A stretch of DNA of 64,000 nt from Pseudaquabacterium pictum. Its GTDB lineage: Bacteria > Pseudomonadota > Gammaproteobacteria > Burkholderiales > Burkholderiaceae_C. Numbering within the stretch: position 1 is the stretch's first letter; the number at the start of each line of letters is the position of its first letter. Both the position numbers and the translations under genes were made by a program. Of this stretch, positions 1-64,000 are shown piece after piece. The stretch is taken from contig NZ_BJCL01000010.1 of the NCBI RefSeq assembly GCF_005403045.1, positions 1-64,000 of the forward strand, read 5' to 3'. The notes below the pieces were generated by a model. That model had not been told where the DNA came from. It was given only the letters and a program-made list of their open reading frames with translations, and did no database searches.

Positions 1-1
1 A

Positions 2-66
2 CAAGCAGAAGACGGCATACGAGATTGTTGACTGTGACTGGAGTTCAGACGTGTGTCTTCCGATCT
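2..66. other. Illumina TruSeq adapter left at contig end (artefact)
   Basis: Positions 2-25 match the P7 flow-cell sequence. Positions 26-33 read TGTTGACT, whose reverse complement AGTCAACA agrees with TruSeq index 13 as I remember it. Positions 34-66 match the index-read primer GTGACTGGAGTTCAGAC through TTCCGATCT, with one C missing in the stretch normally read GTGTGCTCTTCC. This is library adapter, not genome, so genuine sequence starts at about 67. Start codons at 25, 51 or 53 lie in the adapter and are meaningless. Confidence 0.97.
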
Positions 67-1793
67 CCCCGCCCGTGGCCGCCGCGCCGCCGGCCCCCCC
101 GCGGCGGCCTGCGCCTGCACCGGAGCCTGCCCCCGCGCCGCCGCCCACCGGTCCGGCCCACAGCCAGCTCAATGTCACCCCGGGCGATCTGGCCCGCATC
201 GTCTGGCAGCCCGGCCATGCCTGCCCAGCGCCGTTGCGCCAGGCCGCGCAGCGCCGGCTGGATGCCGGCGGCCACCTGCCGCCGGAGGACGACGCTGCGC
301 TGCCGCAACTGCTGCGCCTGGCCCAGGAAGGCGGGCATGACTTGCGCATCGACGATGCGGTCTGGTCCCTGCTGGCCGCGCACCGCGATGCCCGCCACCG
401 CCTGTCGGCGCTGGAAGCCGCCTACCCGGACGGCCCGGCCAGCCCGGCGCTGCAGCAGCTGCTGCGTGCGCCGCTGCCGCTGTTCCAGGCCGAGGGCGCG
501 CTGTTCGCCGTGGTCGCCGGCCGCGCCCTGCTGGCCGACGAGCGCGGCCTGGGCAAGGGCGTGCAGGCCATCGCCGCCGCCCAGCTGTGGCGCCGGCACT
601 TCGGTGTGCAGCGGGTGCTGGTGCTGTGCGCGCCGGCCCAGCGCAGTGCCTGGCAGCGTGCCTGGCAGCGCTTTGCCGGCCTCGCCGCCGCCGAGGTGCA
701 GGTGGTCGACGGTGGTCACCACCAGCGTCCGGCGCAGTGGGCAGCAGCTGCCGGCGTGCGCATCCTGGCGCCCGAGGCACTGCAGACCGACGCCGCCCAT
801 CTCGCCCACTGGGCGCCCGACCTGGTCATCGTCGACGAGCCGCAACAGCTGGCCCTGCAGGCGCCCGACTGGGCCACGCTGCAGGCCGCGCCGCATGCCC
901 TGGTGCTCAGCGGCGCGCCGCTGGCCGACCTGCCGGACCTGATGGACACCCTGATGGCCTGGCTGGACACCGCCCGCCTCGGCCCGCTGGCGGCGCTGCG
1001 CGAGCTGCATGCCGCCAGCCAGACCGGCCGCAGCCTGGCCGATGCCGACATCGAGCGCCTGACCGACGCCCTGTCGCGCGGCATGCTGCAGCGCCTGCGC
1101 GCCGATGTGGCCGACCAGCTGCCGCCGGTGGTGCACAGCGAGCGCCTGCTGCCGCTGGCTCCGGGCCAGCGCCAGGCGCATGACCAGCAGGCCGCCGTGC
1201 TGCGCCGCGGCCTCGCCGCCTGGCAGGCCAGCGGCTGGTGCAGCGACAGCGAACAGTGGCGCCTGGCCCAGGCCCTGCGCGCGATGCAGCAGGCCTGCCA
1301 CCGTGCCGATCCGGCCGATGGCCACAGCGCCCTGGCCGAGGCCACGGTGCAGGCCCTGGCCGCCCAGCTGGCCGAGGCGGCCGGCACCGGTGCGCCGCAG
1401 GTGGCGGTGCTGTGCCCCAGCGCCGCCGACCAGGCCCAGCTGGCCCAGCGCCTGGCCGACTGGCTGGGCGATGACAGCCCGGTGCAGCTGCTGGCACCCG
1501 GCGCGCTGCTGCCCGCCGGCATCGACGTGGTGCTGCAGGTGGGCGTGCCCTGGCGGCCGCGCCGCCAGGCCGGCGGCCCGCGTGGCGAGGCACCGGCCGG
1601 CCAGCAGTGGGTGTACCTGGTGGCGCAGGACAGCATCGAATGCGGCCTGTTCGACACCCTGGCCGGCCGGCTCGATGCCCCGCGCAGCCCGGCCGACGGC
1701 GCCGCCCGCGGCTACCTGCAGGGTGAGGCGCTGGCCCAGTGGCTGCAGCAGCTGCAGGCCGCCTGGGCCGCCACGCCGGCGCCGTCCGCCTGA
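67..1793 (+). CDS. SNF2-like helicase-fold protein, 5' truncated, degenerate motifs
   Basis: About 575 codons remain; the true start lies beyond the contig edge. The N-terminal part is Pro/Ala-rich. The protein then follows the SNF2 layout: ADERGLGKG (codons near 537-560) at the motif I position, VIVDEPQQL (near 825-850) for the DExx box, LVLSGAPL for motif III, QRLRADVADQLPP like the SNF2 LRR-x-K-x-V-x-LPP segment, and a C-terminal stretch with VYLVAQDSIECGLFD that resembles SNF2 VY-LVA-DTIEE. Motif I reads GLGKG where a Ser/Thr should follow Lys. The DExx box is DEPQ, and the arginine-rich QRxGRxxR motif VI is not recognisable. ATP hydrolysis is therefore doubtful. A scaffold-like or decayed paralogue is possible, but the frame is long and intact, so it is probably expressed. 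Confidence 0.7.
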
Positions 1794-1853
1794 CGCTGCG
1801 GCCGGCCGCCACGCCGGATGGCCGGACCGTTGCTGCATGCCATCAGCCGCTGA

Positions 1854-2088
1854 CTGCGCCGCCTCGGCGGCGGCCAGCCGGCGCTGGGGCGGATCGCCCA
1901 GGGCCAGCGGCTGCTCGGGCTGGCGGTGATCGTGCTCGCCAAGCGGGTGGGCACCGCCGTGGTGGCGCGGCTGTTTGCGCTGACGCCGCCGGCGCTGATG
2001 CAGCCGCCCTGGTTCGCCCTGGCCTGCGGCCGCTGGACCGCCTGGAAGCGCGCGCTGCTGGCCCGGGTGCGGGCCAGCTGGGCGTGCG
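1854..2088 (+). other. Possible remnant of a small membrane protein gene
   Basis: Between two clear genes there is an open frame from the TGA at 1851-1853 to the end of the convergent CAAX gene. It reads GQRLLGLAVIVLAKRVGTA and then VARLFALTPPALMQPPWFAL, a hydrophobic and basic pattern that looks protein-like. The only ATG in this frame (1818) is followed 11 codons later by the TGA, and the only usable start would be GTG at 1926. The frame then runs on antisense to the next gene without a sensible end. I read this as a truncated or decayed gene. It may equally be chance open frame in GC-rich DNA. Confidence 0.3.
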
Positions 2089-2763
2089 TCACCAGAACTG
2101 CCACTGCCGCGAGGCCACCACCCAGATGCCCAGCGCGCCGTTGGTCACCGCATGGGCGATCACCGCCGTCCACAGCCGGCCGGTGCCGCGGTACAGCAGC
2201 GCATAGGCCAGGCCGGCCACGATGGCGGCCAGCCACAGGGGGTGGGCCAGCATGAAGACGAAGGTCGATAGCAGCACCGCCTTGACGCCGACCCGCCGCG
2301 GGTCGACACCCTCGAACACCGGGCTCTGCACCCAGCGCATCAGGAAGGAGCGCCAGAACAGCTCCTCCATCACCGGCACCAGCAGCGCCGCGCCCAGCCA
2401 GCGCACCACGATCAGCGGCCACAGCAGCTGGCCGGCGGCATCCACCGGCGCGAAGGCGGCCGTGGGCTCGCCGATCTGCATCCACGGCGCGTCCAGGTGG
2501 ATCCACAGCACGAACACGCCCAGCCCCACGCCCACCGACAGCAGCAGCTCGCCCAGGTCGGGCCAGTTCTGGCGGGCCAGCTCGCCGTACGCGCGCCACC
2601 ACACCACCAGCATGCCGCCCACCACCAGCAGGTTGGCGGCATACAGCCAGCGGGTGTCGAAGCCCCAGCTGCCATCGGTGGGCGCCATGCCGCGCAGCGC
2701 CAGCAGCGCCATGAAGGCGACGAAGGGCAGCAGGCGCAGCCAGGCGGCGCGGGAGAGGTTCAT
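2089..2763 (-). CDS. CAAX prenyl protease-related (CPBP) membrane protein
   Basis: A 224-residue polytopic membrane protein with the three CPBP-family motifs. EELFWRSF (EExxxR-like) begins near residue 134, FVFMLAHP supplies the FxxxH motif, and AHAVTNG supplies HxxxN. Together these form the intramembrane glutamic/metal protease site of the Rce1/CAAX family. One subgroup is found with exosortase/PEP-CTERM sorting systems. Three PEP-CTERM proteins are encoded 32-38 kb downstream, so a link is possible but not shown, because no exosortase gene is visible. The gene lies 99 bp downstream of the larger MFS-acyltransferase gene on the same strand. Its 3' end meets the remnant frame at 1854-2088 tail to tail. 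Confidence 0.78.
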   Translation of the reverse strand: MNLSRAAWLRLLPFVAFMALLALRGMAPTDGSWGFDTRWLYAANLLVVGGMLVVWWRAYGELARQNWPDLGELLLSVGVGLGVFVLWIHLDAPWMQIGEPTAAFAPVDAAGQLLWPLIVVRWLGAALLVPVMEELFWRSFLMRWVQSPVFEGVDPRRVGVKAVLLSTFVFMLAHPLWLAAIVAGLAYALLYRGTGRLWTAVIAHAVTNGALGIWVVASRQWQFW

Positions 2764-2862
2764 GGGCGGTCAGGAAACTGCAAAATCTGCTTCAAACTGT
2801 ACGTTTGAAGCCGGTTTCCGCGTCCCCCTCTGCGGTGGGGGGTGAGGCCGGTGCGGCGTGCC

Positions 2863-4779
2863 TTATCGCACGCTCTGGCGCGGCGTCTGCAGCAGCAGGC
2901 CCACTTGCTGGCGCAGGCTGTCGGGCGACAGGCCCTCGGGCGCCAGCGCCGGGCCAGCCACCAGGCCCACCCGGCTGAACAGACCGCGGCGCAGTGGCCG
3001 CACCATCGCCGTGCCGCCTTCCACCCGCGAGAAGAACGAGCCCCACAGGTTGTGCAGCGCCACCGGCACCACCGGCACCGGGCGCCGCTTCAGGATCTTC
3101 AGCACCCCGCCCTGGAAGGGTTGCAGCTGCCCATCCCGGGTGATGCCGCCTTCCGGGAATATGCACAGCAGCCCGCCCTCGGCCAGCACCCGGTCGGCGG
3201 CCTCGAAGGCGGCGGCGTAGGCGGCCGGGTTCTCGCGCTCCGGCGCGATCGGGATGGCCTTGGCCAGGCGGAACAGCCAGCCCAGCACCGGCACCGCGAA
3301 GATGCGGTGGTCCATGATGAAGCGCAGCGGCCGCGGGCTGGCGGCCATCAGCAGCAGGGCATCGACATAGCTGACGTGGTTGCACACCACCACCGCCGCG
3401 CCGGTGGTGGGCAGGTGGCGGTCGCCCTGCACCTCGAAGCGGTAGATCAGCCGTGACAGCCCGAAGGCGACGAAGCGCAGCAGGTACTCCGGCACCAGCA
3501 GGAACACATAGGCGCCCACCAGCACGTTCAGCAGCGCGGTGGCCAGGAACACCTCGGGTACCGTGAAGCCCGCGCCCAGCATGGCCCCCGCGCCCAGCGA
3601 GCTGACGATCATGAACAGCGCGTTGAGGATGTTGTTGGCCGCGATGATGCGCGCCCGGTGGCTGGGCTGGCTGCGCAGCTGGATCAGCGCATACATCGGC
3701 ACGCTGTAGACGCCCACGCTCAACGCCAGCATGAACAGATCGGCCACCACCCGCCAGTGCGCCGGCTGCGCCAGGAAGGCGCCCAGGCCCTGCACCGGCA
3801 CCGCCGGCAGACCGCGCGCGGCGAAGTACAGGTCGATGGCGAACACGCTCATGCCGATGGCGCCGGCCGGCACCAGGCCGATCTCCACATGCCGGCGCGA
3901 GACCACCTCGCACAGCAGCGCGCCCACGCCCACGCCCACCGAGAACACCACCAGCAGCAGCGAGGCCACATGCTCGTCGCCATGCAGCACGCCCTTGGCG
4001 AAGGCCGGGAAATTGGCCAGGAACACCGCGCCGAAGAACCACATCCAGCTGATGCCCAGCAGCGAGCGGAAGACCACGATGTCCTGCCGCGCCAGCACCA
4101 GGTTGCGCCAGGTCTCGGTGAACGGGTTCCAGTTGATCTTCAGCTGCGGGTCGGTGGCCGGCGAGTGCGGCACCGCCTGCGCCGCCCAGCGGCCGGCCAG
4201 CGCCACGGCGAAGCAGGCCACCGCCACCGCGGTGGGGCCGATCTGCGGCAGCGCGATCAGCACCCCGCCGGCCAGGCTGCCCAGCAGGATGGCCACGAAG
4301 GTGCCCATCTCCACCATGCCGTTGCCGCCGGTCAGCTCGCGCTCGGTCAGGTGCTGCGGCAGGTAGGCGAACTTCACCGGTCCGAACAGCGTGGAATGCA
4401 GGCCCATCAGGAACACGCAGCCCAGCAGCAGCGCCGCGTTGGCGGTGAGGAAGCCCAGCGCCGCCGCGGCCATGATGGCGATCTCCAGGTTCTTGACCAG
4501 GCGCATCAGGCCCGACTTCTCCAGCTTGTCGGCCAGCTGGCCGCTGGTGGCCGAGAACAGCACGAACGGCAGGATGAACAGCGCGCCGATCACCAGGCCG
4601 GCCATGCCCTCGGGCAGCCAGGGCACCTGCAGCTGGTAGGTGACCAGCACGGTGAAGGCGAACTTGAACAGGTTGTCGTTGCCCGCGCCCAGGAACTGCA
4701 CCCAGAAGAACGGGCCGAAGCGGCGCTGGCGCAGCAGGGCGAACTGGTTGGGATGGGGGTCGGCGTGGTCGTCGCTCAC
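2863..4779 (-). CDS. MFS transporter fused to 1-acylglycerol-3-phosphate acyltransferase
   Basis: A 638-residue fusion. The first ~420 residues form an MFS carrier with about 12 membrane segments (FFWVQFLGAGNDNLFKF at the start, typical of the LplT lysophospholipid transporter group). The last ~200 residues are a PlsC-type acyltransferase with NHVSYVD (the HxxxxD catalytic motif) and FPEGG (substrate-binding motif). By analogy with Aas/LplT, it should flip lysophospholipids inward and reacylate them at the inner membrane. It lacks the third acyl-ACP synthetase domain found in some homologues. The ATG at 4779 starts MSDDHADPHPNQF. Nothing blocks transcription from running into the CPBP protease gene downstream. 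Confidence 0.88.
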   Translation of the reverse strand: MSDDHADPHPNQFALLRQRRFGPFFWVQFLGAGNDNLFKFAFTVLVTYQLQVPWLPEGMAGLVIGALFILPFVLFSATSGQLADKLEKSGLMRLVKNLEIAIMAAAALGFLTANAALLLGCVFLMGLHSTLFGPVKFAYLPQHLTERELTGGNGMVEMGTFVAILLGSLAGGVLIALPQIGPTAVAVACFAVALAGRWAAQAVPHSPATDPQLKINWNPFTETWRNLVLARQDIVVFRSLLGISWMWFFGAVFLANFPAFAKGVLHGDEHVASLLLVVFSVGVGVGALLCEVVSRRHVEIGLVPAGAIGMSVFAIDLYFAARGLPAVPVQGLGAFLAQPAHWRVVADLFMLALSVGVYSVPMYALIQLRSQPSHRARIIAANNILNALFMIVSSLGAGAMLGAGFTVPEVFLATALLNVLVGAYVFLLVPEYLLRFVAFGLSRLIYRFEVQGDRHLPTTGAAVVVCNHVSYVDALLLMAASPRPLRFIMDHRIFAVPVLGWLFRLAKAIPIAPERENPAAYAAAFEAADRVLAEGGLLCIFPEGGITRDGQLQPFQGGVLKILKRRPVPVVPVALHNLWGSFFSRVEGGTAMVRPLRRGLFSRVGLVAGPALAPEGLSPDSLRQQVGLLLQTPRQSVR

Positions 4780-4837
4780 GGGCGCTCCGGCAAGGCTGGT
4801 GGGCGCAATGTAGTGCGCTGGCGCGGTGCGGGGTGTG

Positions 4838-5626
4838 TCAGCGCACCGTGACCACGGCGCCGGCCAGGCCGGTGCGCGGCAGCCAGGCGAAGACGGAGTC
4901 CACGGTCATGGTCGCGATGCGGTCGGCAAACCGCTGGTCGTTCGGGTGGTCGTCGAAGGCGACATTGGCGCGGGTGGCGCGGGCACCCAGGCGGGTCAGC
5001 GGGCCCAGCTGCAGCACGGTGGGCTGGTAGCCCTGGGCGCGCAGCCAGGCCTGGGCCTGGGCACGGTCGGCCGCGCCGCCGGCGGCCATCGCCAGCGTCT
5101 CGACCGCCCACTGGTTGCTCTGCTGGTAGCGGGTGGCCCAGGGGTAGGCCAGCATGTTGTAGCGCGCCTCGTGCAGCCGGGTGCCGCGGGTGTTGTCCTG
5201 CAGCAGCGGGCGCAGCTGGGCGGCCAGCGCGGGCGCCAGCGGCAGGAAGGCGGCCTCGTAGCGGAACGGGCTGTCCAGGAAGAACAGGCCCAGGCCCTGG
5301 CGGTAGACGGCGGCCTCGGCCGTGCCGCAGTGGTTGAGCTTGTGCAGCACCCGCCAAGGCGCACCGGGACCGTCGCCGTCGCGGTAGGCCAGGCCCAGGT
5401 GCGACCACTGCAGCCGGTGGGCCGACAGGTCCTGCCCCGCGCGGGCCAGCAGCACCACGGTGGCACCGCTGGTCTCGAGCGCGGCCTGGGTGCGCTCGGC
5501 CAGCGCCAGGCCGCGTTCCACCGCGCTGGCCGACATCGGCGTCTCGTCGCAGGGCCGGCCGGCCTGGGCGGTGCCGGCCAGCGCCAGTGCCGCGGCCAGC
5601 GCCAGGGCGCGCCAGCACGGGGTCAC
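4838..5626 (-). CDS. DUF2145 family secreted protein
   Basis: A 262-residue protein starting at a GTG (5626) with a clear signal peptide (WRALALAAALALAGTAQA, cleaved before GRPCDE). The mature part carries the conserved DUF2145 blocks, including WRVLHKLNHC, FFLDSPFRYE and YNMLAYPWATRYQQSNQW. The family is common in beta- and gammaproteobacteria and has no established function. The start overlaps the stop of the upstream gene by 4 bp (GTGA), so the two are probably translationally coupled and act together in the envelope. A much longer frame upstream of this GTG exists but is antisense noise. Confidence 0.85.
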   Translation of the reverse strand: MTPCWRALALAAALALAGTAQAGRPCDETPMSASAVERGLALAERTQAALETSGATVVLLARAGQDLSAHRLQWSHLGLAYRDGDGPGAPWRVLHKLNHCGTAEAAVYRQGLGLFFLDSPFRYEAAFLPLAPALAAQLRPLLQDNTRGTRLHEARYNMLAYPWATRYQQSNQWAVETLAMAAGGAADRAQAQAWLRAQGYQPTVLQLGPLTRLGARATRANVAFDDHPNDQRFADRIATMTVDSVFAWLPRTGLAGAVVTVR

Positions 5627-6057
5627 TGCGACACCCGCTCGTTGTGCATCAACGCCAGACCCACCGCATTCGGCACGAAGGCCAGTGCCTGGCCGGCGGC
5701 CGACAGCAGCAGGCCGCTGCCCAGCGCGGTGACGGTGACCACCGTGCCGGCCGCCACCGAGGCGCCGCCGGCCGCCTGGCCGGCCAGGCGCAGGCTGGCG
5801 CGGGCGCCGTCGGACCCGCGCTGCATCACCCACACCGTGCCCTCGGCGCTGGCTTCCACCGCCACCACGCTGAGCTGGGCGCCGCCGGCCAGCAGTGCCA
5901 CCGGCGCGGCCACCACCACCGCCACCGGCAGCGCCGACAGCGCGCTGGCCGCGGCCGAGGCATCGGCCGCCCGGGCCGACAGCGGGGCGGCCAGCAGCAG
6001 GGCGCTGGCCAGGCCGGCGCACAGCGCGCGGCGCAGGGGGGTGGAGCTGGGGCGCAT
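5623..6057 (-). CDS. Small secreted protein of unknown function, partner of DUF2145
   Basis: A 144-residue protein beginning MRPSSTPLRRALCAGLAS and followed by a hydrophobic stretch and a SARA/DA cleavage region, so it is probably exported. The mature part is rich in Ala, Val and Gly with two hydrophobic patches (LPVAVVVAAPVALLAGG and VVTVTALGSGLLLSAAG). The second resembles a beta-rich or membrane-associated segment. I do not recognise the family. Its 4-bp overlap with the DUF2145 gene is the main functional clue. It is divergent from the XRE regulator at 6193, whose product may control the pair. Confidence 0.65.
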   Translation of the reverse strand: MRPSSTPLRRALCAGLASALLLAAPLSARAADASAAASALSALPVAVVVAAPVALLAGGAQLSVVAVEASAEGTVWVMQRGSDGARASLRLAGQAAGGASVAAGTVVTVTALGSGLLLSAAGQALAFVPNAVGLALMHNERVSQ

Positions 6058-6192
6058 GGTGTCTGCCCGGTGTGCGGGCGCTTGGCTGAACATGGCGACA
6101 TGCTGCCGCGGCCCCGGCAGCAGTTCAACCAGTCGATGCGAAGTGTCGATGGTTTGGATGTTCGGTATCGTCTGGCAATACCATGGCGGACC
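6058..6192. promoter_or_regulatory. Divergent promoter region with GTCGATG direct repeats
   Basis: The 135 bp between the DUF2145-pair gene and the XRE regulator must hold both promoters. GTCGATG occurs at 6132-6138 and again at 6145-6151, 13 bp apart and on the same strand. This spacing is plausible for a dimeric regulator such as the adjacent XRE protein. No convincing -35/-10 pair stands out. The operator role is inference. Confidence 0.3.
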
Positions 6193-6978
6193 ATGTCCAC
6201 CACCGCCGCCCTGGTCCAGGTGCTCAAGGCCGAGCTCAAGCGCGCCGGCATCACCTATGCCGCGCTGGCGCGTGAGCTGGGCCTGGCCGAGTCCAGCGTC
6301 AAGCGCATGCTGGCCCGCGGCGACATGCCGCTGGCCCGGGTGGACGCCATCTGCCGGGTGCTGAAGACCGATTTCGCCGAGCTGGCCCGCCAGGTGGCCG
6401 AGGCCCAGGCCCAGCGGCCGATGCTGACCGCCGCGCAGGAGGCCGCGGTGGTGGCCGATCCGCGCCTGCTGCTGCTGGCGCTGTGCGTGCTGAGCCAGTG
6501 GACGGCGGCGCAGATCGTCGCCACCTACCGCCTCACCGAGGCCGAGTGCGTGGCCGGCCTCACCCGGCTGGACGCGCTGGGCGTGATCGAGCTGCGCGCC
6601 AACAACCGCTACCGGCTGCGGGTGGGCAAGACCCTGCGCTGGCTGCCCGACGGGCCGCTGATGCAGTTCTTCCGCCAGCGCGTGGTCGATGACTTCTTCC
6701 AGGGCCGCTTCGACGGCGAGGACGAACTGCTGATGCTGGTGCACGGCCAGGTCAGCCCGCCGATGGCCCGGGTGTTCAATGAACGGCTGCAACGCCTGGC
6801 GCAGGATTTCGCCCAGCAGCACCTGGCCGACCAGCGGCTGCCCACCGAGCAGAAGCGGCCCTTCACCCTGCTGATCGGCTGGCGCAGCTGGCTGTATGCC
6901 GGCCTGCGCGACTTCCGCCGCCAGCCCGACACGCGGCTGCCCGGCCCCACGCCGGGCGCACCCGGCGAGCGCGGCTGA
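6193..6978 (+). CDS. XRE-family helix-turn-helix transcriptional regulator
   Basis: A 261-residue protein. Residues ~5-60 form a lambda-repressor-like HTH (LKRAGITYAALARELGLAES followed by SVKRMLARGDMPLARVDAI). The remainder, about 200 residues with no enzyme motif I can name, probably senses a ligand or mediates oligomers (LLALCVLSQWTAAQIVATYR, then an alpha-helical C-terminus). The ATG at 6193 starts MSTTAALVQVLKAELK; upstream in-frame sequence is antisense to the neighbouring gene. It is divergent from the DUF2145 pair and 37 bp upstream of the sorbosone dehydrogenase-like gene, so it could control either. Confidence 0.8.
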   Translation: MSTTAALVQVLKAELKRAGITYAALARELGLAESSVKRMLARGDMPLARVDAICRVLKTDFAELARQVAEAQAQRPMLTAAQEAAVVADPRLLLLALCVLSQWTAAQIVATYRLTEAECVAGLTRLDALGVIELRANNRYRLRVGKTLRWLPDGPLMQFFRQRVVDDFFQGRFDGEDELLMLVHGQVSPPMARVFNERLQRLAQDFAQQHLADQRLPTEQKRPFTLLIGWRSWLYAGLRDFRRQPDTRLPGPTPGAPGERG

Positions 6979-7015
6979 CAATGCCCCGCTTCTCTCCTCT
7001 CACGGACTCCATCCC

Positions 7016-8320
7016 ATGTCGAACGACAGCCTGCTGGCCTCCCTGGTTGCCAAGGTGGGCGATGCCGCCATCCTGTGGCGCCGCCTGCAAGGGCCGGTGC
7101 CGCCCCAGGCGGTGGGCACGGCGCCCACCATCCCGGCGGCCAAGCCGCAGGGCAGCATCCCCACGCTGAAGATGCCCACCGCGCAGGGCTGGGCCGCGGG
7201 CCAGCTGCCCAGCACCGCGCCGGGCCTGCGCGTCAACGCCTTCGCCACCGGCCTGAAGCACCCGCGCTGGCTGCAGGTGCTGCCCAACGGCGACGTGACG
7301 GTGGCCGAGGCGCTGTTCGAGCCCGGCCCGGTGAAGACGCTGTTCGGCCATGCGATGGTGGCCACCATGCGCCGCGCCGCCGCGGTGGGCCCCAGCCCCA
7401 ACCGCATCACCCTGCTGCGCGATGCCGACGCCGACGGCGTGGCCGAGCAGCGCCATGTGCTGCTGGAGGGCCTGCAGCAACCCTTCGGCATGGCGCTGGT
7501 CGATGGCCAGTTCTACGTCGGCAACACCAACGGCGTGGTGGCCTTTCCGTATGCCGACGGCGACACGCGCATCGACGCGCCCGGGCGCCAGCTGTGCAAG
7601 TTCCGCTCCAACGGCCACTGGACACGCAGCCTGCTGGCCAGCCCCGATGGCCGCAAGCTGTATGCCGGTGTCGGCTCGCTCAGCAACATCGGCGACATGG
7701 GCATGGAGCTGGAACAAGGCCGCGCCTGCGTCTACGAGCTGGACCTGGCGACCGGCGAGCGCCGCACCTTCGCCAGTGGCCTGCGCAACCCGGTGGGCCT
7801 GGCCTGGGAGCCCAGCACCGGCGCGCTGTGGACGGTGGTCAACGAACGCGACGGCCTGGGCGACGAGACCCCGCCCGACTACCTGACCAGCGTGCAGGAC
7901 GGCGGCTTCTACGGTTGGCCCTACTGCTACTGGGGCCGCACCGTGGACGACCGCGTGCCGCAGGACGCCGCCCTGGTGGCCAGCGCCATCACGCCCGATT
8001 ACGCCCTGGGCGGCCACACCGCCAGCCTGGGCCTGTGCTGGATGCCGGCCGGCACCTTCCCCGGCTGGCCCGAAGGCATGGCCATCGGCCAGCATGGCTC
8101 GTGGAACCGCAGCGTGCTCAGCGGCTACAAGGTGGTGTTCGTGCCGTTTGCCAATGGCAAGCCGGCGGGCCCGCCACGCGACATCCTGGGCGGCTTCCTG
8201 GCACCGGATGAATCGGTGTCCTACGGCCGGCCGGTGGGCGTGGTGCTGGCCCCGGGCGGCGGTCTGCTGGTGGCCGACGACGTGGGCGATGTGGTCTGGC
8301 GGGTGGTGGCCGCGGGCTGA
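7016..8320 (+). CDS. PQQ-dependent sugar (L-sorbosone) dehydrogenase-like beta-propeller protein
   Basis: A 434-residue protein of the sorbosone/glucose dehydrogenase propeller family. Family landmarks include LKHPRWLQVLPNGDVTVAEA, GMALVDGQFYVGNTNGVVAF, a SGLRNPVGLAWEPSTGALW block, DGGFYGWPYCYWG and GQHGSWNRSVLSGYKVVFVP. Family members oxidise sugars or aldehydes with pyrroloquinoline quinone, usually in the periplasm. The N-terminus (MSNDSLLASLVAKVG) is not a convincing signal peptide, and no pqq biosynthesis genes are in the window. Cofactor use and location are therefore uncertain. The ATG at 7016 is preferred over upstream in-frame starts because homology begins just after it. Confidence 0.82.
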   Translation: MSNDSLLASLVAKVGDAAILWRRLQGPVPPQAVGTAPTIPAAKPQGSIPTLKMPTAQGWAAGQLPSTAPGLRVNAFATGLKHPRWLQVLPNGDVTVAEALFEPGPVKTLFGHAMVATMRRAAAVGPSPNRITLLRDADADGVAEQRHVLLEGLQQPFGMALVDGQFYVGNTNGVVAFPYADGDTRIDAPGRQLCKFRSNGHWTRSLLASPDGRKLYAGVGSLSNIGDMGMELEQGRACVYELDLATGERRTFASGLRNPVGLAWEPSTGALWTVVNERDGLGDETPPDYLTSVQDGGFYGWPYCYWGRTVDDRVPQDAALVASAITPDYALGGHTASLGLCWMPAGTFPGWPEGMAIGQHGSWNRSVLSGYKVVFVPFANGKPAGPPRDILGGFLAPDESVSYGRPVGVVLAPGGGLLVADDVGDVVWRVVAAG

Positions 8321-8344
8321 CCGCGTGGCCTGGGCAGACCCACA

Positions 8345-8774
8345 GATCGGATAGCACGGCCTGGCGCTTGGTGTCGTACTCCGCTGGCGTGATCAGGCCC
8401 CGGTCCAGCAGATCACGCAGCTGCTTCAGGCGCTCGGCTGAACGGCCGCTGGGGCTGGCCGGCCGGGCGCTGCCCGTGCTCAGGCCCGCGGCCCAGTCGC
8501 GCAAGGCGGGGTTCATCTTGCGCAGTGCATCCTCGAACGCCCGTCGACACCGACGCGTAGGGGTTGTAGCGCACGCTGTCGCCGCCACCGCCCGGCGTGG
8601 TCACTTCCAGATTGACCAGATCGTTGGGCAGTAGCCCACCTTGATGGGCAGGGGCTGGCCGGTCGTCGCGGGAATCCGGCCCAGGTCGGGCTCGACATTG
8701 ATCGGGTGCGCGCAGCCACCCAGGACGGCCACGATCAGGCAGGTGGCAAGAAGCTGGACCAGCCGAATGGGTTG
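8345..8774 (-). pseudogene. Frameshifted lipoprotein gene with C-terminal SHOCT domain
   Basis: Three reading frames must be joined to rebuild one protein. Frame 1 (8774-8601) gives a lipoprotein signal, LLATCLIVAVLGGC, then VEPDLGRIPATTGQPLPIKV, and stops. Frame 2 carries PNDLVNLEVTTPGGGGDSVR followed by YNPYASVSTGVR. Frame 3 continues AFEDALRKM and ends in a SHOCT motif, AERLKQLRDLLDRGLITPAE then YDTKRQAVLSDL. Where a stop is expected there is TGG, and the frame runs into the antisense of the dehydrogenase gene. Where a start is expected there is ATT. Two frameshifts plus lost start and stop argue for a real pseudogene rather than one sequencing error. It lies 20 bp downstream of another lipoprotein gene on the same strand. 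Confidence 0.75.
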
Positions 8775-8794
8775 CTACGCGCGCGATCAGTCGA

Positions 8795-9304
8795 TCAGTT
8801 TTTGGCCGGCGCAGGCGGCGCCGATGTGCCAGCCGCCGGTGCCGTGGGGGTGGCCTGGGCAGGGGAGGCCTGTGCAGGTGCGGCTTGCGGCGGTGCAGCC
8901 TGCGTGGTGCTCTTGCCCATCTGCACGGTGATCAGCGTGGGGTAGTCATACGCGGCCCCGGTGGACATGTCCACCCCGGCGCCAATGATGCCGCCGAAGA
9001 TGATGTTGCCGAAGGCCATGGCCTTGGTGCTCGACTTGACCGAAACCAGGCCGGGTTCGAGCGTGTCCTTGTCGCAGCGGACCGACAGATCCTCGAAGCT
9101 GCGCTGGACCATCGTGGAGCCCGGCGTGGTGACGAACCAGGTTCCCTTGTTGTTCGACAGCTTGCAGTTGGCCCCGCTGATCGGCCCGCTGTCGGTGCGG
9201 CTCTCGACCGAAACGCTCTGATTCTGTCCATTCACGATCGATGCGCAGCCGACCAGTTGGGTTGCTGCCAACAAGACCACGCCATTCCAAGACCGAAACA
9301 CCAT
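8795..9304 (-). CDS. Lipoprotein of unknown function
   Basis: A 169-residue protein with a type II signal (NGVVLLAATQLVGC, lipobox LVGC) followed by ASIVNGQNQSVSVESRTD. The middle has GANCKLSNNKGTWFVTTPGS and FGNIIFGGIIGAGVDMSTGA, a pattern of many proteobacterial outer-membrane lipoproteins of unknown role. The C-terminus is a long low-complexity Ala/Pro/Gln/Thr tail. I chose ATG 9304 rather than ATG 9316 because GGGAG sits five bases upstream of it. The broken SHOCT lipoprotein gene follows directly downstream, so the two were probably once an operon. Confidence 0.75.
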   Translation of the reverse strand: MVFRSWNGVVLLAATQLVGCASIVNGQNQSVSVESRTDSGPISGANCKLSNNKGTWFVTTPGSTMVQRSFEDLSVRCDKDTLEPGLVSVKSSTKAMAFGNIIFGGIIGAGVDMSTGAAYDYPTLITVQMGKSTTQAAPPQAAPAQASPAQATPTAPAAGTSAPPAPAKN

Positions 9305-9424
9305 CACTTCTCCCATGAATCATGCTTGCCGACATCGGCCCGCCCATTGTCAGCCAGCGGTTGCCAGGCCCTGGCATTGCCCGCCTGCCAGCGTCGCCGC
9401 TGGTGCTTGCTGCCCCGCGCCTGT

Positions 9425-10054
9425 TCAGGGTGGCGTCACCGGCACCAGCCCGAACCGCGCCACCAGCTGCCCCGGCACCGCCGGCAGGTCGGCGCCGGCG
9501 CCCACCCACAGCCAGCGCACCGGGTGGCGGAACTGGTCGTGGCGCTGCCACAGCGCGGTCAGCGCCAGGCGCAGGGCGGCATGGTCGGCAGCATCGGCCA
9601 GCACCAGGGTGGGTCGGCGCGGCATCCATGCCGTCTGCAGCTGGCGCAGCGCGGCCGGGGCGCTCAGCGCCCAGCCGGCATCCCACGGGTCGCTGGGCAG
9701 GCGGTTGCGCCAGGGCCGGGCATCGTTGACCTTGACCCGCAGCCGCCAGGCCAGGGCCTGCACCTGGGTGGACATGGCGTCCAGCCGCATGCCGCCGTCG
9801 ATCTGCCGCGCGAAGGCATCGGCCCAGCTGGCCAGCGCCTGGGCCTCGGCGCCGGTGGCGCCGCGCAGCGTGCCCACCAGCATGCGCTGGCGCACCCGCG
9901 GCACGGCGCCCTGCAGGCACCAGTGCGTCAGCGCCTGCACCGCCGTGGCCTGGGCCCGCAGCCGCGCCTGGGCCCCGGCGGTGGCCACCGGCGCCCGCAG
10001 GGCCACGGTGTCGTAGCTGGCCTGCAGCCCGACCAGGTAGTCCCGCAGGCTCAC
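9425..10054 (-). CDS. Conserved hypothetical protein coupled to CoA-transferase
   Basis: A 209-residue soluble protein starting at a GTG that overlaps the stop of the CoA-transferase gene (GTGA, 10051-10054). It is rich in Ala, Arg, Leu and Trp and largely helical (MSLRDYLVGLQASYDTVALR at the start, RWLWVGAGADLPAVPGQLVA near the end). I see no catalytic motif, membrane segment or signal peptide, and I do not recognise the family. The overlap implies co-expression with the CoA-transferase, though not necessarily shared function. Confidence 0.6.
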   Translation of the reverse strand: MSLRDYLVGLQASYDTVALRAPVATAGAQARLRAQATAVQALTHWCLQGAVPRVRQRMLVGTLRGATGAEAQALASWADAFARQIDGGMRLDAMSTQVQALAWRLRVKVNDARPWRNRLPSDPWDAGWALSAPAALRQLQTAWMPRRPTLVLADAADHAALRLALTALWQRHDQFRHPVRWLWVGAGADLPAVPGQLVARFGLVPVTPP

Positions 10055-11268
10055 GCCGGTGCCTCGCCAGGCTTGCGGCGCTGGGCCAGGCTGCCCAGCA
10101 CCTGGTCGGTGTGCTGGCCCAGCGTGGGTGCCGGGCTGCGGATGGCTCCGGGCGTGGCGCTGAGCTTGGGCACGATGCCGGGCACGGCCAGTTGCAGGCC
10201 ATCGGGCGTGGTGGCCGCTTCGATCATGCCGCGGGCCAGGAAGTGCGGATCGCCGGCGATGTCGGCCACGGTGTAGATGCGCCCGGCCGGCACGCTGGCG
10301 GCCTGCAGCACCGCCACCACGTCGGCCACCGAGCGCTGCACCGTCCAGGCGGTGATGGCGGCGTCCAGTTCATCGACCCGCGCGGCGCGCATCGCGTTGT
10401 CGGCCAGGCCCGGGTCGGCACCCAGGTCGTCGCGGCCGATGGCGGCCATCAGCCGCTTGAAGATGCTGTCGCCATTGCCGCCGATGACCACCTGGCCGTC
10501 GGCGCAGCGGTAGGCGTTGCTCGGCGCGATGCCGGGCAGGGCGCTGCCAGCAGGCTGACGCACGGTGCCGAAGGCGCTGTACTCGGGCAGCAGGCTTTCC
10601 ATGCAGTTGAAGACCGATTCATACAGCGCCACGTCCACCACCTGGCCGCGGCCCTTCGGTGCGTCAGGGCTAATGCTGCGCTGCCGCGCCTGCAGCGCCA
10701 GCAGCACGCCGATCACGCCGTGCAGCGCGGCCAGGGTGTCGCCCAGGCTGACGCCGGCACGCACCGGCGGGCGGCCGGGCTCGCCCATCAGGTGGCGCAG
10801 GCCGCCCATGGCCTCGGCCACCACGGCGAAGCCGGGCAGGTCGCGGTAGGGGCCGGTCTGGCCGTAGCCGCTGATGCGCAGCATGACCAACCCCGGGTTG
10901 GCCGCGGCCAGCGTCTCGTAGCCCAGGCCCCATTTCTCCAGCGTGCCGGGCTTGAAGTTCTCGATCAGCACATCGCACTCGGCGGCCAGCGCGGCCACGT
11001 CGGCGCGGCCCTGGTCGGTGCGCAGGTCCAGCACCACGCTGCGCTTGTTGCGGCTCTGCACCTGCCACCACACGCTGGTGCCCTGGTGCAGCAGGCGCCA
11101 CAGCCGCAGCGGGTCGCCATCGCCGGGCGGCTCGACCTTGATCACGTCGGCGCCGAAGTCGCCCAGGGTCTTGCCGGCAAACGGACCGGCGATCAGCTGG
11201 CCCAGTTCCAGCACCTTCAGCCCGGCCAGCGGGCCGGTGTGGGGGGAGAGGGGTGGCGGCGTCGGCAT
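10051..11268 (-). CDS. CaiB/BaiF (class III) CoA-transferase
   Basis: A 405-residue family III CoA-transferase. It begins with GLKVLELGQLIAGPFAGKTL and DFGADVIKVEPPGDGDP, which form the CoA-binding Rossmann part. Asp177 in GVSLGDTLAALHG aligns with the catalytic aspartate that forms the acyl-anhydride intermediate. Such enzymes move CoA between carboxylic acids (formyl, carnitine, succinyl, arylacyl). The acyl substrate cannot be read from sequence, and no beta-oxidation genes adjoin it. It is divergent from the Old Yellow Enzyme gene across 80 bp, and its 3' end is coupled to the unknown 209-aa gene. Confidence 0.88.
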   Translation of the reverse strand: MPTPPPLSPHTGPLAGLKVLELGQLIAGPFAGKTLGDFGADVIKVEPPGDGDPLRLWRLLHQGTSVWWQVQSRNKRSVVLDLRTDQGRADVAALAAECDVLIENFKPGTLEKWGLGYETLAAANPGLVMLRISGYGQTGPYRDLPGFAVVAEAMGGLRHLMGEPGRPPVRAGVSLGDTLAALHGVIGVLLALQARQRSISPDAPKGRGQVVDVALYESVFNCMESLLPEYSAFGTVRQPAGSALPGIAPSNAYRCADGQVVIGGNGDSIFKRLMAAIGRDDLGADPGLADNAMRAARVDELDAAITAWTVQRSVADVVAVLQAASVPAGRIYTVADIAGDPHFLARGMIEAATTPDGLQLAVPGIVPKLSATPGAIRSPAPTLGQHTDQVLGSLAQRRKPGEAPA

Positions 11269-11348
11269 GATCGCGGATTGTCGCGTCCGCCCGGATGCTT
11301 CCGCGCGGGCGACAGACGCGCGCGCCGCGACAAAGTACGCTTCGCGGC

Positions 11349-12473
11349 ATGACGACCCTCTTCGACCCCATCCAACTCGGCAGCATCGCCCTGGCCAACC
11401 GCATCGTGATGGCGCCGCTGACGCGCAACCGTGCGCCCGGCCAGCTGCCCAATGCGTTGATGCGCGAGTACTACCGCCAGCGCGGCAACCCGGCCACCGG
11501 CGCCGGCCTGATCATCACCGAGGCCACCCAGGTCTGCCCCATGGGCCAGGGCTACCTCGACACCCCCGGCATCCACAGCGCCGAGCAGGTGGCCGGCTGG
11601 CGCGCCATCACCGACGCGGTGCATGCCGAGGGCGGCAAGATCGTGGTGCAGCTGTGGCATGTGGGCCGCATCTCGCACAGCAGCCTGCTGCCCGGTGGCG
11701 CCGCGCCGGTGTCATCCACCGACCGGGCGGCCGCCGGCAAGACCTTCACGAAAGACGGCTTCGTCGACTGCTCGCCGCCGCGCATGCTGCGGACGGACGA
11801 GATCCCGGCGCTGATCAACGACTACCGCCAGGCCGCCCGCCACGCCATCGACGCCGGCTTCGACGGCGTGGAAGTGCACGGCGCCAACGGCTACCTGCTG
11901 GAGCAGTTCCTGCGCGACAGCATCAACGACCGCGCCGATGCCTACGGCGGCAGCATCGCCAACCGCGCCCGGCTGATGGTCGAAGTGATGCAGGCCATCG
12001 TGGCCGAGATCGGCGGCGGCCGCACCGGCATCCGGCTGTCGCCGATCACGCCGGTCAACGACGCCGGCCAGGACAGCGACGCCCAGGCGCTGTACGAACA
12101 CGTGGTGGCGCAGCTGGCTCCGCTGGGCCTGGCCTTCATCCACGTGATCGAAGGCCAGACCGGCGGCGCGCGCGACCTCACCGCCAAGGGCGTGAAGCCC
12201 TTCGACTACGCCGCGCTGCGTGCGCTCTACAACGGCCCGTGGATGGTGAACAACGGCTACAGCCGTCCCATGGCGCTGGACGCGGTGGCCAGCGGCGCGG
12301 CCGATCTGGTCGCCTTCGGCAAGCCCTTCATCAGCAACCCGGACCTGGGCGCCCGCCTGCGGGCTGATGCGCCCTGGCAGCCGCTGGTGCAGGCCACGCT
12401 GTATGGCGGTGGCGCCGCCGGCTACACCGACTACCCCACGCTGAACATGGCCAACCCCGCCGCCACCGCCTGA
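11349..12473 (+). CDS. NADH:flavin oxidoreductase, Old Yellow Enzyme family (NemA-like)
   Basis: A 374-residue FMN-dependent ene-reductase of the N-ethylmaleimide/xenobiotic reductase type. Landmarks are FDPIQLGSIALANRIVMAPL, the substrate/FMN loop VVQLWHVGRISH, GFDGVEVHGANGYLLEQFL, DRADAYGGSIANRARLM, and a C-terminal NGYSRPMALDAVASGAADLV with FGKPFISNPDL. The enzymes reduce activated C=C bonds or nitro-esters with NAD(P)H in the cytosol. Length fits the family (about 360-375). The next gene begins two bases after its stop, so co-transcription with the AbrB-type permease is likely. Confidence 0.92.
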   Translation: MTTLFDPIQLGSIALANRIVMAPLTRNRAPGQLPNALMREYYRQRGNPATGAGLIITEATQVCPMGQGYLDTPGIHSAEQVAGWRAITDAVHAEGGKIVVQLWHVGRISHSSLLPGGAAPVSSTDRAAAGKTFTKDGFVDCSPPRMLRTDEIPALINDYRQAARHAIDAGFDGVEVHGANGYLLEQFLRDSINDRADAYGGSIANRARLMVEVMQAIVAEIGGGRTGIRLSPITPVNDAGQDSDAQALYEHVVAQLAPLGLAFIHVIEGQTGGARDLTAKGVKPFDYAALRALYNGPWMVNNGYSRPMALDAVASGAADLVAFGKPFISNPDLGARLRADAPWQPLVQATLYGGGAAGYTDYPTLNMANPAATA

Positions 12474-12475
12474 GC

Positions 12476-13549
12476 GTGGCGGGTTGGTCTGCCGGCCCGC
12501 GGTCTGCCGGGCTGCGGGTGGCCGGCACCCTGCTGCTGGCCGCGGCCGCCGGCGCGGCAGCGCAGGCCCTGCACTGGCCGCTGCCCTGGGTGATCGGCCC
12601 GCTGCTGGTCACCGCGCTGGGCAGCGCGGCCGGGCTGCCGCTGGCGGCGTCGCACCGGCTGCGCAACGCCGGCCAGTGGCTCATCGGCACCGCGCTGGGC
12701 CTGTACTTCACGCCCGTGGTGGTGGCGGTGGTGGCCGGCCTGGCGCCGGCCATTGCGCTGGGCGTGGCCTGGGCGCTGCTGCTGGGCCATGGCTTCTACC
12801 TGTTCCTGCGCCGCTGGGAGCCGGGGCCCGCGCTGCAGCCGGCCTCGGCCTACTTTGCCGCGGCCATCGGCGGCGCCTCCGAGATGGCGCTGCTGGCCGA
12901 GCGTGAACGCGCCCAGGTCGACCGGGTGGCGTCGGCGCACTCGCTGCGGGTGCTGATCGTGGTGGTGCTGATCCCGTTCACCTACCAGGCGGTGGGGGTG
13001 CACGGCGCCGACCAGGCCATCCAGGCCACCGGCATGGTGCAGCCGGCCGGCCTGCTGATGCTGCTGGCCGCCACCGCGGCCGGCGGCGCGGTGATGCAGG
13101 CGCTGCGCGTGCCCAACCCCTGGGTGCTGGGCGCGCTGGCGGTGTGCATGGTGCTCACCGGCAGCGGTGTCAGCTGGTCGGCCATGCCGCGGCCGCTGGC
13201 CGATGCGGCGCAGCTGGCCATCGCGGTGACGCTGGGCGTGCGCTTCACGCCGGACTCGGTGCGTGCCGCGCCGCGCTGGCTGGGCGCTGTGGCGCTGGGC
13301 ACGCTGGGCATGATCGGGCTGTCGGCCGGCTTTGCCGCGCTGCTGGCCTGGGGCTGGGGGCTGCATCCGGCCACCGCGCTGCTGGCCACCTCACCCGGCG
13401 GCATGGCCGAGATGGCCATCACCGCCAGCGTGCTGGGGCTGGGCGTGCCGGTGGTCACCGCCTTCCATGTGGTGCGCTATGCGGCGGTGCTGGTGCTCAC
13501 CGGCCCGCTGTGGCGGCTGGAGGCGGCGCGGCTGGCGCGCCGGGGCTGA
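12476..13549 (+). CDS. AbrB-family integral membrane permease
   Basis: A 357-residue protein with about ten membrane segments arranged as two repeats, the layout of the AbrB duplication family (sometimes mislabelled ammonia monooxygenase). Repeat hallmarks are LHWPLPWVIGPLLVTALGSA and, in the second half, RVPNPWVLGALAVCMVLTGS. FAAAIGGASEMALLAE and LLATSPGGMAEMAITA are the matching GGxxEMA signatures. The substrate is unknown. The start is GTG 12476, two bases after the upstream stop, so it is probably translated by coupling. It ends tail to tail with the MOSC gene. Confidence 0.82.
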   Translation: MAGWSAGPRSAGLRVAGTLLLAAAAGAAAQALHWPLPWVIGPLLVTALGSAAGLPLAASHRLRNAGQWLIGTALGLYFTPVVVAVVAGLAPAIALGVAWALLLGHGFYLFLRRWEPGPALQPASAYFAAAIGGASEMALLAERERAQVDRVASAHSLRVLIVVVLIPFTYQAVGVHGADQAIQATGMVQPAGLLMLLAATAAGGAVMQALRVPNPWVLGALAVCMVLTGSGVSWSAMPRPLADAAQLAIAVTLGVRFTPDSVRAAPRWLGAVALGTLGMIGLSAGFAALLAWGWGLHPATALLATSPGGMAEMAITASVLGLGVPVVTAFHVVRYAAVLVLTGPLWRLEAARLARRG

Positions 13550-13555
13550 CCCGGC

Positions 13556-14136
13556 TCAGCGCCAGGTCGCCCGGCCCCGCTGGTGCTTGGCCAGGAACAG
13601 CTCGCGCAGGTTCACCTCGCGCGGGCCGGGCACCAGGGTGAATTCTTCCCCCGCCTGCAGGCTGCCCGGGTGCAGCACCGCCAGGTAGGCGCCGCAGTAG
13701 CCGCTCTGGTTCATCAGGCTGCTGGCCTGCGGAAAGCCCATCACCGCGTTGAACTTGAAGCAAGGGTTGCGCGGCTCGCTCACCACCAGGGTGCAGCCGG
13801 GCAGGCGCAGCTGGTCGCCGATCCACAACTGGCTCTCGTCGATGCCATCGACTGTGAGGTTCTCGCCGAACAGCCCCGGGGCGATCGGCGCATCGGCCGC
13901 CGCCACGCCGGCCTGGGCGCGCACTGTCTGCCAGAACGGATGGTGCACCACAGGGTACAGGTACACCGCCTTGCTCTGGCCGCCGTGCACGCTCTGGTCG
14001 GCCTGTTCGTCGCCGGCCAGGCCCAGCGGGCCCACGGCCACCGGACCGGCCACTGGCTGCTTGCCGATGGCGGTGGCAATGGCGCGGCCCTGGATCAGCC
14101 GGGTGGCTGCGGCGGCTGTGTTGACGCTGAGAATTT

Positions 14137-14140
<4 letters not shown>
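13556..14140 (-). CDS. MOSC domain protein (YiiM-like)
   Basis: A 194-residue MOSC-domain protein. [20 protein letters not shown] is the characteristic GDxQxDxxxHGG motif, followed by [10 protein letters not shown] and [20 protein letters not shown], with the conserved Cys in PRNPCFK. MOSC proteins bind molybdenum cofactor or handle sulfur/Moco reduction of N-hydroxylated compounds. The ATG at 14140 overlaps the stop of the ABC ATPase gene by 4 bp (ATGA). It is therefore the last gene of the adaptor-permease-ATPase operon, an odd partner for an exporter. Confidence 0.88.
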
Positions 14141-14879
<739 letters not shown>

Positions 14880-14883
<4 letters not shown>

Positions 14884-16115
14884 AGCCGGATCGCCTGCGC
14901 CGGGTCCAGCGCCGCGGCCCGCCGGGCGGGCGCCACCGCCGCCAGCACGCCGCACAGCGTGGCGATGGCGGCAATGCGCAGCGCCAGCCCCGGCGCCAGC
15001 GTGATGTTGAACAGCGGCAGGCCGTCGGAGCCCTTGACGAAGCTGGTGAAGGCCCAGATCAGCGCCACCGCCAGCAGCACGCCCAGCGCCGAGCCCAGCG
15101 CGCCGACGATGGCGCCCTGCAGCAGGAAGATGCGCAGCACCTGGCCGCGGGTGGCGCCCATCGCCCGCAGGATGCCGATCTCGCGCTGCTTCTGCACCAC
15201 GCTGACCACCAGCACGCTGGCGATGCCCAGCACCACCACCACCATCACCACCGCGCGGATCAGCCCGGTGCTGACCGACTGCGCGTTCAGCGCCGACACC
15301 AGCGGCGCATTGGTGTCCTGCCAGCTCTCCACCTTGTAGGGCCAGCGCCGGGCCAGGCCGGCGGCGATGTCCGGCGCGGCCCACACGTCGGTCAGCACCA
15401 GGTCGAGGTTGGTGGCGCCGCCGGGCAGGCCGACCAGGCTCTGCGCCGCGCGCAGCGGCACGATGACGGTGCGTCGGTTCAGCTCGCGCACGCCCAGGTC
15501 GACCAGGGCGGTGATGCGCACCGCGTCGGTCACGCTGCCGCTGCTGCTGCTGGTGACCACCGCCACCCGGTCGCCCACCCGCACGCCCAGGTCGGCGGCC
15601 AGGTCGCGGCCCAGGATGGCCTCGCCCGGCCCCAGCCGGGCGCTGCCGGCCACCACCTTGCTGCGCAGGTTGACGATGCGGTCGTAGCGGTCCAGCTCCA
15701 CGCCCACCAGGGCGATGGACTTGCTGGCCTCGCCGCGCTGGGCCAGGCCGGCGCCGGCCACCATCGGCGACACGCCGGCCACGCCGGGCAGGGCTTCCAG
15801 CACCGGCACCAGCGCCGCCCAGTTGGCCACCGAGCGCGGCCGCTGCGCACGCGGCTGGGTCTGCTGCAGCGCGGTGGTGCCGGCCGGCGGCGCGGCGGCG
15901 GCCACCACCTCGTCGGGCGGGCTCAGCGTGATGTGCGGCTGCGCGCCCAGCGTCTTCTCCAGCGTGTTGGCCTGCAGGCCCGCGATCAGCGCCGAGATGT
16001 AGGCCACCACCGCCACGCCGGCGGCCACCCCGACGATGATCAGCAGGCTCTGCATGCGGCCTTCGCGCAGGAAGCGCAGCGCCACGCGGCGTTCGAAGCC
16101 CAGCCCGATGGCCAT
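14880..16115 (-). CDS. ABC transporter permease, MacB/LolC (FtsX) type
   Basis: A 411-residue permease with one N-terminal membrane segment ([20 protein letters not shown]), a large periplasmic MacB_PCD-like domain (~50-280), and a C-terminal FtsX domain with three segments. [19 protein letters not shown] is the coupling-helix motif contacting the ATPase. The C-terminus ends [15 protein letters not shown], typical of the family. With the adaptor gene 8 bp upstream and the ATPase overlapping downstream, it forms a MacAB-like export or envelope-lipoprotein system. The substrate is not evident. Confidence 0.9.
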
Positions 16116-16123
16116 GGCCTGGC

Positions 16124-17389
16124 TCAGCGGCCCATGGCGTTGCCGAGCGCCGCGCCGGATTCGCCGGTGGCCTTGGCGCCGCTGGCCGGTGTGGCGCCGG
16201 TGTCGGCCTGCACCCGCTGGCCCGGCACGGCGGCGCCCAGCAGCACCACATCACCGGCGGCCAGGCCGTCCAGCACCTCGGCGCCGTCCAGCGTGCGCAG
16301 GCCCAGGCGCAGGCGCTGCAGCACCACGCGGCCGTCGCGCAGCACATGCACCTGTGCCGTGTCGCCGTCCGACGGACCCACCAGTGCGGCGGTGGGCAGC
16401 ACCAGCGCACGGTCACGCCGGCCGGTCTCCACCTGCACCGACAGCGTCATGTCCTCGCGCAGGAAGGGCGGCGGCGCCTGCGGCAGGCCCAGCTTCACCT
16501 CCACCGCGCCGCGCTGGGCGTCGACCAGCGGTGCGATCACCAGCACCTGGGCGGCAAAGCGCTGGCCGGGGTAGGCGTCGGCCACCACGCTGGCCGTCTG
16601 GCCGGGCTGCAGCTGGCCCAGGTAGCGTTCATCCACCTGGCCCACCAGCTGCACCGGGCCCTGCAGCGCCAGCGCCAGCAGCGCGCGGCCAGGCTGCACG
16701 ATCTGGCCCGGTTCCACCAGCCGCTGCAGCACCCGGCCGTCGGCCGGCGCCAGCAGCCGGGCCTGGTCCAGCCGCGCTGCGGCGGCCGCCACGGCGGCCC
16801 GGGCCAGCGCCAGCTGGGCATCGGCCTGGGCCACGTCGCTGCCCTGGTCGGCGATGGCGGCGCGTTGGGCGCTGGCGCCGTCGCGCTGGGCCTGGGCCAC
16901 GGCCACCGCGCGCTGGGCGTCATCGAGGCGGGCCTGGCTGAGGAAGCCGCGCGCCACCAGGTCCTGGGTGCGGCGCAGGTCGGCCTGGGCGGCCAGCAGG
17001 GTGGAATCGGTCTGCGCCACCGTGGCCTGGGCGGCGCTGCGGCCGGTGCTGCGCAGCCCGGCCAGCCGCGCGGCGGCCTGTTGTGCGCTGGCCTGGGCCT
17101 GGGCGAGTGCGGCGCGCAGTTCGGTGTCTTCCAGCTGCACCAGCGGCTGGCCGGCGCGCACGCTGGCACCCTCGGCCACCAGCACGGCCGACACCCGGCC
17201 GGTGACGGTGGCGCCCAGCTCCACCCGCTGCAGTGCGGCCACCCGGGCGGCAAACAACAGGCTGCGCACCAGCGGCGCCGGCTGCAGCACCACGGCCGGC
17301 ACCAGCGGCGGACGCGCCGCCCACCACAGGGCTGCGCCGGCCAGCACCGCCAACCCGACCAGCAGCACAACGATCAGGCGGCGAGACAT
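16124..17389 (-). CDS. Periplasmic adaptor (HlyD/MacA-like membrane fusion protein)
   Basis: A 421-residue adaptor with an N-terminal anchor ([20 protein letters not shown]). A biotinyl-lipoyl half-motif follows ([20 protein letters not shown]), then an Ala/Gln-rich coiled-coil hairpin (~95-210), the second lipoyl half ([20 protein letters not shown]), and beta-barrel domains ending near residue 380. It is the first gene of the operon and should bridge the MacB-like permease to an outer-membrane channel, which is not encoded nearby. The last ~40 residues are a variable Thr/Ala/Gly tail. Confidence 0.9.
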
Positions 17390-17737
17390 GCACGCATTGT
17401 TTCACCTGCACCGGTCCGGGGCATGACCGACCTCAAGGACCGTGCATCACTTCATACGGAATCTGCATGACCCCCATGGACCCGGTGGTTACGGGCCTAT
17501 TACACTCATTTGACAATGCGCCAGCCGTGTACAGCGCGGCATGGTGGCCCGGCGACGAAGTAACCGCTTCGTGACTGCTCCTGGCGGCCCCCGGCACCGT
17601 TCTTGGCCCCGACCGCCCGCAAGGAACACCCCCTCCTCCTCCTCCAGCACGCGGCATTGCACGAGCCTCGTTGGCAGCGCCCACGGCGTGGCTCCTGCAA
17701 TTCCGTCTTTCAAACCTCAGCCTGATTGGAGCCCTTG
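17390..17737. promoter_or_regulatory. Long leader/divergent region before pckG
   Basis: A 348-bp gap between the adaptor gene (leftward) and pckG (rightward). It has a less GC-rich core with a perfect TTGACA at 17510-17515, but no good -10 at the matching distance. ACGAAG at 17555-17560 and CTTCGT at 17567-17572 form a 6-bp inverted repeat with a 6-base loop, a possible operator. A CCTCCTCCTCCT run lies near 17633. GGAG at 17728-17731 is six bases before the pckG ATG and is its ribosome binding site. No convincing leader peptide is seen. Confidence 0.35.
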
Positions 17738-19603
17738 ATGAACCAGCCCGTGATGGAAGGCTTGCGCCTGAACGTCCCCGCCTATGTGAAGCATGCCCGC
17801 CTGGTGGCCTGGGTGGCCGAGATGGCCGCGCTGACCGAAGCCAGCGACATCTACTGGTGCGACGGCAGCCAGGCCGAGTACGACCGCCTGTGCCAGCAGC
17901 TGGTCGATGCCGGCACCTTCAAGAAGCTCAACCCCGCCAAGCGCCCCAACAGCTTCCTGGCGCTGAGCGACCCGAGCGACGTGGCCCGGGTGGAGGACCG
18001 CACCTTCATCTGCAGCGCGCAGAAGGAAGACGCCGGTCCCACCAACAACTGGATGGCCCCGGCCGAGATGCGCGCGCTGCTGCAGACCGGCGAGAACGCC
18101 CTGTTCAAGGGCTGCATGAAGGGCCGCACCCTGTACGTGGTGCCGTTCAGCATGGGCCCGCTGGGCTCGCCGATCGCCCACATCGGCGTCGAGCTGAGCG
18201 ACAGCCCCTACGTGGCGGTGAACATGCGCATCATGACCCGCATGGGCCGCGCGGTGTTCGACGTGCTGGGCGACGACGGCACTTTCGTGCCCTGCATGCA
18301 CACCGTGGGCGCGCCGCTGCAAGCCGGCGAGACCAGCGCCGCCTGGCCCTGCAACAAGACCAAGTACATCGTGCACTACCCCGAGACCAGCGAGATCTGG
18401 TCCTACGGCTCGGGCTACGGCGGCAACGCGCTGCTGGGCAAGAAGTGCTTCGCCCTGCGCATCGCCAGCACCATGGGCCGCGACCAGGGCTGGCTGGCCG
18501 AGCACATGCTGATCCTGGGCGTCACCAGCCCGGCCGGCAAGAAGTACCACGTGGCCGCCGCCTTCCCCAGCGCCTGCGGCAAGACCAACTTCGCGATGCT
18601 GGTGCCGCCGCAGGGGCTGGACGGCTGGAAGGTCACCACCATCGGCGACGACATTGCCTGGATCAAGCCCGATGCCAACGGCCGCCTGCAGGCCATCAAC
18701 CCCGAGGCCGGCTACTTCGGCGTGGCCCCGGGCACCAACTACAAGACGAATCCCAACTGCATGGATTCGCTGAAGGCCAACGTCATCTTCACCAACGTGG
18801 CCCTCACCGATGACGGCGACGTGTGGTGGGAAGGCATGGACGGCGACACGCCGGCCCACCTGATCGACTGGCAGGGCAAGGACTGGACGCCGCAGATCGC
18901 CAAGGAGACCGGCGCCAAGGCCGCGCACCCGAACTCGCGCTTCACCGTGGCCGCCACCAACAACCCGGCACTCGACGCCGAGTGGGACAACGCAGCCGGC
19001 GTGCCGATCGACGCCTTCATCTTCGGCGGCCGCCGCAGCACCACCGTGCCGCTGGTCACCGAGGCCCGCAGTTGGGCCGAGGGCGTGTACATGGCCGCCA
19101 CCATGGGCAGCGAGACCACCGCCGCCGCCGCCGGCCAGCAGGGCGTGGTGCGCCGTGATCCATTCGCCATGCTGCCCTTCATGGGCTACCACATGGGCGA
19201 CTACTTCGGCCACTGGCTGAAGCTGGGCGAGCAGGTGGCTGCCACCGGCGCCAAGCTGCCCAAGATCTACTGCGTCAACTGGTTCCGCAAGGGCGACGAC
19301 GGCAAGTTCACCTGGCCCGGCTATGGCGACAACATGCGCGTGCTGAAGTGGATGCTCGAGCGCGTGGAAGGCACGGCAGGCGGCGATGAGAGCTTCTTCG
19401 GCACCAGCCCGCGCTACGGCGACCTGACCTGGACCGGCCTGGACTTCAGCCAGGCGCAGTACCAGTCGGTGATCTCGGTCGACCGCGCCGCCTGGGCCAC
19501 CGAGATCGGCCTGCACGGCGAGCTCTTCCAGCAACTGGCCAGCCGGCTGCCGGCGCAGTTGCTGGCGATCAAGGGCCAGTTCGAGGCCAAGCTGGCGGCC
19601 TGA
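17738..19603 (+). CDS. pckG: Phosphoenolpyruvate carboxykinase (GTP)
   Basis: A 621-residue GTP-type PEPCK that converts oxaloacetate plus GTP to phosphoenolpyruvate, the entry to gluconeogenesis from C4 acids. Visible motifs are PSACGKTNF (residues ~277-285, kinase-1a P-loop with the hyper-reactive Cys), GDDIAW (~303-308, kinase-2, Mn2+ site), the substrate arginine region VEDRTFICS and [18 protein letters not shown]. The length fits the family (600-625). The start at 17738 has GGAG six bases upstream. It stands alone behind a long leader, which suggests independent control by carbon source. Confidence 0.97.
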
Positions 19604-19650
19604 CCCTGCCGCCGGGTCCCGCCCGGCGCACGCCTACACTGCAGCCGCTC

Positions 19651-20454
19651 ATGCGGCTGCAACTGTTTTCAGACCTTCATCTGGAGTCGGAGGACTTCGA
19701 CCCCCAACCCCTGCCTGGCGCCGAGCTGCTGGTGCTGGCCGGCGACATCGACAGCGGCTGGGATGCGCTGGCGCGCTTCGCCCACTGGCCGGTGCCGGTG
19801 CTGATGGTGGCCGGCAACCATGAGTTCGACGGCCGCGACCTGCGCCACAGCTGGGCCGACCTGCGGGCGTTCGCCGCCGGCCACGGCATCCGCCTGATCG
19901 AGCGCGAGCGCGTGGTCATCACCAGCGCCGCCGGCCTGCGGGTGCGCTTCGTCGGCACGGTGCGCTGGTCGGACTTCGACCTGTTCGGTGATGCCGGGCG
20001 CGACAGGGCCCAGCGCGCCGCCGCGTATTTCCTGCAGCTGATGGGCTCGACCATCGACGGCGCGCCGCTGACACCGGAATTGCTGCGCGATGAATCGCTG
20101 GCGTGCCGCGCCTGGCTGGCCGACGAACTGCGCCAGCCCAACCCCGGCGCCGCGCCAGGCGGCTGGGACACCACCGTGGCCATCACCCACTTCGCGCCCA
20201 GCCTGCGCAGTGCCGACCCGCGCTTCGGCAGGCAGCCCGGCACCGCGAGCTTCTGCAATGCCGACGACGACCTGATCCCGCTGGCCGATGTCTGGCTGCA
20301 TGGCCACCTGCACTGCCGGCATGACTACGCCGTGCCGCGCCCGGGCCGGGCGCCCACCCGGGTGCTCAGCCAGGCCATGGGTCTGGTGCGCAAGGGCGAG
20401 GCCGTGGGCTTCGATCCGCTCAAGCCGATCGATCTCGCCTGGCCCGCAGCTTGA
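19651..20454 (+). CDS. Calcineurin-like metallophosphoesterase
   Basis: A 267-residue phosphoesterase with the ordered metal-binding motifs of the calcineurin superfamily: SDLHLE (D-x-H, residues 7-12), GDIDSG, GNHEFDG, THFAP, and GHLHCRHDY (GHxH). These residues coordinate two metal ions. The substrate cannot be predicted; cyclic nucleotides, phospholipid headgroups or protein phosphates are possible in this group. There is no signal peptide, so it is cytosolic. It lies 47 bp after pckG in the same direction and may share readthrough, with uspA following 73 bp later. Confidence 0.9.
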   Translation: MRLQLFSDLHLESEDFDPQPLPGAELLVLAGDIDSGWDALARFAHWPVPVLMVAGNHEFDGRDLRHSWADLRAFAAGHGIRLIERERVVITSAAGLRVRFVGTVRWSDFDLFGDAGRDRAQRAAAYFLQLMGSTIDGAPLTPELLRDESLACRAWLADELRQPNPGAAPGGWDTTVAITHFAPSLRSADPRFGRQPGTASFCNADDDLIPLADVWLHGHLHCRHDYAVPRPGRAPTRVLSQAMGLVRKGEAVGFDPLKPIDLAWPAA

Positions 20455-20527
20455 CCAAAGGCAAGGTCTGGCATTGCAGCGGTGCGACACTGGCCGCACC
20501 AGCCACAAACCCATCAGGAGCAAGGCC

Positions 20528-20950
20528 ATGAAGATCCTCGTCCCCGTCGACGGCAGCCCGTTCACCAAGCGCATGCTGGCCTATCTGGCCGCCCACGACG
20601 AGTGGCTGGGTGAGACGCACCAGTACACCCTGCTGCATGTGACCCCGGCCGTGCCGCCGCGTGCCGCCGCGGTGCTGGACAAGACCGTGCTGCAGGAGCA
20701 CTACGCCGCCGAGAGCGAGAAGGTCTTCAAGCCGATCCGCGCCTTCTTCAACAAGCAGAAGATCCGCGCCGAGTTCGTGGCCAAGGTGGGTCCGGCGGCC
20801 GACACCATCGCGGCGCTCGCCACCAAGGGCCAATTCGACCTGCTGATGATGGGTTCGCACGGCCACGGCCTGCTGGGCAACCTGGTGCTGGGCTCGGTCA
20901 CCACCAAGGTGATGGCCCAGTGCGGGGTGCCCGTGCTGATCGTCAGGTGA
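20528..20950 (+). CDS. Universal stress protein, UspA family
   Basis: A 140-residue single Usp domain: MKILVPVDGSPFTKRMLAYL at the N-terminus, and the ATP-binding loop MGSHGHGLLGNLVLGSVT (G2xG9xG[S/T]) near the C-terminus, ending CGVPVLIVR. It therefore belongs to the ATP-binding UspFG-like subgroup, a cytosolic stress or energy-status protein. An AGGAG lies about eight bases before the ATG. Its last eight bases overlap the end of the convergent TetR gene, which leaves no room for a terminator between them. Confidence 0.92.
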   Translation: MKILVPVDGSPFTKRMLAYLAAHDEWLGETHQYTLLHVTPAVPPRAAAVLDKTVLQEHYAAESEKVFKPIRAFFNKQKIRAEFVAKVGPAADTIAALATKGQFDLLMMGSHGHGLLGNLVLGSVTTKVMAQCGVPVLIVR

Positions 20951-21563
20951 CCGCGGGGCGGCCGGCCAGTCCGTCAAAGCAGGTGAGCATCACCCAGTCG
21001 ACGATCTGCGCGTCGCTGTGGCTGCCGCCGGCCTTCAGGAAGCCCAGCACCGGATCGCAGGCGCGGGCGAAGATGGTGTAGAGCACCGCCTCGGGCGGCA
21101 GCGCACGGTTCACCGTGCCGTCGGCCTGGGCCTGCACGATCCAGGCGCCGAGCTGGTCGCTCAGCTCCATCAGGCCGTCCATGTAGCCCTTGTGCGCGAT
21201 CAGCGCATTGCGCAGCGACGAGTTCTCGGCCGGCAGCGTGGGCATGGCGCCGGCCAGCTGCGTCTGCAGCGTCCAGCGGGTGATGCCCTTGAGCTTGTCG
21301 ATGGCGGTGGCGCCAGGCTGGGCCTCCTGCGTCTGCACCTGCTCCAGCGCCTGGTCCATCATCTGCACCATGGCCGCGGCGGCCAGCGCTTCCTTGGACG
21401 GAAAGTGCTTGTACAGGCTGGCCTTGGCAATGCCGACCTCGGCCGCCACCTCGTCGACCGTCATCAGGTCGAAGCCCTTTTCCGCCAGCAGGCGCTTGAC
21501 GGTGCCGACGATGGCGTCCTCGCGGGCGAGGTGGACTTTCTGGCGGAAGCTGAGGCGTGTCAC
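20943..21563 (-). CDS. TetR/AcrR-family transcriptional regulator
   Basis: A 206-residue regulator. Residues ~12-60 form the TetR DNA-binding domain (VKRLLAEKGFDLMTVDEVAA, EVGIAKASLYKHFPSKEALA). The helical C-terminal ligand domain is not diagnostic. Its target is unknown: the only adjacent divergent sequence is a short region before the small protein at 21650-21859 on the same strand, so autoregulation or a distant target is likely. The 3' end overlaps uspA by 8 bp tail to tail. Confidence 0.9.
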   Translation of the reverse strand: MTRLSFRQKVHLAREDAIVGTVKRLLAEKGFDLMTVDEVAAEVGIAKASLYKHFPSKEALAAAAMVQMMDQALEQVQTQEAQPGATAIDKLKGITRWTLQTQLAGAMPTLPAENSSLRNALIAHKGYMDGLMELSDQLGAWIVQAQADGTVNRALPPEAVLYTIFARACDPVLGFLKAGGSHSDAQIVDWVMLTCFDGLAGRPAVT

Positions 21564-21649
21564 CCGCGCATTCTAGACGCCGGGTGCAAAAACAGACTGA
21601 TCAGGTCAAGTGGTGACTCGGCGGTGTGCCGAATTTGCCACAAACACCA

Positions 21650-21859
21650 TCAGCGCGGGCTGGTGGATTGCAGCCAGCGCGGCAGCCAGGAGCGGCGCAC
21701 CGGCGTGCTGCCTGACGGCACACCACCGTGGTCGCGCTCGTCCAGCCACTGCTCCATGCCGAAGGCGGTGCCCATGTCGGCAGGCTCCGGCTGGCGCAGC
21801 GTGCGCGGGCGGCGCCGGGTGAGGCGGGCGATCAGGCTGGGCGTGGCAGAGGCTGGCAT
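21650..21859 (-). CDS. Small hypothetical protein (69 aa)
   Basis: The frame reads MPASATPSLIARLTRRRPRT, then QPEPADMGTAFGMEQWLDE, and ends near SWLPRWLQSTSPR. The basic N-terminus, acidic/Trp-containing centre and basic end look like a genuine small soluble protein rather than random GC-rich frame, but I cannot name a family. The start at 21859 is the most sensible internal ATG of a longer open frame; only a weak GAGA precedes it. The stop is about 86 bp upstream of the TetR start on the same strand, so the two could be co-transcribed. Confidence 0.45.
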   Translation of the reverse strand: MPASATPSLIARLTRRRPRTLRQPEPADMGTAFGMEQWLDERDHGGVPSGSTPVRRSWLPRWLQSTSPR

Positions 21860-22103
21860 GGACGTCTCGCTGCGGTGAACGCTGGGAAAACCGGATGGGG
21901 TGCATCGCATTGGAGCCGTTGTCCCCCTGTCGTGTGCGGGCAATATTCACATCTGCACACCAAACGTCCATCCGTCATGTGGAGGAGTGCCGCCTTGCGC
22001 CCGTGGGACGGTCAACGGCCGCCGACGGGTTGTGACGGAGTTCACAAGGCAGCCTGCCACGGCCGCACAGACCATCGGCCGGTCTGCCGCCTACGCTGCA
22101 GGC

Positions 22104-22604
22104 ATGCCTCGACAACCGACCGCCCCACCGCCGCAAGCCCCCTGGGTGCCGCGCAGCCTGGCCAGCTTCCACCCGCCGCGGGCTGCCGAGCCGCTGCTGC
22201 GCGACTGGCTGCAACCCAGCCGCGACGTGCTGTTCCGCTGGACCATGGCCATGGCCACCAGCGAGGCCGGCCGCCGCGCGGTGGCTGAGATGGCGGTGTC
22301 CATCCAGCGCTTGCGCGGGCCACAGGAGTTCGGCCTGTGGCTCTACAGCGCCGCGCTGCAGGCGGCGCTGCACCAGGACGGCGGCCTGCCCGAGGGCTCG
22401 CTCACCGGCCTGCCGCCCGAGCTGCGCGCGCTGCTGCGCCTGGTGGCGCGGCGCGAGCTGCGGCGCGAGGAAGCGATGGCCCTGCTGGCGCAGCGCATGG
22501 ACTTTGTGCGCGGCCGCCTGGTGCAGACCCGGCTGGCCTGTCAGACCGCGCCCGCGCCGCTGGATGGCTTGTCCCGCCAGGACAACGTGGTTCCATCAGT
22601 CTGA
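22104..22604 (+). CDS. Small protein with sigma-70 region 4-like C-terminus
   Basis: A 166-residue protein. Residues ~103-147 (LPPELRALLRLVARRELRRE, EAMALLAQRMDFVRGRLVQT) resemble ECF sigma factor region 4, where LPxxxRxxLxL...EEAAxxL...VRxRLxxAR is typical. Residues ~70-90 (RGPQEFGLWLYSAALQAAL) recall the region 2/4 linker, but a full region 2 is not recognisable. It could be a divergent or decayed ECF sigma factor, or an anti-sigma or adaptor mimic. The ATG at 22104 is chosen because upstream in-frame sequence is low-complexity; a longer frame begins at 21900. It ends 94 bp before dadA. Confidence 0.55.
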   Translation: MPRQPTAPPPQAPWVPRSLASFHPPRAAEPLLRDWLQPSRDVLFRWTMAMATSEAGRRAVAEMAVSIQRLRGPQEFGLWLYSAALQAALHQDGGLPEGSLTGLPPELRALLRLVARRELRREEAMALLAQRMDFVRGRLVQTRLACQTAPAPLDGLSRQDNVVPSV

Positions 22605-22698
22605 CTGATGAGTTGGGAATTGAATGAATGAAACTTCATGATTGAGGCTTGACTGCCGACAATCCGGGCACAGGGCGGTGTGCCCGCAGGAGCTTCCC
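22605..22698 (+). promoter_or_regulatory. dadA upstream region with small palindrome
   Basis: This gap is AT-richer than its surroundings. ATGAA at 22628-22632 and TTCAT at 22635-22639 form a perfect 5-bp inverted repeat with a 2-base centre. dadA genes are commonly controlled by Lrp-type regulators in other bacteria, but this short palindrome alone does not identify the protein. AGGAG about eight bases before the ATG is a good ribosome binding site. Confidence 0.3.
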
Positions 22699-24036
22699 AT
22701 GAAGGTCATCGTTCTCGGCGCCGGCATCATCGGCGTGTCCACCGCCTGGCATCTGCTGAACGAGGGCCATGAGGTCACGGTCGTCGACCGCCAGGCCGAC
22801 GCCGCGCTGGAGACCAGCTTCGCCAACGGTGCGCAGATCTCGGTGAGCTTCTGCGAGCCCTGGGCCAACGCCGGCGCGCCGTTCAAGGTGGCCAAGTGGC
22901 TGCTGCGTGATGACTCGCCGCTGCTGTTCCGCCCCAAGCTCGACCCGCACCAGTGGCGCTGGGGCCTGTCCTTCCTGACCCAGTGCAACGACGCCGCCTT
23001 CGAGCGCAACGTGCGCCAGCTGGTGGCCCTGGGCCGCTACAGCCATGAATCGCTGAAGGGCGTGGTCGCCGCCACCGGCATCGACTACAACCGCCTGGAG
23101 CGCGGCATCCTGCATTTCTTCTCCTCGCAGGCCGATTTCGAGGCGGGCGCCGCCGGTGCCGAGCTGATGCGCAAGTACGGCGTCGACCGCCGGGTGATGG
23201 ACCGCGCCGCGGTGCTGAAGGTGGAGCCGGCACTGGCTGCCTTCGGCCCCCACATCCACGGCGGCACCTTCACGCCCAGCGATGAATCGGGCGATGCCCA
23301 GGTGTTCACCCAGAAGCTGGCGGCGCTGTGCCGCGCCCGTGGCGCCACCTTCCTGCATGAGACCGCCATCGAGCGCATCGACACCCTGGGCGGCCAGATC
23401 AGCGGTGTGCGGGTGCGCAGCCTGACCGACGGCGCCAAGGCCCCCGTGCGCACCCTGGTGGCCGACCAGTATGTGGCGGCGATGGGCTCGTACACCGCGC
23501 CGATGCTGCGGCAGCTGGGCATCTGGCTGAACATCTATCCGGCCAAGGGCTACTCGGCCACGCTGAAGCTCAAGCGCCCGCAGGAAGCCAGCGTGGTCAG
23601 CCTGCTCGACGACACCCGCAAGATTGCGATCAGCCGGCTGGGCGACCACATCCGCATCGCCGGCACGGCCGAGCTGGCGGGCTACGACACCCGGCTGGAC
23701 GGCGCCACCGCGCAGAAGCGCTGCGCGGCCCTGGTGCGCCGCTATGACGAGCTGTTCCCCGGCGTGGCCGACACCAGCCAGCCGAACTACTGGACCGGTC
23801 TGCGGCCCAGCACGCCGACCAACATCCCGTACATCGGCCGCAGCCGACTGCCCAACCTGTGGCTGAACGCCGGCCACGGCACCCTGGGCTGGACGCACGG
23901 CGCCGGCTCCGGCCAGGCGCTGGCCGAGCTGATCAGCGGCAAGCGGCCCGCGCTGAGCTTCGGCTTCTGCGGCGAGGCGCTGCCGGCTGCCAAGCCCTTC
24001 GTGCCGACCAAGCGCCCCAGCACGGCCAGGACCTGA
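22699..24036 (+). CDS. dadA: D-amino acid dehydrogenase small subunit
   Basis: A 445-residue FAD enzyme of the DadA group. It opens with the dinucleotide-binding fold VIVLGAGIIGVSTAWHLLNE and the ribose-binding acid in VTVVDRQ. Later motifs are WRWGLSFLTQCND, YFSSQ-like HFFSSQADFEAG, GGTFTPSDESGDAQVFTQKL, and a C-terminal FAD block LNAGHGTLGWTHGAGSGQAL. It oxidises D-amino acids, especially D-alanine, to 2-oxo acids and passes electrons to the respiratory chain at the inner membrane. The alanine racemase partner (dadX) is not adjacent. It is about 10 residues longer than the usual ~432, due to a C-terminal tail. Confidence 0.93.
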   Translation: MKVIVLGAGIIGVSTAWHLLNEGHEVTVVDRQADAALETSFANGAQISVSFCEPWANAGAPFKVAKWLLRDDSPLLFRPKLDPHQWRWGLSFLTQCNDAAFERNVRQLVALGRYSHESLKGVVAATGIDYNRLERGILHFFSSQADFEAGAAGAELMRKYGVDRRVMDRAAVLKVEPALAAFGPHIHGGTFTPSDESGDAQVFTQKLAALCRARGATFLHETAIERIDTLGGQISGVRVRSLTDGAKAPVRTLVADQYVAAMGSYTAPMLRQLGIWLNIYPAKGYSATLKLKRPQEASVVSLLDDTRKIAISRLGDHIRIAGTAELAGYDTRLDGATAQKRCAALVRRYDELFPGVADTSQPNYWTGLRPSTPTNIPYIGRSRLPNLWLNAGHGTLGWTHGAGSGQALAELISGKRPALSFGFCGEALPAAKPFVPTKRPSTART

Positions 24037-24046
24037 CCCAGCGAAC

Positions 24047-24123
24047 GCCGCGGAATCGGCTTGCCCGGGCCGCTCGCGTTGCCCCCTGGAGGGGGAGCGC
24101 CGCAGGCGCTCCGGGGGTGGGTC
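24047..24123 (+). repeat. Two-hairpin intergenic repeat, copy 1
   Basis: This 77-bp element has CCCCCT/AGGGGG forming one hairpin and GAGCGCC-GCA-GGCGCTC forming a second, with CCCCC and GGGGG able to close an outer stem. It is preceded by GCGGAATCGGCTTGCC. A near-identical copy lies at 43337-43414 in the same orientation. Here it sits between the convergent ends of dadA and the GGDEF/EAL gene, and its last bases touch the latter's stop codon. REP-like or terminator function is inferred. Confidence 0.8.
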
Positions 24124-26545
24124 AATGCAGCAGCGGCGCGCCGGCGCGCAGCTCGGTGGCCAGCCCGGGCGCGGCCGGCGGGCGGGCCTGCCAGCGTGCC
24201 ACCCAGTCGCAGAAGTCGTCGATCGGCAGCGGCTTGCTCATGTGGTAGCCCTGGCCCTCGTCGCACTGCAGCTCGTGCAGCAGGGCCAGCACCGCGGCGT
24301 TCTCCACGCCCTCAGCCACCACCGTCAGGCCCAGGTTGTGGGCCAGGTCGATGGTCGAGCGCACGATCTTGGCGTCGCCGGCATCCTTCTCCATCGCCAT
24401 CACGAAGCTCTTGTCGATCTTCAGCTCGTTGACCGGCAGCTTCTTCAGGTAGGCCAGCGAGGAGTAGCCGGTGCCGAAGTCGTCGATCGACAGCTTGTAG
24501 CCGCGCTCGGCCAGCCGGTTGAGGGTGGATTCGGCGCGCTGCGGGTCGTCCATGATCGCGCTCTCGGTGATCTCCAGGCAGAAGCCGTCGGCCAGCGCCC
24601 GGTGCCGGCGCAGGATGGCGTCCAGCTTCTCCGGCAGTTCCAGGTCCAGCAGGTCGCGGGTGGACAGGTTCACCGACACCCGCCGCACGCCCAGCACCGC
24701 CAGTGCCACCTGCTGGGCCGCAGCCTGTTCGAACATCCACAGCGTCAGCTGCCGGATGAAGCCGGTCTGCTCGGCGAACGGGATGAACTGCATCGGCGGC
24801 ACCAGGCCGCGCGTGGGGTGCTGCCAGCGCACCAGGGCCTCGGCGCCGCAGACGCTGCCGGTCTGGATCGCGATCTTGGGCTGCAGGTACAGCCGCAGCT
24901 CGTGGTTGTCGACAGCGCGGCGCAGCTCGCTCAGCAGCGACAGGTTCAGCGCGCTGGCGGTGTCCACCGCCGGGTCGTAGACCTGGGCGCCGGCGGTGCG
25001 GCGCTTGGCGGCATACATCGCCACCTCGGCGCGGCTGAGCAGGGCATCGGCATCGGCCGCATGCAGCGGCCACACGGCGATGCCCAGGCCCGCGCTCAGG
25101 TCAACCGTGTGGTCGTCCAGCAGCAGCGGCTGCTCGAAGGCGGTGGTGATGCGCTGGGCCACGGCCACCGCCAGGTCGACATCGGCGGCATGCATCAGCA
25201 GCGCGAACTCGTCGCCACCCAGGCGGGCCACCACGTCGCCGTCACGCACCACCTCCTGCAGCCGCGTGGCCACGCCGGCCAGCAGCCGGTCGCCCGAGGC
25301 ATAGCCCAGCACGTCGTTGACATGCTTGAAGCGGTCCAGGTCGAGCATCAGCACCGCCAGGTGGTCGGTGGCGGCGTCGGCCTGGGCGATGGCGCGCTGC
25401 ACGTCGTCGCGGAACTGCAGGCGGTTGGGCAGGCCGGTCAGGCGGTCGCGGTAGGCCAGCGTGCGGATCTGTTCGCGCTGGGCACCCACGTTGACGCGCA
25501 TGTGGTCGAACGCCCGTGCCAGGTCGCCGATCTCGTCCAGGCGGCGGTCCTGGGCCACCGGCTCGTCGTACTCGCCGCGGCCCAGGCGCTCGCTGGCGCG
25601 CACCAGGCGGCGCAGCGGCTTGGTCACGCGGCCGGCTGTCCACATGCTGCCCACGCCGAAGGCCACCACGCCCAGCAGCGTGATCGCCGCCAGCATCCAC
25701 TGCAGGCCGTCGTAGGGCGCCACCGCAGCGGCGATGGAGCCGGCCAGCCGCAGGATGATGCGGCCTTCCGGGCCGCTGGCCACCGGCGTGGTGGCCACCA
25801 GGTAGGGCTCGGCGCCGAGCAACAGGTCGCCGTCGGCCAGCTGGTTGGCCAGCGGGCTGGCGTCGGCGGGCGGCTTCAGGCTGTGCACCAGCACCAGCGG
25901 GGCGCCGCCCACCGGCTGCGCCACCAGCGCGGCATGCATGCCTGAGACGGCGTGGATGTCGTCGAGCAGGGGCTGGTTGAGCGGGAAGCCCATCACCACC
26001 CAGCCGATCAGGGTCGGCGCGCGCATCGGCACCATCACGAACTGGTAGGGCCGTTGCGCCACCAGGCCCACCAGGCCGCTGCCAGGATGCTGCGCCAGCT
26101 GCGGTGCCAGTGTGGCCAGCGCCGGCCCCAGCATCGGGTCGACCCCCTCGGCCACGGCCTTGATGGCCAGGTCGGTGCCCAGCAGCGCGGCCAGGCTGGC
26201 GCCGATGCGGGCGCCATGGTTGTCCAGCGCCGAGCGCACCGTCTCCAGGTCGCCGGAGCTGACGGCCTCGCGCATGCCGTAGTCGGCCGCCAGCAGGGCG
26301 GCGCCCTGGTTCAGCTTGGCCGCGCGCTGGTCGAGCAGGCGCTGCCACACCTGGCCGGCGATGGTCACATGCTCGTCCAGCTGGGCATGGGCATTGCGCT
26401 GGATGCTGTGGCGGATGACCAGGAAGCCGGCGGCCTGCACCACCAGCAGCAGTGCCAGCGAGGCCAGCACGAAGCGCGCAGAGAGCCGCATCGCCGGCCA
26501 GCGCCAGCGTTGCAGGGCCTGCACGCGCCGGCCCGGTGGTGTCAC
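24122..26545 (-). CDS. Membrane GGDEF/EAL dual-domain c-di-GMP protein
   Basis: An 807-residue inner-membrane signalling protein. Two membrane segments (~24-45 and ~283-303) flank a ~240-residue periplasmic sensor. A HAMP domain (~305-360) follows, then a GGDEF domain with GGDEF at 443-447 and an intact I-site RDGD at 434-437, then an EAL domain with EALVRW at 569-574 plus DDFGTGYSSL and KIDKSFV. Both catalytic motifs look intact, so it may make and break cyclic di-GMP. It starts at a GTG overlapping the stop of the cupredoxin gene (GTGA). A second possible start is the Met at residue 19. The pairing suggests the cupredoxin protein feeds the periplasmic sensor. Confidence 0.92.
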   Translation of the reverse strand: MTPPGRRVQALQRWRWPAMRLSARFVLASLALLLVVQAAGFLVIRHSIQRNAHAQLDEHVTIAGQVWQRLLDQRAAKLNQGAALLAADYGMREAVSSGDLETVRSALDNHGARIGASLAALLGTDLAIKAVAEGVDPMLGPALATLAPQLAQHPGSGLVGLVAQRPYQFVMVPMRAPTLIGWVVMGFPLNQPLLDDIHAVSGMHAALVAQPVGGAPLVLVHSLKPPADASPLANQLADGDLLLGAEPYLVATTPVASGPEGRIILRLAGSIAAAVAPYDGLQWMLAAITLLGVVAFGVGSMWTAGRVTKPLRRLVRASERLGRGEYDEPVAQDRRLDEIGDLARAFDHMRVNVGAQREQIRTLAYRDRLTGLPNRLQFRDDVQRAIAQADAATDHLAVLMLDLDRFKHVNDVLGYASGDRLLAGVATRLQEVVRDGDVVARLGGDEFALLMHAADVDLAVAVAQRITTAFEQPLLLDDHTVDLSAGLGIAVWPLHAADADALLSRAEVAMYAAKRRTAGAQVYDPAVDTASALNLSLLSELRRAVDNHELRLYLQPKIAIQTGSVCGAEALVRWQHPTRGLVPPMQFIPFAEQTGFIRQLTLWMFEQAAAQQVALAVLGVRRVSVNLSTRDLLDLELPEKLDAILRRHRALADGFCLEITESAIMDDPQRAESTLNRLAERGYKLSIDDFGTGYSSLAYLKKLPVNELKIDKSFVMAMEKDAGDAKIVRSTIDLAHNLGLTVVAEGVENAAVLALLHELQCDEGQGYHMSKPLPIDDFCDWVARWQARPPAAPGLATELRAGAPLLH

Positions 26546-27153
26546 GGCGCCGCCCCGGCCAGCTTGACGGTGGCGGCCTGGCTGCCGCTGGCGGCCACCT
26601 GCAACGGCTGGTCCAGGGCCGGGGCGCCGGGCGGCAGGCCCGGGTGCCAGGCGCGCAGCCGGTAGGCGCCGGCCGGCACGTCGGGCAGGGTGATCCGGCC
26701 GGTGGCGGCGGTCAGGCCGTGGTGGGGCGTCTCCACCACCACCATCCAGGCGGCCATGGTGTCGTGGATGTTGCAGCCGAGCACGGCGATGCCGGGGCTG
26801 TCGAACACCACCGGCGCGGCCGGGGTGCCGACATAGAGCTTGATCTCGAACTTCTTGATCGGCGAGAACGAGTAGACGTGGTGGCGCACCGTGTCGCGGT
26901 TGGGGAAGCTCACGGCCGTGCCCACCGGCACCACGGTCACCAGCGGCTGGAACTGGCGGCTGACCTGCACCACCTCGACGGCGGGGCCGGGCTTGCTGGC
27001 GGCACGTGCCTCCTTCGACTCCAGGAACACCGCGGCGCCGGCCAGCGGCTTGCCGGCGGCATCGGTCACCAGCACGTCGACGGTGCCGGCATGGGCGGCG
27101 AACGCCACGCTGGCGGCGGCGGCAAGGCAGGCAAGGGTCGTCAGGCGTGGCAT
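26542..27153 (-). CDS. Periplasmic cupredoxin-like protein (methylamine-utilisation type)
   Basis: A 203-residue exported protein. The signal peptide is MPRLTTLACLAAAASVAFAA/HAG. An N-terminal carboxypeptidase-regulatory-like beta fold (VDVLVTDAAGKPLAGAAVFL) merges into a plastocyanin-like part with His91/92 in RHHVYSF and Cys127, His130 and Met133 in GCNIHDTM, the usual ligands of a type 1 copper site. A second beta domain follows (RITLPDVPAGAYRLRAWHPG). Similar proteins are often annotated as methylamine utilisation proteins without evidence. It is translationally coupled to the GGDEF/EAL gene. An in-frame start 45 bases upstream would spoil the signal peptide. Confidence 0.83.
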   Translation of the reverse strand: MPRLTTLACLAAAASVAFAAHAGTVDVLVTDAAGKPLAGAAVFLESKEARAASKPGPAVEVVQVSRQFQPLVTVVPVGTAVSFPNRDTVRHHVYSFSPIKKFEIKLYVGTPAAPVVFDSPGIAVLGCNIHDTMAAWMVVVETPHHGLTAATGRITLPDVPAGAYRLRAWHPGLPPGAPALDQPLQVAASGSQAATVKLAGAAP

Positions 27154-27246
27154 CGGTCGGGTCGCGGTGGTCCGGATGGTCCCGCGCGAACGCGCCATCC
27201 CTGCTGGACTATCGGCCGCGCGGCCGTCCGACTTGAGCCCGCCGTG

Positions 27247-28389
27247 TCAACCGGCGCTGACGGGCGGCGCAGCCTCGGTGGTGGTGGCGCTGGCAATCAC
27301 GCCGCCGCCCAGGCAGACATCGCCGTCGTACAGCACGGCCGACTGGCCCGGCGTGACGGCCCATTGCGCCGCATCGAACTGCAGTCCGAAGCGGCCATCG
27401 CCCAGCGCGGCCAGCCGGCAGGCGGCGTCGGCCTGGCGGTAGCGCGCCTTGGCAGCCAGGGTGCCATCGGCCGGCGGGGTGCCGGACACCCAGCTGGCGT
27501 CGTCGAACACCAGGCTGTGCGACTGCAGCCAGGGGTGGTCATGCCCCTGCACCGCCACCAGCGCATTGCGTTCCAGGTCCTTGCGGGCGACGAACCAGGG
27601 CGCATGGTCGCCGGCGCCGCGGGCCGCACCCTTCTCCTTGACGCCGCCGATGCCCAGGCCCTGGCGCTGGCCCAGGGTGTAGAAGCTCAGGCCCACATGC
27701 TGGCCGATGCGGCGGCCGCGGTCGTCGACGATGGGGCCGGGCTGGTGGCGGAGGTAGCGGTTGAGGAATTCGCGGAACGGCCGCTCGCCGATGAAGCAGA
27801 TGCCGGTGGAATCCTTCTTCTTCGCGTTCGGCAGGCCGGCCTCGGCGGCGATGCGGCGCACATCGGTCTTGGGCAGTTCGCCCACCGGGAACAGGGTCTT
27901 GGCCAGCTGCGCCTGGGTGAGGCGGTGCAGGAAGTAGCTCTGGTCCTTCAGTGGGTCCACGCCCTTCAGCAATTCATGCCGGTGCAGCGCCGGGTTGAAG
28001 CGCACCCGGGCGTAGTGGCCGGTGGCGATCTTCTCGGCGCCCAAGCGCATCGCATGGTCGAGGAAGGCCTTGAACTTGATCTCGGCATTGCACAGCACGT
28101 CGGGGTTGGGCGTGCGGCCGGCGTCGTATTCACGCAGGAACTCGGCGAAGACGCGGTCCTTGTAGTCGGCGGCGAAGTTGACGTGCTCGATCTCGATGCC
28201 GATCACGTCGGCCACCGCGGCGGCATCGACGAAGTCGATGTTCGACGAGCAGTATTCGCTGTCGTCGTCGTCTTCCCAGTTCTTCATGAAGATGCCGACG
28301 ACCTCGTGCCCCTGCTGCTTGAGCAGCCAGGCGGTGACGGCCGAATCGACGCCGCCGGACAGGCCGACGACCACGCGTTGGGGTTTCAT
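27247..28389 (-). CDS. mnmA: tRNA-specific 2-thiouridylase
   Basis: A 380-residue enzyme that places sulfur on U34 of tRNA-Lys, -Glu and -Gln. The PP-loop SGGVDS (residues 11-16) binds ATP. Cys100 in [12 protein letters not shown] and Cys198 in [11 protein letters not shown] are the two catalytic cysteines. [17 protein letters not shown] and the C-terminal beta-barrel ([13 protein letters not shown]) are also in order. Length and motifs are fully typical. It is divergent from the GNAT gene across 39 bp. The last ~20 residues are a variable Thr/Ala tail. Confidence 0.97.
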
Positions 28390-28428
28390 CGGCGTGATTG
28401 TCCCCAGTTCGTCCGCAGAATGCCCCGC

Positions 28429-28890
28429 ATGACGTTGACCCACCGCCCCGCCGTGCCCGAGGACGCCCCCGCCTGCATCGACCTGCGCGGCCGCACCCGC
28501 CAGAACGCCGTGCCCGCCGACCGCCTGGCGGCCTACGGCATCACCGCCGCCAGCTGGGCGGAGGGCATCCGCAGCGGCGCGACGCCTGGCCATGTGTGCC
28601 TGCGTGGCGACCATCTGGTCGGCTACTGCTTCGGCGACCGCGACACCGGCGAAGTGGTGGTGCTGGCCCTGCTTCCGGAGGCCGAAGGCCAGGGGCTCGG
28701 CCGCGACCTGCTGGGCCGCGTGGTGGCGCAGCTGGCCGGGCTGGGCTGGCGCCGGCTGTTCCTGGGCTGCAGCACCGACCCGGCCAGCCGCTCACACGGC
28801 TTCTACCGCCACCTGGGCTGGCAGTCCACCGGCCGGCTGGACGCCCACGGCGACGAGATTCTGGAACTGCTGCTGCCGGCGCCGGGCTGA
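28429..28890 (+). CDS. GNAT-family N-acetyltransferase
   Basis: A 153-residue single-domain acetyltransferase. [20 protein letters not shown] is the beta4 core, and [20 protein letters not shown] contains the acetyl-CoA loop (Q/RxxGxG/A). [19 protein letters not shown] is the typical C-terminal motif. The acceptor (amine, amino acid or antibiotic) cannot be predicted. An in-frame ATG nine bases earlier (28420) is an alternative start; neither has a strong ribosome binding site. It ends convergent with the thioesterase gene. Confidence 0.88.
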
Positions 28891-28903
28891 GCGCCGTACG
28901 GCC

Positions 28904-29350
28904 TCACCCCAGCCGGAAGGTGGCACTAGCGCGCGCTGCCAATTCGCCGTCGGCCAGCACATGGCATTCGGTGAAGGCCAGGGTGCGGCCGTGGCGCAGC
29001 ACCACCGGGCGGAATTCCAGCCATTGGCCGATGCTGGCGCTGGCCATGAAGTCGAGCACCAGGCTGACCGTCACCGCACCGGCCGGCGGCGTCTGGCCGG
29101 CCGCCGCCGCGGCGGCGCGCGCGGCCGCCACCGCCGACAGGCCCATGGCGTTGTCGGCCAGCGCGCTGATCAGCCCGCCATGGGCGAAGCCGCGGCCGTT
29201 GCAGTGGGCCTCGCGCACCCGCAGCCCCAGTTGCATGCGGTGGCCATCCGGCCTGGCATACAGTGGCTGCCACGGCGCGGTGAGCGGGCTGTGCCGGGTG
29301 TGCGGCGCAAAACCGTCGGGGATGGACTCGGGCGTGTCGGACATGGGCAT
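28904..29350 (-). CDS. PaaI-type hotdog-fold thioesterase
   Basis: A 148-residue hotdog protein. GFAHGGLISALADNAMG is the family motif in which HGG positions the thioester and the Asp provides catalysis. VTVSLVLDFMASASIGQWLE follows as the second strand block. Such enzymes hydrolyse acyl-CoA thioesters. It is the last gene of a three-gene leftward set (Nudix, metallo-beta-lactamase, thioesterase), beginning 3 bp after the MBL gene's stop. Confidence 0.85.
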   Translation of the reverse strand: MPMSDTPESIPDGFAPHTRHSPLTAPWQPLYARPDGHRMQLGLRVREAHCNGRGFAHGGLISALADNAMGLSAVAAARAAAAAAGQTPPAGAVTVSLVLDFMASASIGQWLEFRPVVLRHGRTLAFTECHVLADGELAARASATFRLG

Positions 29351-29353
29351 TGC

Positions 29354-30250
29354 TCAGGCCATTGCCCAGCGGCCGTCGTCGAGCTGGCGGACCCGGCCAT
29401 CGGCCAGCAGCTCGTCCAGGTGCATCTGGATGCTGCGCCGCTCGACGAAGCCGACCCACAGCGCGTCGTGCTCGGGCGGGTACAGCAGGCGCTGGCGCAC
29501 CAGGTCGTCCATGGCCTGCGGGCCTGGCGCCAGCATCGCCAGCAGCTTCGCCTCGCGCTCATCGAGCTTGGCGGTGAAGGCGGCCAGCTGGTCGAGGAAC
29601 GCCGACCGGTCGCTGATGACGGCGCGGTGGTGCGAGGTGACCCACACCCTTGCGTCCAGGGTGGCCACCGCCGCCAGGCTGCGGCGGAAGTCGGCCAGGT
29701 TGGAGGTGGCGTCGCCGTAGTACGGGCCGAAGCCGGAGAGATCGATGTCGCCGATGAAGGCCACGCCGTGGCTCTGCTCGATCAGCGCGCAATGGCCGGC
29801 GGTGTGGCCGGGCAGGTGCTGCGCCCGCACGCTGACACCGCCGCCCAGCTGCCACACCGCGCCGTCGGCATAGGCGGTGGCGTCGGGACGCGGGTGGTAG
29901 AAGAACTCGGCCCGCAGCTTGTCGTGCATCGGCGCCAGCACCTCGGGCGGGTAGCCGAAGTGGCGCGACAGGCCGTCCCAGCTCTGCGCGGCAGCCAGGT
30001 CGGCGTGGTGCACCTGCACGGCGGCCCGCGGCACGCGGTGCAGGCCGGTCATGTGGTCTTCATGCACATGGCCCAGGATGACCATGTCCACGTCGTCGAA
30101 ATCGGCCCCGATGCGGTTGGCCACCAGCGGCGTGTCGAAGGCCACGCGCTGGTCGGCGCCCTGCACGATGACCTGGTTGCCATCGGGGTATTTGCCGGAC
30201 TTTTCGCCCAGGTGCACAGCCACCGGGCCGAAGCGCAACACATCGTTCAT
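29354..30250 (-). CDS. Metallo-beta-lactamase-fold hydrolase
   Basis: A 298-residue MBL-fold protein. HVHEDH (residues 61-66) is the HxHxDH metal motif, HLPGHTAGHC contributes the next His, and FIGDIDLSGFGPYYGD gives the bridging Asp. The C-terminal ~80 residues form a helical winged domain like those in the RNase Z/LACTB2 branch (AMDDLVRQRLLYPPEHDALW). The substrate is unknown; hydrolysis of thioesters or lactones is possible given the thioesterase neighbour. It starts 11 bp after the Nudix stop. Confidence 0.88.
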   Translation of the reverse strand: MNDVLRFGPVAVHLGEKSGKYPDGNQVIVQGADQRVAFDTPLVANRIGADFDDVDMVILGHVHEDHMTGLHRVPRAAVQVHHADLAAAQSWDGLSRHFGYPPEVLAPMHDKLRAEFFYHPRPDATAYADGAVWQLGGGVSVRAQHLPGHTAGHCALIEQSHGVAFIGDIDLSGFGPYYGDATSNLADFRRSLAAVATLDARVWVTSHHRAVISDRSAFLDQLAAFTAKLDEREAKLLAMLAPGPQAMDDLVRQRLLYPPEHDALWVGFVERRSIQMHLDELLADGRVRQLDDGRWAMA

Positions 30251-30261
30251 CGGTGGTCCTG

Positions 30262-30753
30262 TCAGGTCCAGAGCGAGGGATCGGCGCCCACCACGCCCAG
30301 CGGGTGGCGCACGCCGGCGAGGTGGTCGTCGATGCAGCGCTGCACCAGCGGGCTGCGGTGGCGGGCGGCGCTGGCGCGCACCTCGTCGGGCGTGAGCCAC
30401 AGCGTGCGCACCACCGGCGCGTCCAGCGTGCGGGCGGGATCGGGCGCGGCCACGCTGCCGCCGTAGGCGAAGCGCAGGTAGGTGATGTCCTCGGCCGGCT
30501 GGCCATGGGCGGCCGGCCGCTGCAGGCGCGCCAGGTACACGCCCACCAGCCACTGTGGCGTGAAGGCACAGGCTGTCTCTTCCAGGCACTCGCGGGCCGC
30601 ACCCTGTTCCGGCGTCTCGCCGGGGTCGAGGTGGCCGGCCGGGTTGTTGAGCTTCAAGCCCTCGGGCGTCATCTCCTCGACCAGCAGGAAGCGCCCGTCC
30701 TGCTCGACCACGGCAGCCACGGTGACGCTGGGTTTCCATCGCGCATCAGACAT
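30262..30753 (-). CDS. Nudix hydrolase (NudJ-like)
   Basis: A 163-residue Nudix enzyme. The Nudix box is complete: GHLDPGETPEQGAARECLEE followed by T, fitting Gx5Ex7REUxEExGU except at the last Gly. It starts at ATG 30753 (MSDARWKPSVTVAAVVEQDG); an upstream ATG at 30786 adds a non-conserved lead. NudJ-type proteins remove phosphate from nucleoside or thiamine pyrophosphates. It is the first gene of the Nudix-MBL-thioesterase set and lies divergent from pntA. Confidence 0.87.
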   Translation of the reverse strand: MSDARWKPSVTVAAVVEQDGRFLLVEEMTPEGLKLNNPAGHLDPGETPEQGAARECLEETACAFTPQWLVGVYLARLQRPAAHGQPAEDITYLRFAYGGSVAAPDPARTLDAPVVRTLWLTPDEVRASAARHRSPLVQRCIDDHLAGVRHPLGVVGADPSLWT

Positions 30754-30889
30754 GCGCGGCATGCTATCCGTGTGCCTGCCGTGCACTGGGTCACGGTGGC
30801 GACGACTGAAAACGGCAGGTCAGGTAAGCTTCTTGCAGTGGCCGCTGCTCGCCCGCGCGCCGTGAAGCACCGGGCCTGCCGCCTGACAA

Positions 30890-30903
30890 CAACTGAGGAG
30901 TTG
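30890..30903 (+). promoter_or_regulatory. RBS inside small hairpin before pntA
   Basis: CAACT (30890-30894) and AGTTG (30899-30903) can pair, placing GAGG of the ribosome binding site GAGGAG (30895-30900) in the loop, with the ATG at 30909. A 5-bp stem is weak at physiological temperature, so it may merely tune initiation. Confidence 0.35.
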
Positions 30904-30908
30904 ATTCC

Positions 30909-32501
30909 ATGGGTCTGCTGATTGGTGTGCCGCGCGAGACGGCGGCCGGGGAGAAGCGCGTCGCCACCGTGCCCGAGGTGGTCGAGAAGCTCATCAAGCT
31001 GGGCTTCTCGGTGCAGGTGGAAAGCGGTGCCGGTGATGCCGCCAACTGTGGCGACGACACCTACCGCGCCGCCGGCGCGCAGATCGCTGCCAGTGCGGCC
31101 GACGTCTGGGGTCGCAGCGACATCGTCTTCAAGGTGCGCCCGCCCACGCCCGATGAGGTGGCCCTGCTGCGCCCGGGCGCCATGCTGATCGGCTTCGTCT
31201 GGCCGGCGCAGAACCCCGCGCTGATGGAGCAGCTGGCCGCCAAGGGCGCCACCGTGCTCGCCATCGACGCACTGCCGCGCCAGCTGAGCCGGGCGCAGAA
31301 GATGGACGCGCTGACCTCGCAGGCCGGCGTGAGCGGCTACCGCGCCGTGATCGAGGCGGCCAATGCCTTCGGCCGCTTCTTCAACGGCCAGATCACCGCC
31401 GCCGGCAAGGTGCCGCCGGCCAAGGTGTTCATCGCCGGTGCCGGCGTGGCCGGTTTGGCGGCCATCGGCACGGCGGCCAACCTGGGCGCCATCGTGCGCG
31501 CCAACGACACCCGCGCCGAGGTGGCCGACCAGGTCGTCTCGCTGGGCGGCGAGTTCGTCAAGGTCGACTACGAGGAAGAAGGCTCGGGCGGCGGCGGGTA
31601 CGCCAAGGTGATGAGCGAGGGCTTCCAGGCCGCGCAGCGCGCGATGTACGCGAAGCAGGCGCGCGAGGTCGACATCATCATCACCACCGCGCTGATCCCG
31701 GGCAAGCCGGCGCCCAAGCTGATCACCGCCGAGATGGTGGCCACGATGAAGCCCGGCAGCGTGATCGTCGACATGGCCGCCGAGCAGGGCGGCAACTGCG
31801 AGCTCACCGTGCCCGGCGAGGCGGTGGTGCGCCACGGCGTCACCATCGTCGGCTACACCGATCTGGCCAGCCGGCTGGCCAAGCAGAGCAGCACGCTGTA
31901 CTCGAACAACCTGCTGCGCCTGACCGAGGAGCTGTGCAAGACCAAGGACGGCCAGGTCAATGTCAACTTCGAGGACGACGCGATCCGCGGCCTCACGGTG
32001 ATCAAGGAGGGTGCCGTCACCTGGCCGGCACCGCCCATCAAGATGCCGGCGGCGCCGGCCAAGGCGGCCGCTGCGGCGGCCGCGCCGGCGGCCAAGAAGG
32101 CCCATGGCCATGGGCCGGGCGAGCCGATGTCGGCCAAGAGCCTGGCCACGGTGTTCGGCATCGGCGCGGTGCTGTTCGCCCTCGTCGGCCTGTACGCGCC
32201 GGCCAGCTTCCTGGCGCACTTCACCGTCTTCGTGCTGGCCTGCTTCATCGGCTACATGGTGGTGTGGAACGTCACGCCCAGCCTGCACACGCCGTTGATG
32301 AGCGTGACGAACGCGATCAGCTCGATCATCGCCATCGGCGCCCTGGTGCAGGTGGCGCCGCCGCTGGATGCTGCCGGGGCGCTGAACCGGCCGAACGGGC
32401 TGATCCTGGGCCTGGCCGTCGTCGCGCTGGTGCTGACGGCCGTCAACATGTTCGGCGGCTTCGCGGTGACGCGGCGCATGCTGGCGATGTTCCGCAAGTG
32501 A
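30909..32501 (+). CDS. pntA: NAD(P) transhydrogenase subunit alpha
   Basis: A 530-residue fused alpha subunit. Residues 1-~375 are the NAD(H)-binding domain I ([56 protein letters not shown]). After an Ala/Pro/His linker (~385-410) come about four membrane segments of domain II. Together with PntB it couples hydride transfer from NADH to NADP+ to proton entry, supplying NADPH. Unlike many alphaproteobacteria, domain I and the first membrane part are not split into PntAA and PntAB. The pntB gene follows 28 bp later. Confidence 0.97.
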
Positions 32502-32529
32502 ACAAGACCAACAACAAGAAGGAGCGGAC

Positions 32530-33945
32530 ATGAGTTCCAGCCTTGCCACGATGGCGTACATCGGTGCCACCATCCTGTTCATCCTCAGCCTGGGCGGGCT
32601 GAGCAACCCCGAGACCGCCCGCCGCGGCAACCTGTTCGGCATGGTCGGCATGGCGATTGCCGTACTGGCCACGGTGCTGGGCCCGCGTGTCACCGCGGCC
32701 GGCGTGCCGTGGATCGTCGGCGCCCTGGTGGTGGGTGGCGCCATCGGCGTCATCGCCGCCAAGAAGGTGCAGATGACGCAGATGCCCGAGCTGGTGGCGC
32801 TGATGCACAGCCTGGTCGGCCTGGCGGCCTGCCTGGTGGGCTTCGCCAGCTACGTGGACACGTCCACCGTGTTCGCCACCGGCGCCGAGAAGGCGATCCA
32901 CGAGGTCGAGATCTATGTCGGCATCCTGATCGGCGCGGTCACCTTCAGCGGCTCGATCGTGGCCTTCGGCAAGCTGTCGGGCAAGATCGGCGGCAAGCCG
33001 CTGCTGCTGCCCGGCCGGCACCTGCTGAACCTGGTGGGTCTGCTGGTGGTGGTGTACTTCGGCTGGGCCTTCGTGCAGGCGCACGACATCCCGGCCGGCA
33101 TGCTGCCGCTGCTGGTGATGACGGTGATCGCGCTGCTGTTCGGCATCCACATGGTGATGGCCATCGGCGGCGCCGACATGCCGGTGGTGGTGTCGATGCT
33201 CAACAGCTACTCGGGCTGGGCGGCCGCGGCCACCGGCTTCATGCTGAGCAACGACCTGCTGATCGTGGTGGGCGCGCTGGTCGGCTCGTCGGGCGCCATC
33301 CTCAGCTACATCATGTGCCGGGCGATGAACCGCAACTTCATCAGCGTGATCGCCGGTGGCTTTGGTGGCGGCGCACCCGCCCCGGCGGCTGCGGGCGGTG
33401 CGGCGCAGCCGCAAGGCGAGGTGTCGCCGATCCTGGCCGCCGAGACGGCCGAACTGCTGCGCGAATCGAAAAGCGTGATCATCGTGCCCGGCTACGGCAT
33501 GGCGGTGGCGCAGGCCCAGCACACGGTGTACGAGATCACCAAGCTGCTGCGCGAGAAGGGCGTGAACGTGCGCTTCGGCATCCACCCGGTGGCCGGCCGC
33601 ATGCCCGGCCACATGAACGTGCTGCTGGCCGAAGCCAAGGTGCCGTACGACATCGTGCTGGAGATGGACGAGATCAACGAGGACTTCCCCGGCACCGACG
33701 TGACCATGGTGATCGGCGCCAACGACATCGTGAACCCGGCCGCGCAGGACGACCCCACCAGCCCGATCGCCGGCATGCCGGTGCTGGAGGTGTGGAAGGC
33801 CAAGACCAGCATCGTGATGAAGCGCAGCATGGCCAGCGGCTATGCCGGCGTGGACAACCCGTTGTTCTACAAGGAGAACAACCGCATGCTGTTCGGCGAC
33901 GCCAAGAAGATGCTGGACGAGGTGCTGATGGCGCTGAAGGCCTGA
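32530..33945 (+). CDS. pntB: NAD(P) transhydrogenase subunit beta
   Basis: A 471-residue subunit with about nine membrane segments (residues ~5-265) followed by the NADP(H)-binding domain III (~290-471). Domain III landmarks are [54 protein letters not shown] and [17 protein letters not shown]. Invariant His, Asn and Ser residues in the membrane part form the proton path. An AAGGAG lies seven bases before the ATG. A rho-independent terminator follows the gene, so pntAB is a two-gene unit. Confidence 0.97.
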
Positions 33946-33963
33946 GCGACCGCTGCGCAACAC

Positions 33964-33990
33964 AAAGGGCCGGCATTGCCGGCCCTTTTT
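33964..33990 (+). terminator. Rho-independent terminator of pntAB
   Basis: An 11-bp perfect stem (AAAGGGCCGGC at 33964-33974, ATT loop, GCCGGCCCTTT at 33978-33988) runs into five T residues at 33986-33990. It begins 18 bp after the pntB stop. The convergent PEP-CTERM gene ends at 34011, and on the minus strand the T-run is poor. Confidence 0.93.
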
Positions 33991-34010
33991 GCTTTGGCAG
34001 ACGCGTGGAC

Positions 34011-34670
34011 TCAGGTCCGCCGGCGGCGGGCCATCCAGCCCAGGGCTGCCAGGCCGGCGGCGAACATGGCCCAGGTCTGCGGCTCGGGCACCGGGGCGGT
34101 GAGCGCGACGTTGTCGATGAAGGTGCGGTCCAGCCCCCGCCCGTTGCCGATGTTGCCATCGGTGTAGTCGGTGGCGATGTACACGCCCGTCAGGTTGGCC
34201 AGCACCGTCGTCAACGTGGCCAGCGAGGCCAGCGGGGCGTTGTTCCTGTAAGGCTGCTGCGTGTCACTGAAGCTGCGCCAGCCCGCGCCTTCGGCCAGCG
34301 CGAAGCTGTAGCGCGTCCAGGCGCTGCTGGGGATGGCGGCCTCGGCAATCAGGGTGAAGCCGCCGCCGGTGAGGGCCGCCCGAACGCCGTAGGCCGGGGC
34401 CAGGCCGTCGTAGGCATGGCGCAGGTCGAAGCTGAACACGCCACCGGCAGCAACCGGTGAGAGGAAACTGACGGGCGCCTGCAGGTAGGCCCAGCCGTCG
34501 GACTTGTCGTCCACACGGATGGCGAAATCTGTCCAGACGACGGGCTGGTTGTCGTTGTTGACCGAGATCCAGCCCTCGGCGCCGGCATCAAAGCTGCTGG
34601 TGGCAGCGTGGGCAGCAGAGCCGGCCAGCAAGGCGGTGCTCAGCATCAGGTGCAAGGCAGAGGCAGACAT
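34011..34670 (-). CDS. PEP-CTERM sorting-domain protein 1
   Basis: A 219-residue exported protein. The signal peptide is MSASALHLMLSTALLAGSAA/HA. The mature part is beta-rich and resembles a laminin-B/carbohydrate-binding-like jelly roll (SFDAGAEGWISVNNDNQP, GGVFSFDLRHAYDG, DRTFIDNVAL). The C-terminal sorting tail is VPEPQTWAM, a hydrophobic helix, then ARRRR. The tail should be recognised by an exosortase and linked to the surface or polysaccharide matrix. The start at 34670 is chosen because GGAG sits eight bases before it; an earlier in-frame ATG at 34688 is possible. Confidence 0.85.
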   Translation of the reverse strand: MSASALHLMLSTALLAGSAAHAATSSFDAGAEGWISVNNDNQPVVWTDFAIRVDDKSDGWAYLQAPVSFLSPVAAGGVFSFDLRHAYDGLAPAYGVRAALTGGGFTLIAEAAIPSSAWTRYSFALAEGAGWRSFSDTQQPYRNNAPLASLATLTTVLANLTGVYIATDYTDGNIGNGRGLDRTFIDNVALTAPVPEPQTWAMFAAGLAALGWMARRRRT

Positions 34671-34763
34671 GGCAGACGCTCCGTTCATCCGGTCGATCGG
34701 ATTGTCGGCAGGCGGTCGCCGCCATGTCATCCTGCGTGCAAGGGGGGGTGGGCCGCGGTTCTG

Positions 34764-35792
34764 TCACCGGATGTTGCTGCGGCGGTGCGCCCTCCAGCCC
34801 AGCGCCAGCAGGCCGCCCAGCAACAGCGCCCAGGTCTGCGGCTCGGGCACGGCGGACGTCAGGAACACGCCGCTGTCCGAGGTGAAGCTCACGCCGTCGG
34901 GCAGTGCCAGCACGATGCGGGAGGTGTCGAGGAAATCGGAGGCGCCGCCCTGGCCCGCAAATGTCGCCAGCCTGTTGCTGATGCCGATGACCTGCATCGC
35001 GCCGGTCAGTTCATACACGCCGCTGAAGCGGATGCTGTTCGGACCGGACTCCTCCCAGGCATGGCTCACCCACCCACCGCTGGAGGTGATCGGAGAGGGG
35101 CTGCCCGTGCCGATCGAAGCCTGGTAGCGGGCGCCGGCGCTGCCGAACTGGAACTGGGCGTCGATCGTGGCGACACCCGGCTGGAACGGAAAGACCGACA
35201 GGCCGCCATCCAGTTCGAAGCCGACCGTGATCCGTGTGACCGTGCCGGCGGTTGCGCCGGCCACCTGGAAGTTCAGCGTGTCGTTCAGATGGGCATAGGC
35301 CAAGCCACCATTCCAGGTGGGCCCGGACAGCACGCTGCGGAACTTGTCGCTCGACGCGGACACGCCGATTTCACCGGTTGCCAGGTCGGCGCGGGCGCTG
35401 GCGAGGCCCGTGGCGAAGTCCGCCGCGTTGTAGCCGGCGTTGTCGCTGCGGCTTGCGTTGGCGACGGCGGTGGTCAGGTCGTAGTTCGTGCCGCTGCTGC
35501 TGCCGGTGCCGGTGGCCGATGCAAAGCACAGGAAGCCGCTGCCTGCCGCAGGGTCCGGGCATCCCAGCCGTTGAACACCGGGATAGTCGACCGTGGTCGA
35601 CCAGTTGCCGGAGGCATCGGGGAGCTTGCGGTAGGCGGAAACCGTCTGGGCGCCGTCGTAGGCGAACTGGGCCGTGGCCGAGACGGCGACGCCGTAGCCG
35701 TCGGACATGCCGGCCTGTGCCGGGCCGGACAGCAGCAGGCCGGCAGCGGTCACGGCGGGTAGCAGGGTGGACAGAAGAGGGCGTGGCGTCAT
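34764..35792 (-). CDS. PEP-CTERM sorting-domain protein 2
   Basis: A 342-residue exported protein. The signal peptide is MTPRPLLSTLLPAVTAAGLL ending SGPAQA/GMSDG. The mature domain is Gly/Ser/Thr/Ala-rich and beta-predicted, with no recognised fold. The tail is VPEPQTWALLLGGLLALGWR followed by AHRRS, a PEP-CTERM signal. An ATG eleven codons upstream is possible, but the signal peptide starts cleanly at 35792. It lies 93 bp upstream of protein 1 on the same strand, so the two may be expressed together. Confidence 0.85.
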   Translation of the reverse strand: MTPRPLLSTLLPAVTAAGLLLSGPAQAGMSDGYGVAVSATAQFAYDGAQTVSAYRKLPDASGNWSTTVDYPGVQRLGCPDPAAGSGFLCFASATGTGSSSGTNYDLTTAVANASRSDNAGYNAADFATGLASARADLATGEIGVSASSDKFRSVLSGPTWNGGLAYAHLNDTLNFQVAGATAGTVTRITVGFELDGGLSVFPFQPGVATIDAQFQFGSAGARYQASIGTGSPSPITSSGGWVSHAWEESGPNSIRFSGVYELTGAMQVIGISNRLATFAGQGGASDFLDTSRIVLALPDGVSFTSDSGVFLTSAVPEPQTWALLLGGLLALGWRAHRRSNIR

Positions 35793-35841
35793 GGTGGGTG
35801 CCTCGTTGTGGGGGATGCCTTGCATCGTCCGGTGGCCAGCG

Positions 35842-36081
35842 TCACCCGCCCGTCACCGGTTGCGGGGGTGGCCCGAACGGGCAGCCCGGCGCATGGGGCA
35901 GCAGGTCGGGTTGCCAGGCCTGGGCCGCGCAGCGGGTGCAGGTGAAGGTGCCGCCCAGCGGCCCGTCGGGCTGGTAGATCAGCAGTTGCCGACCGGCATG
36001 CCACAGGCGCGCGCGCCCCGGCGGTAAACCGGCGGGCGGGGGGGATGGTGTGGGCGGGGCCATGGCGTGGCGATACTCCAC
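35842..36081 (-). CDS. Small Cys-containing hypothetical protein (79 aa)
   Basis: The frame contains a Pro-rich lead, then ARLWHAGRQLLIYQPDGPLG, GTFTCTRCAAQAWQPDLLPH and APGCPFG. The CxxC followed by an HxxxC arrangement suggests a small zinc-ribbon-like knob. It has no signal peptide. It lies between the PEP-CTERM genes and the divergent BTAD regulator, 99 bp from the latter. It could be a false frame, but the Cys/His spacing is unusual for chance. Confidence 0.4.
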   Translation of the reverse strand: MEYRHAMAPPTPSPPPAGLPPGRARLWHAGRQLLIYQPDGPLGGTFTCTRCAAQAWQPDLLPHAPGCPFGPPPQPVTGG

Positions 36082-36180
36082 GCTGCAGCGTCACCGCAGC
36101 GTCAATGCCGCCGTCACCCTCCCTGGCCAAGGGATTGCGGGGCCGCCACGGCGCCTGCAACCTGAGGATCGGACACCGCG

Positions 36181-39100
36181 ATGCACCTGTCTTCTCCTGA
36201 CTCCATCTGGCGGCTGACCCTGCATGGTGTGGCCTGCTGGCAGCGTGGCGACGACGCGCCGCGCCCGCTGGAACGCAAGCATGCCGCCCTGCTGGCCTGG
36301 TTGCACCTGGAAGGCCCGACACCACGTGGCCGCCTGGCCGGCCTGCTGTGGCCCGATGTGCCCGAGGACCGCGCCCGCGGCAACCTGCGCCAGCGGCTGC
36401 TGAAGCTGCGCAGCGACGCCGGCGCCCTGGTGCAGGACGACAACGGCATGCTGTCCATCGGCCCCGGCGTCCAGGTGGAGCCGCCGGATCCACCCGGCGC
36501 CGAGCTGTTGCAGAACCACAGCTTCGATGACTGCGACAGCCTGGCCCGCTGGCTGGACGGCCGGCGCGAGGCCGAGCGCGGCCGCCGCAAGCGGGAATGG
36601 CTGGCCGAGGTGCGCGAGGCCGCGCAGAGCCAGCGCTTGGACGACGCGCTGTACGCGGCCGACCAGCTGCTCCAGACCGACCGCGAGAGCGAGGAGGCCT
36701 ACCGGGTGTTGATGGAGGTGTCCTACCTGCGCGGCGACCATGCCGCGGCGCTGTCGGCCTGGGACCGCTGCCGCGACATGCTGCGCCAGCTGTACGGCGT
36801 GCAGCCGTCGGCCGCCACCCGGCAGCTGGGCGACACCATCCTGATGGCGGCGCAATCGGCCCAGGCCACGCTGGCCGCCTGGGCGCCCACGCCGGCCGCC
36901 ACCCGGGCGCTGCCGGTCAGCGTGCTGCGCCCGCCGCGCCTGGTGGGCCGTGAAATCGCGCTGCAACAGCTGCAGGCGGGTTGGCGGGCCGGCCATGTGC
37001 TGTGCGTGGCCGGCGAGGCCGGTCTGGGCAAGAGCCGCCTGCTGGGCGACTGGGCCACCGCGCTGGGGCCGTGCGCGCTGGCCGCCGCCCGGCCCGGCGA
37101 TGCGGTGCAGCCCTATGCCGCGCTGGGCCGGCTGGTGCTGGCGGCGGCCGACCGTTTTGCTTTGCCGACCGACAGCGCCGACGCGCTGCAGGCTGCCCGC
37201 CTGCTGCCGCGCCTGGCCAGCCTGGCCGGTGCCACCGTGGCCCCGGTGCGCACCGACCATGAGCGCAGCCTGGCGCTGTGGGCGCTGGCCCGCTGGCTGG
37301 GCGGGGTGGCCGATCGCGGTGGCCAGGCCCTGGTGCTGGACGATCTGCAGTTTGCCGACGACGCCAGCCTGGCCGCCCTGCAGGTGCTGGCCGAGCCTGC
37401 CGGCGCACGGCCGCTGCGGTTTGCGTTCGCGCTGCGCCCTGACGAGGCCGGTGCCCAGGCGCAGGCGCTGCTGGAAGGGCTGGCCGCCGGCGGCTCGTTC
37501 ACCCGCGTCGACCTGGCTGCGCTGTCGGCCGACGATGCACAACGGTTGCTCGACAGCCTGGGCCTGCCGGCGCTCGGTGCAGGCGCCTGGTCGGGCCCGC
37601 TGTGGCGCCAGGTGGGCGGCAACCCGGCCTTTCTGCTGGAGTCGGTGAAGCTGCTGCTGTCCAGCGATGGCGCGCCGGGTGCCGATGGTGCGCTGCCCCT
37701 GCCCGCCAGCATCGAAGCCGTGATCCAGCGGCGCATCGACCTGCTGTCACCCCAGGCACGCCATCTGGTGCAGCTGGCGGCCATCGCCGGCAGCGGCTAC
37801 AGCATCCCGCTGGCCGCGTCGGCGCTGGCCTGCCCGCCCATCGCGCTGAGCGCGCCGCTGCGCGAGCTGGAGCAGCGCCAGGTGTTCATCGGCCGGCAGT
37901 TCGTGCACGATGTGATCGCCACCGTCACCGCCCGCAGCGTGCCGCAGGCGGTGGCCGAGTTCATGCACCGCTTCGTGGCCGAGCACCTGGTGCAGCACGG
38001 CGGCGATGCGGCGCAGGTGGCCACCCACTGGCAGGCCTGCGGCGAATGGCGGCTGGCCGGTGTCAGCTTCCGCCAGGCGGCGCAGGCGGCCCGGGCGGCG
38101 GCGCTGGCCAATGAGCATGCCGCCCTGCTCGACAGCGCGATTGCCGCGCTGGAACACGACCCGGTCGCCGGCGACTTGCTGTTCGATCTGCTGCACGAAC
38201 GCGCCAACGCGTTCGAATCCCAGGGCCATGAGGCCCAGCGCCCGGCCATCATCGAGCGGTTGCGCGGCCTGGCCCGCACCGAGGTGCAGCAGCTGGTGGT
38301 GCTGAACCTGCACTGGGGCCTGCAGGTCAATCTGGGCCAGCCCTTGCCCGAGTCGCAGGTGCACGCCGCCATCGACCGCGCCCTGGCTGTCGGCGAGCCC
38401 GATCTGGCCTGGCAGCTGTCGCGCGCGCTCAGCTGGTCCATGGCGATGAGCAACCGCGCCGAGGTCGCCCTGGCGCTGCTGACCCGCCACCAGGGCTGGA
38501 TCGACAACGGTGCCGACCTGGCGACCCGCGCCCACTACCGGCTGGCGCGCTCCAGCATCCATGCCTATGGCGACCGGATCGATGCCGCCATTGCCGAGGG
38601 CCGGCAGGCGCTGGCCGCCTTCAGCGCGGCCAGCGACTGGCCCAACGCGTTGCCGGCGATGAGCAACCTGGGCGTGATGCACTACTGGCGCGGCGAGTAC
38701 GCGGATGCCTGCGCGGTGCTGACCGACGCCCGCAACCGGCGCGAGGCGCTCTACGGCACCGGCGGCGCGGGCGTCAAGATCGACATCCACCTGGGCGCCG
38801 TGCTGTACGAGCTGGGCCGCCACGACGACGCCCGCACCATGCTGCAGGGCGCCATCGCCGAGCTGCAGCGCATGCCGCCGGCCGACTACATCCGCACCGA
38901 CATCCTGCTGGCCGAGAACCACCTGGCGCAGATGGCCATCGCGCTGGGCCAGGCGGATGCCGCCGCTGCTGCCCTGGCCAGCAGCACCGATGGCCTGGCC
39001 GAGCGCTGGGTGGGCCGGCGCATGGCGCTGCGGCTGCGCTGGCAGCGCTGCTTCGGCACGGTGGACGCGGCGCTGGTGGCCGCGCTGCAGGGCGTGGTGG

Positions 39101-39396
39101 CGCGGCTGGCGTCGCCCTTCAACCGCGTGCTGATGGAGCTGGAGCTGGCCCGCCTGCTGGCGCCGGCCGAGGCACTGGCCGCCTGCGCCAGCCTGCACGA
39201 CAACCCGGCGGTGCAGGTGCGCCCGGGTCTGCAGTTGCACTGCGCGGCACTGGCCACGCAAATGGCCCGGCGCGCCGGCGACGAGCGGGCCGCCCGGCAC
39301 TGGGCCGCCACAGCCGGTACCCTGATCCGGCACTGCCAGCCGTTCGACATGGCAGGCAGCGAACTGGCGCAGATCCTGGGCGCCGACCAGGGCTAG
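36181..39396 (+). CDS. BTAD/AAA-ATPase/TPR transcriptional activator (SARP/LAL-like)
   Basis: A 1071-residue regulator. Residues 1-~100 form a winged-helix DNA-binding domain with PRGRLAGLLWPDVPEDRARG and NLRQRLLKLR. Residues ~115-215 form a bacterial transcriptional activator domain (DALYAADQLLQTDRESEEAY, RGDHAAALSAWDRCRDMLRQ). An AAA/STAND ATPase follows, with RLVGRE, Walker A GEAGLGKS (278-285) and Walker B ALVLDDLQFADD. The last ~450 residues are helical TPR-like repeats. Such proteins switch on target genes when ATP and a ligand drive oligomerisation. It is flanked on both sides by PEP-CTERM genes, its most likely targets. No membrane segment is seen. Confidence 0.87.
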   Translation: MHLSSPDSIWRLTLHGVACWQRGDDAPRPLERKHAALLAWLHLEGPTPRGRLAGLLWPDVPEDRARGNLRQRLLKLRSDAGALVQDDNGMLSIGPGVQVEPPDPPGAELLQNHSFDDCDSLARWLDGRREAERGRRKREWLAEVREAAQSQRLDDALYAADQLLQTDRESEEAYRVLMEVSYLRGDHAAALSAWDRCRDMLRQLYGVQPSAATRQLGDTILMAAQSAQATLAAWAPTPAATRALPVSVLRPPRLVGREIALQQLQAGWRAGHVLCVAGEAGLGKSRLLGDWATALGPCALAAARPGDAVQPYAALGRLVLAAADRFALPTDSADALQAARLLPRLASLAGATVAPVRTDHERSLALWALARWLGGVADRGGQALVLDDLQFADDASLAALQVLAEPAGARPLRFAFALRPDEAGAQAQALLEGLAAGGSFTRVDLAALSADDAQRLLDSLGLPALGAGAWSGPLWRQVGGNPAFLLESVKLLLSSDGAPGADGALPLPASIEAVIQRRIDLLSPQARHLVQLAAIAGSGYSIPLAASALACPPIALSAPLRELEQRQVFIGRQFVHDVIATVTARSVPQAVAEFMHRFVAEHLVQHGGDAAQVATHWQACGEWRLAGVSFRQAAQAARAAALANEHAALLDSAIAALEHDPVAGDLLFDLLHERANAFESQGHEAQRPAIIERLRGLARTEVQQLVVLNLHWGLQVNLGQPLPESQVHAAIDRALAVGEPDLAWQLSRALSWSMAMSNRAEVALALLTRHQGWIDNGADLATRAHYRLARSSIHAYGDRIDAAIAEGRQALAAFSAASDWPNALPAMSNLGVMHYWRGEYADACAVLTDARNRREALYGTGGAGVKIDIHLGAVLYELGRHDDARTMLQGAIAELQRMPPADYIRTDILLAENHLAQMAIALGQADAAAAALASSTDGLAERWVGRRMALRLRWQRCFGTVDAALVAALQGVVARLASPFNRVLMELELARLLAPAEALAACASLHDNPAVQVRPGLQLHCAALATQMARRAGDERAARHWAATAGTLIRHCQPFDMAGSELAQILGADQG

Positions 39397-39424
39397 TGGC
39401 GGCCACAGGCCGCCCCTGGCTCGC

Positions 39425-40288
39425 TCAGCCTGCCGCGCGGCGCCGCGCCATCCAGCCCACCGCCCCCAGGCCTGCCAGCAGCATGGCCCAGGTCTGCGGC
39501 TCGGGCACCGGCAGGGCGGCGCCCCAGGAGGTGGCATGTCCATCGGAGGCCGCGCCGTTGCTGGCGGTGAAGCCGTAGAACACCGCCGCGCCGGCCAGCC
39601 CCAGCGCATTGAAGTCGACGTCGGTCTGCACGCTGAAGCTGCCCAGCGTGACATGGTCGATGCGGGCCACCAGGACGCCGGCGTGGTCGCTGTTGCCTGA
39701 CGGGTTGAAGGCCAGGCTGCCGAACCACTGACCGTCGCTGTCGCGGATGCTGTCGCCCAGGTCGGTGTTGGTGACGGCCAGCGGCGTGGTGCTGCCGCCC
39801 GCCAGCAGTTGCAGGCTGGGTGACGCCGGCTCGTCGTCGAAGTTGAAGGTGTCGATCGCCATGGCCACACTGGTCCCGTGCTGGCCGGCATAGCCCAGGT
39901 CTGAACCGCCGCCGCCCACCGCCGGCGCGGTGCTCAGGGTGAAGGTCAGGCCGTCACCGCGCAGGTTGTTCGGTGCCGCGCCGGCGGTGATGTACCAGTT
40001 GAAGTCGAAGCGGAAGGCCTGGTTGAAATCCAGCAGCAGCGCCGTGGGTGCGAACGCCGCGCCGGCCTGGCCGTTGCTGCCGGGCAAGGTGAGGTCGAGC
40101 AGGCTGTAGGTGAAGCCGTTGCCCGGCGTGCTGTTGGCCGCCACCGCGCTGCCGAACAGGTTCCAGGTGGTGTAGTCGACCGGACCGGCCGTCAGGTTGA
40201 CGCCCTGCTGCGCGTGGGCGCCTGGCAGCGCGGCGGCCAGGGCCAGGGCGGCCAGCAGGCTGGACAGACAGTGGGAGGGACGTTGCAT
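39425..40288 (-). CDS. PEP-CTERM protein with L-type lectin-like domain
   Basis: A 287-residue exported protein. The signal peptide is MQRPSHCLSSLLAALALAAA ending PGAHA/QQG. The mature domain carries the legume-lectin-like strands: FRFDFNWYITAGAAPNNLRG, DGLTFTLSTAPAVGGGGSDL, YAGQHGTSVAMAIDTFNFDD and NPSGNSDHAGVLVARIDHVT. A carbohydrate-binding role outside the cell is likely. The tail is VPEPQTWAMLLAGLGAVGW with ARRRAAG. It ends 29 bp from the stop of the convergent BTAD regulator. Confidence 0.88.
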   Translation of the reverse strand: MQRPSHCLSSLLAALALAAALPGAHAQQGVNLTAGPVDYTTWNLFGSAVAANSTPGNGFTYSLLDLTLPGSNGQAGAAFAPTALLLDFNQAFRFDFNWYITAGAAPNNLRGDGLTFTLSTAPAVGGGGSDLGYAGQHGTSVAMAIDTFNFDDEPASPSLQLLAGGSTTPLAVTNTDLGDSIRDSDGQWFGSLAFNPSGNSDHAGVLVARIDHVTLGSFSVQTDVDFNALGLAGAAVFYGFTASNGAASDGHATSWGAALPVPEPQTWAMLLAGLGAVGWMARRRAAG

Positions 40289-40318
40289 GGCGTGCTCCGA
40301 GGGGGTGAAGGGTTGGCC

Positions 40319-40333
40319 GCATCGTGGCGGCCA
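40319..40333 (-). promoter_or_regulatory. Sigma-54-like -24/-12 element before lectin gene
   Basis: On the minus strand this reads TGGCCGCCACGATGC, matching the spacing of TGGCACG-N4-TTGC, with GG and GC separated by ten bases. The -12 GC lies 31-32 bases before the start codon. PEP-CTERM genes in other bacteria are often controlled by sigma-54 and the PrsK/PrsR pair, and rpoN itself lies at the right edge of this window. The match is imperfect (CGC for ACG and ATGC for TTGC). Confidence 0.4.
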
Positions 40334-40335
40334 GC

Positions 40336-40353
40336 CGTTAGCCCATCGTTAGC
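40336..40353 (-). promoter_or_regulatory. Heptamer direct repeats upstream of lectin gene
   Basis: GCTAACG occurs twice on the minus strand (40347-40353 and 40336-40342), with start-to-start spacing of 11 bp, one helical turn. They lie just upstream of the sigma-54-like element. Such tandem sites are typical of response-regulator or other activator dimers, but no protein can be assigned. Confidence 0.35.
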
Positions 40354-40405
40354 AAACCGGTGCGTCGACCGGGTTCGGCGCCCCCGCATCCGGGGGGCGG
40401 TGCGG

Positions 40406-42001
40406 TCAGTGGCTGGGTGCCGGTACCGCCCAGCGCTTGGTGATGTCGCCCTTGGCGTTGGCGCTTTCCAGCTGCACGCCGAAGCCCCACAGCCGGGCCA
40501 CATGCTTCAGCACCTCCTGCCCGCTGTCGTCCAGCGGCCGGTCGTTGTGCTGGAAGTGGCGCAGCGTCAGGCTGCGGTCGCCACGCAGGTTCACGTTCCA
40601 CACCTGGATGTTGGGCTCCCGGCTGCCCAGGTCGTACTGGCGGCTCAGGGCCTCGCGCACGCGGCGGTAGCCGTTCTCGTCGTGGATGGCGGCCACTTCC
40701 AGCTCGGGCTGCTTCTCGTCGTCGTGGATGGCGAACAGGCGGAAGTCGCGCATCAGCTTGGGGCTGAGGTACTGGCCGATGAAGCTCTCGTCCTTGAAGT
40801 TGCGCATCGCGGCATCCAGCGTGGGCACCCAGTCGCTGCCGGCGATGTCGGGGAACCACTGGCGGTCTTCGTCGGTGGGGTTCTCGCAGATGCGCTTGAT
40901 GTCGGTGTACATCGCGAAGCCCAGCGCGTAGGGGTTGAAGCCCGAATAGCCGCGGTCGGTCACCTTGGGCTGGTAGACCACGTTGGTGTGGCTCTTGAGC
41001 CATTCGATCATCACGCCGTCGGCAAGATACCCGTCGTCGTACATCTGGTTGAGCAGCCGGTGGTGCCAGAAGGTGGCCCAGCCCTCGTTCATCACCTGGG
41101 TCTGGCGCTGCGGGTAGAAGTACTGCGCCACCTTGCGCACGATGCGCACGATCTCCCGCTGCCAGGGTTCCAGCAAGGGCGCGTTCTTCTCGATGAAGTA
41201 CAGCAGGTTCTCCTGCGGCTCATCCGGGAAGCGCTTGGCCTCCACCGCCGCGCCGGCCTTCTCCGCCGCCTTAGGCAGGGTGCGCCAGAGGTCATTGACC
41301 TGCTGCTGGGCATGGGCCTCGCGGTCCTTGCGTTCGGCCAGTTCCTGCGCCAGGGTCTTGCGGGCCGGACGCCGGTAGCGGTCGACACCATGGTTCTGCA
41401 GCGCGTGGCAGCTGTCGATGAACTCTTCGACCACTTCCATGCCGTGGCGCTCTTCGCACTCGGCCACGTAGTTCTTGGCATAGACCAGGTAGTCGATGAT
41501 CGACGACGCATCGGTCCACATGCGGAACAGGTAGTTGCCCTTGAAGAAGCTGTTGTGGCCATAGGCGGCATGCGCGATCACCAGCGCCTGCATCGGCATG
41601 GTGTTCTCCTCCATCAGGTAGCTGATGCAGGGGTTGCTGTTGATCACGATCTCGTAGGCCAGGCCCATGTGGCCACGTTTGTAGTTCTTCTCGGTGCTGA
41701 TGAACTCCTTGCCGTAGCTCCAGTGGCGGTAGTTCACCGGCATGCCCACGCTGGCGTAGGCATCCATCATCTGCTCGGCGGTGATGATCTCCAGCTGGTT
41801 GGGGTAGGTGTCCAGGCCGTAGCGCTCGGCCGTCTCGCGGATCACCGCGTGGTACTGCTCGATCAGGTCGAAGGTCCAGTCGCTGGGCGCAGGCAGGCGC
41901 TGCACCGTCTTCAGCAATGGCAGCGGGCCGCGCAGCGGGCGCGCGGCAGCGGCTGGTGCCAGCGTGGTGATCGGCGGGGCGGTGGGCGGCACGGGTTCCA
42001 T
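40406..42001 (-). CDS. SpoVR family protein (YcgB-like)
   Basis: A 531-residue SpoVR-family protein. Conserved blocks include HWSYGKEFISTEKNYKRGHM, GLAYEIVINSNPCISYLMEE, AHAAYGHNSFFKGNYLF, MNEGWATFWHHRLLNQMYDD and GYSGFNPYALGFAMYTDIKR. HExxH-like metal binding is not evident; the conserved His residues are AYGHN and FWHH. The molecular function is unknown. It is the third gene of prkA-yeaH-spoVR, starting four bases after the yeaH-like stop. In E. coli and Pseudomonas the three are induced by starvation and stationary phase. Confidence 0.95.
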   Translation of the reverse strand: MEPVPPTAPPITTLAPAAAARPLRGPLPLLKTVQRLPAPSDWTFDLIEQYHAVIRETAERYGLDTYPNQLEIITAEQMMDAYASVGMPVNYRHWSYGKEFISTEKNYKRGHMGLAYEIVINSNPCISYLMEENTMPMQALVIAHAAYGHNSFFKGNYLFRMWTDASSIIDYLVYAKNYVAECEERHGMEVVEEFIDSCHALQNHGVDRYRRPARKTLAQELAERKDREAHAQQQVNDLWRTLPKAAEKAGAAVEAKRFPDEPQENLLYFIEKNAPLLEPWQREIVRIVRKVAQYFYPQRQTQVMNEGWATFWHHRLLNQMYDDGYLADGVMIEWLKSHTNVVYQPKVTDRGYSGFNPYALGFAMYTDIKRICENPTDEDRQWFPDIAGSDWVPTLDAAMRNFKDESFIGQYLSPKLMRDFRLFAIHDDEKQPELEVAAIHDENGYRRVREALSRQYDLGSREPNIQVWNVNLRGDRSLTLRHFQHNDRPLDDSGQEVLKHVARLWGFGVQLESANAKGDITKRWAVPAPSH

Positions 42002-42005
42002 GGCG

Positions 42006-43304
42006 TCATGCCGCTTGCGCAGCACCCTCCTTCTTGAACAGGTCGCGGAAGACCGGGTAGATCTGGTCGGCCGAGGTGGCCTTGCGCATCGCGAAGTGCT
42101 TGCTGGCGTTGGCGAGCTGGCAGTACTCTTCCCAGAGGTTCTGCTCTTCCTCGGCCACCTGCACATACGCGAAGTAGCGGCACAGCGGCAGGATCTTCTG
42201 GTCCAGCAGCTCGCGGCAGCGGCCGCTGTCATGGTGCCAGTTGTCGCCGTCGCTGGCCTGGGCGCCGTAGATGTTCCACTCGCTGGGGCTGTAGCGGGCG
42301 CGGATGATTTCTTCCATCAGCACCAGCGCGCTGCTCACCACGGTGCCGCCGGTCTCGCGGGCATGGAAGAAGTTCTCCTCGTCCACCTCCTGTGCCTGGG
42401 TGTGGTGGCGGATGAAGACGATGTCGATCTTCTCGTAGTGCCGCGTCAGGAACAAATACAGCAGGATGAAGAACCGCTTGCTCAGCTCCTTGCGGCCCTC
42501 GTCCATCGAGCCCGACACATCCATCAGGCAGAACATCACCGCCTTGCTGGTGGGCACCGGCGTCTTCACCCGGTTGCGGTAGCGCAGGTCGATCGGGTCG
42601 AGGTAGGGGATGCGCGCCAGCCGGCTGCGCAGCGCATGCACCTTCTCTTCCAGCGCGGGCAGTTCCAGCTTGGCCGTCACGTCGCCGGCGTCGGCCGCGG
42701 CCTTCAGGATCGCCAGTTCGGCTTCCAGCTCGGCCAGCTCACGGCGCGAGCCCGAGCCGATGGCCAGCCGCCGGCCGATGGCGCCACGCAGGCTGCGCAC
42801 CACATGCAGGTTGTTGGGCGTGCCATCGCTGCTGTAGCCGGCGCGGTGGCTCTTCCATTCGGGCACCTCGGCCAGCTGGGTGCGCACCAGGTGGGGCAGG
42901 GCCAGGTCCTCGAAGAAGACCTGCATGAACTCTTCCTTGCTCAACGCAAAGCTGAAGTCGTCCTCGCCCTCGCCCTGGTCACTGGCCTGGCCCTTGCCGC
43001 TGCCTCCGCTTCCACCACCACCCTGCGGGCGCTTGATGCGGTCGCCGCGCACATAGTCCTGGTTGCCGGGGTGCACCATGTCGCGCACGCCACCGTTGGC
43101 ATGGTGGAAGACCGGCTCCGACAGGTCCTTCTTCGGGATGCGCACCTCTTCGCCGCGCTCCAGATCCCGGATGCCGCGGCCGTCCACCGCGCGGCGCACG
43201 GCGTCCTTGATCTTGTCCTTGTAGCGGCGCAGGAAGCGCTCGCGGTTGCCGATGGACTTGTTCTTGCCCGCCAGCCGCCGATCGATGATCGATTGAAGTG
43301 CCAT
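42006..43304 (-). CDS. yeaH: DUF444/YeaH family VWA-like protein
   Basis: A 432-residue DUF444 protein. The N-terminus reads IIDRRLAGKNKSIGNRERFL, and a Gly-rich linker sits at ~93-112. The C-terminal half is a von Willebrand A-like domain with the MIDAS motif DVSGS at 262-266 and a later TGGTVVSSAL. It probably acts as an adaptor or target of the PrkA kinase. It sits between prkA and spoVR; the 116-bp gap from prkA holds a copy of the two-hairpin repeat. Confidence 0.95.
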   Translation of the reverse strand: MALQSIIDRRLAGKNKSIGNRERFLRRYKDKIKDAVRRAVDGRGIRDLERGEEVRIPKKDLSEPVFHHANGGVRDMVHPGNQDYVRGDRIKRPQGGGGSGGSGKGQASDQGEGEDDFSFALSKEEFMQVFFEDLALPHLVRTQLAEVPEWKSHRAGYSSDGTPNNLHVVRSLRGAIGRRLAIGSGSRRELAELEAELAILKAAADAGDVTAKLELPALEEKVHALRSRLARIPYLDPIDLRYRNRVKTPVPTSKAVMFCLMDVSGSMDEGRKELSKRFFILLYLFLTRHYEKIDIVFIRHHTQAQEVDEENFFHARETGGTVVSSALVLMEEIIRARYSPSEWNIYGAQASDGDNWHHDSGRCRELLDQKILPLCRYFAYVQVAEEEQNLWEEYCQLANASKHFAMRKATSADQIYPVFRDLFKKEGAAQAA

Positions 43305-43336
43305 GGAATGAAGTCCTCAGGTCGAACCAAGCGGCC

Positions 43337-43414
43337 GACGCGGAACCGGCTTTGCCGGGCCGCTGTCGGCGCCCCCTTGAGGGGGAAGCGCCGCAGGCGC
43401 TTCGGGGGTGGGCC
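43337..43414 (+). repeat. Two-hairpin intergenic repeat, copy 2
   Basis: A 78-bp copy of the element at 24047-24123, with the same order of parts: GCGGAACCGGCTTTGCCGG, then CCCCCTTGAGGGGG, then AAGCGCC-GCA-GGCGCTT, then CGGGGGTGGG. Paired changes keep the second stem (GAGCGCC/GGCGCTC in copy 1 and AAGCGCC/GGCGCTT here), which is direct evidence that the hairpin is maintained. It lies inside the prkA operon, between prkA and the yeaH-like gene, where a structured RNA could set their expression ratio. Confidence 0.82.
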
Positions 43415-43420
43415 ATCCCA

Positions 43421-45343
43421 TCAGCTGGACTTCCGCACACGGAGGTACCACTCGCACAGCAGGCGCACCTGCTTGCTGGTGTAGCCCTTGGCCACCATGC
43501 GGGCGACGAAGTCCTCGTGCTTCTTGGCCTCGTCGGCGCTGGCCTTGGCGTTGAAGCTGATGACCGGCAGCAGCTCCTCGGTGTTGGAGAACATCTTCTT
43601 CTCGATCACCGAGCGCAGCTTCTCGTAGCTGGTCCACACCGGGTTGTTGCCCTGGTTGTTGGCCCGCGCCCGCAGCACGAAGTTGACGATCTCGTTGCGG
43701 AAGTCCTTGGGGTTGGCGATGCCCGCCGGCTTCTCGATCTTTTCCAGCTCGGCGTTCAGGCTGGCGCGGTCGAACACCTCGCCGGTGTCGGTGTCGCGGT
43801 ACTCCTGGTCCTGGATCCAGTAGTCGGCGTAGGTGACATAGCGGTCGAAGATGTTCTGGCCGTACTCGGAATAGCTCTCCAGGTACGCGGTCTGGATCTC
43901 CTTGCCGATGAACTCGGCATAGCGCGGTGCCAGCTGCTCCTTGATGTAGCCGGTGTACTTCTGCTCCAGTTCGGCCGGGAACTGCTCGCGCTCGATCTGC
44001 TGCTCCAGCACGTACATCAGGTGCACCGGGTTGGCGGCGACTTCGGCGCTGTCGAAGTTGAACACCTTGGACAGGATCTTGTAGGCGAAGCGGGTGCTGA
44101 TGCCGCTCATGCCTTCGTCGACACCGGCGTAGTCGCGGTACTCCTGGTAGCTCTTGGCGCGCGGGTCGGTGTCCTTCAGGTTCTCGCCATCGTAGACCTG
44201 CATCTTGCTGAACAGGCTGGAGTTCTCCGGCTCCTTCAGGCGGGTGAGGATGGCGAACTGGCTCATCATCTTCAGCGTGCCCGGGGCGCACTTGGCCTGG
44301 CCCAGGCTGCTGCTGTTGATCAGCTTCTCGTAGATCTTGATCTCTTCGCTCACCCGCAGGCAGTACGGCACCTTGACGATGTAGATGCGGTCGAGGAAGG
44401 CTTCGTTGTTCTTGTTGTTGCGGAAGGCCTTCCACTCGCTCTCGTTGCTGTGGGCCAGCACCACGCCGTCGAACGGGATGGCGCCGAAGCCCTCGGTGCC
44501 CTTGAAGTTGCCTTCCTGCGTGGCCGTCAGCAGCGGGTGCAGCACCTTGATCGGCGCCTTGAACATCTCCACGAACTCCAGCAGTCCCTGGTTGGCCAGG
44601 CACAGGCCACCGCTGAAGCTGTAGGCATCCGGGTCGTCCTGGGCGAAGGTCTCGAGCTTGCGGATGTCGACCTTGCCCACCAGGCTGGAGATGTCCTGGT
44701 TGTTCTCGTCACCCGGCTCGGTCTTGGCGATGCCCACCTGCTTGAGCACGCTGGGGTGGCGCTTGACGACCTTGAACTTGCGGATGTCGCCGCCGTACTC
44801 TTCCAGCCGCTTCACCGCCCAGGGGCTGAGGATGCGGTTGAGGTAGCGGCGTGGAATGCCGTACTCCTGCTCCAGGATGGCGCCGTCCTCGGCCGGGTCG
44901 AACAGGCCCAGGGGGCTTTCGTTCACCGGGCTGCCCTTGATGGCGTAGAACGGCACTTCCTGCATCAGCTGCTTCAGCCGCTCGGCGATGGAGCTCTTGC
45001 CGCCGCCCACCGGACCCAGCAGGTAGAGGATCTGCTTCTTCTCTTCCAGCCCTTGCGCGGCATGGCGGAAGTAGCTCACCACCTGCTCGATGGCATCTTC
45101 CATGCCGTAGAACTCGGCAAAGGCCGGGTAGCGCTTGATCACCTTGTTGGCGAACAGCCGGGACAGCCGCTGGTCGTTGCGGGTGTCCACCATCTGCGGC
45201 TCGCCGATGGCGCGCAACATGCGCTCGGCGGCGGTGGAATAGGCGATGGGGTTGCGTTTGCACTCGGCGAGGTAGTCCTCGAGGGACATTTCCTCTTCGC
45301 GGGTGCGTTCGTAGCGGGCGGCAAAGCTGCTGATCACGTCCAT
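43421..45343 (-). CDS. prkA: PrkA family serine protein kinase
   Basis: A 640-residue protein, exactly the family length. The N-terminal AAA-like domain carries Walker A GPVGGGKSS (110-118). Family blocks include FYAIKGSPVNESPLGLFDP, QEYGIPRRYLNRILSPWAVK, FDGVVLAHSNESEWKAFRNN, and the C-terminal kinase-like PrkA domain with VWTSYEKLRSVIEKKMFSN. The protein is the first gene of the stress operon prkA-yeaH-spoVR. An AGGAGG lies six bases before the ATG. The family is implicated in nutrient starvation and nitrogen-stress responses. Confidence 0.96.
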   Translation of the reverse strand: MDVISSFAARYERTREEEMSLEDYLAECKRNPIAYSTAAERMLRAIGEPQMVDTRNDQRLSRLFANKVIKRYPAFAEFYGMEDAIEQVVSYFRHAAQGLEEKKQILYLLGPVGGGKSSIAERLKQLMQEVPFYAIKGSPVNESPLGLFDPAEDGAILEQEYGIPRRYLNRILSPWAVKRLEEYGGDIRKFKVVKRHPSVLKQVGIAKTEPGDENNQDISSLVGKVDIRKLETFAQDDPDAYSFSGGLCLANQGLLEFVEMFKAPIKVLHPLLTATQEGNFKGTEGFGAIPFDGVVLAHSNESEWKAFRNNKNNEAFLDRIYIVKVPYCLRVSEEIKIYEKLINSSSLGQAKCAPGTLKMMSQFAILTRLKEPENSSLFSKMQVYDGENLKDTDPRAKSYQEYRDYAGVDEGMSGISTRFAYKILSKVFNFDSAEVAANPVHLMYVLEQQIEREQFPAELEQKYTGYIKEQLAPRYAEFIGKEIQTAYLESYSEYGQNIFDRYVTYADYWIQDQEYRDTDTGEVFDRASLNAELEKIEKPAGIANPKDFRNEIVNFVLRARANNQGNNPVWTSYEKLRSVIEKKMFSNTEELLPVISFNAKASADEAKKHEDFVARMVAKGYTSKQVRLLCEWYLRVRKSS

Positions 45344-45841
45344 GAGGACCTCCTTGATCGGACACAGCACCGATGCGGGGATCAGCCCCATCGGTGGCGG
45401 GGAAGTTCTGATGAAGTCCCGGCTTCACAGGCCCAGGCTCCATCAGAGCTTTCCGGTCATCTGGCGTTGCACTACCGCGTCATGAGTCTCCAGCTTCCTG
45501 CATTCACCCACCGCCTGAACCGCCGATGAGCACACGCTTTGCCCGCCTTCTTGGCTGCACTGCAGCAAGCTGCGCGCCAGCCCTGTTGGCCACCACCTGC
45601 TCACCACAACGCCCGGAACTGGCGGCGCGCTGACAAGCATGCACCTTGTTCGCGCATTTGAGAATGCGTCTGCTGCGCTGTGGTGCCGATTCTGTGGTCG
45701 GCGAACACCTGCCCGCGCCCATTGGTGCATGGCGTGCTGCAGGTCGCCCGGCATGCACCAATGTCACCCCCGCGAAGGCAGGGTCGTTTGGCGACAAAGC
45801 TTGCGCAGGCGATCGCGGCAGGGCGCCGCACCCTGCAATGA
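45344..45841. other. Gene-free stretch with inverted repeats
   Basis: About 500 bp with no credible gene. It contains CATTGGTGCATG (45720-45731) and its perfect reverse complement (45752-45763), a 12-bp inverted repeat around 20 bases. CGCATT-TGAG-AATGCG (45653-45668) is a second hairpin. Just after the long repeat comes TCACCCCCGCGAAGGCAGG, similar to a dispersed proteobacterial repeat type. The right part must also hold the prkA promoter, reading leftward, though no clear promoter is visible. Confidence 0.6.
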
Positions 45842-45843
45842 AA

Positions 45844-45867
45844 AGGGGCCCCGTTTCCGGGGCCCCT
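45844..45867 (-). terminator. Rho-independent terminator of the large lipoprotein gene
   Basis: Read on the minus strand, a perfect 10-bp stem (AGGGGCCCCG / CGGGGCCCCT, loop GAAA) is followed by TTTT. It lies about 26 bp after the stop of the lipoprotein gene. Confidence 0.92.
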
Positions 45868-45892
45868 GGATGCTGGCCAGCGCAGCCGGCGG

Positions 45893-48838
45893 CTACTGCA
45901 CGCCCAGCACGGTGCGCAGCGCGTCCCAGGCGGTGCCGTTCAAGCGCTGTGTCCAGTTCAGCTGCCCGGCGGGCACCGCGTCCTTGAAGGCATACCAGAC
46001 CAGTCCGCCGCGTTCGGCATAGCGGCGGGTGAACTGGAACCGGTCCTCGAAGCCGTCCGGCATGGCGGCGAACTTCAGCAACCGCGCATCACCCAGCGTC
46101 TCGATCGTGTAAGTGGTGTCCAGGATCGTCTGGTAGTTGGTGCTGAAGCCAGTGCTCACCGACCGGTTGTTGCGGGTGAATCGGGCCTTCTGGCCGTCGG
46201 CGTCGAAGGCCACGCGGATCTCCACCTGGTCGGTGTGGGCCGGGTTGGTGGGCGTCTCGGTGTAGCGCCAGACGAACAGCGTGACATTGCCGTTGATCAC
46301 GCTGCTGCCCCGCAGGCTGCCCGGGTAGTTGGCGATCACCTGGTCCAGCGAGGTGGCCAGCGGCCAATTGGCGAACGGTTCGCTCGAGGTGGGGCTGGGT
46401 GCGATGCGCAGCCGGTCGCCGTCGGCGGTGGCGATGGCCTCGGGCACGGCCACCGAGCGGCCGCCACGGATGCTGAGCGTGGCACCCGCCGGAAAGCGCG
46501 TGCTGGCCAGTGCCGGCACCCGCCCGGCCGCGATGCCCCAGTTGCCCCAGCTGACGCGGCCTGCATCGGTGCTGTTGTAGCTGCGGATCTCGTTGACCAC
46601 GTCGCTCATCAGCCGGCCACCCAGGCTGGTGACGAGGTTGTCGGTGGCCTCGTCGATGTAGCCTTCGCACAGCACCGAGCGGAACGGCGCCGCCGATTGC
46701 GCGGTGATGATGGCGCCGCTGTCGGGGCAGGGCACCCAGGCGCTGCCGGACCAGTAGGTGCGGTTGCGCACGAACGGCACCTCGGCGCCCGCGCTCAGCT
46801 GGCGCCGGGTCTCGTTCACGGTGAAGAAGCCGGCGGCGTCGCGCACGCTCTCGTCACCGGTGTAGACCCGCCAGCTGTAGTTCTGCGCATCGGTGTAGCT
46901 GAAGTTGCGCAGCAGCCGGAACGCGCCGGGCGCGGCCGGCGCGGCCGGCACCACCGGCTCGGGGATGGCCAGCGCGGTGCGCAGCGCGTCCCAGGCGGCC
47001 TTGTTCAGCCGCTGGTCGTGGAAGCTGCGCTCCAGATCGGTGGTGCCGCGGAACACCGTGCCCACATGCTCGGCCCAGAAGCGCTGGCGCTGCAGGCGGC
47101 TCTTCAGGTCGGCCGGGTAGCCGCTGGCCACCCGCAGCAGGCGGATGCCGCCCTGGGTCTGCACCGCGAGGGTGGCATCGCCGGCCGCCTCGCAGGCCTG
47201 GCTGTTGCCGGTGGCGACGACCACGTCGCAGCTGTAGAAGCGGCCCTTCAGGCCGGCCACGTCGACCGCCAGGCGCCACCGCTTGAACGGCTGCAGCGCG
47301 GTGTCGGTCTGGCCGGGCAGCGGCACATCCTCGACGAACAGCGAGTTCAGGTTGCTCACCGTCACGCCGGCTTCGGCCAGGTTGCCGCCCATCAGCGACA
47401 GCTGCTCCAGCGCATTGGCCTGGCGGAACACGCCGTCGGCCTGGCGCACCGTGGGCTTGACGGCCACCTCGATGCGGTCGGTGTTGCCGATGTCGCTGCG
47501 GGTGGCGCGGGTGTTGTAGCGCGAACCGGCCGGGAACACCGCATCGGCCGGCAGCAGCGCGGGATCCGGGCCCCACTTCACCGGCAGGCCGGTGTCGTCG
47601 GTGGTGCTGCTCACGGTGTCGCGCAGCGGGTAGGCGCGCATGCGGGTGATCACCTCGCGCTGCGTCTTGCCGCTGATGTCTTCCCAGACCGGGCGCGATT
47701 CGCTCCTGGAGCCGCCGCAGTACACGCTGCGCTGCGGCAGGGTGGCGGTGGCGGGCCGGGTGCTGACCACGCCGTACCCGTTGTCGCAGTTGTTCCAGCT
47801 GCTGCCGGTCCAGTACAGCTGGTTGCGGCTGAAGGCGATGGCCTCGCCGTTGAGCATGTTGGCCCGCGGCTCGTGCGCCAGCCAGGCACCGTTGGCGTCG
47901 GTCTGGCTGCTGTCGCCCACGAAGATCTGGTAGCTGTAGGTGTTGGCGTCGGTGTAGCTGAAGCGCCGCACGCTGACGAAGGGGCCGGCCGTGTCGGCCG
48001 CATTGGCGGCCGCCGGCTGGGCCACCGCGGCGGCCACGGCCGCGACCGTGGTGGCGCTCAGGTTCAGCTGGGTGGCCACGGCCGCGGCCGCGGCGGTGAT
48101 GCGCTCGGCCGCCGTGCCACCGGCGCTGGCTTCCAGCGCCGTGGCCAGCACCGGCAGCTGGCCGCCCACCGCCTCGCGCACCAGGCGGGCGGCCTGGTCG
48201 GCGGCCACGCCGGCATCGGCCGCCAGTTTGGTGGTGTCGATCACCACCCTGCCCACCGCGCGTGCGGCCAGGCCCACATCGGTTGCGGCGCCTGCGGTGG
48301 TGAAGTCGGTCAGCGGCGAGGCGCTCAGGCCCAGCGTGGCCTGCACCTGGGCGGTGGCTTCGGCCACGCTGATGCCGGCATCGGCGGCGGTGTTGGCCAC
48401 CACGGTGGTGAGCGGGCTCACGAACACCGCCTGCGCCCCGCTGCTGCCGCTGGGCGGGGCCTTGAGCATGAAGGCCACGCCGACGGCGGTGCCGGTGTCC
48501 TTGTCCACCGCCGTGGCAGGCACCAGGGCCAGCACCGCATGCTTGCCGGCGGCCGCCGCGTCGATGCTGAGGCTGTACTTGCCGTCGGCATCGGTGGTGG
48601 CGGTGGGCTCGCCGGCATCGCAGGCGCTGTTGTCGTTCAGGTCGTAGCAGACGCTGGCGCCCTGCAGCGGGCCGTCGGCCACCACGCCAGAGACAGCCAC
48701 CGGCTGGGCCACGGGGGCCGGGTCGTCACCGCTGCCGCCACAGCCTGGCAGCAGCACGGCCACCGCACACAGGGTGGCCAGGGGGTGGAAGGCGCGCCAG
48801 GCCGCGTGTGGCGCCGGGCGGTGGGCGATGGGGTGCAT
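45893..48838 (-). CDS. Large lipoprotein with tandemly duplicated domain
   Basis: A 981-residue lipoprotein. The signal ends LCAVAVLLPGC, with Cys33 lipidated. Residues ~46-95 are a carboxypeptidase-regulatory/SdrD-like beta module (VSGVVADGPLQGASVCYDLN). An Ala/Val-rich helical segment follows (~140-285). Two homologous domains come next, at ~289-625 and ~640-981. Each starts FSYTDAxxYSxxxxxGD and ends with RLNxxAWDALRTxL, sharing YWTGSSWNNC/YWSGSAWVPC-like and FPAGSR/FPAGAT segments. Function is unknown; it is probably surface-exposed. GGAG lies six bases before the ATG. It is divergent from a LuxR-type regulator. Confidence 0.85.
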   Translation of the reverse strand: MHPIAHRPAPHAAWRAFHPLATLCAVAVLLPGCGGSGDDPAPVAQPVAVSGVVADGPLQGASVCYDLNDNSACDAGEPTATTDADGKYSLSIDAAAAGKHAVLALVPATAVDKDTGTAVGVAFMLKAPPSGSSGAQAVFVSPLTTVVANTAADAGISVAEATAQVQATLGLSASPLTDFTTAGAATDVGLAARAVGRVVIDTTKLAADAGVAADQAARLVREAVGGQLPVLATALEASAGGTAAERITAAAAAVATQLNLSATTVAAVAAAVAQPAAANAADTAGPFVSVRRFSYTDANTYSYQIFVGDSSQTDANGAWLAHEPRANMLNGEAIAFSRNQLYWTGSSWNNCDNGYGVVSTRPATATLPQRSVYCGGSRSESRPVWEDISGKTQREVITRMRAYPLRDTVSSTTDDTGLPVKWGPDPALLPADAVFPAGSRYNTRATRSDIGNTDRIEVAVKPTVRQADGVFRQANALEQLSLMGGNLAEAGVTVSNLNSLFVEDVPLPGQTDTALQPFKRWRLAVDVAGLKGRFYSCDVVVATGNSQACEAAGDATLAVQTQGGIRLLRVASGYPADLKSRLQRQRFWAEHVGTVFRGTTDLERSFHDQRLNKAAWDALRTALAIPEPVVPAAPAAPGAFRLLRNFSYTDAQNYSWRVYTGDESVRDAAGFFTVNETRRQLSAGAEVPFVRNRTYWSGSAWVPCPDSGAIITAQSAAPFRSVLCEGYIDEATDNLVTSLGGRLMSDVVNEIRSYNSTDAGRVSWGNWGIAAGRVPALASTRFPAGATLSIRGGRSVAVPEAIATADGDRLRIAPSPTSSEPFANWPLATSLDQVIANYPGSLRGSSVINGNVTLFVWRYTETPTNPAHTDQVEIRVAFDADGQKARFTRNNRSVSTGFSTNYQTILDTTYTIETLGDARLLKFAAMPDGFEDRFQFTRRYAERGGLVWYAFKDAVPAGQLNWTQRLNGTAWDALRTVLGVQ

Positions 48839-49011
48839 GCAGATCTCCGGAGGCTTGTTGGAAGGCTGCCGGCGCCGGGTTGGCGCAGCAGCAGTGCGAC
48901 CGTACGTGGGGCCCCCACCCGGCGTCGCCCCATGGCCAGGGGGCGCGCGCGCGGCCACTCCTGCAATTGGGGGATGTGGCCGGACGGGCCGCTGCCTACA
49001 TTGGGTCCGCC

Positions 49012-50136
49012 ATGAACCCCACCACCGCGCTGGCCATGCTGCGCGCCCTGTGCCAGCAGGGCCTGCATGCAGACGCCCTGGTGCCGGCCGTGCTGGAAGC
49101 CCTGCATGCCCTGGTGCCCTCGTCACGCAACCTGTTCGACTGGACCGACCCCCAGGGCCAGCTGCTGCGCTACTACATCGAAGGGCCGATCGACGTGGGC
49201 CTGGCGCAGCTGTACTTCGATGAATTCCACAACCGGCGCGAGTCCGAGGCCATGCTGCCCTTCCATGCGCTGCGCGACCGCCCGGCCGGCGTGTGCGGTG
49301 CCGAGGACCTGGACAGCGCCGGCTTCTACCGCTCGGCGCTGTACCACGAGATCTGGAAGCCGCAGGGCTTCCACACCCGGCTGGAGGCCGTGGTGCGCGG
49401 CCGCCGGGGGCAGCTGCTGGGCTCGCTGGTGCTGTACCGTGGCCCGCAGGATGCCGCGTTCACCACCGCCGACCGCCAGCACCTGGCCCGCGCCCTGCCG
49501 CTGCTGGCGCAGGCGCTGGAAGGCAGCGCCGGCCGCGCAGCGGCCGATGCCGACGAGCCCCATGTGCCGGCCCCCGATCCGCCCGAGACGCTGCTGCTGA
49601 CCCTGGACGGCCAGGCCTGCCACGCCAGTGCGGGCGCGATGCGCCTGCTGCTGATGGCCGATGGCGGCGCCTCGCGCGACAGCCTGTCGCGCCCGCTGCA
49701 GGTCCTGGGCGGGCCCCTGGTGTCGGCGGTGCTGGCCAGGCTGCGCCAGGCGCCGGCGGCGGCGGTGGTGATCAGCCACGGCAACGCGGCCGGGCGCTTC
49801 GTGGCCAGTGGCCGGCTGCTGCAGTCGGTGGCCGGTGCGGCCGCTGCGGGCCTGCAGGCGCCGCTGGTGCAGCTGAGCCTGCAGCGCCACGAGCCCCAGC
49901 GCGTGGCCCTGGAGCGGGCGCTGCGCAGCCTGCCCATCACGCCCGGGCAGATGGCGGTGTGCCGGGCGCTGTACCAGGGCCAGCCGCAGGCCCGCATCGG
50001 CCAGGCGCTGGGCGTGGCGCCCAGCACCGTGGTGGACCATGTGCGCAAGGCCTACCGCGCGCTGGACCTGCATTCGGTGCTGGACCTGCGCAACCTGCTG
50101 GACGCGCGCATCGCCCGCGCCGCAGCGCCGGCCTGA
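49012..50136 (+). CDS. LuxR-type HTH transcriptional regulator
   Basis: A 374-residue regulator. The N-terminal ~300 residues are a sensory part with no metal or kinase motif (LFDWTDPQGQLLRYYIEGPI, LGSLVLYRGPQDAAFTTADR, possibly GAF-like). The C-terminal HTH spans ~312-368: LPITPGQMAVCRALYQGQPQ, ARIGQALGVAPSTVVDHVRK, AYRALDLHSVLDLRNLL. It lacks a response-regulator receiver domain. It is divergent from the large lipoprotein across 173 bp and is the natural candidate to control it. A longer upstream frame to 48808 is antisense to the lipoprotein signal region. Confidence 0.85.
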   Translation: MNPTTALAMLRALCQQGLHADALVPAVLEALHALVPSSRNLFDWTDPQGQLLRYYIEGPIDVGLAQLYFDEFHNRRESEAMLPFHALRDRPAGVCGAEDLDSAGFYRSALYHEIWKPQGFHTRLEAVVRGRRGQLLGSLVLYRGPQDAAFTTADRQHLARALPLLAQALEGSAGRAAADADEPHVPAPDPPETLLLTLDGQACHASAGAMRLLLMADGGASRDSLSRPLQVLGGPLVSAVLARLRQAPAAAVVISHGNAAGRFVASGRLLQSVAGAAAAGLQAPLVQLSLQRHEPQRVALERALRSLPITPGQMAVCRALYQGQPQARIGQALGVAPSTVVDHVRKAYRALDLHSVLDLRNLLDARIARAAAPA

Positions 50137-51042
50137 TCAGGCCTCCTTGGCGCCCAGCTTCTCCAGCAGGCCGTTCAGCTCGTCCAGCGACCCGAAGTGG
50201 ATCGCCACCTCGCCCTGCTCACCGCGCCGGGTGCTGCGGTGGATGCGGATCTCGACCTGCGCCGTCAGCGCATCGGCCAGCTGCTCTTCCAGCCGCACGA
50301 TGTCGCGCGACTTGTCCTTCTTCACCCGCAGCAGCGGCGTCTGGCGGCCCGACACGCCGGCGCTGTCCTGCGCCTTGGCCACCAGGCGCTCGGCCTCGCG
50401 CACGCTGAGCTTCTTGCTGACGATCTCGGTGGCGCTGGCCACCTGGGCGCCGGCCTCCAGGCCCAGCAGGGCGCGGGCGTGGCCCATGTCCAGGTCGCCG
50501 GCCATCAGCATCTGCTGCACCGGTGCGGTGAGGTTCAGCAGCCGCAGCAGGTTGCTGGCCGCGCTGCGCGAGCGGCCCACCGCCTGCGCCGCCTGCTCAT
50601 GCGTGAGCTGGAACTCGTTGACCAGCCGCTGCAGGCCCTGCGCCTCTTCCAGCGGGTTCAGGTCCTCGCGCTGGATGTTCTCGATCAGCGCCATCACCGC
50701 GGCGGCTTCGTCGGGCACTTCCTTGACGAGCACCGGCACCTCGTCGAGGCCCGCCAGCTTGGCGGCGCGGAAGCGGCGCTCGCCGGCGATGATCTCGTAG
50801 CCGCTGGCGCCCACCGGGCGCACCAGGATCGGCTGCATGATGCCCTGGCTCTTGATGCTTTCGGCCAGCTCGTAGAGCGAGCCCTCGTCCATGCGGGTGC
50901 GCGGCTGGTACTTGCCGGCCTGCAGCTGGGTGAGCCTCAGGGTGCTGGGGCGCGAGGCGTCGGCGGGCGCCGCGTCGGCCACCTTGGGGCCGAGCAGGGC
51001 TTCCAGGCCGAGGCCGAGGCCCTTGGGTTTCTTGGTGACCAT
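50137..51042 (-). CDS. parB: Chromosome-partitioning protein ParB
   Basis: A 301-residue Par[13 protein letters not shown] is the N-terminal motif; the ParA-stimulating region is short. Residues ~35-125 form the CTP-binding nuclease-like domain with [13 protein letters not shown] and [20 protein letters not shown]. The HTH is [22 protein letters not shown]-terminal dimer domain completes it. It should bind parS and load as a CTP-gated clamp. The usual upstream parA is absent: the gene before it is an alpha/beta hydrolase, and before that comes argC on the other strand. Confidence 0.95.
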
Positions 51043-51063
51043 ATGCGGCGGGATTGTCGGCGA

Positions 51064-51633
51064 TCAGGCCGCAGCGGCGCCCAGTGTCAACCCGGCGCGG
51101 GCAGCCAGCGCCTGCAGCAGGGCGATGCCCTCGGGCCAGTCGCCCAGGCCGCTGTCGGCATTGACATGGCCGGCCGCGCCCAGGGTGACGATCTCGCTGT
51201 CCCAGCCGGCGGCCAGCTGCAGCCCGCGGCTGGCATCGCAGTAGGGGTCGTTCGCGCTCAGCACCGCGGTGCTGGCGAACGGCAGCGGCTGGCGGTGCAT
51301 CGGCGCCCAGGTCTGCACCTGCGGCGGCATGTCGGCACGTTCCAGATCGGGCGGCGCCACCAGCAGCGCGCCGGCCACCCGCGCGGTGTGGCGCGAATGA
51401 CCGGCCCAGGCAGCCACCAGGTGGCAGCCCAGGCTGTGGGCCACCAGCAGCGCGGGGCCGTCGCCGTCCAGCAGCGTCTCCTCCAGCCGGGCCATCCAGT
51501 CCCCGCGGCGTGGCCACAGCCAGTCGTCCTGCTCCACCCGCGCAAAGCCGTGCAGCGCAGCCCAGCGGCTCTGCCAGTGGCCGGGGCCGGAGTTCTGCCA
51601 ACCCGGCAGCAGCAGGACACGTGGAGTGGTCAT
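51064..51633 (-). CDS. RBBP9/YdeN-type alpha/beta hydrolase
   Basis: A 189-residue small serine hydrolase. [19 protein letters not shown] is the RBBP9/YdeN start, [15 protein letters not shown] holds the nucleophile Ser in GxSxG form, and the late SANDPYC and [15 protein letters not shown] supply Asp and His. The physiological substrate is unknown. In several Burkholderiales this family sits between parA and parB. Here it lies 21 bp before parB, which fits that layout except that parA is missing. Confidence 0.85.
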
Positions 51634-51687
51634 GTGTTGGCCTTATCCTTGCGGGCTATCCCGCATTGTCACCACCGGAAGCGCACC

Positions 51688-52632
51688 ATGACCCACCACA
51701 TCTTCGTCGACGGCCAGGAAGGCACCACCGGCCTGCGCATCCACGAGATGCTGGCCCGCCGCAGCGATGTGGAAGTGCTGCGCATCGACCCCGACAAGCG
51801 CAAGGACCCGGCCGAGCGTGCCCGCCTGCTGAACGCCGCCGACGTGGCCTTCCTCTGCCTGCCCGATGCCGCGGCCCGCGAGGCGGTGGCCCTGGTCGAC
51901 AACCCCAAGACCTGCATCATCGACGCCAGCACCGCCCACCGCACCGTGCCCGGCTGGACCTATGGCCTGCCCGAACTGGCCGCCGGCCAGCGCGAGGCCA
52001 TCCGCACGGGCAAGCGCATCGCCAATCCGGGCTGCCATGCCACCGCCTTCGTGCTGCTGCTGCGCCCGCTGGTGCAGGCCGGGCTGCTGCCGGCCGAGGC
52101 GGCGGTCAGCGCCACGTCGATCACCGGCTACTCGGGCGGCGGCAAGTCGATGATTGCGCAGTACGAGGCCGGCGGTGATGCGAAGCTGCAGAGCCCGCGG
52201 CCCTATGCGCTGGGCCTGGCGCACAAGCACCTGCCCGAGATGGTGGCCCACACCGGCCTGGCGCGGCCGCCGGTCTTCCTGCCGGTGGTGGCCAGCTTCT
52301 ACAAGGGCCTGGCCGTCAGCATCGGCCTGCAGCTCGACCAGTTCCGCCCCGGCACCACCGCCGCCCAGGTGCAGCAGGCGCTGGCCGCGCACTATGCCGG
52401 CGAGCGCTTCGTGCGGGTGCTGCCGCTGGCCGACCCGGAGACGCTGGCCGCCGGCTTCTTCGACGTGCAGGCCTGCAACGACACCAACAACGCCGATCTG
52501 TTCGTCTTCGCCAATGCCACGCAGGTGCTGCTGGTCAGCCGGCTCGACAACCTGGGCAAGGGCGCCAGCGGCGCCGCGGTGCAGGCGATGAACCTGCACC
52601 TGGGCGTGGACGAGGGCCTGGGCCTGGTCTGA
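51688..52632 (+). CDS. argC: N-acetyl-gamma-glutamyl-phosphate reductase (type 2)
   Basis: A 314-residue arginine-pathway enzyme reducing N-acetylglutamyl phosphate to the semialdehyde with [22 protein letters not shown] is the NADP-binding loop, Cys116 in NPGCHATA is the catalytic nucleophile, and [18 protein letters not shown] and [17 protein letters not shown] are typical. The short form (~310 residues) is the bacterial type 2 ArgC. It stands as a single gene with ATG at 51688. Its stop is 3 bp from the end of the convergent TIR gene. Confidence 0.95.
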
Positions 52633-52635
52633 GCC

Positions 52636-53616
52636 TCACGGCGGCGGCAGCCGCCGGGCCACCACCGCCACCGGCCCGTGCGGCTGTGCCGCCCCGGTGG
52701 TCTGCATCGTCAGCTGCAGGGTGTCGCCGACCAGGCGGCCGGTGTATTGGTGGGTCACCACCCGTTCCGGGCCGTTGCCCAGCACCTCGCTGCTGCGGGT
52801 GGTGAAGCGGACCTCGGCGCCGTTCACCTGGCCATCTTCGATGCCGCGCGGCACCCGCAGGAACGAGGCCGTGCCCTGCAGTGCCGTGCCCTCGCCCTGC
52901 AAGTCCAGCGTCTCGCGCAGGTCGCTGGCCATCCAGCCGTAGCGCACCTCGGCCTGCCAGCGGCCGTTGATGGCGAGGCGTGCGGGCAGGGCGGCCGTGC
53001 CGGGGTCCGCGCTGGATGGCGGGTGGGTGGCCGGCTGCAGCGCCCACCAGGCCGCGCCGGCCAGCGCGGTGGCCGCGGCAGCACCGGCCAGCAGCCGCAC
53101 CGCGCGGCGTCGGCCCGGTGGCGGCGGCGCTGGCGCGGCTGCCGCAACGCCCAGCGTCTGCTGCAGCACGGCCAGCAGTTGCTGGCTGTCGGCGGCAAAG
53201 CGCCGCGGGTCCATCACCAGCGCCTGGCGGCGCGCCAGCGGCTGCAGCGGGCCGGGCAGCTGGGCCTCCGCCGGCATCGCTGCGCCGTCGAACAGCAGCG
53301 GGATCACCTGCAGCCCGCCATCCAGCCCGGCCTGCACCTCGCGCCGCACCATGTCGTCGTCGTGGTGCAGCCTCGGCACGCCGTCGACCTGCGGCGCCAG
53401 CCAGCGCGGGCCGATCAGCACCAGCAGCACCCGCGCCTGGCCCATGGCCTGGGTGATGCGGGCGTCAAACGCCTGGCCGGCGCCGATGTCGTCGACATCG
53501 ATGAACACCCGCTCGGCGCCGAACTGCTGCGCCAGCAGGTCGTTCAGCGCCCGGGCGTAGCCGGCGGTGTCGTCGCGCCGGTAGCTCAGGAAGATCTGTG
53601 CCTGCGCTGTATTCAC
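52636..53616 (-). CDS. TIR-domain, single-pass membrane protein with C-terminal beta domain
   Basis: A 326-residue protein. Residues ~6-150 are a bacterial TIR_2-type domain: FLSYRRDD (9-16), GAERVFIDVDDIGAGQAFDA (33-52), LLVLIGPRWL (64-73), then MVRREVQAGLDGGLQVIPLL, where Glu93 aligns with the catalytic Glu of NAD-cleaving TIR domains. A Pro-rich linker (161-168) leads to one membrane segment (~174-194). The C-terminal ~110 residues (INGRWQAEVRYGWMASDLRE...) are beta-rich, lipocalin-like, unrecognised and on the far side. It overlaps the end of the BTAD/STAND gene by 4 bp (ATGA), so the two are one unit. NAD hydrolase activity is inferred. Confidence 0.87.
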   Translation of the reverse strand: MNTAQAQIFLSYRRDDTAGYARALNDLLAQQFGAERVFIDVDDIGAGQAFDARITQAMGQARVLLVLIGPRWLAPQVDGVPRLHHDDDMVRREVQAGLDGGLQVIPLLFDGAAMPAEAQLPGPLQPLARRQALVMDPRRFAADSQQLLAVLQQTLGVAAAAPAPPPPGRRRAVRLLAGAAAATALAGAAWWALQPATHPPSSADPGTAALPARLAINGRWQAEVRYGWMASDLRETLDLQGEGTALQGTASFLRVPRGIEDGQVNGAEVRFTTRSSEVLGNGPERVVTHQYTGRLVGDTLQLTMQTTGAAQPHGPVAVVARRLPPP

Positions 53617-56498
53617 CGCAGGCTCCCGTGCAGGGCCAGCCGCACCGCCTGGGCCAGTGGCAGCTGGGCACCCTCCGCGCGCCAGCGGGCCACATCATCG
53701 GCCGCGGCCTGGCAGCGGCACAGCCGCCACAGGCGGCGCAGCTCATGCCGATCGCCGGCACCCGGCGGGCCCAGCAGGCTGGCGTGGTGCGCGGCAAAGC
53801 CCATCAGCCGGGCGGCGGCCTCGGGCCGGCGGCCGTGGGCCCAGGCGCGCGGCAGGTTCCACAGGCCGTAGAGCAGCGGCCAGGGCTCGGCGGCCGCCCA
53901 GGCGGTGGCCACGCAGCCCTGGTAGGCGCGCGCCGCCTCGGGCCAGCGCCGCAGGCGGCTGAGCGCCTCGCCGCGCAGGTTGCTGGCCTGGGCCGCCTGC
54001 TGCAGGTCGCCCAGGGCCTGGGTGTCGGTCAGCACCTGGTCGAGCAGGGCCAGGGCTTCGGCGCAGCCGGCGGGTTGCTGCATCAGTGCCAGGGCCAGGT
54101 TGCAGCGGCCGACATGCACGCCATGCCGGTCGCCGGCGGTTTCCCACAGCGCGATGGCGCGGCGCTGCAGGGCCAGCGCCGCCGCGGGGTCGCGCCCGCG
54201 CAGCACCGCGCCCTGGTTGGTCAGGATGCCGGCCAGCAGCGCCGGCAGGCTGGCATCGGCCACCAGCGCCTGCGCCTCCTGCAGCCAGGCCAGGGCCGCC
54301 GGATCGCGCTGCAGGCGCCAGCGCACATGGGCCACGCGGGTCAGCACCAGCGCCCGCGGGATGCCGGGGCCGTGCCGCAGCGCTGTTGCATCGGACCGCT
54401 CGGCAGGGTCACTGGAGGCCAGCACCAGCCTGGCCTCGGCCGGTGGCAGCTCGGCCAGGGCCTGGTCGGCCAGGCGGCCGGCCTCGGCCATCCGGTTGGC
54501 CGCCAGTCCCTGGCGGGCCAGCGCGGCGCGGGTCACGGCGCGCAGCACCGGATCGACCAGCGTGTCGGCGCAGCGGTCCAGTGCAGCCAGGCTGCGGGGC
54601 GGCAGCGCGATCGCGCTGAACGCGGTCTGCGCCGCCAGCGCCAGGTGGGCCGCCTGCACCGGCGCGCCGTCGGTCTCGGCGGCCAGCAGCGCGGCGGCCA
54701 GGTTGGGCAGCTCGGGGCGCACCTGGTGCAGCGGGGTGGACAGCGGCAGGGCCGCCAGCCAGCCGGCCAGCCACTGGCGGTGGCGCGCCCGGCAGACCGC
54801 TGCGTCGGCCGCTGGCAACTGGCTGGCGGCGAATTCGCGCACCAGCTCGAACAGCAGGTAGCGGGTGCCGGCGCCGGCCTCGGCTGCGGGTTCGGCACGC
54901 AACAGCGAATGCGCCACCAGCTCATCCAGCGCCAGTGCCACGGTGACGGCCGGCGCATCGCCCAGCGCCTGCGCCGCCGCGGCGCTGAAGCTGCCGGCAA
55001 ACACCGACAGCCGCGGCAGCAGGGCCTGGGCCGGCGGCGGCAGCAGCTGCCAGCTCCACTGCACCACGGCCAGCATCGACGCATGCCGCGCATCGCCACC
55101 GGCCCGCGGCCCCGAGCGCGCCAGCAGGGCCAGCGCTGGTGCCGTGCCGGCGCCGGCCGGACCGCCGTGCTGCAGCAGCGCCAGCAGGTCGGCCGGCGAC
55201 AGGCTGCGCACCCGGGCGGCCGCCAGCTCGATGGCCAGCGGCATGCCCTGCAGCAGCCGCACCAGTGCCACCACCGCGGCGCGGTGGCCGGCCTCCAGCT
55301 GGAAGTCTGCCCGCACCGCGCGGGCGCGGTCGACGAACAGCGCCACCGCCGGGTTCAGCGCTGCCGCCTCGTCACTGGCCGGGGTGCCGGTTTCGTCGGC
55401 CGGCAGCGGCAACGGCGGCAAGGGGCGCTGGTGCTCGCCGTCCAGGCCCAGCGCCCGGCGCGAGGTGACCAGCAGGTGCAGCCCCGGGCAGCGCGCCAGC
55501 AGCGCGGCCACCAACGGGGCGCAGGCGTCGACCAGCTGCTCGAAGTTGTCCAGCACCAGCAGGCTGCGGCGGCCCGCCAGTGCCCCGGCCAGCGGATCCA
55601 GCGGATCGGCCGGGGCCGGGCCGCGGGCCTCCTGCCGCAGGGCCTGCAGCAGCGCCGCCAGCAGGGCTTCGGGCCGGGCATCGGCGCCCTGGCAGGCCAC
55701 CAGCGGCACGAAGGCCACCAGGTCGAAGCGCGGCGGCGGCGCCGTGCCGGCGGCCTGTTGCGGGCCCCAGCCGGCGCTGTCGGCCAGGCTGGCCGCCACC
55801 TCCACCGCCAGCCGGGTCTTGCCGAAGCCGCCCGGGCCCAGCAGCGTGACCAGGCGGTGCGCCTGGACCTCGGCGCGCAGCCCTGCGCCCACCGCATCGG
55901 CACCATGCAACTGGGTCAGGTAGTGCGGCAGGTTCAGCGCGCCGGGGCCGGCCACCGGTGCCGGGTAGGCCGGGGCGGCGGCCGGCTGCAGGCGGTCTGC
56001 CAGCGCGGCCAGGCGGCGGCGCTCGTCCAGGACCCAGTCGTCGTAGAAGCCGGGCAGCAACTCGCCGCGGTACAGGGCGGTGGCCTCGGCCTGGTGGCCC
56101 GCGCGCACCGCGGCCTCGAACTCGGTGGCGTCGCACTGCAGCTGGCGGCCGGCCAGGCGCACCGCCAGGCGGTCGGCGCTGATGATCTCCATGGGCCCGG
56201 CGCCGGCGGGACCGTCGAGCAGGCGCTTCAGCGTCGACAGCACCTGGCGCAGGCGGTTGCGGCCCACGTCCAGCGCCACACCGGGCCACAGCAGCTCCAC
56301 CAGCTCCTCGCGCGGATGGGCCCGTGCCGGTGCCAGCGCCAGGCGGGCCAGCAGGGCCGTGGCCGCGCGCCCGGGCAGGCGTTGCGGCCGCCCCTGGGCC
56401 GGGCGCAGCGCCACATCGCCCAGCAGCCGCAGGCGCCAGCGCGGCAGCTGCACGCCGGCAGCGGCGGCCTGGGCCGGATGGGGGGAGGCGGGGTTCAT
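53613..56498 (-). CDS. BTAD/STAND (NB-ARC-type) ATPase regulator
   Basis: A 961-residue AfsR/LuxR-like STAND protein. Residues ~20-115 form a winged-helix domain (LLARLALAPARAHPREELVE, LLWPGVALDVGRNRLRQVL). A short BTAD follows (ATALYRGELLPGFYDDWVLD), cut to about 60 residues rather than ~150. The NB-ARC-type ATPase has Walker A GPGGFGKTR (221-229), Walker B LLVLDNFEQL (313-322), the sensor-like LLVTSRRAL (342-350) and GMPLAIELAAARVR. The C-terminal ~400 residues are helical TPR-like. By homology it should oligomerise on a signal and act on DNA or a partner. The partner encoded by overlap is the TIR membrane protein. Confidence 0.87.
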   Translation of the reverse strand: MNPASPHPAQAAAAGVQLPRWRLRLLGDVALRPAQGRPQRLPGRAATALLARLALAPARAHPREELVELLWPGVALDVGRNRLRQVLSTLKRLLDGPAGAGPMEIISADRLAVRLAGRQLQCDATEFEAAVRAGHQAEATALYRGELLPGFYDDWVLDERRRLAALADRLQPAAAPAYPAPVAGPGALNLPHYLTQLHGADAVGAGLRAEVQAHRLVTLLGPGGFGKTRLAVEVAASLADSAGWGPQQAAGTAPPPRFDLVAFVPLVACQGADARPEALLAALLQALRQEARGPAPADPLDPLAGALAGRRSLLVLDNFEQLVDACAPLVAALLARCPGLHLLVTSRRALGLDGEHQRPLPPLPLPADETGTPASDEAAALNPAVALFVDRARAVRADFQLEAGHRAAVVALVRLLQGMPLAIELAAARVRSLSPADLLALLQHGGPAGAGTAPALALLARSGPRAGGDARHASMLAVVQWSWQLLPPPAQALLPRLSVFAGSFSAAAAQALGDAPAVTVALALDELVAHSLLRAEPAAEAGAGTRYLLFELVREFAASQLPAADAAVCRARHRQWLAGWLAALPLSTPLHQVRPELPNLAAALLAAETDGAPVQAAHLALAAQTAFSAIALPPRSLAALDRCADTLVDPVLRAVTRAALARQGLAANRMAEAGRLADQALAELPPAEARLVLASSDPAERSDATALRHGPGIPRALVLTRVAHVRWRLQRDPAALAWLQEAQALVADASLPALLAGILTNQGAVLRGRDPAAALALQRRAIALWETAGDRHGVHVGRCNLALALMQQPAGCAEALALLDQVLTDTQALGDLQQAAQASNLRGEALSRLRRWPEAARAYQGCVATAWAAAEPWPLLYGLWNLPRAWAHGRRPEAAARLMGFAAHHASLLGPPGAGDRHELRRLWRLCRCQAAADDVARWRAEGAQLPLAQAVRLALHGSLR

Positions 56499-56702
56499 GG
56501 CCGGTGCTGTCGGATTGTAGGAAGCCGCACCCGGCGCCGGGGTGGGTGGAACTCCCCGGAGCAGGGGGCGCGCGAGGCTTGGAAACCTAGCGCGTGAAAA
56601 ACGCGTCCACCCGGATGCGGGTTGGCCCGCGGCTATCGAATGCCCTGATGAGTCGCCGTGGGTGGCTCGGGGAGAATCGCGCTCCATTCCTGGAGCCGCT
56701 TG

Positions 56703-58388
56703 ATGCAGAAGATCTGGCTGAAGCAGTACCCCGCCGGTGTGCCGGCCGAGGTGAAGACCGACCTCTACCCGTCGCTGGTGGCGCTGGTGGACGAGAGCTT
56801 CCGCACCCACCGCGACCGCACGGCCTACAAGTTCATGGGTGCGTCGTTCACATTCGGCGCCATCGACGATGCCTCGCGCGCGCTGGCCGCGTGGCTGCAG
56901 GGCAGCGGCCTGCAGCGTGGCGACCGTGTCGCGCTGATGATGCCCAACGTGCCGCAGTACCCGGTGGCGGTGGCCGCGGTGCTGCGCGCCGGCCTGGTGG
57001 TGGTGAACGTGAACCCGCTCTACACCCCGCGCGAGCTGGAGCACCAGCTCAAGGATTCCGGCGCCAAGGCCATCATCATCCTGGAGAACTTTGCCGCCAC
57101 GCTGGCCCAGGTGATCGACCAGGTGCCCACCAAGACTGTGGTGCTGGCCGCCATGGGCGACATGCTGGGCCTGGTCAAGGGCGCGCTGGTCAACCACGTG
57201 GTGCGCCGGGTCAAGAAGCTGGTGCCGCCGTTCAGCCTGCCGGCCGGCGTGGCCACCACCCGCTTCACCGATGCCGTGGCGCGCGGCCGCCGCCTCACGC
57301 TGGCGCCGGCGGCGGTGGGCCCCGACGACATCGCCGTGCTGCAGTACACCGGTGGCACCACCGGCGTGAGCAAGGGCGCGGTGCTGCTGCACCGCAACCT
57401 GGTGGCCAACATCCTGCAGGCCGAGGCCTGGTACCAGCCGGCACTGAAGAAGATCCCCGCCGGCCAGCAGATCGTCACCGTCTGTGCCCTGCCGCTGTAC
57501 CACATCTTCGGCTTCAACACGAACATGATGCTGGGCCTGCGCATGGGCGGCTGCAACATCCTGATCGCCAACCCGCGCGACATCCCGGCGTTGCTGAAGG
57601 ACCTGGCGGCCCAGCCCTTCCACAGCTTTCCGGCCGTCAACACCTTGTTCACCGCCATCGCCAACCATCCCGATTTCGACAAGGTCGACTGGAGCCACCT
57701 GAAGATCAGCGTGGGCGGCGGCATGGCCGTCACCCAGGGCACGGCGCGGCTGTGGCTGGAGAAGACCGGCTGCCCGATCTGCGAAGGCTATGGCTTGAGC
57801 GAGACCAGCCCCTCGGCCACCTGCAATCCGGTGGACAGCACCGCCTACAGCGGCACCATCGGCCTGCCCATGCCCAGCACCGAGCTGGTGCTGCTCGACG
57901 ACGACGGGAACGAAGTGGCGCCCGGCCAGGCCGGCGAGATCGCCATCCGCGGCCCGCAGGTGATGGCCGGCTACTGGCAGCGGCCCGACGAGACCGCCAA
58001 GGTGATGACCGCCGACGGTTTCTTCCGCACTGGCGATGTGGGCCTGATGGACGAGCGCGGCCACTTCCGCATCGTCGACCGCAAGAAGGACATGATCCTG
58101 GTCTCGGGCTTCAACGTGTACCCCAACGAGATCGAGGACGTGCTGAGCCAGTTGCCCGGCGTGCTGGAGTGCGCCGCCGTGGGCATTCCCGACGAGAAGG
58201 CCGGCGAGGCGGTGAAGGTGGTCATCGTCAAGAAGGACCCGGCGCTGACCGAGGCGGCCGTGCGGGCCTACTGCGAGGCCAACCTCACCGGTTACAAGCG
58301 GCCCAAGGTGGTGGAGTTCCGCAACGACCTGCCCAAGACCACGGTGGGCAAGATCCTGCGGCGTGAGTTGCGAGAGGCCAGACGGTGA
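56703..58388 (+). CDS. fadD: Long-chain fatty-acid-CoA ligase
   Basis: A 561-residue AMP-binding enzyme. YTGGTTGVSKGAVLLHRNLV is the P-loop, GYGLSETSPSATCNP the adenine motif, GEIAIRGPQVMAGYW and TGDVGLMDERGHFRIVDRKK the hinge region, and KTTVGKILRREL the C-terminal catalytic Lys. It activates long-chain fatty acids to acyl-CoA. Length and motifs match FadD. An upstream in-frame start at 56658 would add a non-conserved leader. The stop overlaps the GTG of the next gene (GTGA). It is divergent from the STAND/TIR operon across 204 bp. Confidence 0.92.
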   Translation: MQKIWLKQYPAGVPAEVKTDLYPSLVALVDESFRTHRDRTAYKFMGASFTFGAIDDASRALAAWLQGSGLQRGDRVALMMPNVPQYPVAVAAVLRAGLVVVNVNPLYTPRELEHQLKDSGAKAIIILENFAATLAQVIDQVPTKTVVLAAMGDMLGLVKGALVNHVVRRVKKLVPPFSLPAGVATTRFTDAVARGRRLTLAPAAVGPDDIAVLQYTGGTTGVSKGAVLLHRNLVANILQAEAWYQPALKKIPAGQQIVTVCALPLYHIFGFNTNMMLGLRMGGCNILIANPRDIPALLKDLAAQPFHSFPAVNTLFTAIANHPDFDKVDWSHLKISVGGGMAVTQGTARLWLEKTGCPICEGYGLSETSPSATCNPVDSTAYSGTIGLPMPSTELVLLDDDGNEVAPGQAGEIAIRGPQVMAGYWQRPDETAKVMTADGFFRTGDVGLMDERGHFRIVDRKKDMILVSGFNVYPNEIEDVLSQLPGVLECAAVGIPDEKAGEAVKVVIVKKDPALTEAAVRAYCEANLTGYKRPKVVEFRNDLPKTTVGKILRRELREARR

Positions 58389-58927
58389 TCGACGGCCAGG
58401 CGCTGGCGGCACGCTACGCCAGAACCGAGGCCGGCCGCGCCGAGATCCAGCGGCGCGCGCAGCCGCTGTCGCGTGCAGGCCGCAACCTGCTGCTGACCAT
58501 CGACGCCAGCCGCAGCGCCGAGGACTGGCTGGTGCTGGTGCAGGGCGCCACCGAGGACGACCTGCTGGCGCTGATCCAGGCCGGCCTGGTGGCCGTGCAG
58601 GGGGCACCGCAGGCCGTGGTGCAGCCGCCGGTGCAGACGCCGGTGCCGCCCTCCCCGCCGGCTGCACCGCAGGGCGTGCTGCCGCGCATGAGCCTGGCGC
58701 AAGCGCTGCAGACCAAGAGCCAGGAGGTGCTGATGCGGCGCATCGTCGCCGAGGCGCGGCCGCAGCTGGGCCGGGTGCGCGGCTACATGCTGGTGGTGGA
58801 GGCCGAGTACTGCGTCAATGCCGAGGACGTGCGGGCGCTGGCGCAGAAGTTCGTCGAGCAGGTGCGTGAGCGCGACGGCGACCGTGCCGCGATCGCCCTG
58901 GCGCAGGTGCTGATCGCGCCGGAGTGA
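58385..58927 (+). CDS. Unknown protein coupled to fadD
   Basis: A 180-residue protein starting at a GTG that overlaps the fadD stop. The N-terminal part (LSRAGRNLLLTIDASRSAED, WLVLVQGATEDDLLALIQAG) looks like a small helical domain of winged-helix character. A Pro/Gln linker (~75-97) follows. The C-terminal part (SLAQALQTKSQEVLMRRIVA, RGYMLVVEAEYCVNAEDVRA) is helical. I do not recognise it. It has no membrane segment or signal peptide. The overlap suggests expression tied to fatty-acid activation. Confidence 0.6.
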   Translation: MIDGQALAARYARTEAGRAEIQRRAQPLSRAGRNLLLTIDASRSAEDWLVLVQGATEDDLLALIQAGLVAVQGAPQAVVQPPVQTPVPPSPPAAPQGVLPRMSLAQALQTKSQEVLMRRIVAEARPQLGRVRGYMLVVEAEYCVNAEDVRALAQKFVEQVRERDGDRAAIALAQVLIAPE

Positions 58928-58989
58928 CGGTGCATGCCTGGGCGCTGCCGTCACCGGCGGCCGCCACGCCTGGTGCACACTGCCCGCCC

Positions 58990-59748
58990 ATGCCTCCCCG
59001 CATCCATGTCGACGTTCCCCTGGTGGCCGGCACCGAGCTGACCCTGCCTGGCGCCGCCAGCCGCCATGTGCAGGTGCTGCGGCTGCAGCCGGGCGATGCC
59101 ATCACGCTGTTCGACGGCCAGGGCGGCCAGTGGCAGGCCGAGGTGCTGGCCATGGGCCGCAAGGACGTGACCGCCCGCCTGCTGGCCCACCAGCCGCTGG
59201 AGCGGGAACTGCACACCCCCGTCACCCTGGCCCTGGGCATGCCCGCCAACGAGCGCATGGACGCGCTGGTGGAAAAGGCCACCGAGCTGGGCGTGGCCAC
59301 CATCGTGCCGCTGGTCTGCGAGCGCTCGGTGCTGCGCCTGGCCGGCGAGCGGGCCGAGCGCCGCAGCGCCCACTGGCAGGCCATCGCCGTGGCCGCCTGC
59401 GAGCAGAGCGGCCGCAACCGCGTGCCGCAGGTGCTGCCGCCGCAGCCGCTGCGTGCCTGGCTGGCTGGCCAGCCGCTGTCCCTGCCCGCGTCCTTGCCCG
59501 CAGAAGGCCTGCGCCTGGTGCTGAGCTTGGCCGACGACACCCAGCCGCTGCGCCAGCGGCTGGCCGCCCACGGCGGCGGGCCGGTCAGCCTGCTCAGCGG
59601 GCCGGAGGGCGGCCTGTCGCCCGCCGAGCTGGCCGCCGCCGCCGCGGCCGGCCACCTGCCCACCACGCTGGGCGCGCGCGTGCTGCGCGCCGACACCGCG
59701 CCGCTGGCGGCGCTGGCGGTCATCGCCGCCCTCGAAAGTCCCCCATGA
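58990..59748 (+). CDS. rsmE: 16S rRNA (uracil-1498-N3)-methyltransferase
   Basis: A 252-residue SPOUT methyltransferase. The N-terminal PUA-like part (ASRHVQVLRLQPGDAITLFD) binds RNA. The knot is marked by EKATELGVATIVPLVCERSV, ACEQSGRNRVPQV, LLSGPEGGLSPAE, and LGARVLRADTAPLAALAVI with the SAM-binding RADTA. It methylates N3 of U1498 in 16S rRNA. The ATG at 58990 gives the usual length. Its stop overlaps the ATG of the MFS gene by 4 bp. Confidence 0.95.
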   Translation: MPPRIHVDVPLVAGTELTLPGAASRHVQVLRLQPGDAITLFDGQGGQWQAEVLAMGRKDVTARLLAHQPLERELHTPVTLALGMPANERMDALVEKATELGVATIVPLVCERSVLRLAGERAERRSAHWQAIAVAACEQSGRNRVPQVLPPQPLRAWLAGQPLSLPASLPAEGLRLVLSLADDTQPLRQRLAAHGGGPVSLLSGPEGGLSPAELAAAAAAGHLPTTLGARVLRADTAPLAALAVIAALESPP

Positions 59749-60917
59749 ACCTGCGCCTCGCCCTGCTCACCCTGTGCCAGGGCCTGCTGATGGTCAACAA
59801 CGTGGTGTTCATCGCCATCAACGGCCTGGTGGGCCTGGCGCTGGCGCCGGTGGGCTGGATGGCCACGGTGCCGATCACCGCCTACGTGGCCGGCGGCGCA
59901 CTGGCCACCGGCCTGGTGGCGAAGCACCAGCGCCGCTGGGGCCGGCAGCGTACCTTCCAGCTGGGCTTGCTGGTGGCCATGGCCAGCGCCGGCGTGTGCG
60001 CCTGGGCGGCGATGACGCGCAACTTCTGGCTGCTGACCGCCGCCACCCTGGTGGCCGGCTACTACAGCGCCAATGGCTCGCTGTACCGCTTCGCGTCGGT
60101 GGAGCTGGTCCAGCCCGACTTCAAGGAGCGCGCCATCAGCTGGGTGCTGGCCGGCGGCATCCTGGGCGGGGTGGTGGGCCCCAACCTGGCCAGCTGGAGC
60201 CGCGACCTGCTCAGCCAGCCGTTCGCCGGTGCCTACCTGGCGCTGGTGGGCGTGGCCGCGCTCAGCCTGGCGGTGATGTCCTGCATTGCGTTCCCCACGC
60301 TGCCCGGCCAGGGCACCACCCACCTGCAGGGCCGGCCGACGGCACAGATCGTGCGCCAGCCGGTGTTCATCATCGCCGCGGCGGCCTGCGCCATCGGCTA
60401 CGGCATCATGAACCTGCTGATGGCCGCCACGCCGATCGCGATGGCCCAGTGCCACCATCCGTTCAGCGCCGCCGCGCTGGTGCTGGAATGGCATGTGCTG
60501 GCGATGTTCGTGCCCAGCTTCTTCACCGGCAAGCTGATCAAGCGCTTCGGCGTGCAGCCGGTGATGGCCACCGGCCTGGCGCTCAACATCGCCTGCGTGG
60601 CCTTCGCCCTGCACGGCAACGACGTGATGCACTTCCTGGGCGCGCTGATGGCGCTGGGCCTGGGCTGGAACTTCCTGTTCATCGGCGGCAGCACCCTGGT
60701 CACCGAGACCTATGCGCCCGAGGAGAAGACCCGCGCCCAGGGCGCGCTGGACTTCTGCGTCTACACCACGATGACGGTCACCTCGTTCAGCTCGGGCGCG
60801 CTGGTCACCACCGGCGGCTGGACGGCGATGAACCTGGGCAGCATCCTGCCGCTGGCCCTGCTGGCCGCGGCGCTGCTGTGGCTGGCGCGGCTGCGCCGGC
60901 AACCGGCACGGGCCTGA
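59745..60917 (+). CDS. MFS transporter
   Basis: A 390-residue carrier with 12 predicted membrane segments. Landmarks are NVVFIAINGLVGLALAPVGW, GYYSANGSLYRFASVELVQP (a motif with a Tyr/Arg pair), RAISWVLAGGILGGVVGPNL, and TETYAPEEKTRAQGALDFCV in the second half. The substrate is unknown. It overlaps rsmE by ATGA, a common but functionally uninformative arrangement. Confidence 0.85.
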   Translation: MNLRLALLTLCQGLLMVNNVVFIAINGLVGLALAPVGWMATVPITAYVAGGALATGLVAKHQRRWGRQRTFQLGLLVAMASAGVCAWAAMTRNFWLLTAATLVAGYYSANGSLYRFASVELVQPDFKERAISWVLAGGILGGVVGPNLASWSRDLLSQPFAGAYLALVGVAALSLAVMSCIAFPTLPGQGTTHLQGRPTAQIVRQPVFIIAAAACAIGYGIMNLLMAATPIAMAQCHHPFSAAALVLEWHVLAMFVPSFFTGKLIKRFGVQPVMATGLALNIACVAFALHGNDVMHFLGALMALGLGWNFLFIGGSTLVTETYAPEEKTRAQGALDFCVYTTMTVTSFSSGALVTTGGWTAMNLGSILPLALLAAALLWLARLRRQPARA

Positions 60918-60964
60918 CCCCGGCGCACAATCCCCGCATCGTGGTGGACGTCAGGAGCGCGGGC

Positions 60965-61411
60965 ATGGGCTTGCTGGATTCGGTGTTGGGCAGTGCGATG
61001 GGCGCGCTGCAGGGCGGTGGCCAGGGCGGCGCTGGTGGCGACATGCTGATGCAGGTGATCGGCAGCCTGCTGCAGGGCCAGGGCGGTGCCGGCGGTGCGG
61101 CAGGCGGCCTCGGCGCGCTGCTGCAGCAGCTGCAGCAGGGTGGCCTGGGTGACGCCGCGCAGAGCTGGGTGTCCACCGGGCCGAACCTGCCGGTGTCGGC
61201 CGACCAGCTGCAATCGGCCCTGGGCGCCGACCGCATCGACGCGCTGGCGCAGCAGGCGGGCCTGCCGGCCGGTGACCTGAGCAGCCAGCTGGCGCAGTTC
61301 CTGCCGCAGGTGGTGGACCAGCTCACGCCCGGTGGCCAGCTGCCCACCGGCGGCGGTGCCGACCTGGGCGGCCTGCTGGGCAACGTGCTGGGCGGCCTGC
61401 TGCGGCGCTGA
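60965..61411 (+). CDS. YidB-like DUF937 family protein
   Basis: A 148-residue Gly/Gln/Leu-rich protein, MGLLDSVLGSAMGALQGGGQ at the start. GALLQQLQQGGLGDAAQSWV and STGPNLPVSADQLQSALGAD are the DUF937 motif, followed by a LAQQAGLPAGDLSSQLAQFL helix. Homologues include E. coli YidB, of unknown function. There is no signal peptide. It follows the MFS gene by 47 bp on the same strand and ends near the convergent hydrolase. Confidence 0.8.
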   Translation: MGLLDSVLGSAMGALQGGGQGGAGGDMLMQVIGSLLQGQGGAGGAAGGLGALLQQLQQGGLGDAAQSWVSTGPNLPVSADQLQSALGADRIDALAQQAGLPAGDLSSQLAQFLPQVVDQLTPGGQLPTGGGADLGGLLGNVLGGLLRR

Positions 61412-61417
61412 GCGCGC

Positions 61418-62257
61418 TCAGCGCGGCGCCACGGCGCTGCGCACGGCCTGGCGCACGGCGTCCAGGTAGACCGGAACCGCCTGCAGGTCGGCATGGCCGG
61501 CGCCTGGGATGATGCCCACCTGCGCACCGGGCGCCAGCGCGGCCAGCGCCATGCTGTGGTCGGCCGGGATCAGCGCATCCTGCGCACCGTGCAGCAGCAC
61601 GACCGATGGCCGCGGGCCGGGCGCCGTGGCCACCGCCTGCAGCGCCTGGTCAGTGCGCAGCGGGTAGCGCAGCAGGGCACGCGGCACCAGCGGGTAATGC
61701 GCATCGGCCAGCGCCTGCAGGCTGCGGTAGGGCGAGACCAGCAGCAGCTGTGCCGGGCGTTCGGCGGCCGGCAGGCCGGCTGCCAGCTGTGCCGCCAGCC
61801 CGGTGCCCAGTGAGCGCCCGGCCAGCACCACCGGCCGGCCGGCATAGGCCGGCGCCACCGCCTGCCAGGCGGCCTGCACATCGGCCAGCAGCTGGGCCTG
61901 GCTGGTGATGCGGCCGCTGCTCTTGCCAAAGCCGCGGTAGTCGACCATGAACAGGTCGACATTCAGCGCCCGCCAGAAGTCCGGGTCCACGAACCAGCTG
62001 TCCAGGTTGCCGGCGTTGCCGTGCAGGTAGAACACCAGGCCGTCGGGCCGGGGCAGGCGCAGGTGCAGCGCATGCAGACGGGCGCCGGGCACCTCGATGG
62101 TGGTCTCGTGCACATCGGACGGCAGGTCGAAGCGGTGGTCGGCCGGCAGCGGCACCGGCTGGAAGATCAGCCGCTCCTGGCCCCACCACAGCGCGGCGGC
62201 GGCCAAGGCCAGCAGCAGGGCCGCCATGCCGACCAGGCCCAGCAGCAGGCGCAGCAC
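61418..62257 (-). CDS. Membrane-anchored alpha/beta hydrolase (Bem46/YqkD-like)
   Basis: A 279-residue serine hydrolase. An N-terminal membrane anchor (LLLGLVGMAALLLALAAAAL) precedes the fold. FYLHGNAGNLDSWFVD gives the oxyanion loop, GRSLGTGLAAQLAA the nucleophile Ser, LHGAQDALIP the Asp, and GAGHADLQAVP the His. It should face the periplasm, tethered by its N-terminus. The ester or amide substrate is unknown. It starts 13 bp after the stop of the THUMP methyltransferase on the same strand. Confidence 0.87.
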   Translation of the reverse strand: MLRLLLGLVGMAALLLALAAAALWWGQERLIFQPVPLPADHRFDLPSDVHETTIEVPGARLHALHLRLPRPDGLVFYLHGNAGNLDSWFVDPDFWRALNVDLFMVDYRGFGKSSGRITSQAQLLADVQAAWQAVAPAYAGRPVVLAGRSLGTGLAAQLAAGLPAAERPAQLLLVSPYRSLQALADAHYPLVPRALLRYPLRTDQALQAVATAPGPRPSVVLLHGAQDALIPADHSMALAALAPGAQVGIIPGAGHADLQAVPVYLDAVRQAVRSAVAPR

Positions 62258-62270
62258 CGCTGCCGGTCCT

Positions 62271-63533
62271 TCAGGCGGGTTGGTCGCCGGCGGGCTGCAC
62301 GCGCGCCGAGCCGGCCACCAGGTCGAAGCGGAACAGCCGGCATTCGATCGGCCCGTTCCACAGCGGCACGCGCCGCGCTTCCTTCAGCCGCAGCGCCTGC
62401 GGCAGCTTCATGTCGGGGCTCAGCAGCCAGGCTGTCCAGCCGGGGTAATGGCGCTTCCAGTGCGCCGCCAGCTGGCTGAAGAAGGCGCCGGTGTCGCCGC
62501 CATCGGCCGCGGGGGCGAAGTCCTCGCGCGCCTGGCGCGGGCCGCGCTGCTCGCCACGCGCGCCCTTGGGCGCGATGCGCTCGCCGTAGGGCGGGTTCAG
62601 CATCAGCACGCCGGTGTCGGCGGGCGGCATGCGCTGCAGGGCGTCGGCGGTCTTGAACTGGATGGCGTGGTCGACACCCGCGCGCTTGGCGTTGTGCTCG
62701 GCGAAGTCGGTCATGCGGAACGACACATCGCCGGCGAACACGTCCACCGCCGGCGCATGCTGGCGGGCGCGGGCGGCGTCCTTCATCTGCACCCAGGCAT
62801 GCTGCAAGGGCCGGAAGGGCAGCATGCGCTCGAAGGCGAAGCGGCGCTGCAGCCCGGGCGCGATGCCGCAGGCGATCTGCGCCGCCTCGATGGCGATGGT
62901 GCCGGCGCCGCAACAGGGGTCGAGCAGCGGACCGTCCTCGGCCCGGCCCTGCCAGCCGGCGGCAGCCAGCATCGCGGCGGCCAGCGTCTCCTTCAGCGGC
63001 GCCTCGCCCTTCAGGCCCTGCGCATCGCGCCAGCCGCGCTTGAACAGCGCCTCGCCCGAGGTGTCGGCATACAGCGTGGCATGGGTGGGCGTGAGGTGCA
63101 GCGACAGCGGAAGATCCGGCCGGCGGGTGTCGATGCTGGGGCGCTCGCCCACGGCATCACGCACCACGTCGCACACCGCGTCCTTGACCCGCAGCGTGGC
63201 GAAGTTCAGGCTCTGCAGCGGCGAGCGCTGGGCCGTGGTGTCGATGCGGAAGGTCTGCGCCGGCGTGATCCAGTCGGTCCAGGGCACGGTGCGGGCCAGG
63301 GCGTACAGGTCGTGCTCGGTCTCGTACGGCCCATGCGCCAGCGGCCACAGCACCCGCTGGGCCAGGCGGCTTTCCAGGTTCAGCCGCATCGCGGTGGTGG
63401 CGTCGCCATCGACGGTGACGCCGCCGCGCAGCATCTCGCCGCTGGCCTGCGGGCCCAGGATGCGCAGCACCTCGTCGGCCAGCAATTCCTCGGTGCACGC
63501 CGCGCAGGGCAGGAACAGGGCGACGGAGCTCAC
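62271..63533 (-). CDS. THUMP-domain class I RNA methyltransferase (RlmL/YcbY N-terminal type)
   Basis: A 420-residue rRNA methyltransferase. The N-terminal THUMP region (~1-160) leads to the SAM-binding motif [14 protein letters not shown] and the catalytic NPPYGERI, typical of N2-guanine methylation. It corresponds to the m2G2445 half of E. coli RlmL without the RlmK half, as is usual in betaproteobacteria. It starts at a GTG (63533) that overlaps the rpoN stop, GTGA. The C-terminal ~25 residues are variable. Confidence 0.88.
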
Positions 63534-64000
63534 AGCGCCTTGCGCAGGTTGGCCGGGGCGATCTTCAGCGCCTCGCGGTACTTGGCCACGGTGCGCCGCG
63601 CCACGGTGATGCCCTGCTCGCCCAGCATGTCCGACAGCTGGCTGTCCGACAGCGGCTTGGCCGGGTCTTCACTGCCCACCAACTGCTTGATCAGCGCCCG
63701 CACCGCGGTGCTGCTGGCGTTGCCGCCGGCATCGGTGTTCAGGCTGGAGCCGAAGAAGTACTTCAGCTCGAAAGTGCCGAACGGCGTGTTCATGTACTTG
63801 GCCGTGGTCACCCGCGAGATGGTGCTTTCGTGCAGGCCCAGCTCGTCGGCGATCTCGCGCAGCACCAGCGGTTTCATCGCGATCTCGCCATGGGTGAAGA
63901 AGCCCTTCTGCCGCTCGACGATGGCCTGGCTGACGCGCAGGATGGTGTCGAAGCGCTGCAGGATGTTCTTCATGAACCAGCGCGCCTCCTGCAGCCGGGC
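63530..64000 (-). CDS. rpoN: RNA polymerase sigma-54 factor, C-terminal part
   Basis: 156 residues of a gene whose start lies beyond the window. [20 protein letters not shown] is the [14 protein letters not shown] follows, and [14 protein letters not shown] is the RpoN box that recognises the -24 element. Sigma-54 serves NtrC-type activator promoters. One sigma-54-like site is present before the lectin PEP-CTERM gene in this window. The methyltransferase gene is translationally coupled downstream. Confidence 0.97.

Follow-up and report, generated by a model that had tools for sequence, protein, structure and literature searches.

Two genes on the reverse strand of a 64,000-nucleotide stretch of the Pseudaquabacterium pictum genome (the window) share 4 bp, with the GTG start of a TIR gene overlapping the stop of a STAND gene. 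The locus raises the question of whether the two proteins form a coupled sensor and effector, as an earlier note had proposed, or are separate modules that came to lie side by side. The gene coordinates bear out the overlap. The claimed composition of the TIR protein (TIR domain, one membrane segment, beta domain) is likewise matched by a TIR_2 hit, a probable helix and a predicted barrel (Table 1). The overlap implies translational coupling in the window genome and could be functional. As an arrangement in one genome, it is not evidence of a conserved pair. The flanking acyl-CoA ligase and argC genes are outside the STAND/TIR system.

Table 1. Features of the STAND and TIR genes and their flanks, in window positions
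Feature	Position	Strand	Extent	Basis or remark
argC	51688..52632	+		convergent flank, synteny anchor; named from reading the translation
TIR-TM-barrel gene	52636-53616	-	326 aa	GTG start
C-terminal nine-strand calycin-like barrel	52648..52965	-	residues 218-323	AlphaFold2, fold search; predicted periplasmic
Probable transmembrane helix	53041..53112	-	residues 169-192	hydropathy, Arg-rich N-terminal side; low-confidence model helix
SARM1-type TIR domain	53152..53601	-	residues 6-155	Pfam, PDB profile matches, AlphaFold2, Foldseek
Glu93 codon	53338..53340	-		aligned with the SARM1 catalytic Glu
STAND gene	53613-56498	-	961 aa	ATG start
P-loop GPGGFGKT of STAND NTPase	55815..55838	-		sequence reading, family alignment
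Short BTAD-like segment	56004..56207	-	residues 98-165	read from sequence; relatives of the same length class
Winged-helix DNA-binding domain	56208..56438	-	residues 21-97	Trans_reg_C match, invariant recognition-helix residues
Promoter-like element TTCCTACAAT	56514..56523	-		common to some other STAND genes
Long-chain acyl-CoA ligase gene	56703..58388	+		divergent flank, synteny anchor; named from reading the translation

Occurrence of the pair among relatives

Conservation of the two genes as neighbours was the test on which the earlier note had staked its proposal, and the comparison went against it. The pair was found together in no relative across 35 STAND loci, 29 genomes and 23 TIR loci. 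No TIR gene occurred in any of the 35 fetched STAND loci, and no TIR_2 match lay within 45 kb on the same contig for 36 STAND genes in 29 other genomes. Reciprocally, a STAND gene adjoined the TIR gene at none of 15 close TIR loci and none of eight further distinct ones (L089, L146-L152), which leaves 23 distinct TIR relatives lacking an adjoining STAND gene. L143, L144, L145 and L153, whose contigs equal those of L025, L022, L026 and L019 in length, are each counted once with these. At the orthologous site, the closest TIR orthologues occur by themselves, and in two relatives (L015, L016) both the CoA ligase and argC flanks are conserved. One genome (G017) carries both genes, on different contigs. 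A coupled STAND-TIR module was rejected on this non-conservation in the relatives examined, a negative result that is useful in itself. Because TIR loci occur without STAND, STAND loci without TIR, and the flanks are kept in L015 and L016, we regard the genes as separate modules, with a common transcript probably only in the window lineage.

Profile searches between CoA ligase and TIR in five relatives (L015, L016, L017, L028, L089) detected no STAND remnant (best E about 0.4). A tblastn search without composition correction matched L017 to the STAND protein at E 6e-5; this was treated as composition because of another long open frame there. That frame reads as a PEP-CTERM-type exported protein.

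PADLOC returned no whole-system match, and its only matches fell on the TIR stretch (best E 8e-8) and, once, on the NTPase stretch (E 0.0024). The earlier note had also proposed a search for defence islands. In a small sample of 10 selected frames from our own gene picking, at the TIR loci of eight relatives, none of the chosen neighbours matched PADLOC at E 1e-5, so that defence-island membership found no support there.

A SARM1-type TIR domain joined to a probable membrane helix and a predicted barrel

Sequence places the TIR domain with SARM1, an enzyme of nerve death, and not with adaptor TIRs. The TIR_2 match exceeds its Pfam cut-off (45.7 vs 28 bits), and SARM1 or TIR-1 accounts for 18 of 20 PDB matches of the domain by phmmer and 19 of 20 by profile. 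No other solved TIR was matched in the PDB up to E 1 (phmmer) or 0.5 (profile). Profile homology to SARM1 spans the whole domain (profile positions 5-149, E about 1e-15), and the top 15 Foldseek matches of the TIR protein model are SARM1/TIR-1. Glu93, which had been claimed as conserved, is invariant in 15/15 aligned TIR relatives and aligns with the catalytic Glu of SARM1; Y12-R13-R14 and G47 are equally invariant. According to a 2020 survey (PMC7075850), a conserved Glu by itself is no proof of TIR activity, and SARM1-type features include a pocket Trp before the Glu and a BB-loop E-(R/K)-L-E-A-G. Neither feature occurs in the window TIR. The pocket Trp is replaced by Met89 (relatives have Phe, Leu or Val), and the BB-loop Glu-Lys by Asp-Asp (EKLEAG to DDIGAG). 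NADase activity, although predicted from the domain's homology, is therefore not assured. On the enzyme-or-adaptor choice posed earlier, the overall sequence sides with SARM1, but two pocket features depart from it.

The AlphaFold2 model of the TIR protein (mean pLDDT 82, pTM 0.54) contains a helix and an all-beta domain at the residues given in Table 1. Local confidence is low at the helix (10-residue means 42-57), so that evidence for a membrane segment comes chiefly from hydropathy, with a moderate value of 1.57 over 19 residues. In 16 of 22 proteins the N-terminal side of the helix carries more Lys and Arg than the C-terminal side; five proteins tie and one shows the reverse. A 19-residue hydropathy window above 1.6 follows the TIR domain in 33 of 43 distinct TIR frames of the same type, and the C-termini of the scanned frames consist of different domains or none known. 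Judging from model and sequence, the TIR protein is probably a single-pass inner-membrane protein with a cytosolic TIR domain and a periplasmic barrel.

The barrel, modelled at a pLDDT of 90.6, has no Pfam family. Its fold neighbours, among the 50 listed of 1329 PDB matches, are mainly nitrobindins, avidins, lipocalins, fatty-acid-binding proteins and Cap15. As matches they are weak, the best having E 4.8e-3 and TM lying mostly at 0.4-0.6, and they indicate no ligand. Calycins combine an up-and-down beta-barrel with two sequence marks, a GxW in the N-terminal part and an Arg in the C-terminal part, and G-x-W and the C-terminal Arg are invariant in 13/13 aligned barrels. A point against a self-contained TIR receptor is one barrel match (L177) that has helix and barrel, while its flank as fetched showed no TIR match. 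The modelled barrel may be a new small member of the calycin-like fold that senses a chemical, with a putative periplasmic ligand.

Two readings would change the role of the TIR protein itself. It could be a non-enzymatic scaffold or adaptor, which the Trp-to-Met change in the pocket and the altered BB loop would accommodate. We hold this to be unlikely, given the invariance of Glu93, Y12-R13-R14 and G47 in all 15 relatives and the fact that those solved TIRs to which it is related in sequence hydrolyse NAD. Still less probable, to the point of being a distant candidate, is a cytosolic barrel that binds a nucleotide messenger as Cap15 does, with a helix that does not span the membrane. Cap15 cyclic-dinucleotide receptor barrels do appear among the listed fold matches (ranks 23 and 48), and the helix is of low confidence in the model. 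Against this stand the single hydrophobic stretch between TIR and barrel, flanked by positive charge towards the TIR domain, and four weak barrel relatives that are C-terminal in proteins with export-signal-like N-termini.

An AfsR-like regulator, its promoter-like element and the history of the pair

The STAND protein is, as read from its sequence, an AfsR-like regulator with a winged helix, a short BTAD, a STAND NTPase and TPRs. The domain order claimed earlier stands, as does the kinship with AfsR through the family profile, which retrieved AfsR as the best solved structure (E 2.6e-17, profile positions 130-782). In the window protein, the NTPase, Trans_reg_C and TPR matches each fall under their own Pfam cut-offs (Trans_reg_C at E 0.012), and phmmer with this protein alone gave no match up to E 1. 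Trans_reg_C matched 12 of 20 aligned members at an E of 0.01 or lower, and the recognition-helix residues G79, R82, L83 and R84 are invariant in 20/20. From these and the conserved P-loop residues, DNA binding and NTP-dependent activation are predicted.

The BTAD, which we take to be shorter than that of AfsR, had been called unusually short. It is short, but not unusual. Winged-helix start and P-loop are 199 residues apart in the window protein, against 167-237 in the remaining aligned rows, which include duplicate and partial copies, and a short BTAD appears to be usual across the STAND family. The suggestion that the protein had shifted from transcription to signalling finds no support, given the invariant recognition helix and the family-wide BTAD length, and a loss of DNA binding was rejected on the same two grounds.

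Downstream genes and promoter elements were surveyed at 35 of 36 STAND genes (L125 left out; the starts in L085 and L120 are estimates). The STAND gene adjoins the same CoA-ligase gene in many relatives. The genes downstream vary between genomes and many have, by reading, signal-peptide-like starts; some loci have no co-directional downstream gene. The element TTCCTA[CG]AAT precedes the STAND gene here and at 6/35 other STAND genes, with a background of 0.004 per 400 nt. In L015, the lone TIR gene is preceded by a near-copy of TTCCTACAAT. This promoter relic and the tree point to a pair that predates the window genome, with an origin perhaps as far back as its common ancestor with L015. L015 looks like a later STAND deletion. 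The best reading is that the TIR gene was captured behind the STAND promoter in the window lineage. The L015 relic favours an order in which TIR joined behind STAND, which was then lost; a simple event count favours replacement of STAND by TIR followed by its return. For the TIR gene and its segments, pairwise omega lies between 0.35 and 1.08 (the latter for the barrel against L017), and nothing was inferred from them because extreme third-position GC compresses dS.

How the two genes relate in the window genome can be read in two further ways. In one, which follows the earlier note, detection of a signal by the STAND protein leads it to activate the TIR protein directly. The 4-bp overlap, the promoter-like element before the STAND gene and the possible age of the pair speak for such a two-part module, and STAND and TIR parts co-occur in other conflict systems, as PMC7159879 describes. 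A second example is nonetheless absent from all the STAND loci, genomes and distinct TIR loci compared, the nearest TIR orthologues are alone at the same site, and the genes of G017 lie on different contigs, which makes direct activation improbable. Regulatory capture only, with STAND as a local activator, TIR as its current target and no protein contact, comes close to an even chance. It draws on the recurring element and the varied genes behind STAND, but the target site is putative, the element is absent at 29/35 STAND genes and lies 93 nt inside the picked start in L119, and the loci lacking a co-directional downstream gene fit it poorly. This reading is compatible with the explanation we prefer and sharpens it.

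A proposed self-contained receptor and its known relatives

The explanation we prefer, and consider reasonably probable, is that of independent modules, in which a self-contained TIR receptor lets a periplasmic signal control a SARM1-type TIR enzyme, with an AfsR-like regulator alongside. A small molecule or envelope signal would bind the periplasmic barrel and thereby cluster or rearrange the cytosolic TIR domains, which would cleave NAD+ via Glu93, slowing or killing the cell. The NTP-dependent STAND regulator may set TIR expression through the presumed co-transcription.

More tentatively, and with less confidence than an even chance would warrant, the TIR protein may be a one-protein counterpart of Toll-like receptors, in which a periplasmic, ligand-binding barrel of calycin type acts through the inner membrane to switch on a SARM1-type TIR NADase. 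It would belong to a wider SARM1-like bacterial set with exchangeable C-terminal domains after a membrane helix, near the bacterial stock that gave rise to the TIR domain of animal SARM1. If this is right, bacteria connect an external sensor directly to a SARM1-type enzyme on a single chain, and the protein would be a small model, open to testing, of how a TIR enzyme is switched on by a ligand beyond the membrane. The family also bears on the origin of SARM1. The 2020 survey (PMC7075850) reports that its own analysis did not recover bacterial SARM1 homologues, and a 2026 preprint (PMC13142454) puts SARM1 within a TIR clade of mostly bacterial members.

The likeness to the NAD hydrolases SARM1 and TIR-1 covers the whole TIR domain, the catalytic Glu and the YRR, VFIDV and DG-P-LP stretches. 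The window protein differs in having a helix and barrel instead of ARM and SAM domains, and from SARM1 in its pocket Met and BB-loop DDIGAG. Bacterial TIR proteins with MORN, PASTA or FGE-sulfatase C-termini share the TIR profile and a following hydrophobic stretch, but their C-terminal domains are other than the window barrel; both members of this set that were tested (L002, L054) also match SARM1. Thoeris ThcB4 (36.2 bits vs a cut-off of 220) and PADLOC ThsB (E 4e-5) match over the TIR stretch, whereas their architecture differs and the window neighbours read as argC and CoA ligase. The CBASS effector Cap15 resembles the barrel at the fold level only, as a small beta-barrel, and has no TIR; its barrel is cytosolic, with helices N-terminal to it. 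For the STAND protein, the closest known system is AfsR, the SARP-type STAND regulator of Streptomyces, which is the best solved relative of the family profile and has, by reading, the same domain order.

Conservation of the gene pair

The two genes overlap by 4 bp, as the earlier note described, and lie on the minus strand between a divergent upstream and a convergent downstream gene. No tRNA genes were found in the window. The host genome (6.1 Mb in 64 contigs) contains nine TIR_2 matches, and the STAND profile matches it thirteen times, in several cases over part of its length. Another genome of the same genus (G020, 8 Mb) has six of its 24 TIR_2 matches within ~33 kb (G020:C3:8214-40916).

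Positions of the gene pair and its flanking genes in the window
Feature	Position	Strand	Remarks
STAND protein gene	53613-56498	-	961 aa
TIR protein gene	52636-53616	-	326 aa, GTG start
Long-chain acyl-CoA ligase	56703-58388	+	upstream, divergent; named from translation
argC	51688-52632	+	downstream, convergent; named from translation

The earlier note also proposed that the STAND and TIR proteins are coupled, which is not supported: the pair is not conserved in the relatives covered here. Among 68 fetched loci, tblastn with the STAND protein recovered matches only in the window and at STAND genes elsewhere in the same genome. This set includes 15 close TIR loci (L015-L029), none of which has a STAND gene, a test covering only the immediate neighbor across all 15 given a shortest upstream flank of ~400 bases (L025). 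All frames of eight further distinct TIR loci (L089 and L146-L152) were likewise without a phmmer match to the STAND protein. STAND homologues were collected at E 1e-40 in 21 genus genomes and E 1e-60 in 399 family genomes, yielding 36 homologues in 29 other genomes fetched as 35 loci, and the TIR profile matched in none of the 35. When these 29 genomes were scanned with Pfam TIR_2, no contig carried a TIR less than 45 kb from a STAND gene, some contigs being short. TIR_2 matches are present in 16 of the 29 genomes, with the TIR nearest to a STAND gene in G411. Eight other genomes (G001, G017, G025, G065, G152, G292, G348 and G411) encode a STAND protein of the same family and a TIR of the same type, never adjacent. 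Among the titles and abstract openings listed in searches of open-licence literature, none describes the STAND-TIR pairing or a TIR-helix-barrel architecture. TIR and STAND parts occur in other conflict systems, according to an excerpt of PMC7159879.

The STAND protein and the site beside the CoA ligase

The STAND protein is read as a local transcription regulator with a changing neighbor. Genes downstream of STAND genes vary, many appear exported by reading and some are on the other strand. The STAND alignment comprises the window protein and 19 of 36 relatives (38-63% identical), and recognition-helix residues and the P-loop are kept. Among solved structures, the family profile matches AfsR best (E 2.6e-17), followed by TPR proteins, plant NLRs and Apaf-1, and the single sequence has no match there up to E 1. 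The BTAD, previously described as unusually short, is indeed short, but the winged helix to P-loop distance of 199 residues falls within the 167-237 of the aligned rows, making shortness a family trait.

Two relatives, L015 and L016, carry the TIR gene between the same CoA ligase and argC flanks as in the window, with no STAND gene in the interval. The TIR protein is 73% and 64% identical to that of the window in L015 and L016, respectively, compared to 95% and 92% for the CoA ligase (the L016 copy being partial) and 94% and 88.5% for argC. Hence, the TIR gene evolves faster than its neighbors. In a tree of 18 CoA-ligase sequences, the window, L015, L016, L028 and L089 form one group (support 100/100); all five have a TIR gene at the site and only the window has the STAND gene. 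The region upstream of the window STAND gene aligns with the region upstream of the L015 TIR gene as far as the promoter-like TTCCTACAAT, whose L015 counterpart is TTTCTACAAT. The motif TTCCTA[CG]AAT is found near the start of six of 35 other STAND genes (background 0.004 per 400 nt), the L119 copy being located 93 nt inside the predicted STAND start. L015 is most simply read as a STAND deletion, after which the TIR gene would have come to lie directly downstream of the former STAND promoter. The lone TIR genes of L017, L018, L028 and L089 show a different promoter-like GCTATGCT, spotted by eye. The same CoA ligase lies within ~2.4 kb in 12 of 35 STAND loci, seven directly divergent, as bounded by the fetched flanks.

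The site itself (window 56499-56702) varies between the window and its relatives: it may hold a STAND gene, a TIR gene, the two together, a gene of PEP-CTERM type or others. In L017:8934-11964, the TIR gene is convergent with genes resembling NAD(P) transhydrogenase subunits (named from translations).

Membrane helix and C-terminal barrel of the TIR protein

Taken by itself, the TIR protein joins a SARM1-type TIR domain to a probable membrane helix and a barrel domain that is new; it may sense a signal and may cleave NAD+. The structure model places a helix at 169-192 with low local confidence, and the hydropathy of this stretch is moderate (1.57). Across 22 relatives including the window, Lys/Arg residues are more numerous before than after the hydrophobic stretch in 16, tied in five and reversed in one. 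This bias suggests a cytosolic TIR domain and a barrel outside. A paralogue in the window's genome (L002:1495-2949, C2:181685) combines the same TIR type with a hydrophobic helix and MORN repeats. Proteins from contigs titled Ilumatobacter and Thauera (L030:7968-9821 and L031:7824-9737) have a TIR and a hydrophobic helix, then PASTA repeats or an FGE-sulfatase domain.

The model shows a nine-strand barrel at 218-323, which reaches a pLDDT of 90.6 when modelled alone. The barrel is without a Pfam family. The window barrel has no Pfam match at E 1, and two Pfam families each weakly match one of 13 barrel members (best E 0.0057). PDB neighbors are calycin-like, including Rv2717c and nitrobindin, avidins, lipocalins, fatty-acid-binding proteins and the CBASS effector barrel Cap15, with no match stronger than E 4.8e-3. 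With counts being lower bounds from an initial scan that scores few candidates per genome, the barrel profile matched at least six of 200 family genomes, where the matching frame also encodes a TIR in all six, at least seven of 300 order genomes, including the window and one TIR fusion (L178), and, among 398 phylum genomes, the window as the only match found. One of the six family genomes, G109, has an additional barrel fragment with no TIR in its frame (L163), and the TIR and barrel halves are in different frames in G292. Among order genomes, a 173-aa frame of helix and barrel (L177:1318-1836) lacks a TIR match within the flank that was fetched, and four weak barrel matches (L179-L182) end methyltransferase-like proteins with export-signal-like N-termini.

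SARM1 likeness of the TIR domain

TIR_2 alone exceeds its cut-off in Pfam. In NCBIfam, matches to Thoeris models and to other TIR models score far under the cut-offs, and PADLOC models match only within the TIR stretch. Against solved structures, SARM1/TIR-1 accounts for 18 of 20 phmmer matches of the protein (with two glutaredoxins as the rest, E 0.085 and 0.22) and 19 of 20 matches of the TIR profile (the remaining one is a designed filament, E 0.045). Foldseek agrees, with SARM1/TIR-1 filling all of the top 15 places ahead of plant TIRs, SPARTA, AbTir and a Toll-related TIR. L002 and L054, with the same TIR type and other C-termini, also match SARM1; a control TIR of another type from the same genome (L006) has no PDB match up to E 0.5. 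Two relatives (L066:2178-3644 and L067:2-1468) carry an additional weak TIR frame that overlaps with their TIR frame or lies next to it.

The conserved Glu93 pointed out in the earlier note is invariant among aligned sequences (15/15) and lines up with the catalytic Glu (E642) of SARM1. According to excerpts of PMC13142454, SARM1 belongs to a TIR clade that is mostly bacterial. Excerpts of PMC7075850 warn that the catalytic Glu is also present in TIRs without reported activity and report the first, second and sixth residues of the BB-loop EKLEAG as important for catalysis. Two differences from SARM1 count against TIR activity. SARM1 has a Trp four residues before the catalytic Glu, whereas the TIR protein has a Met and its relatives a Phe, Leu or Val. 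Its BB loop reads DDIGAG rather than the EKLEAG of SARM1.
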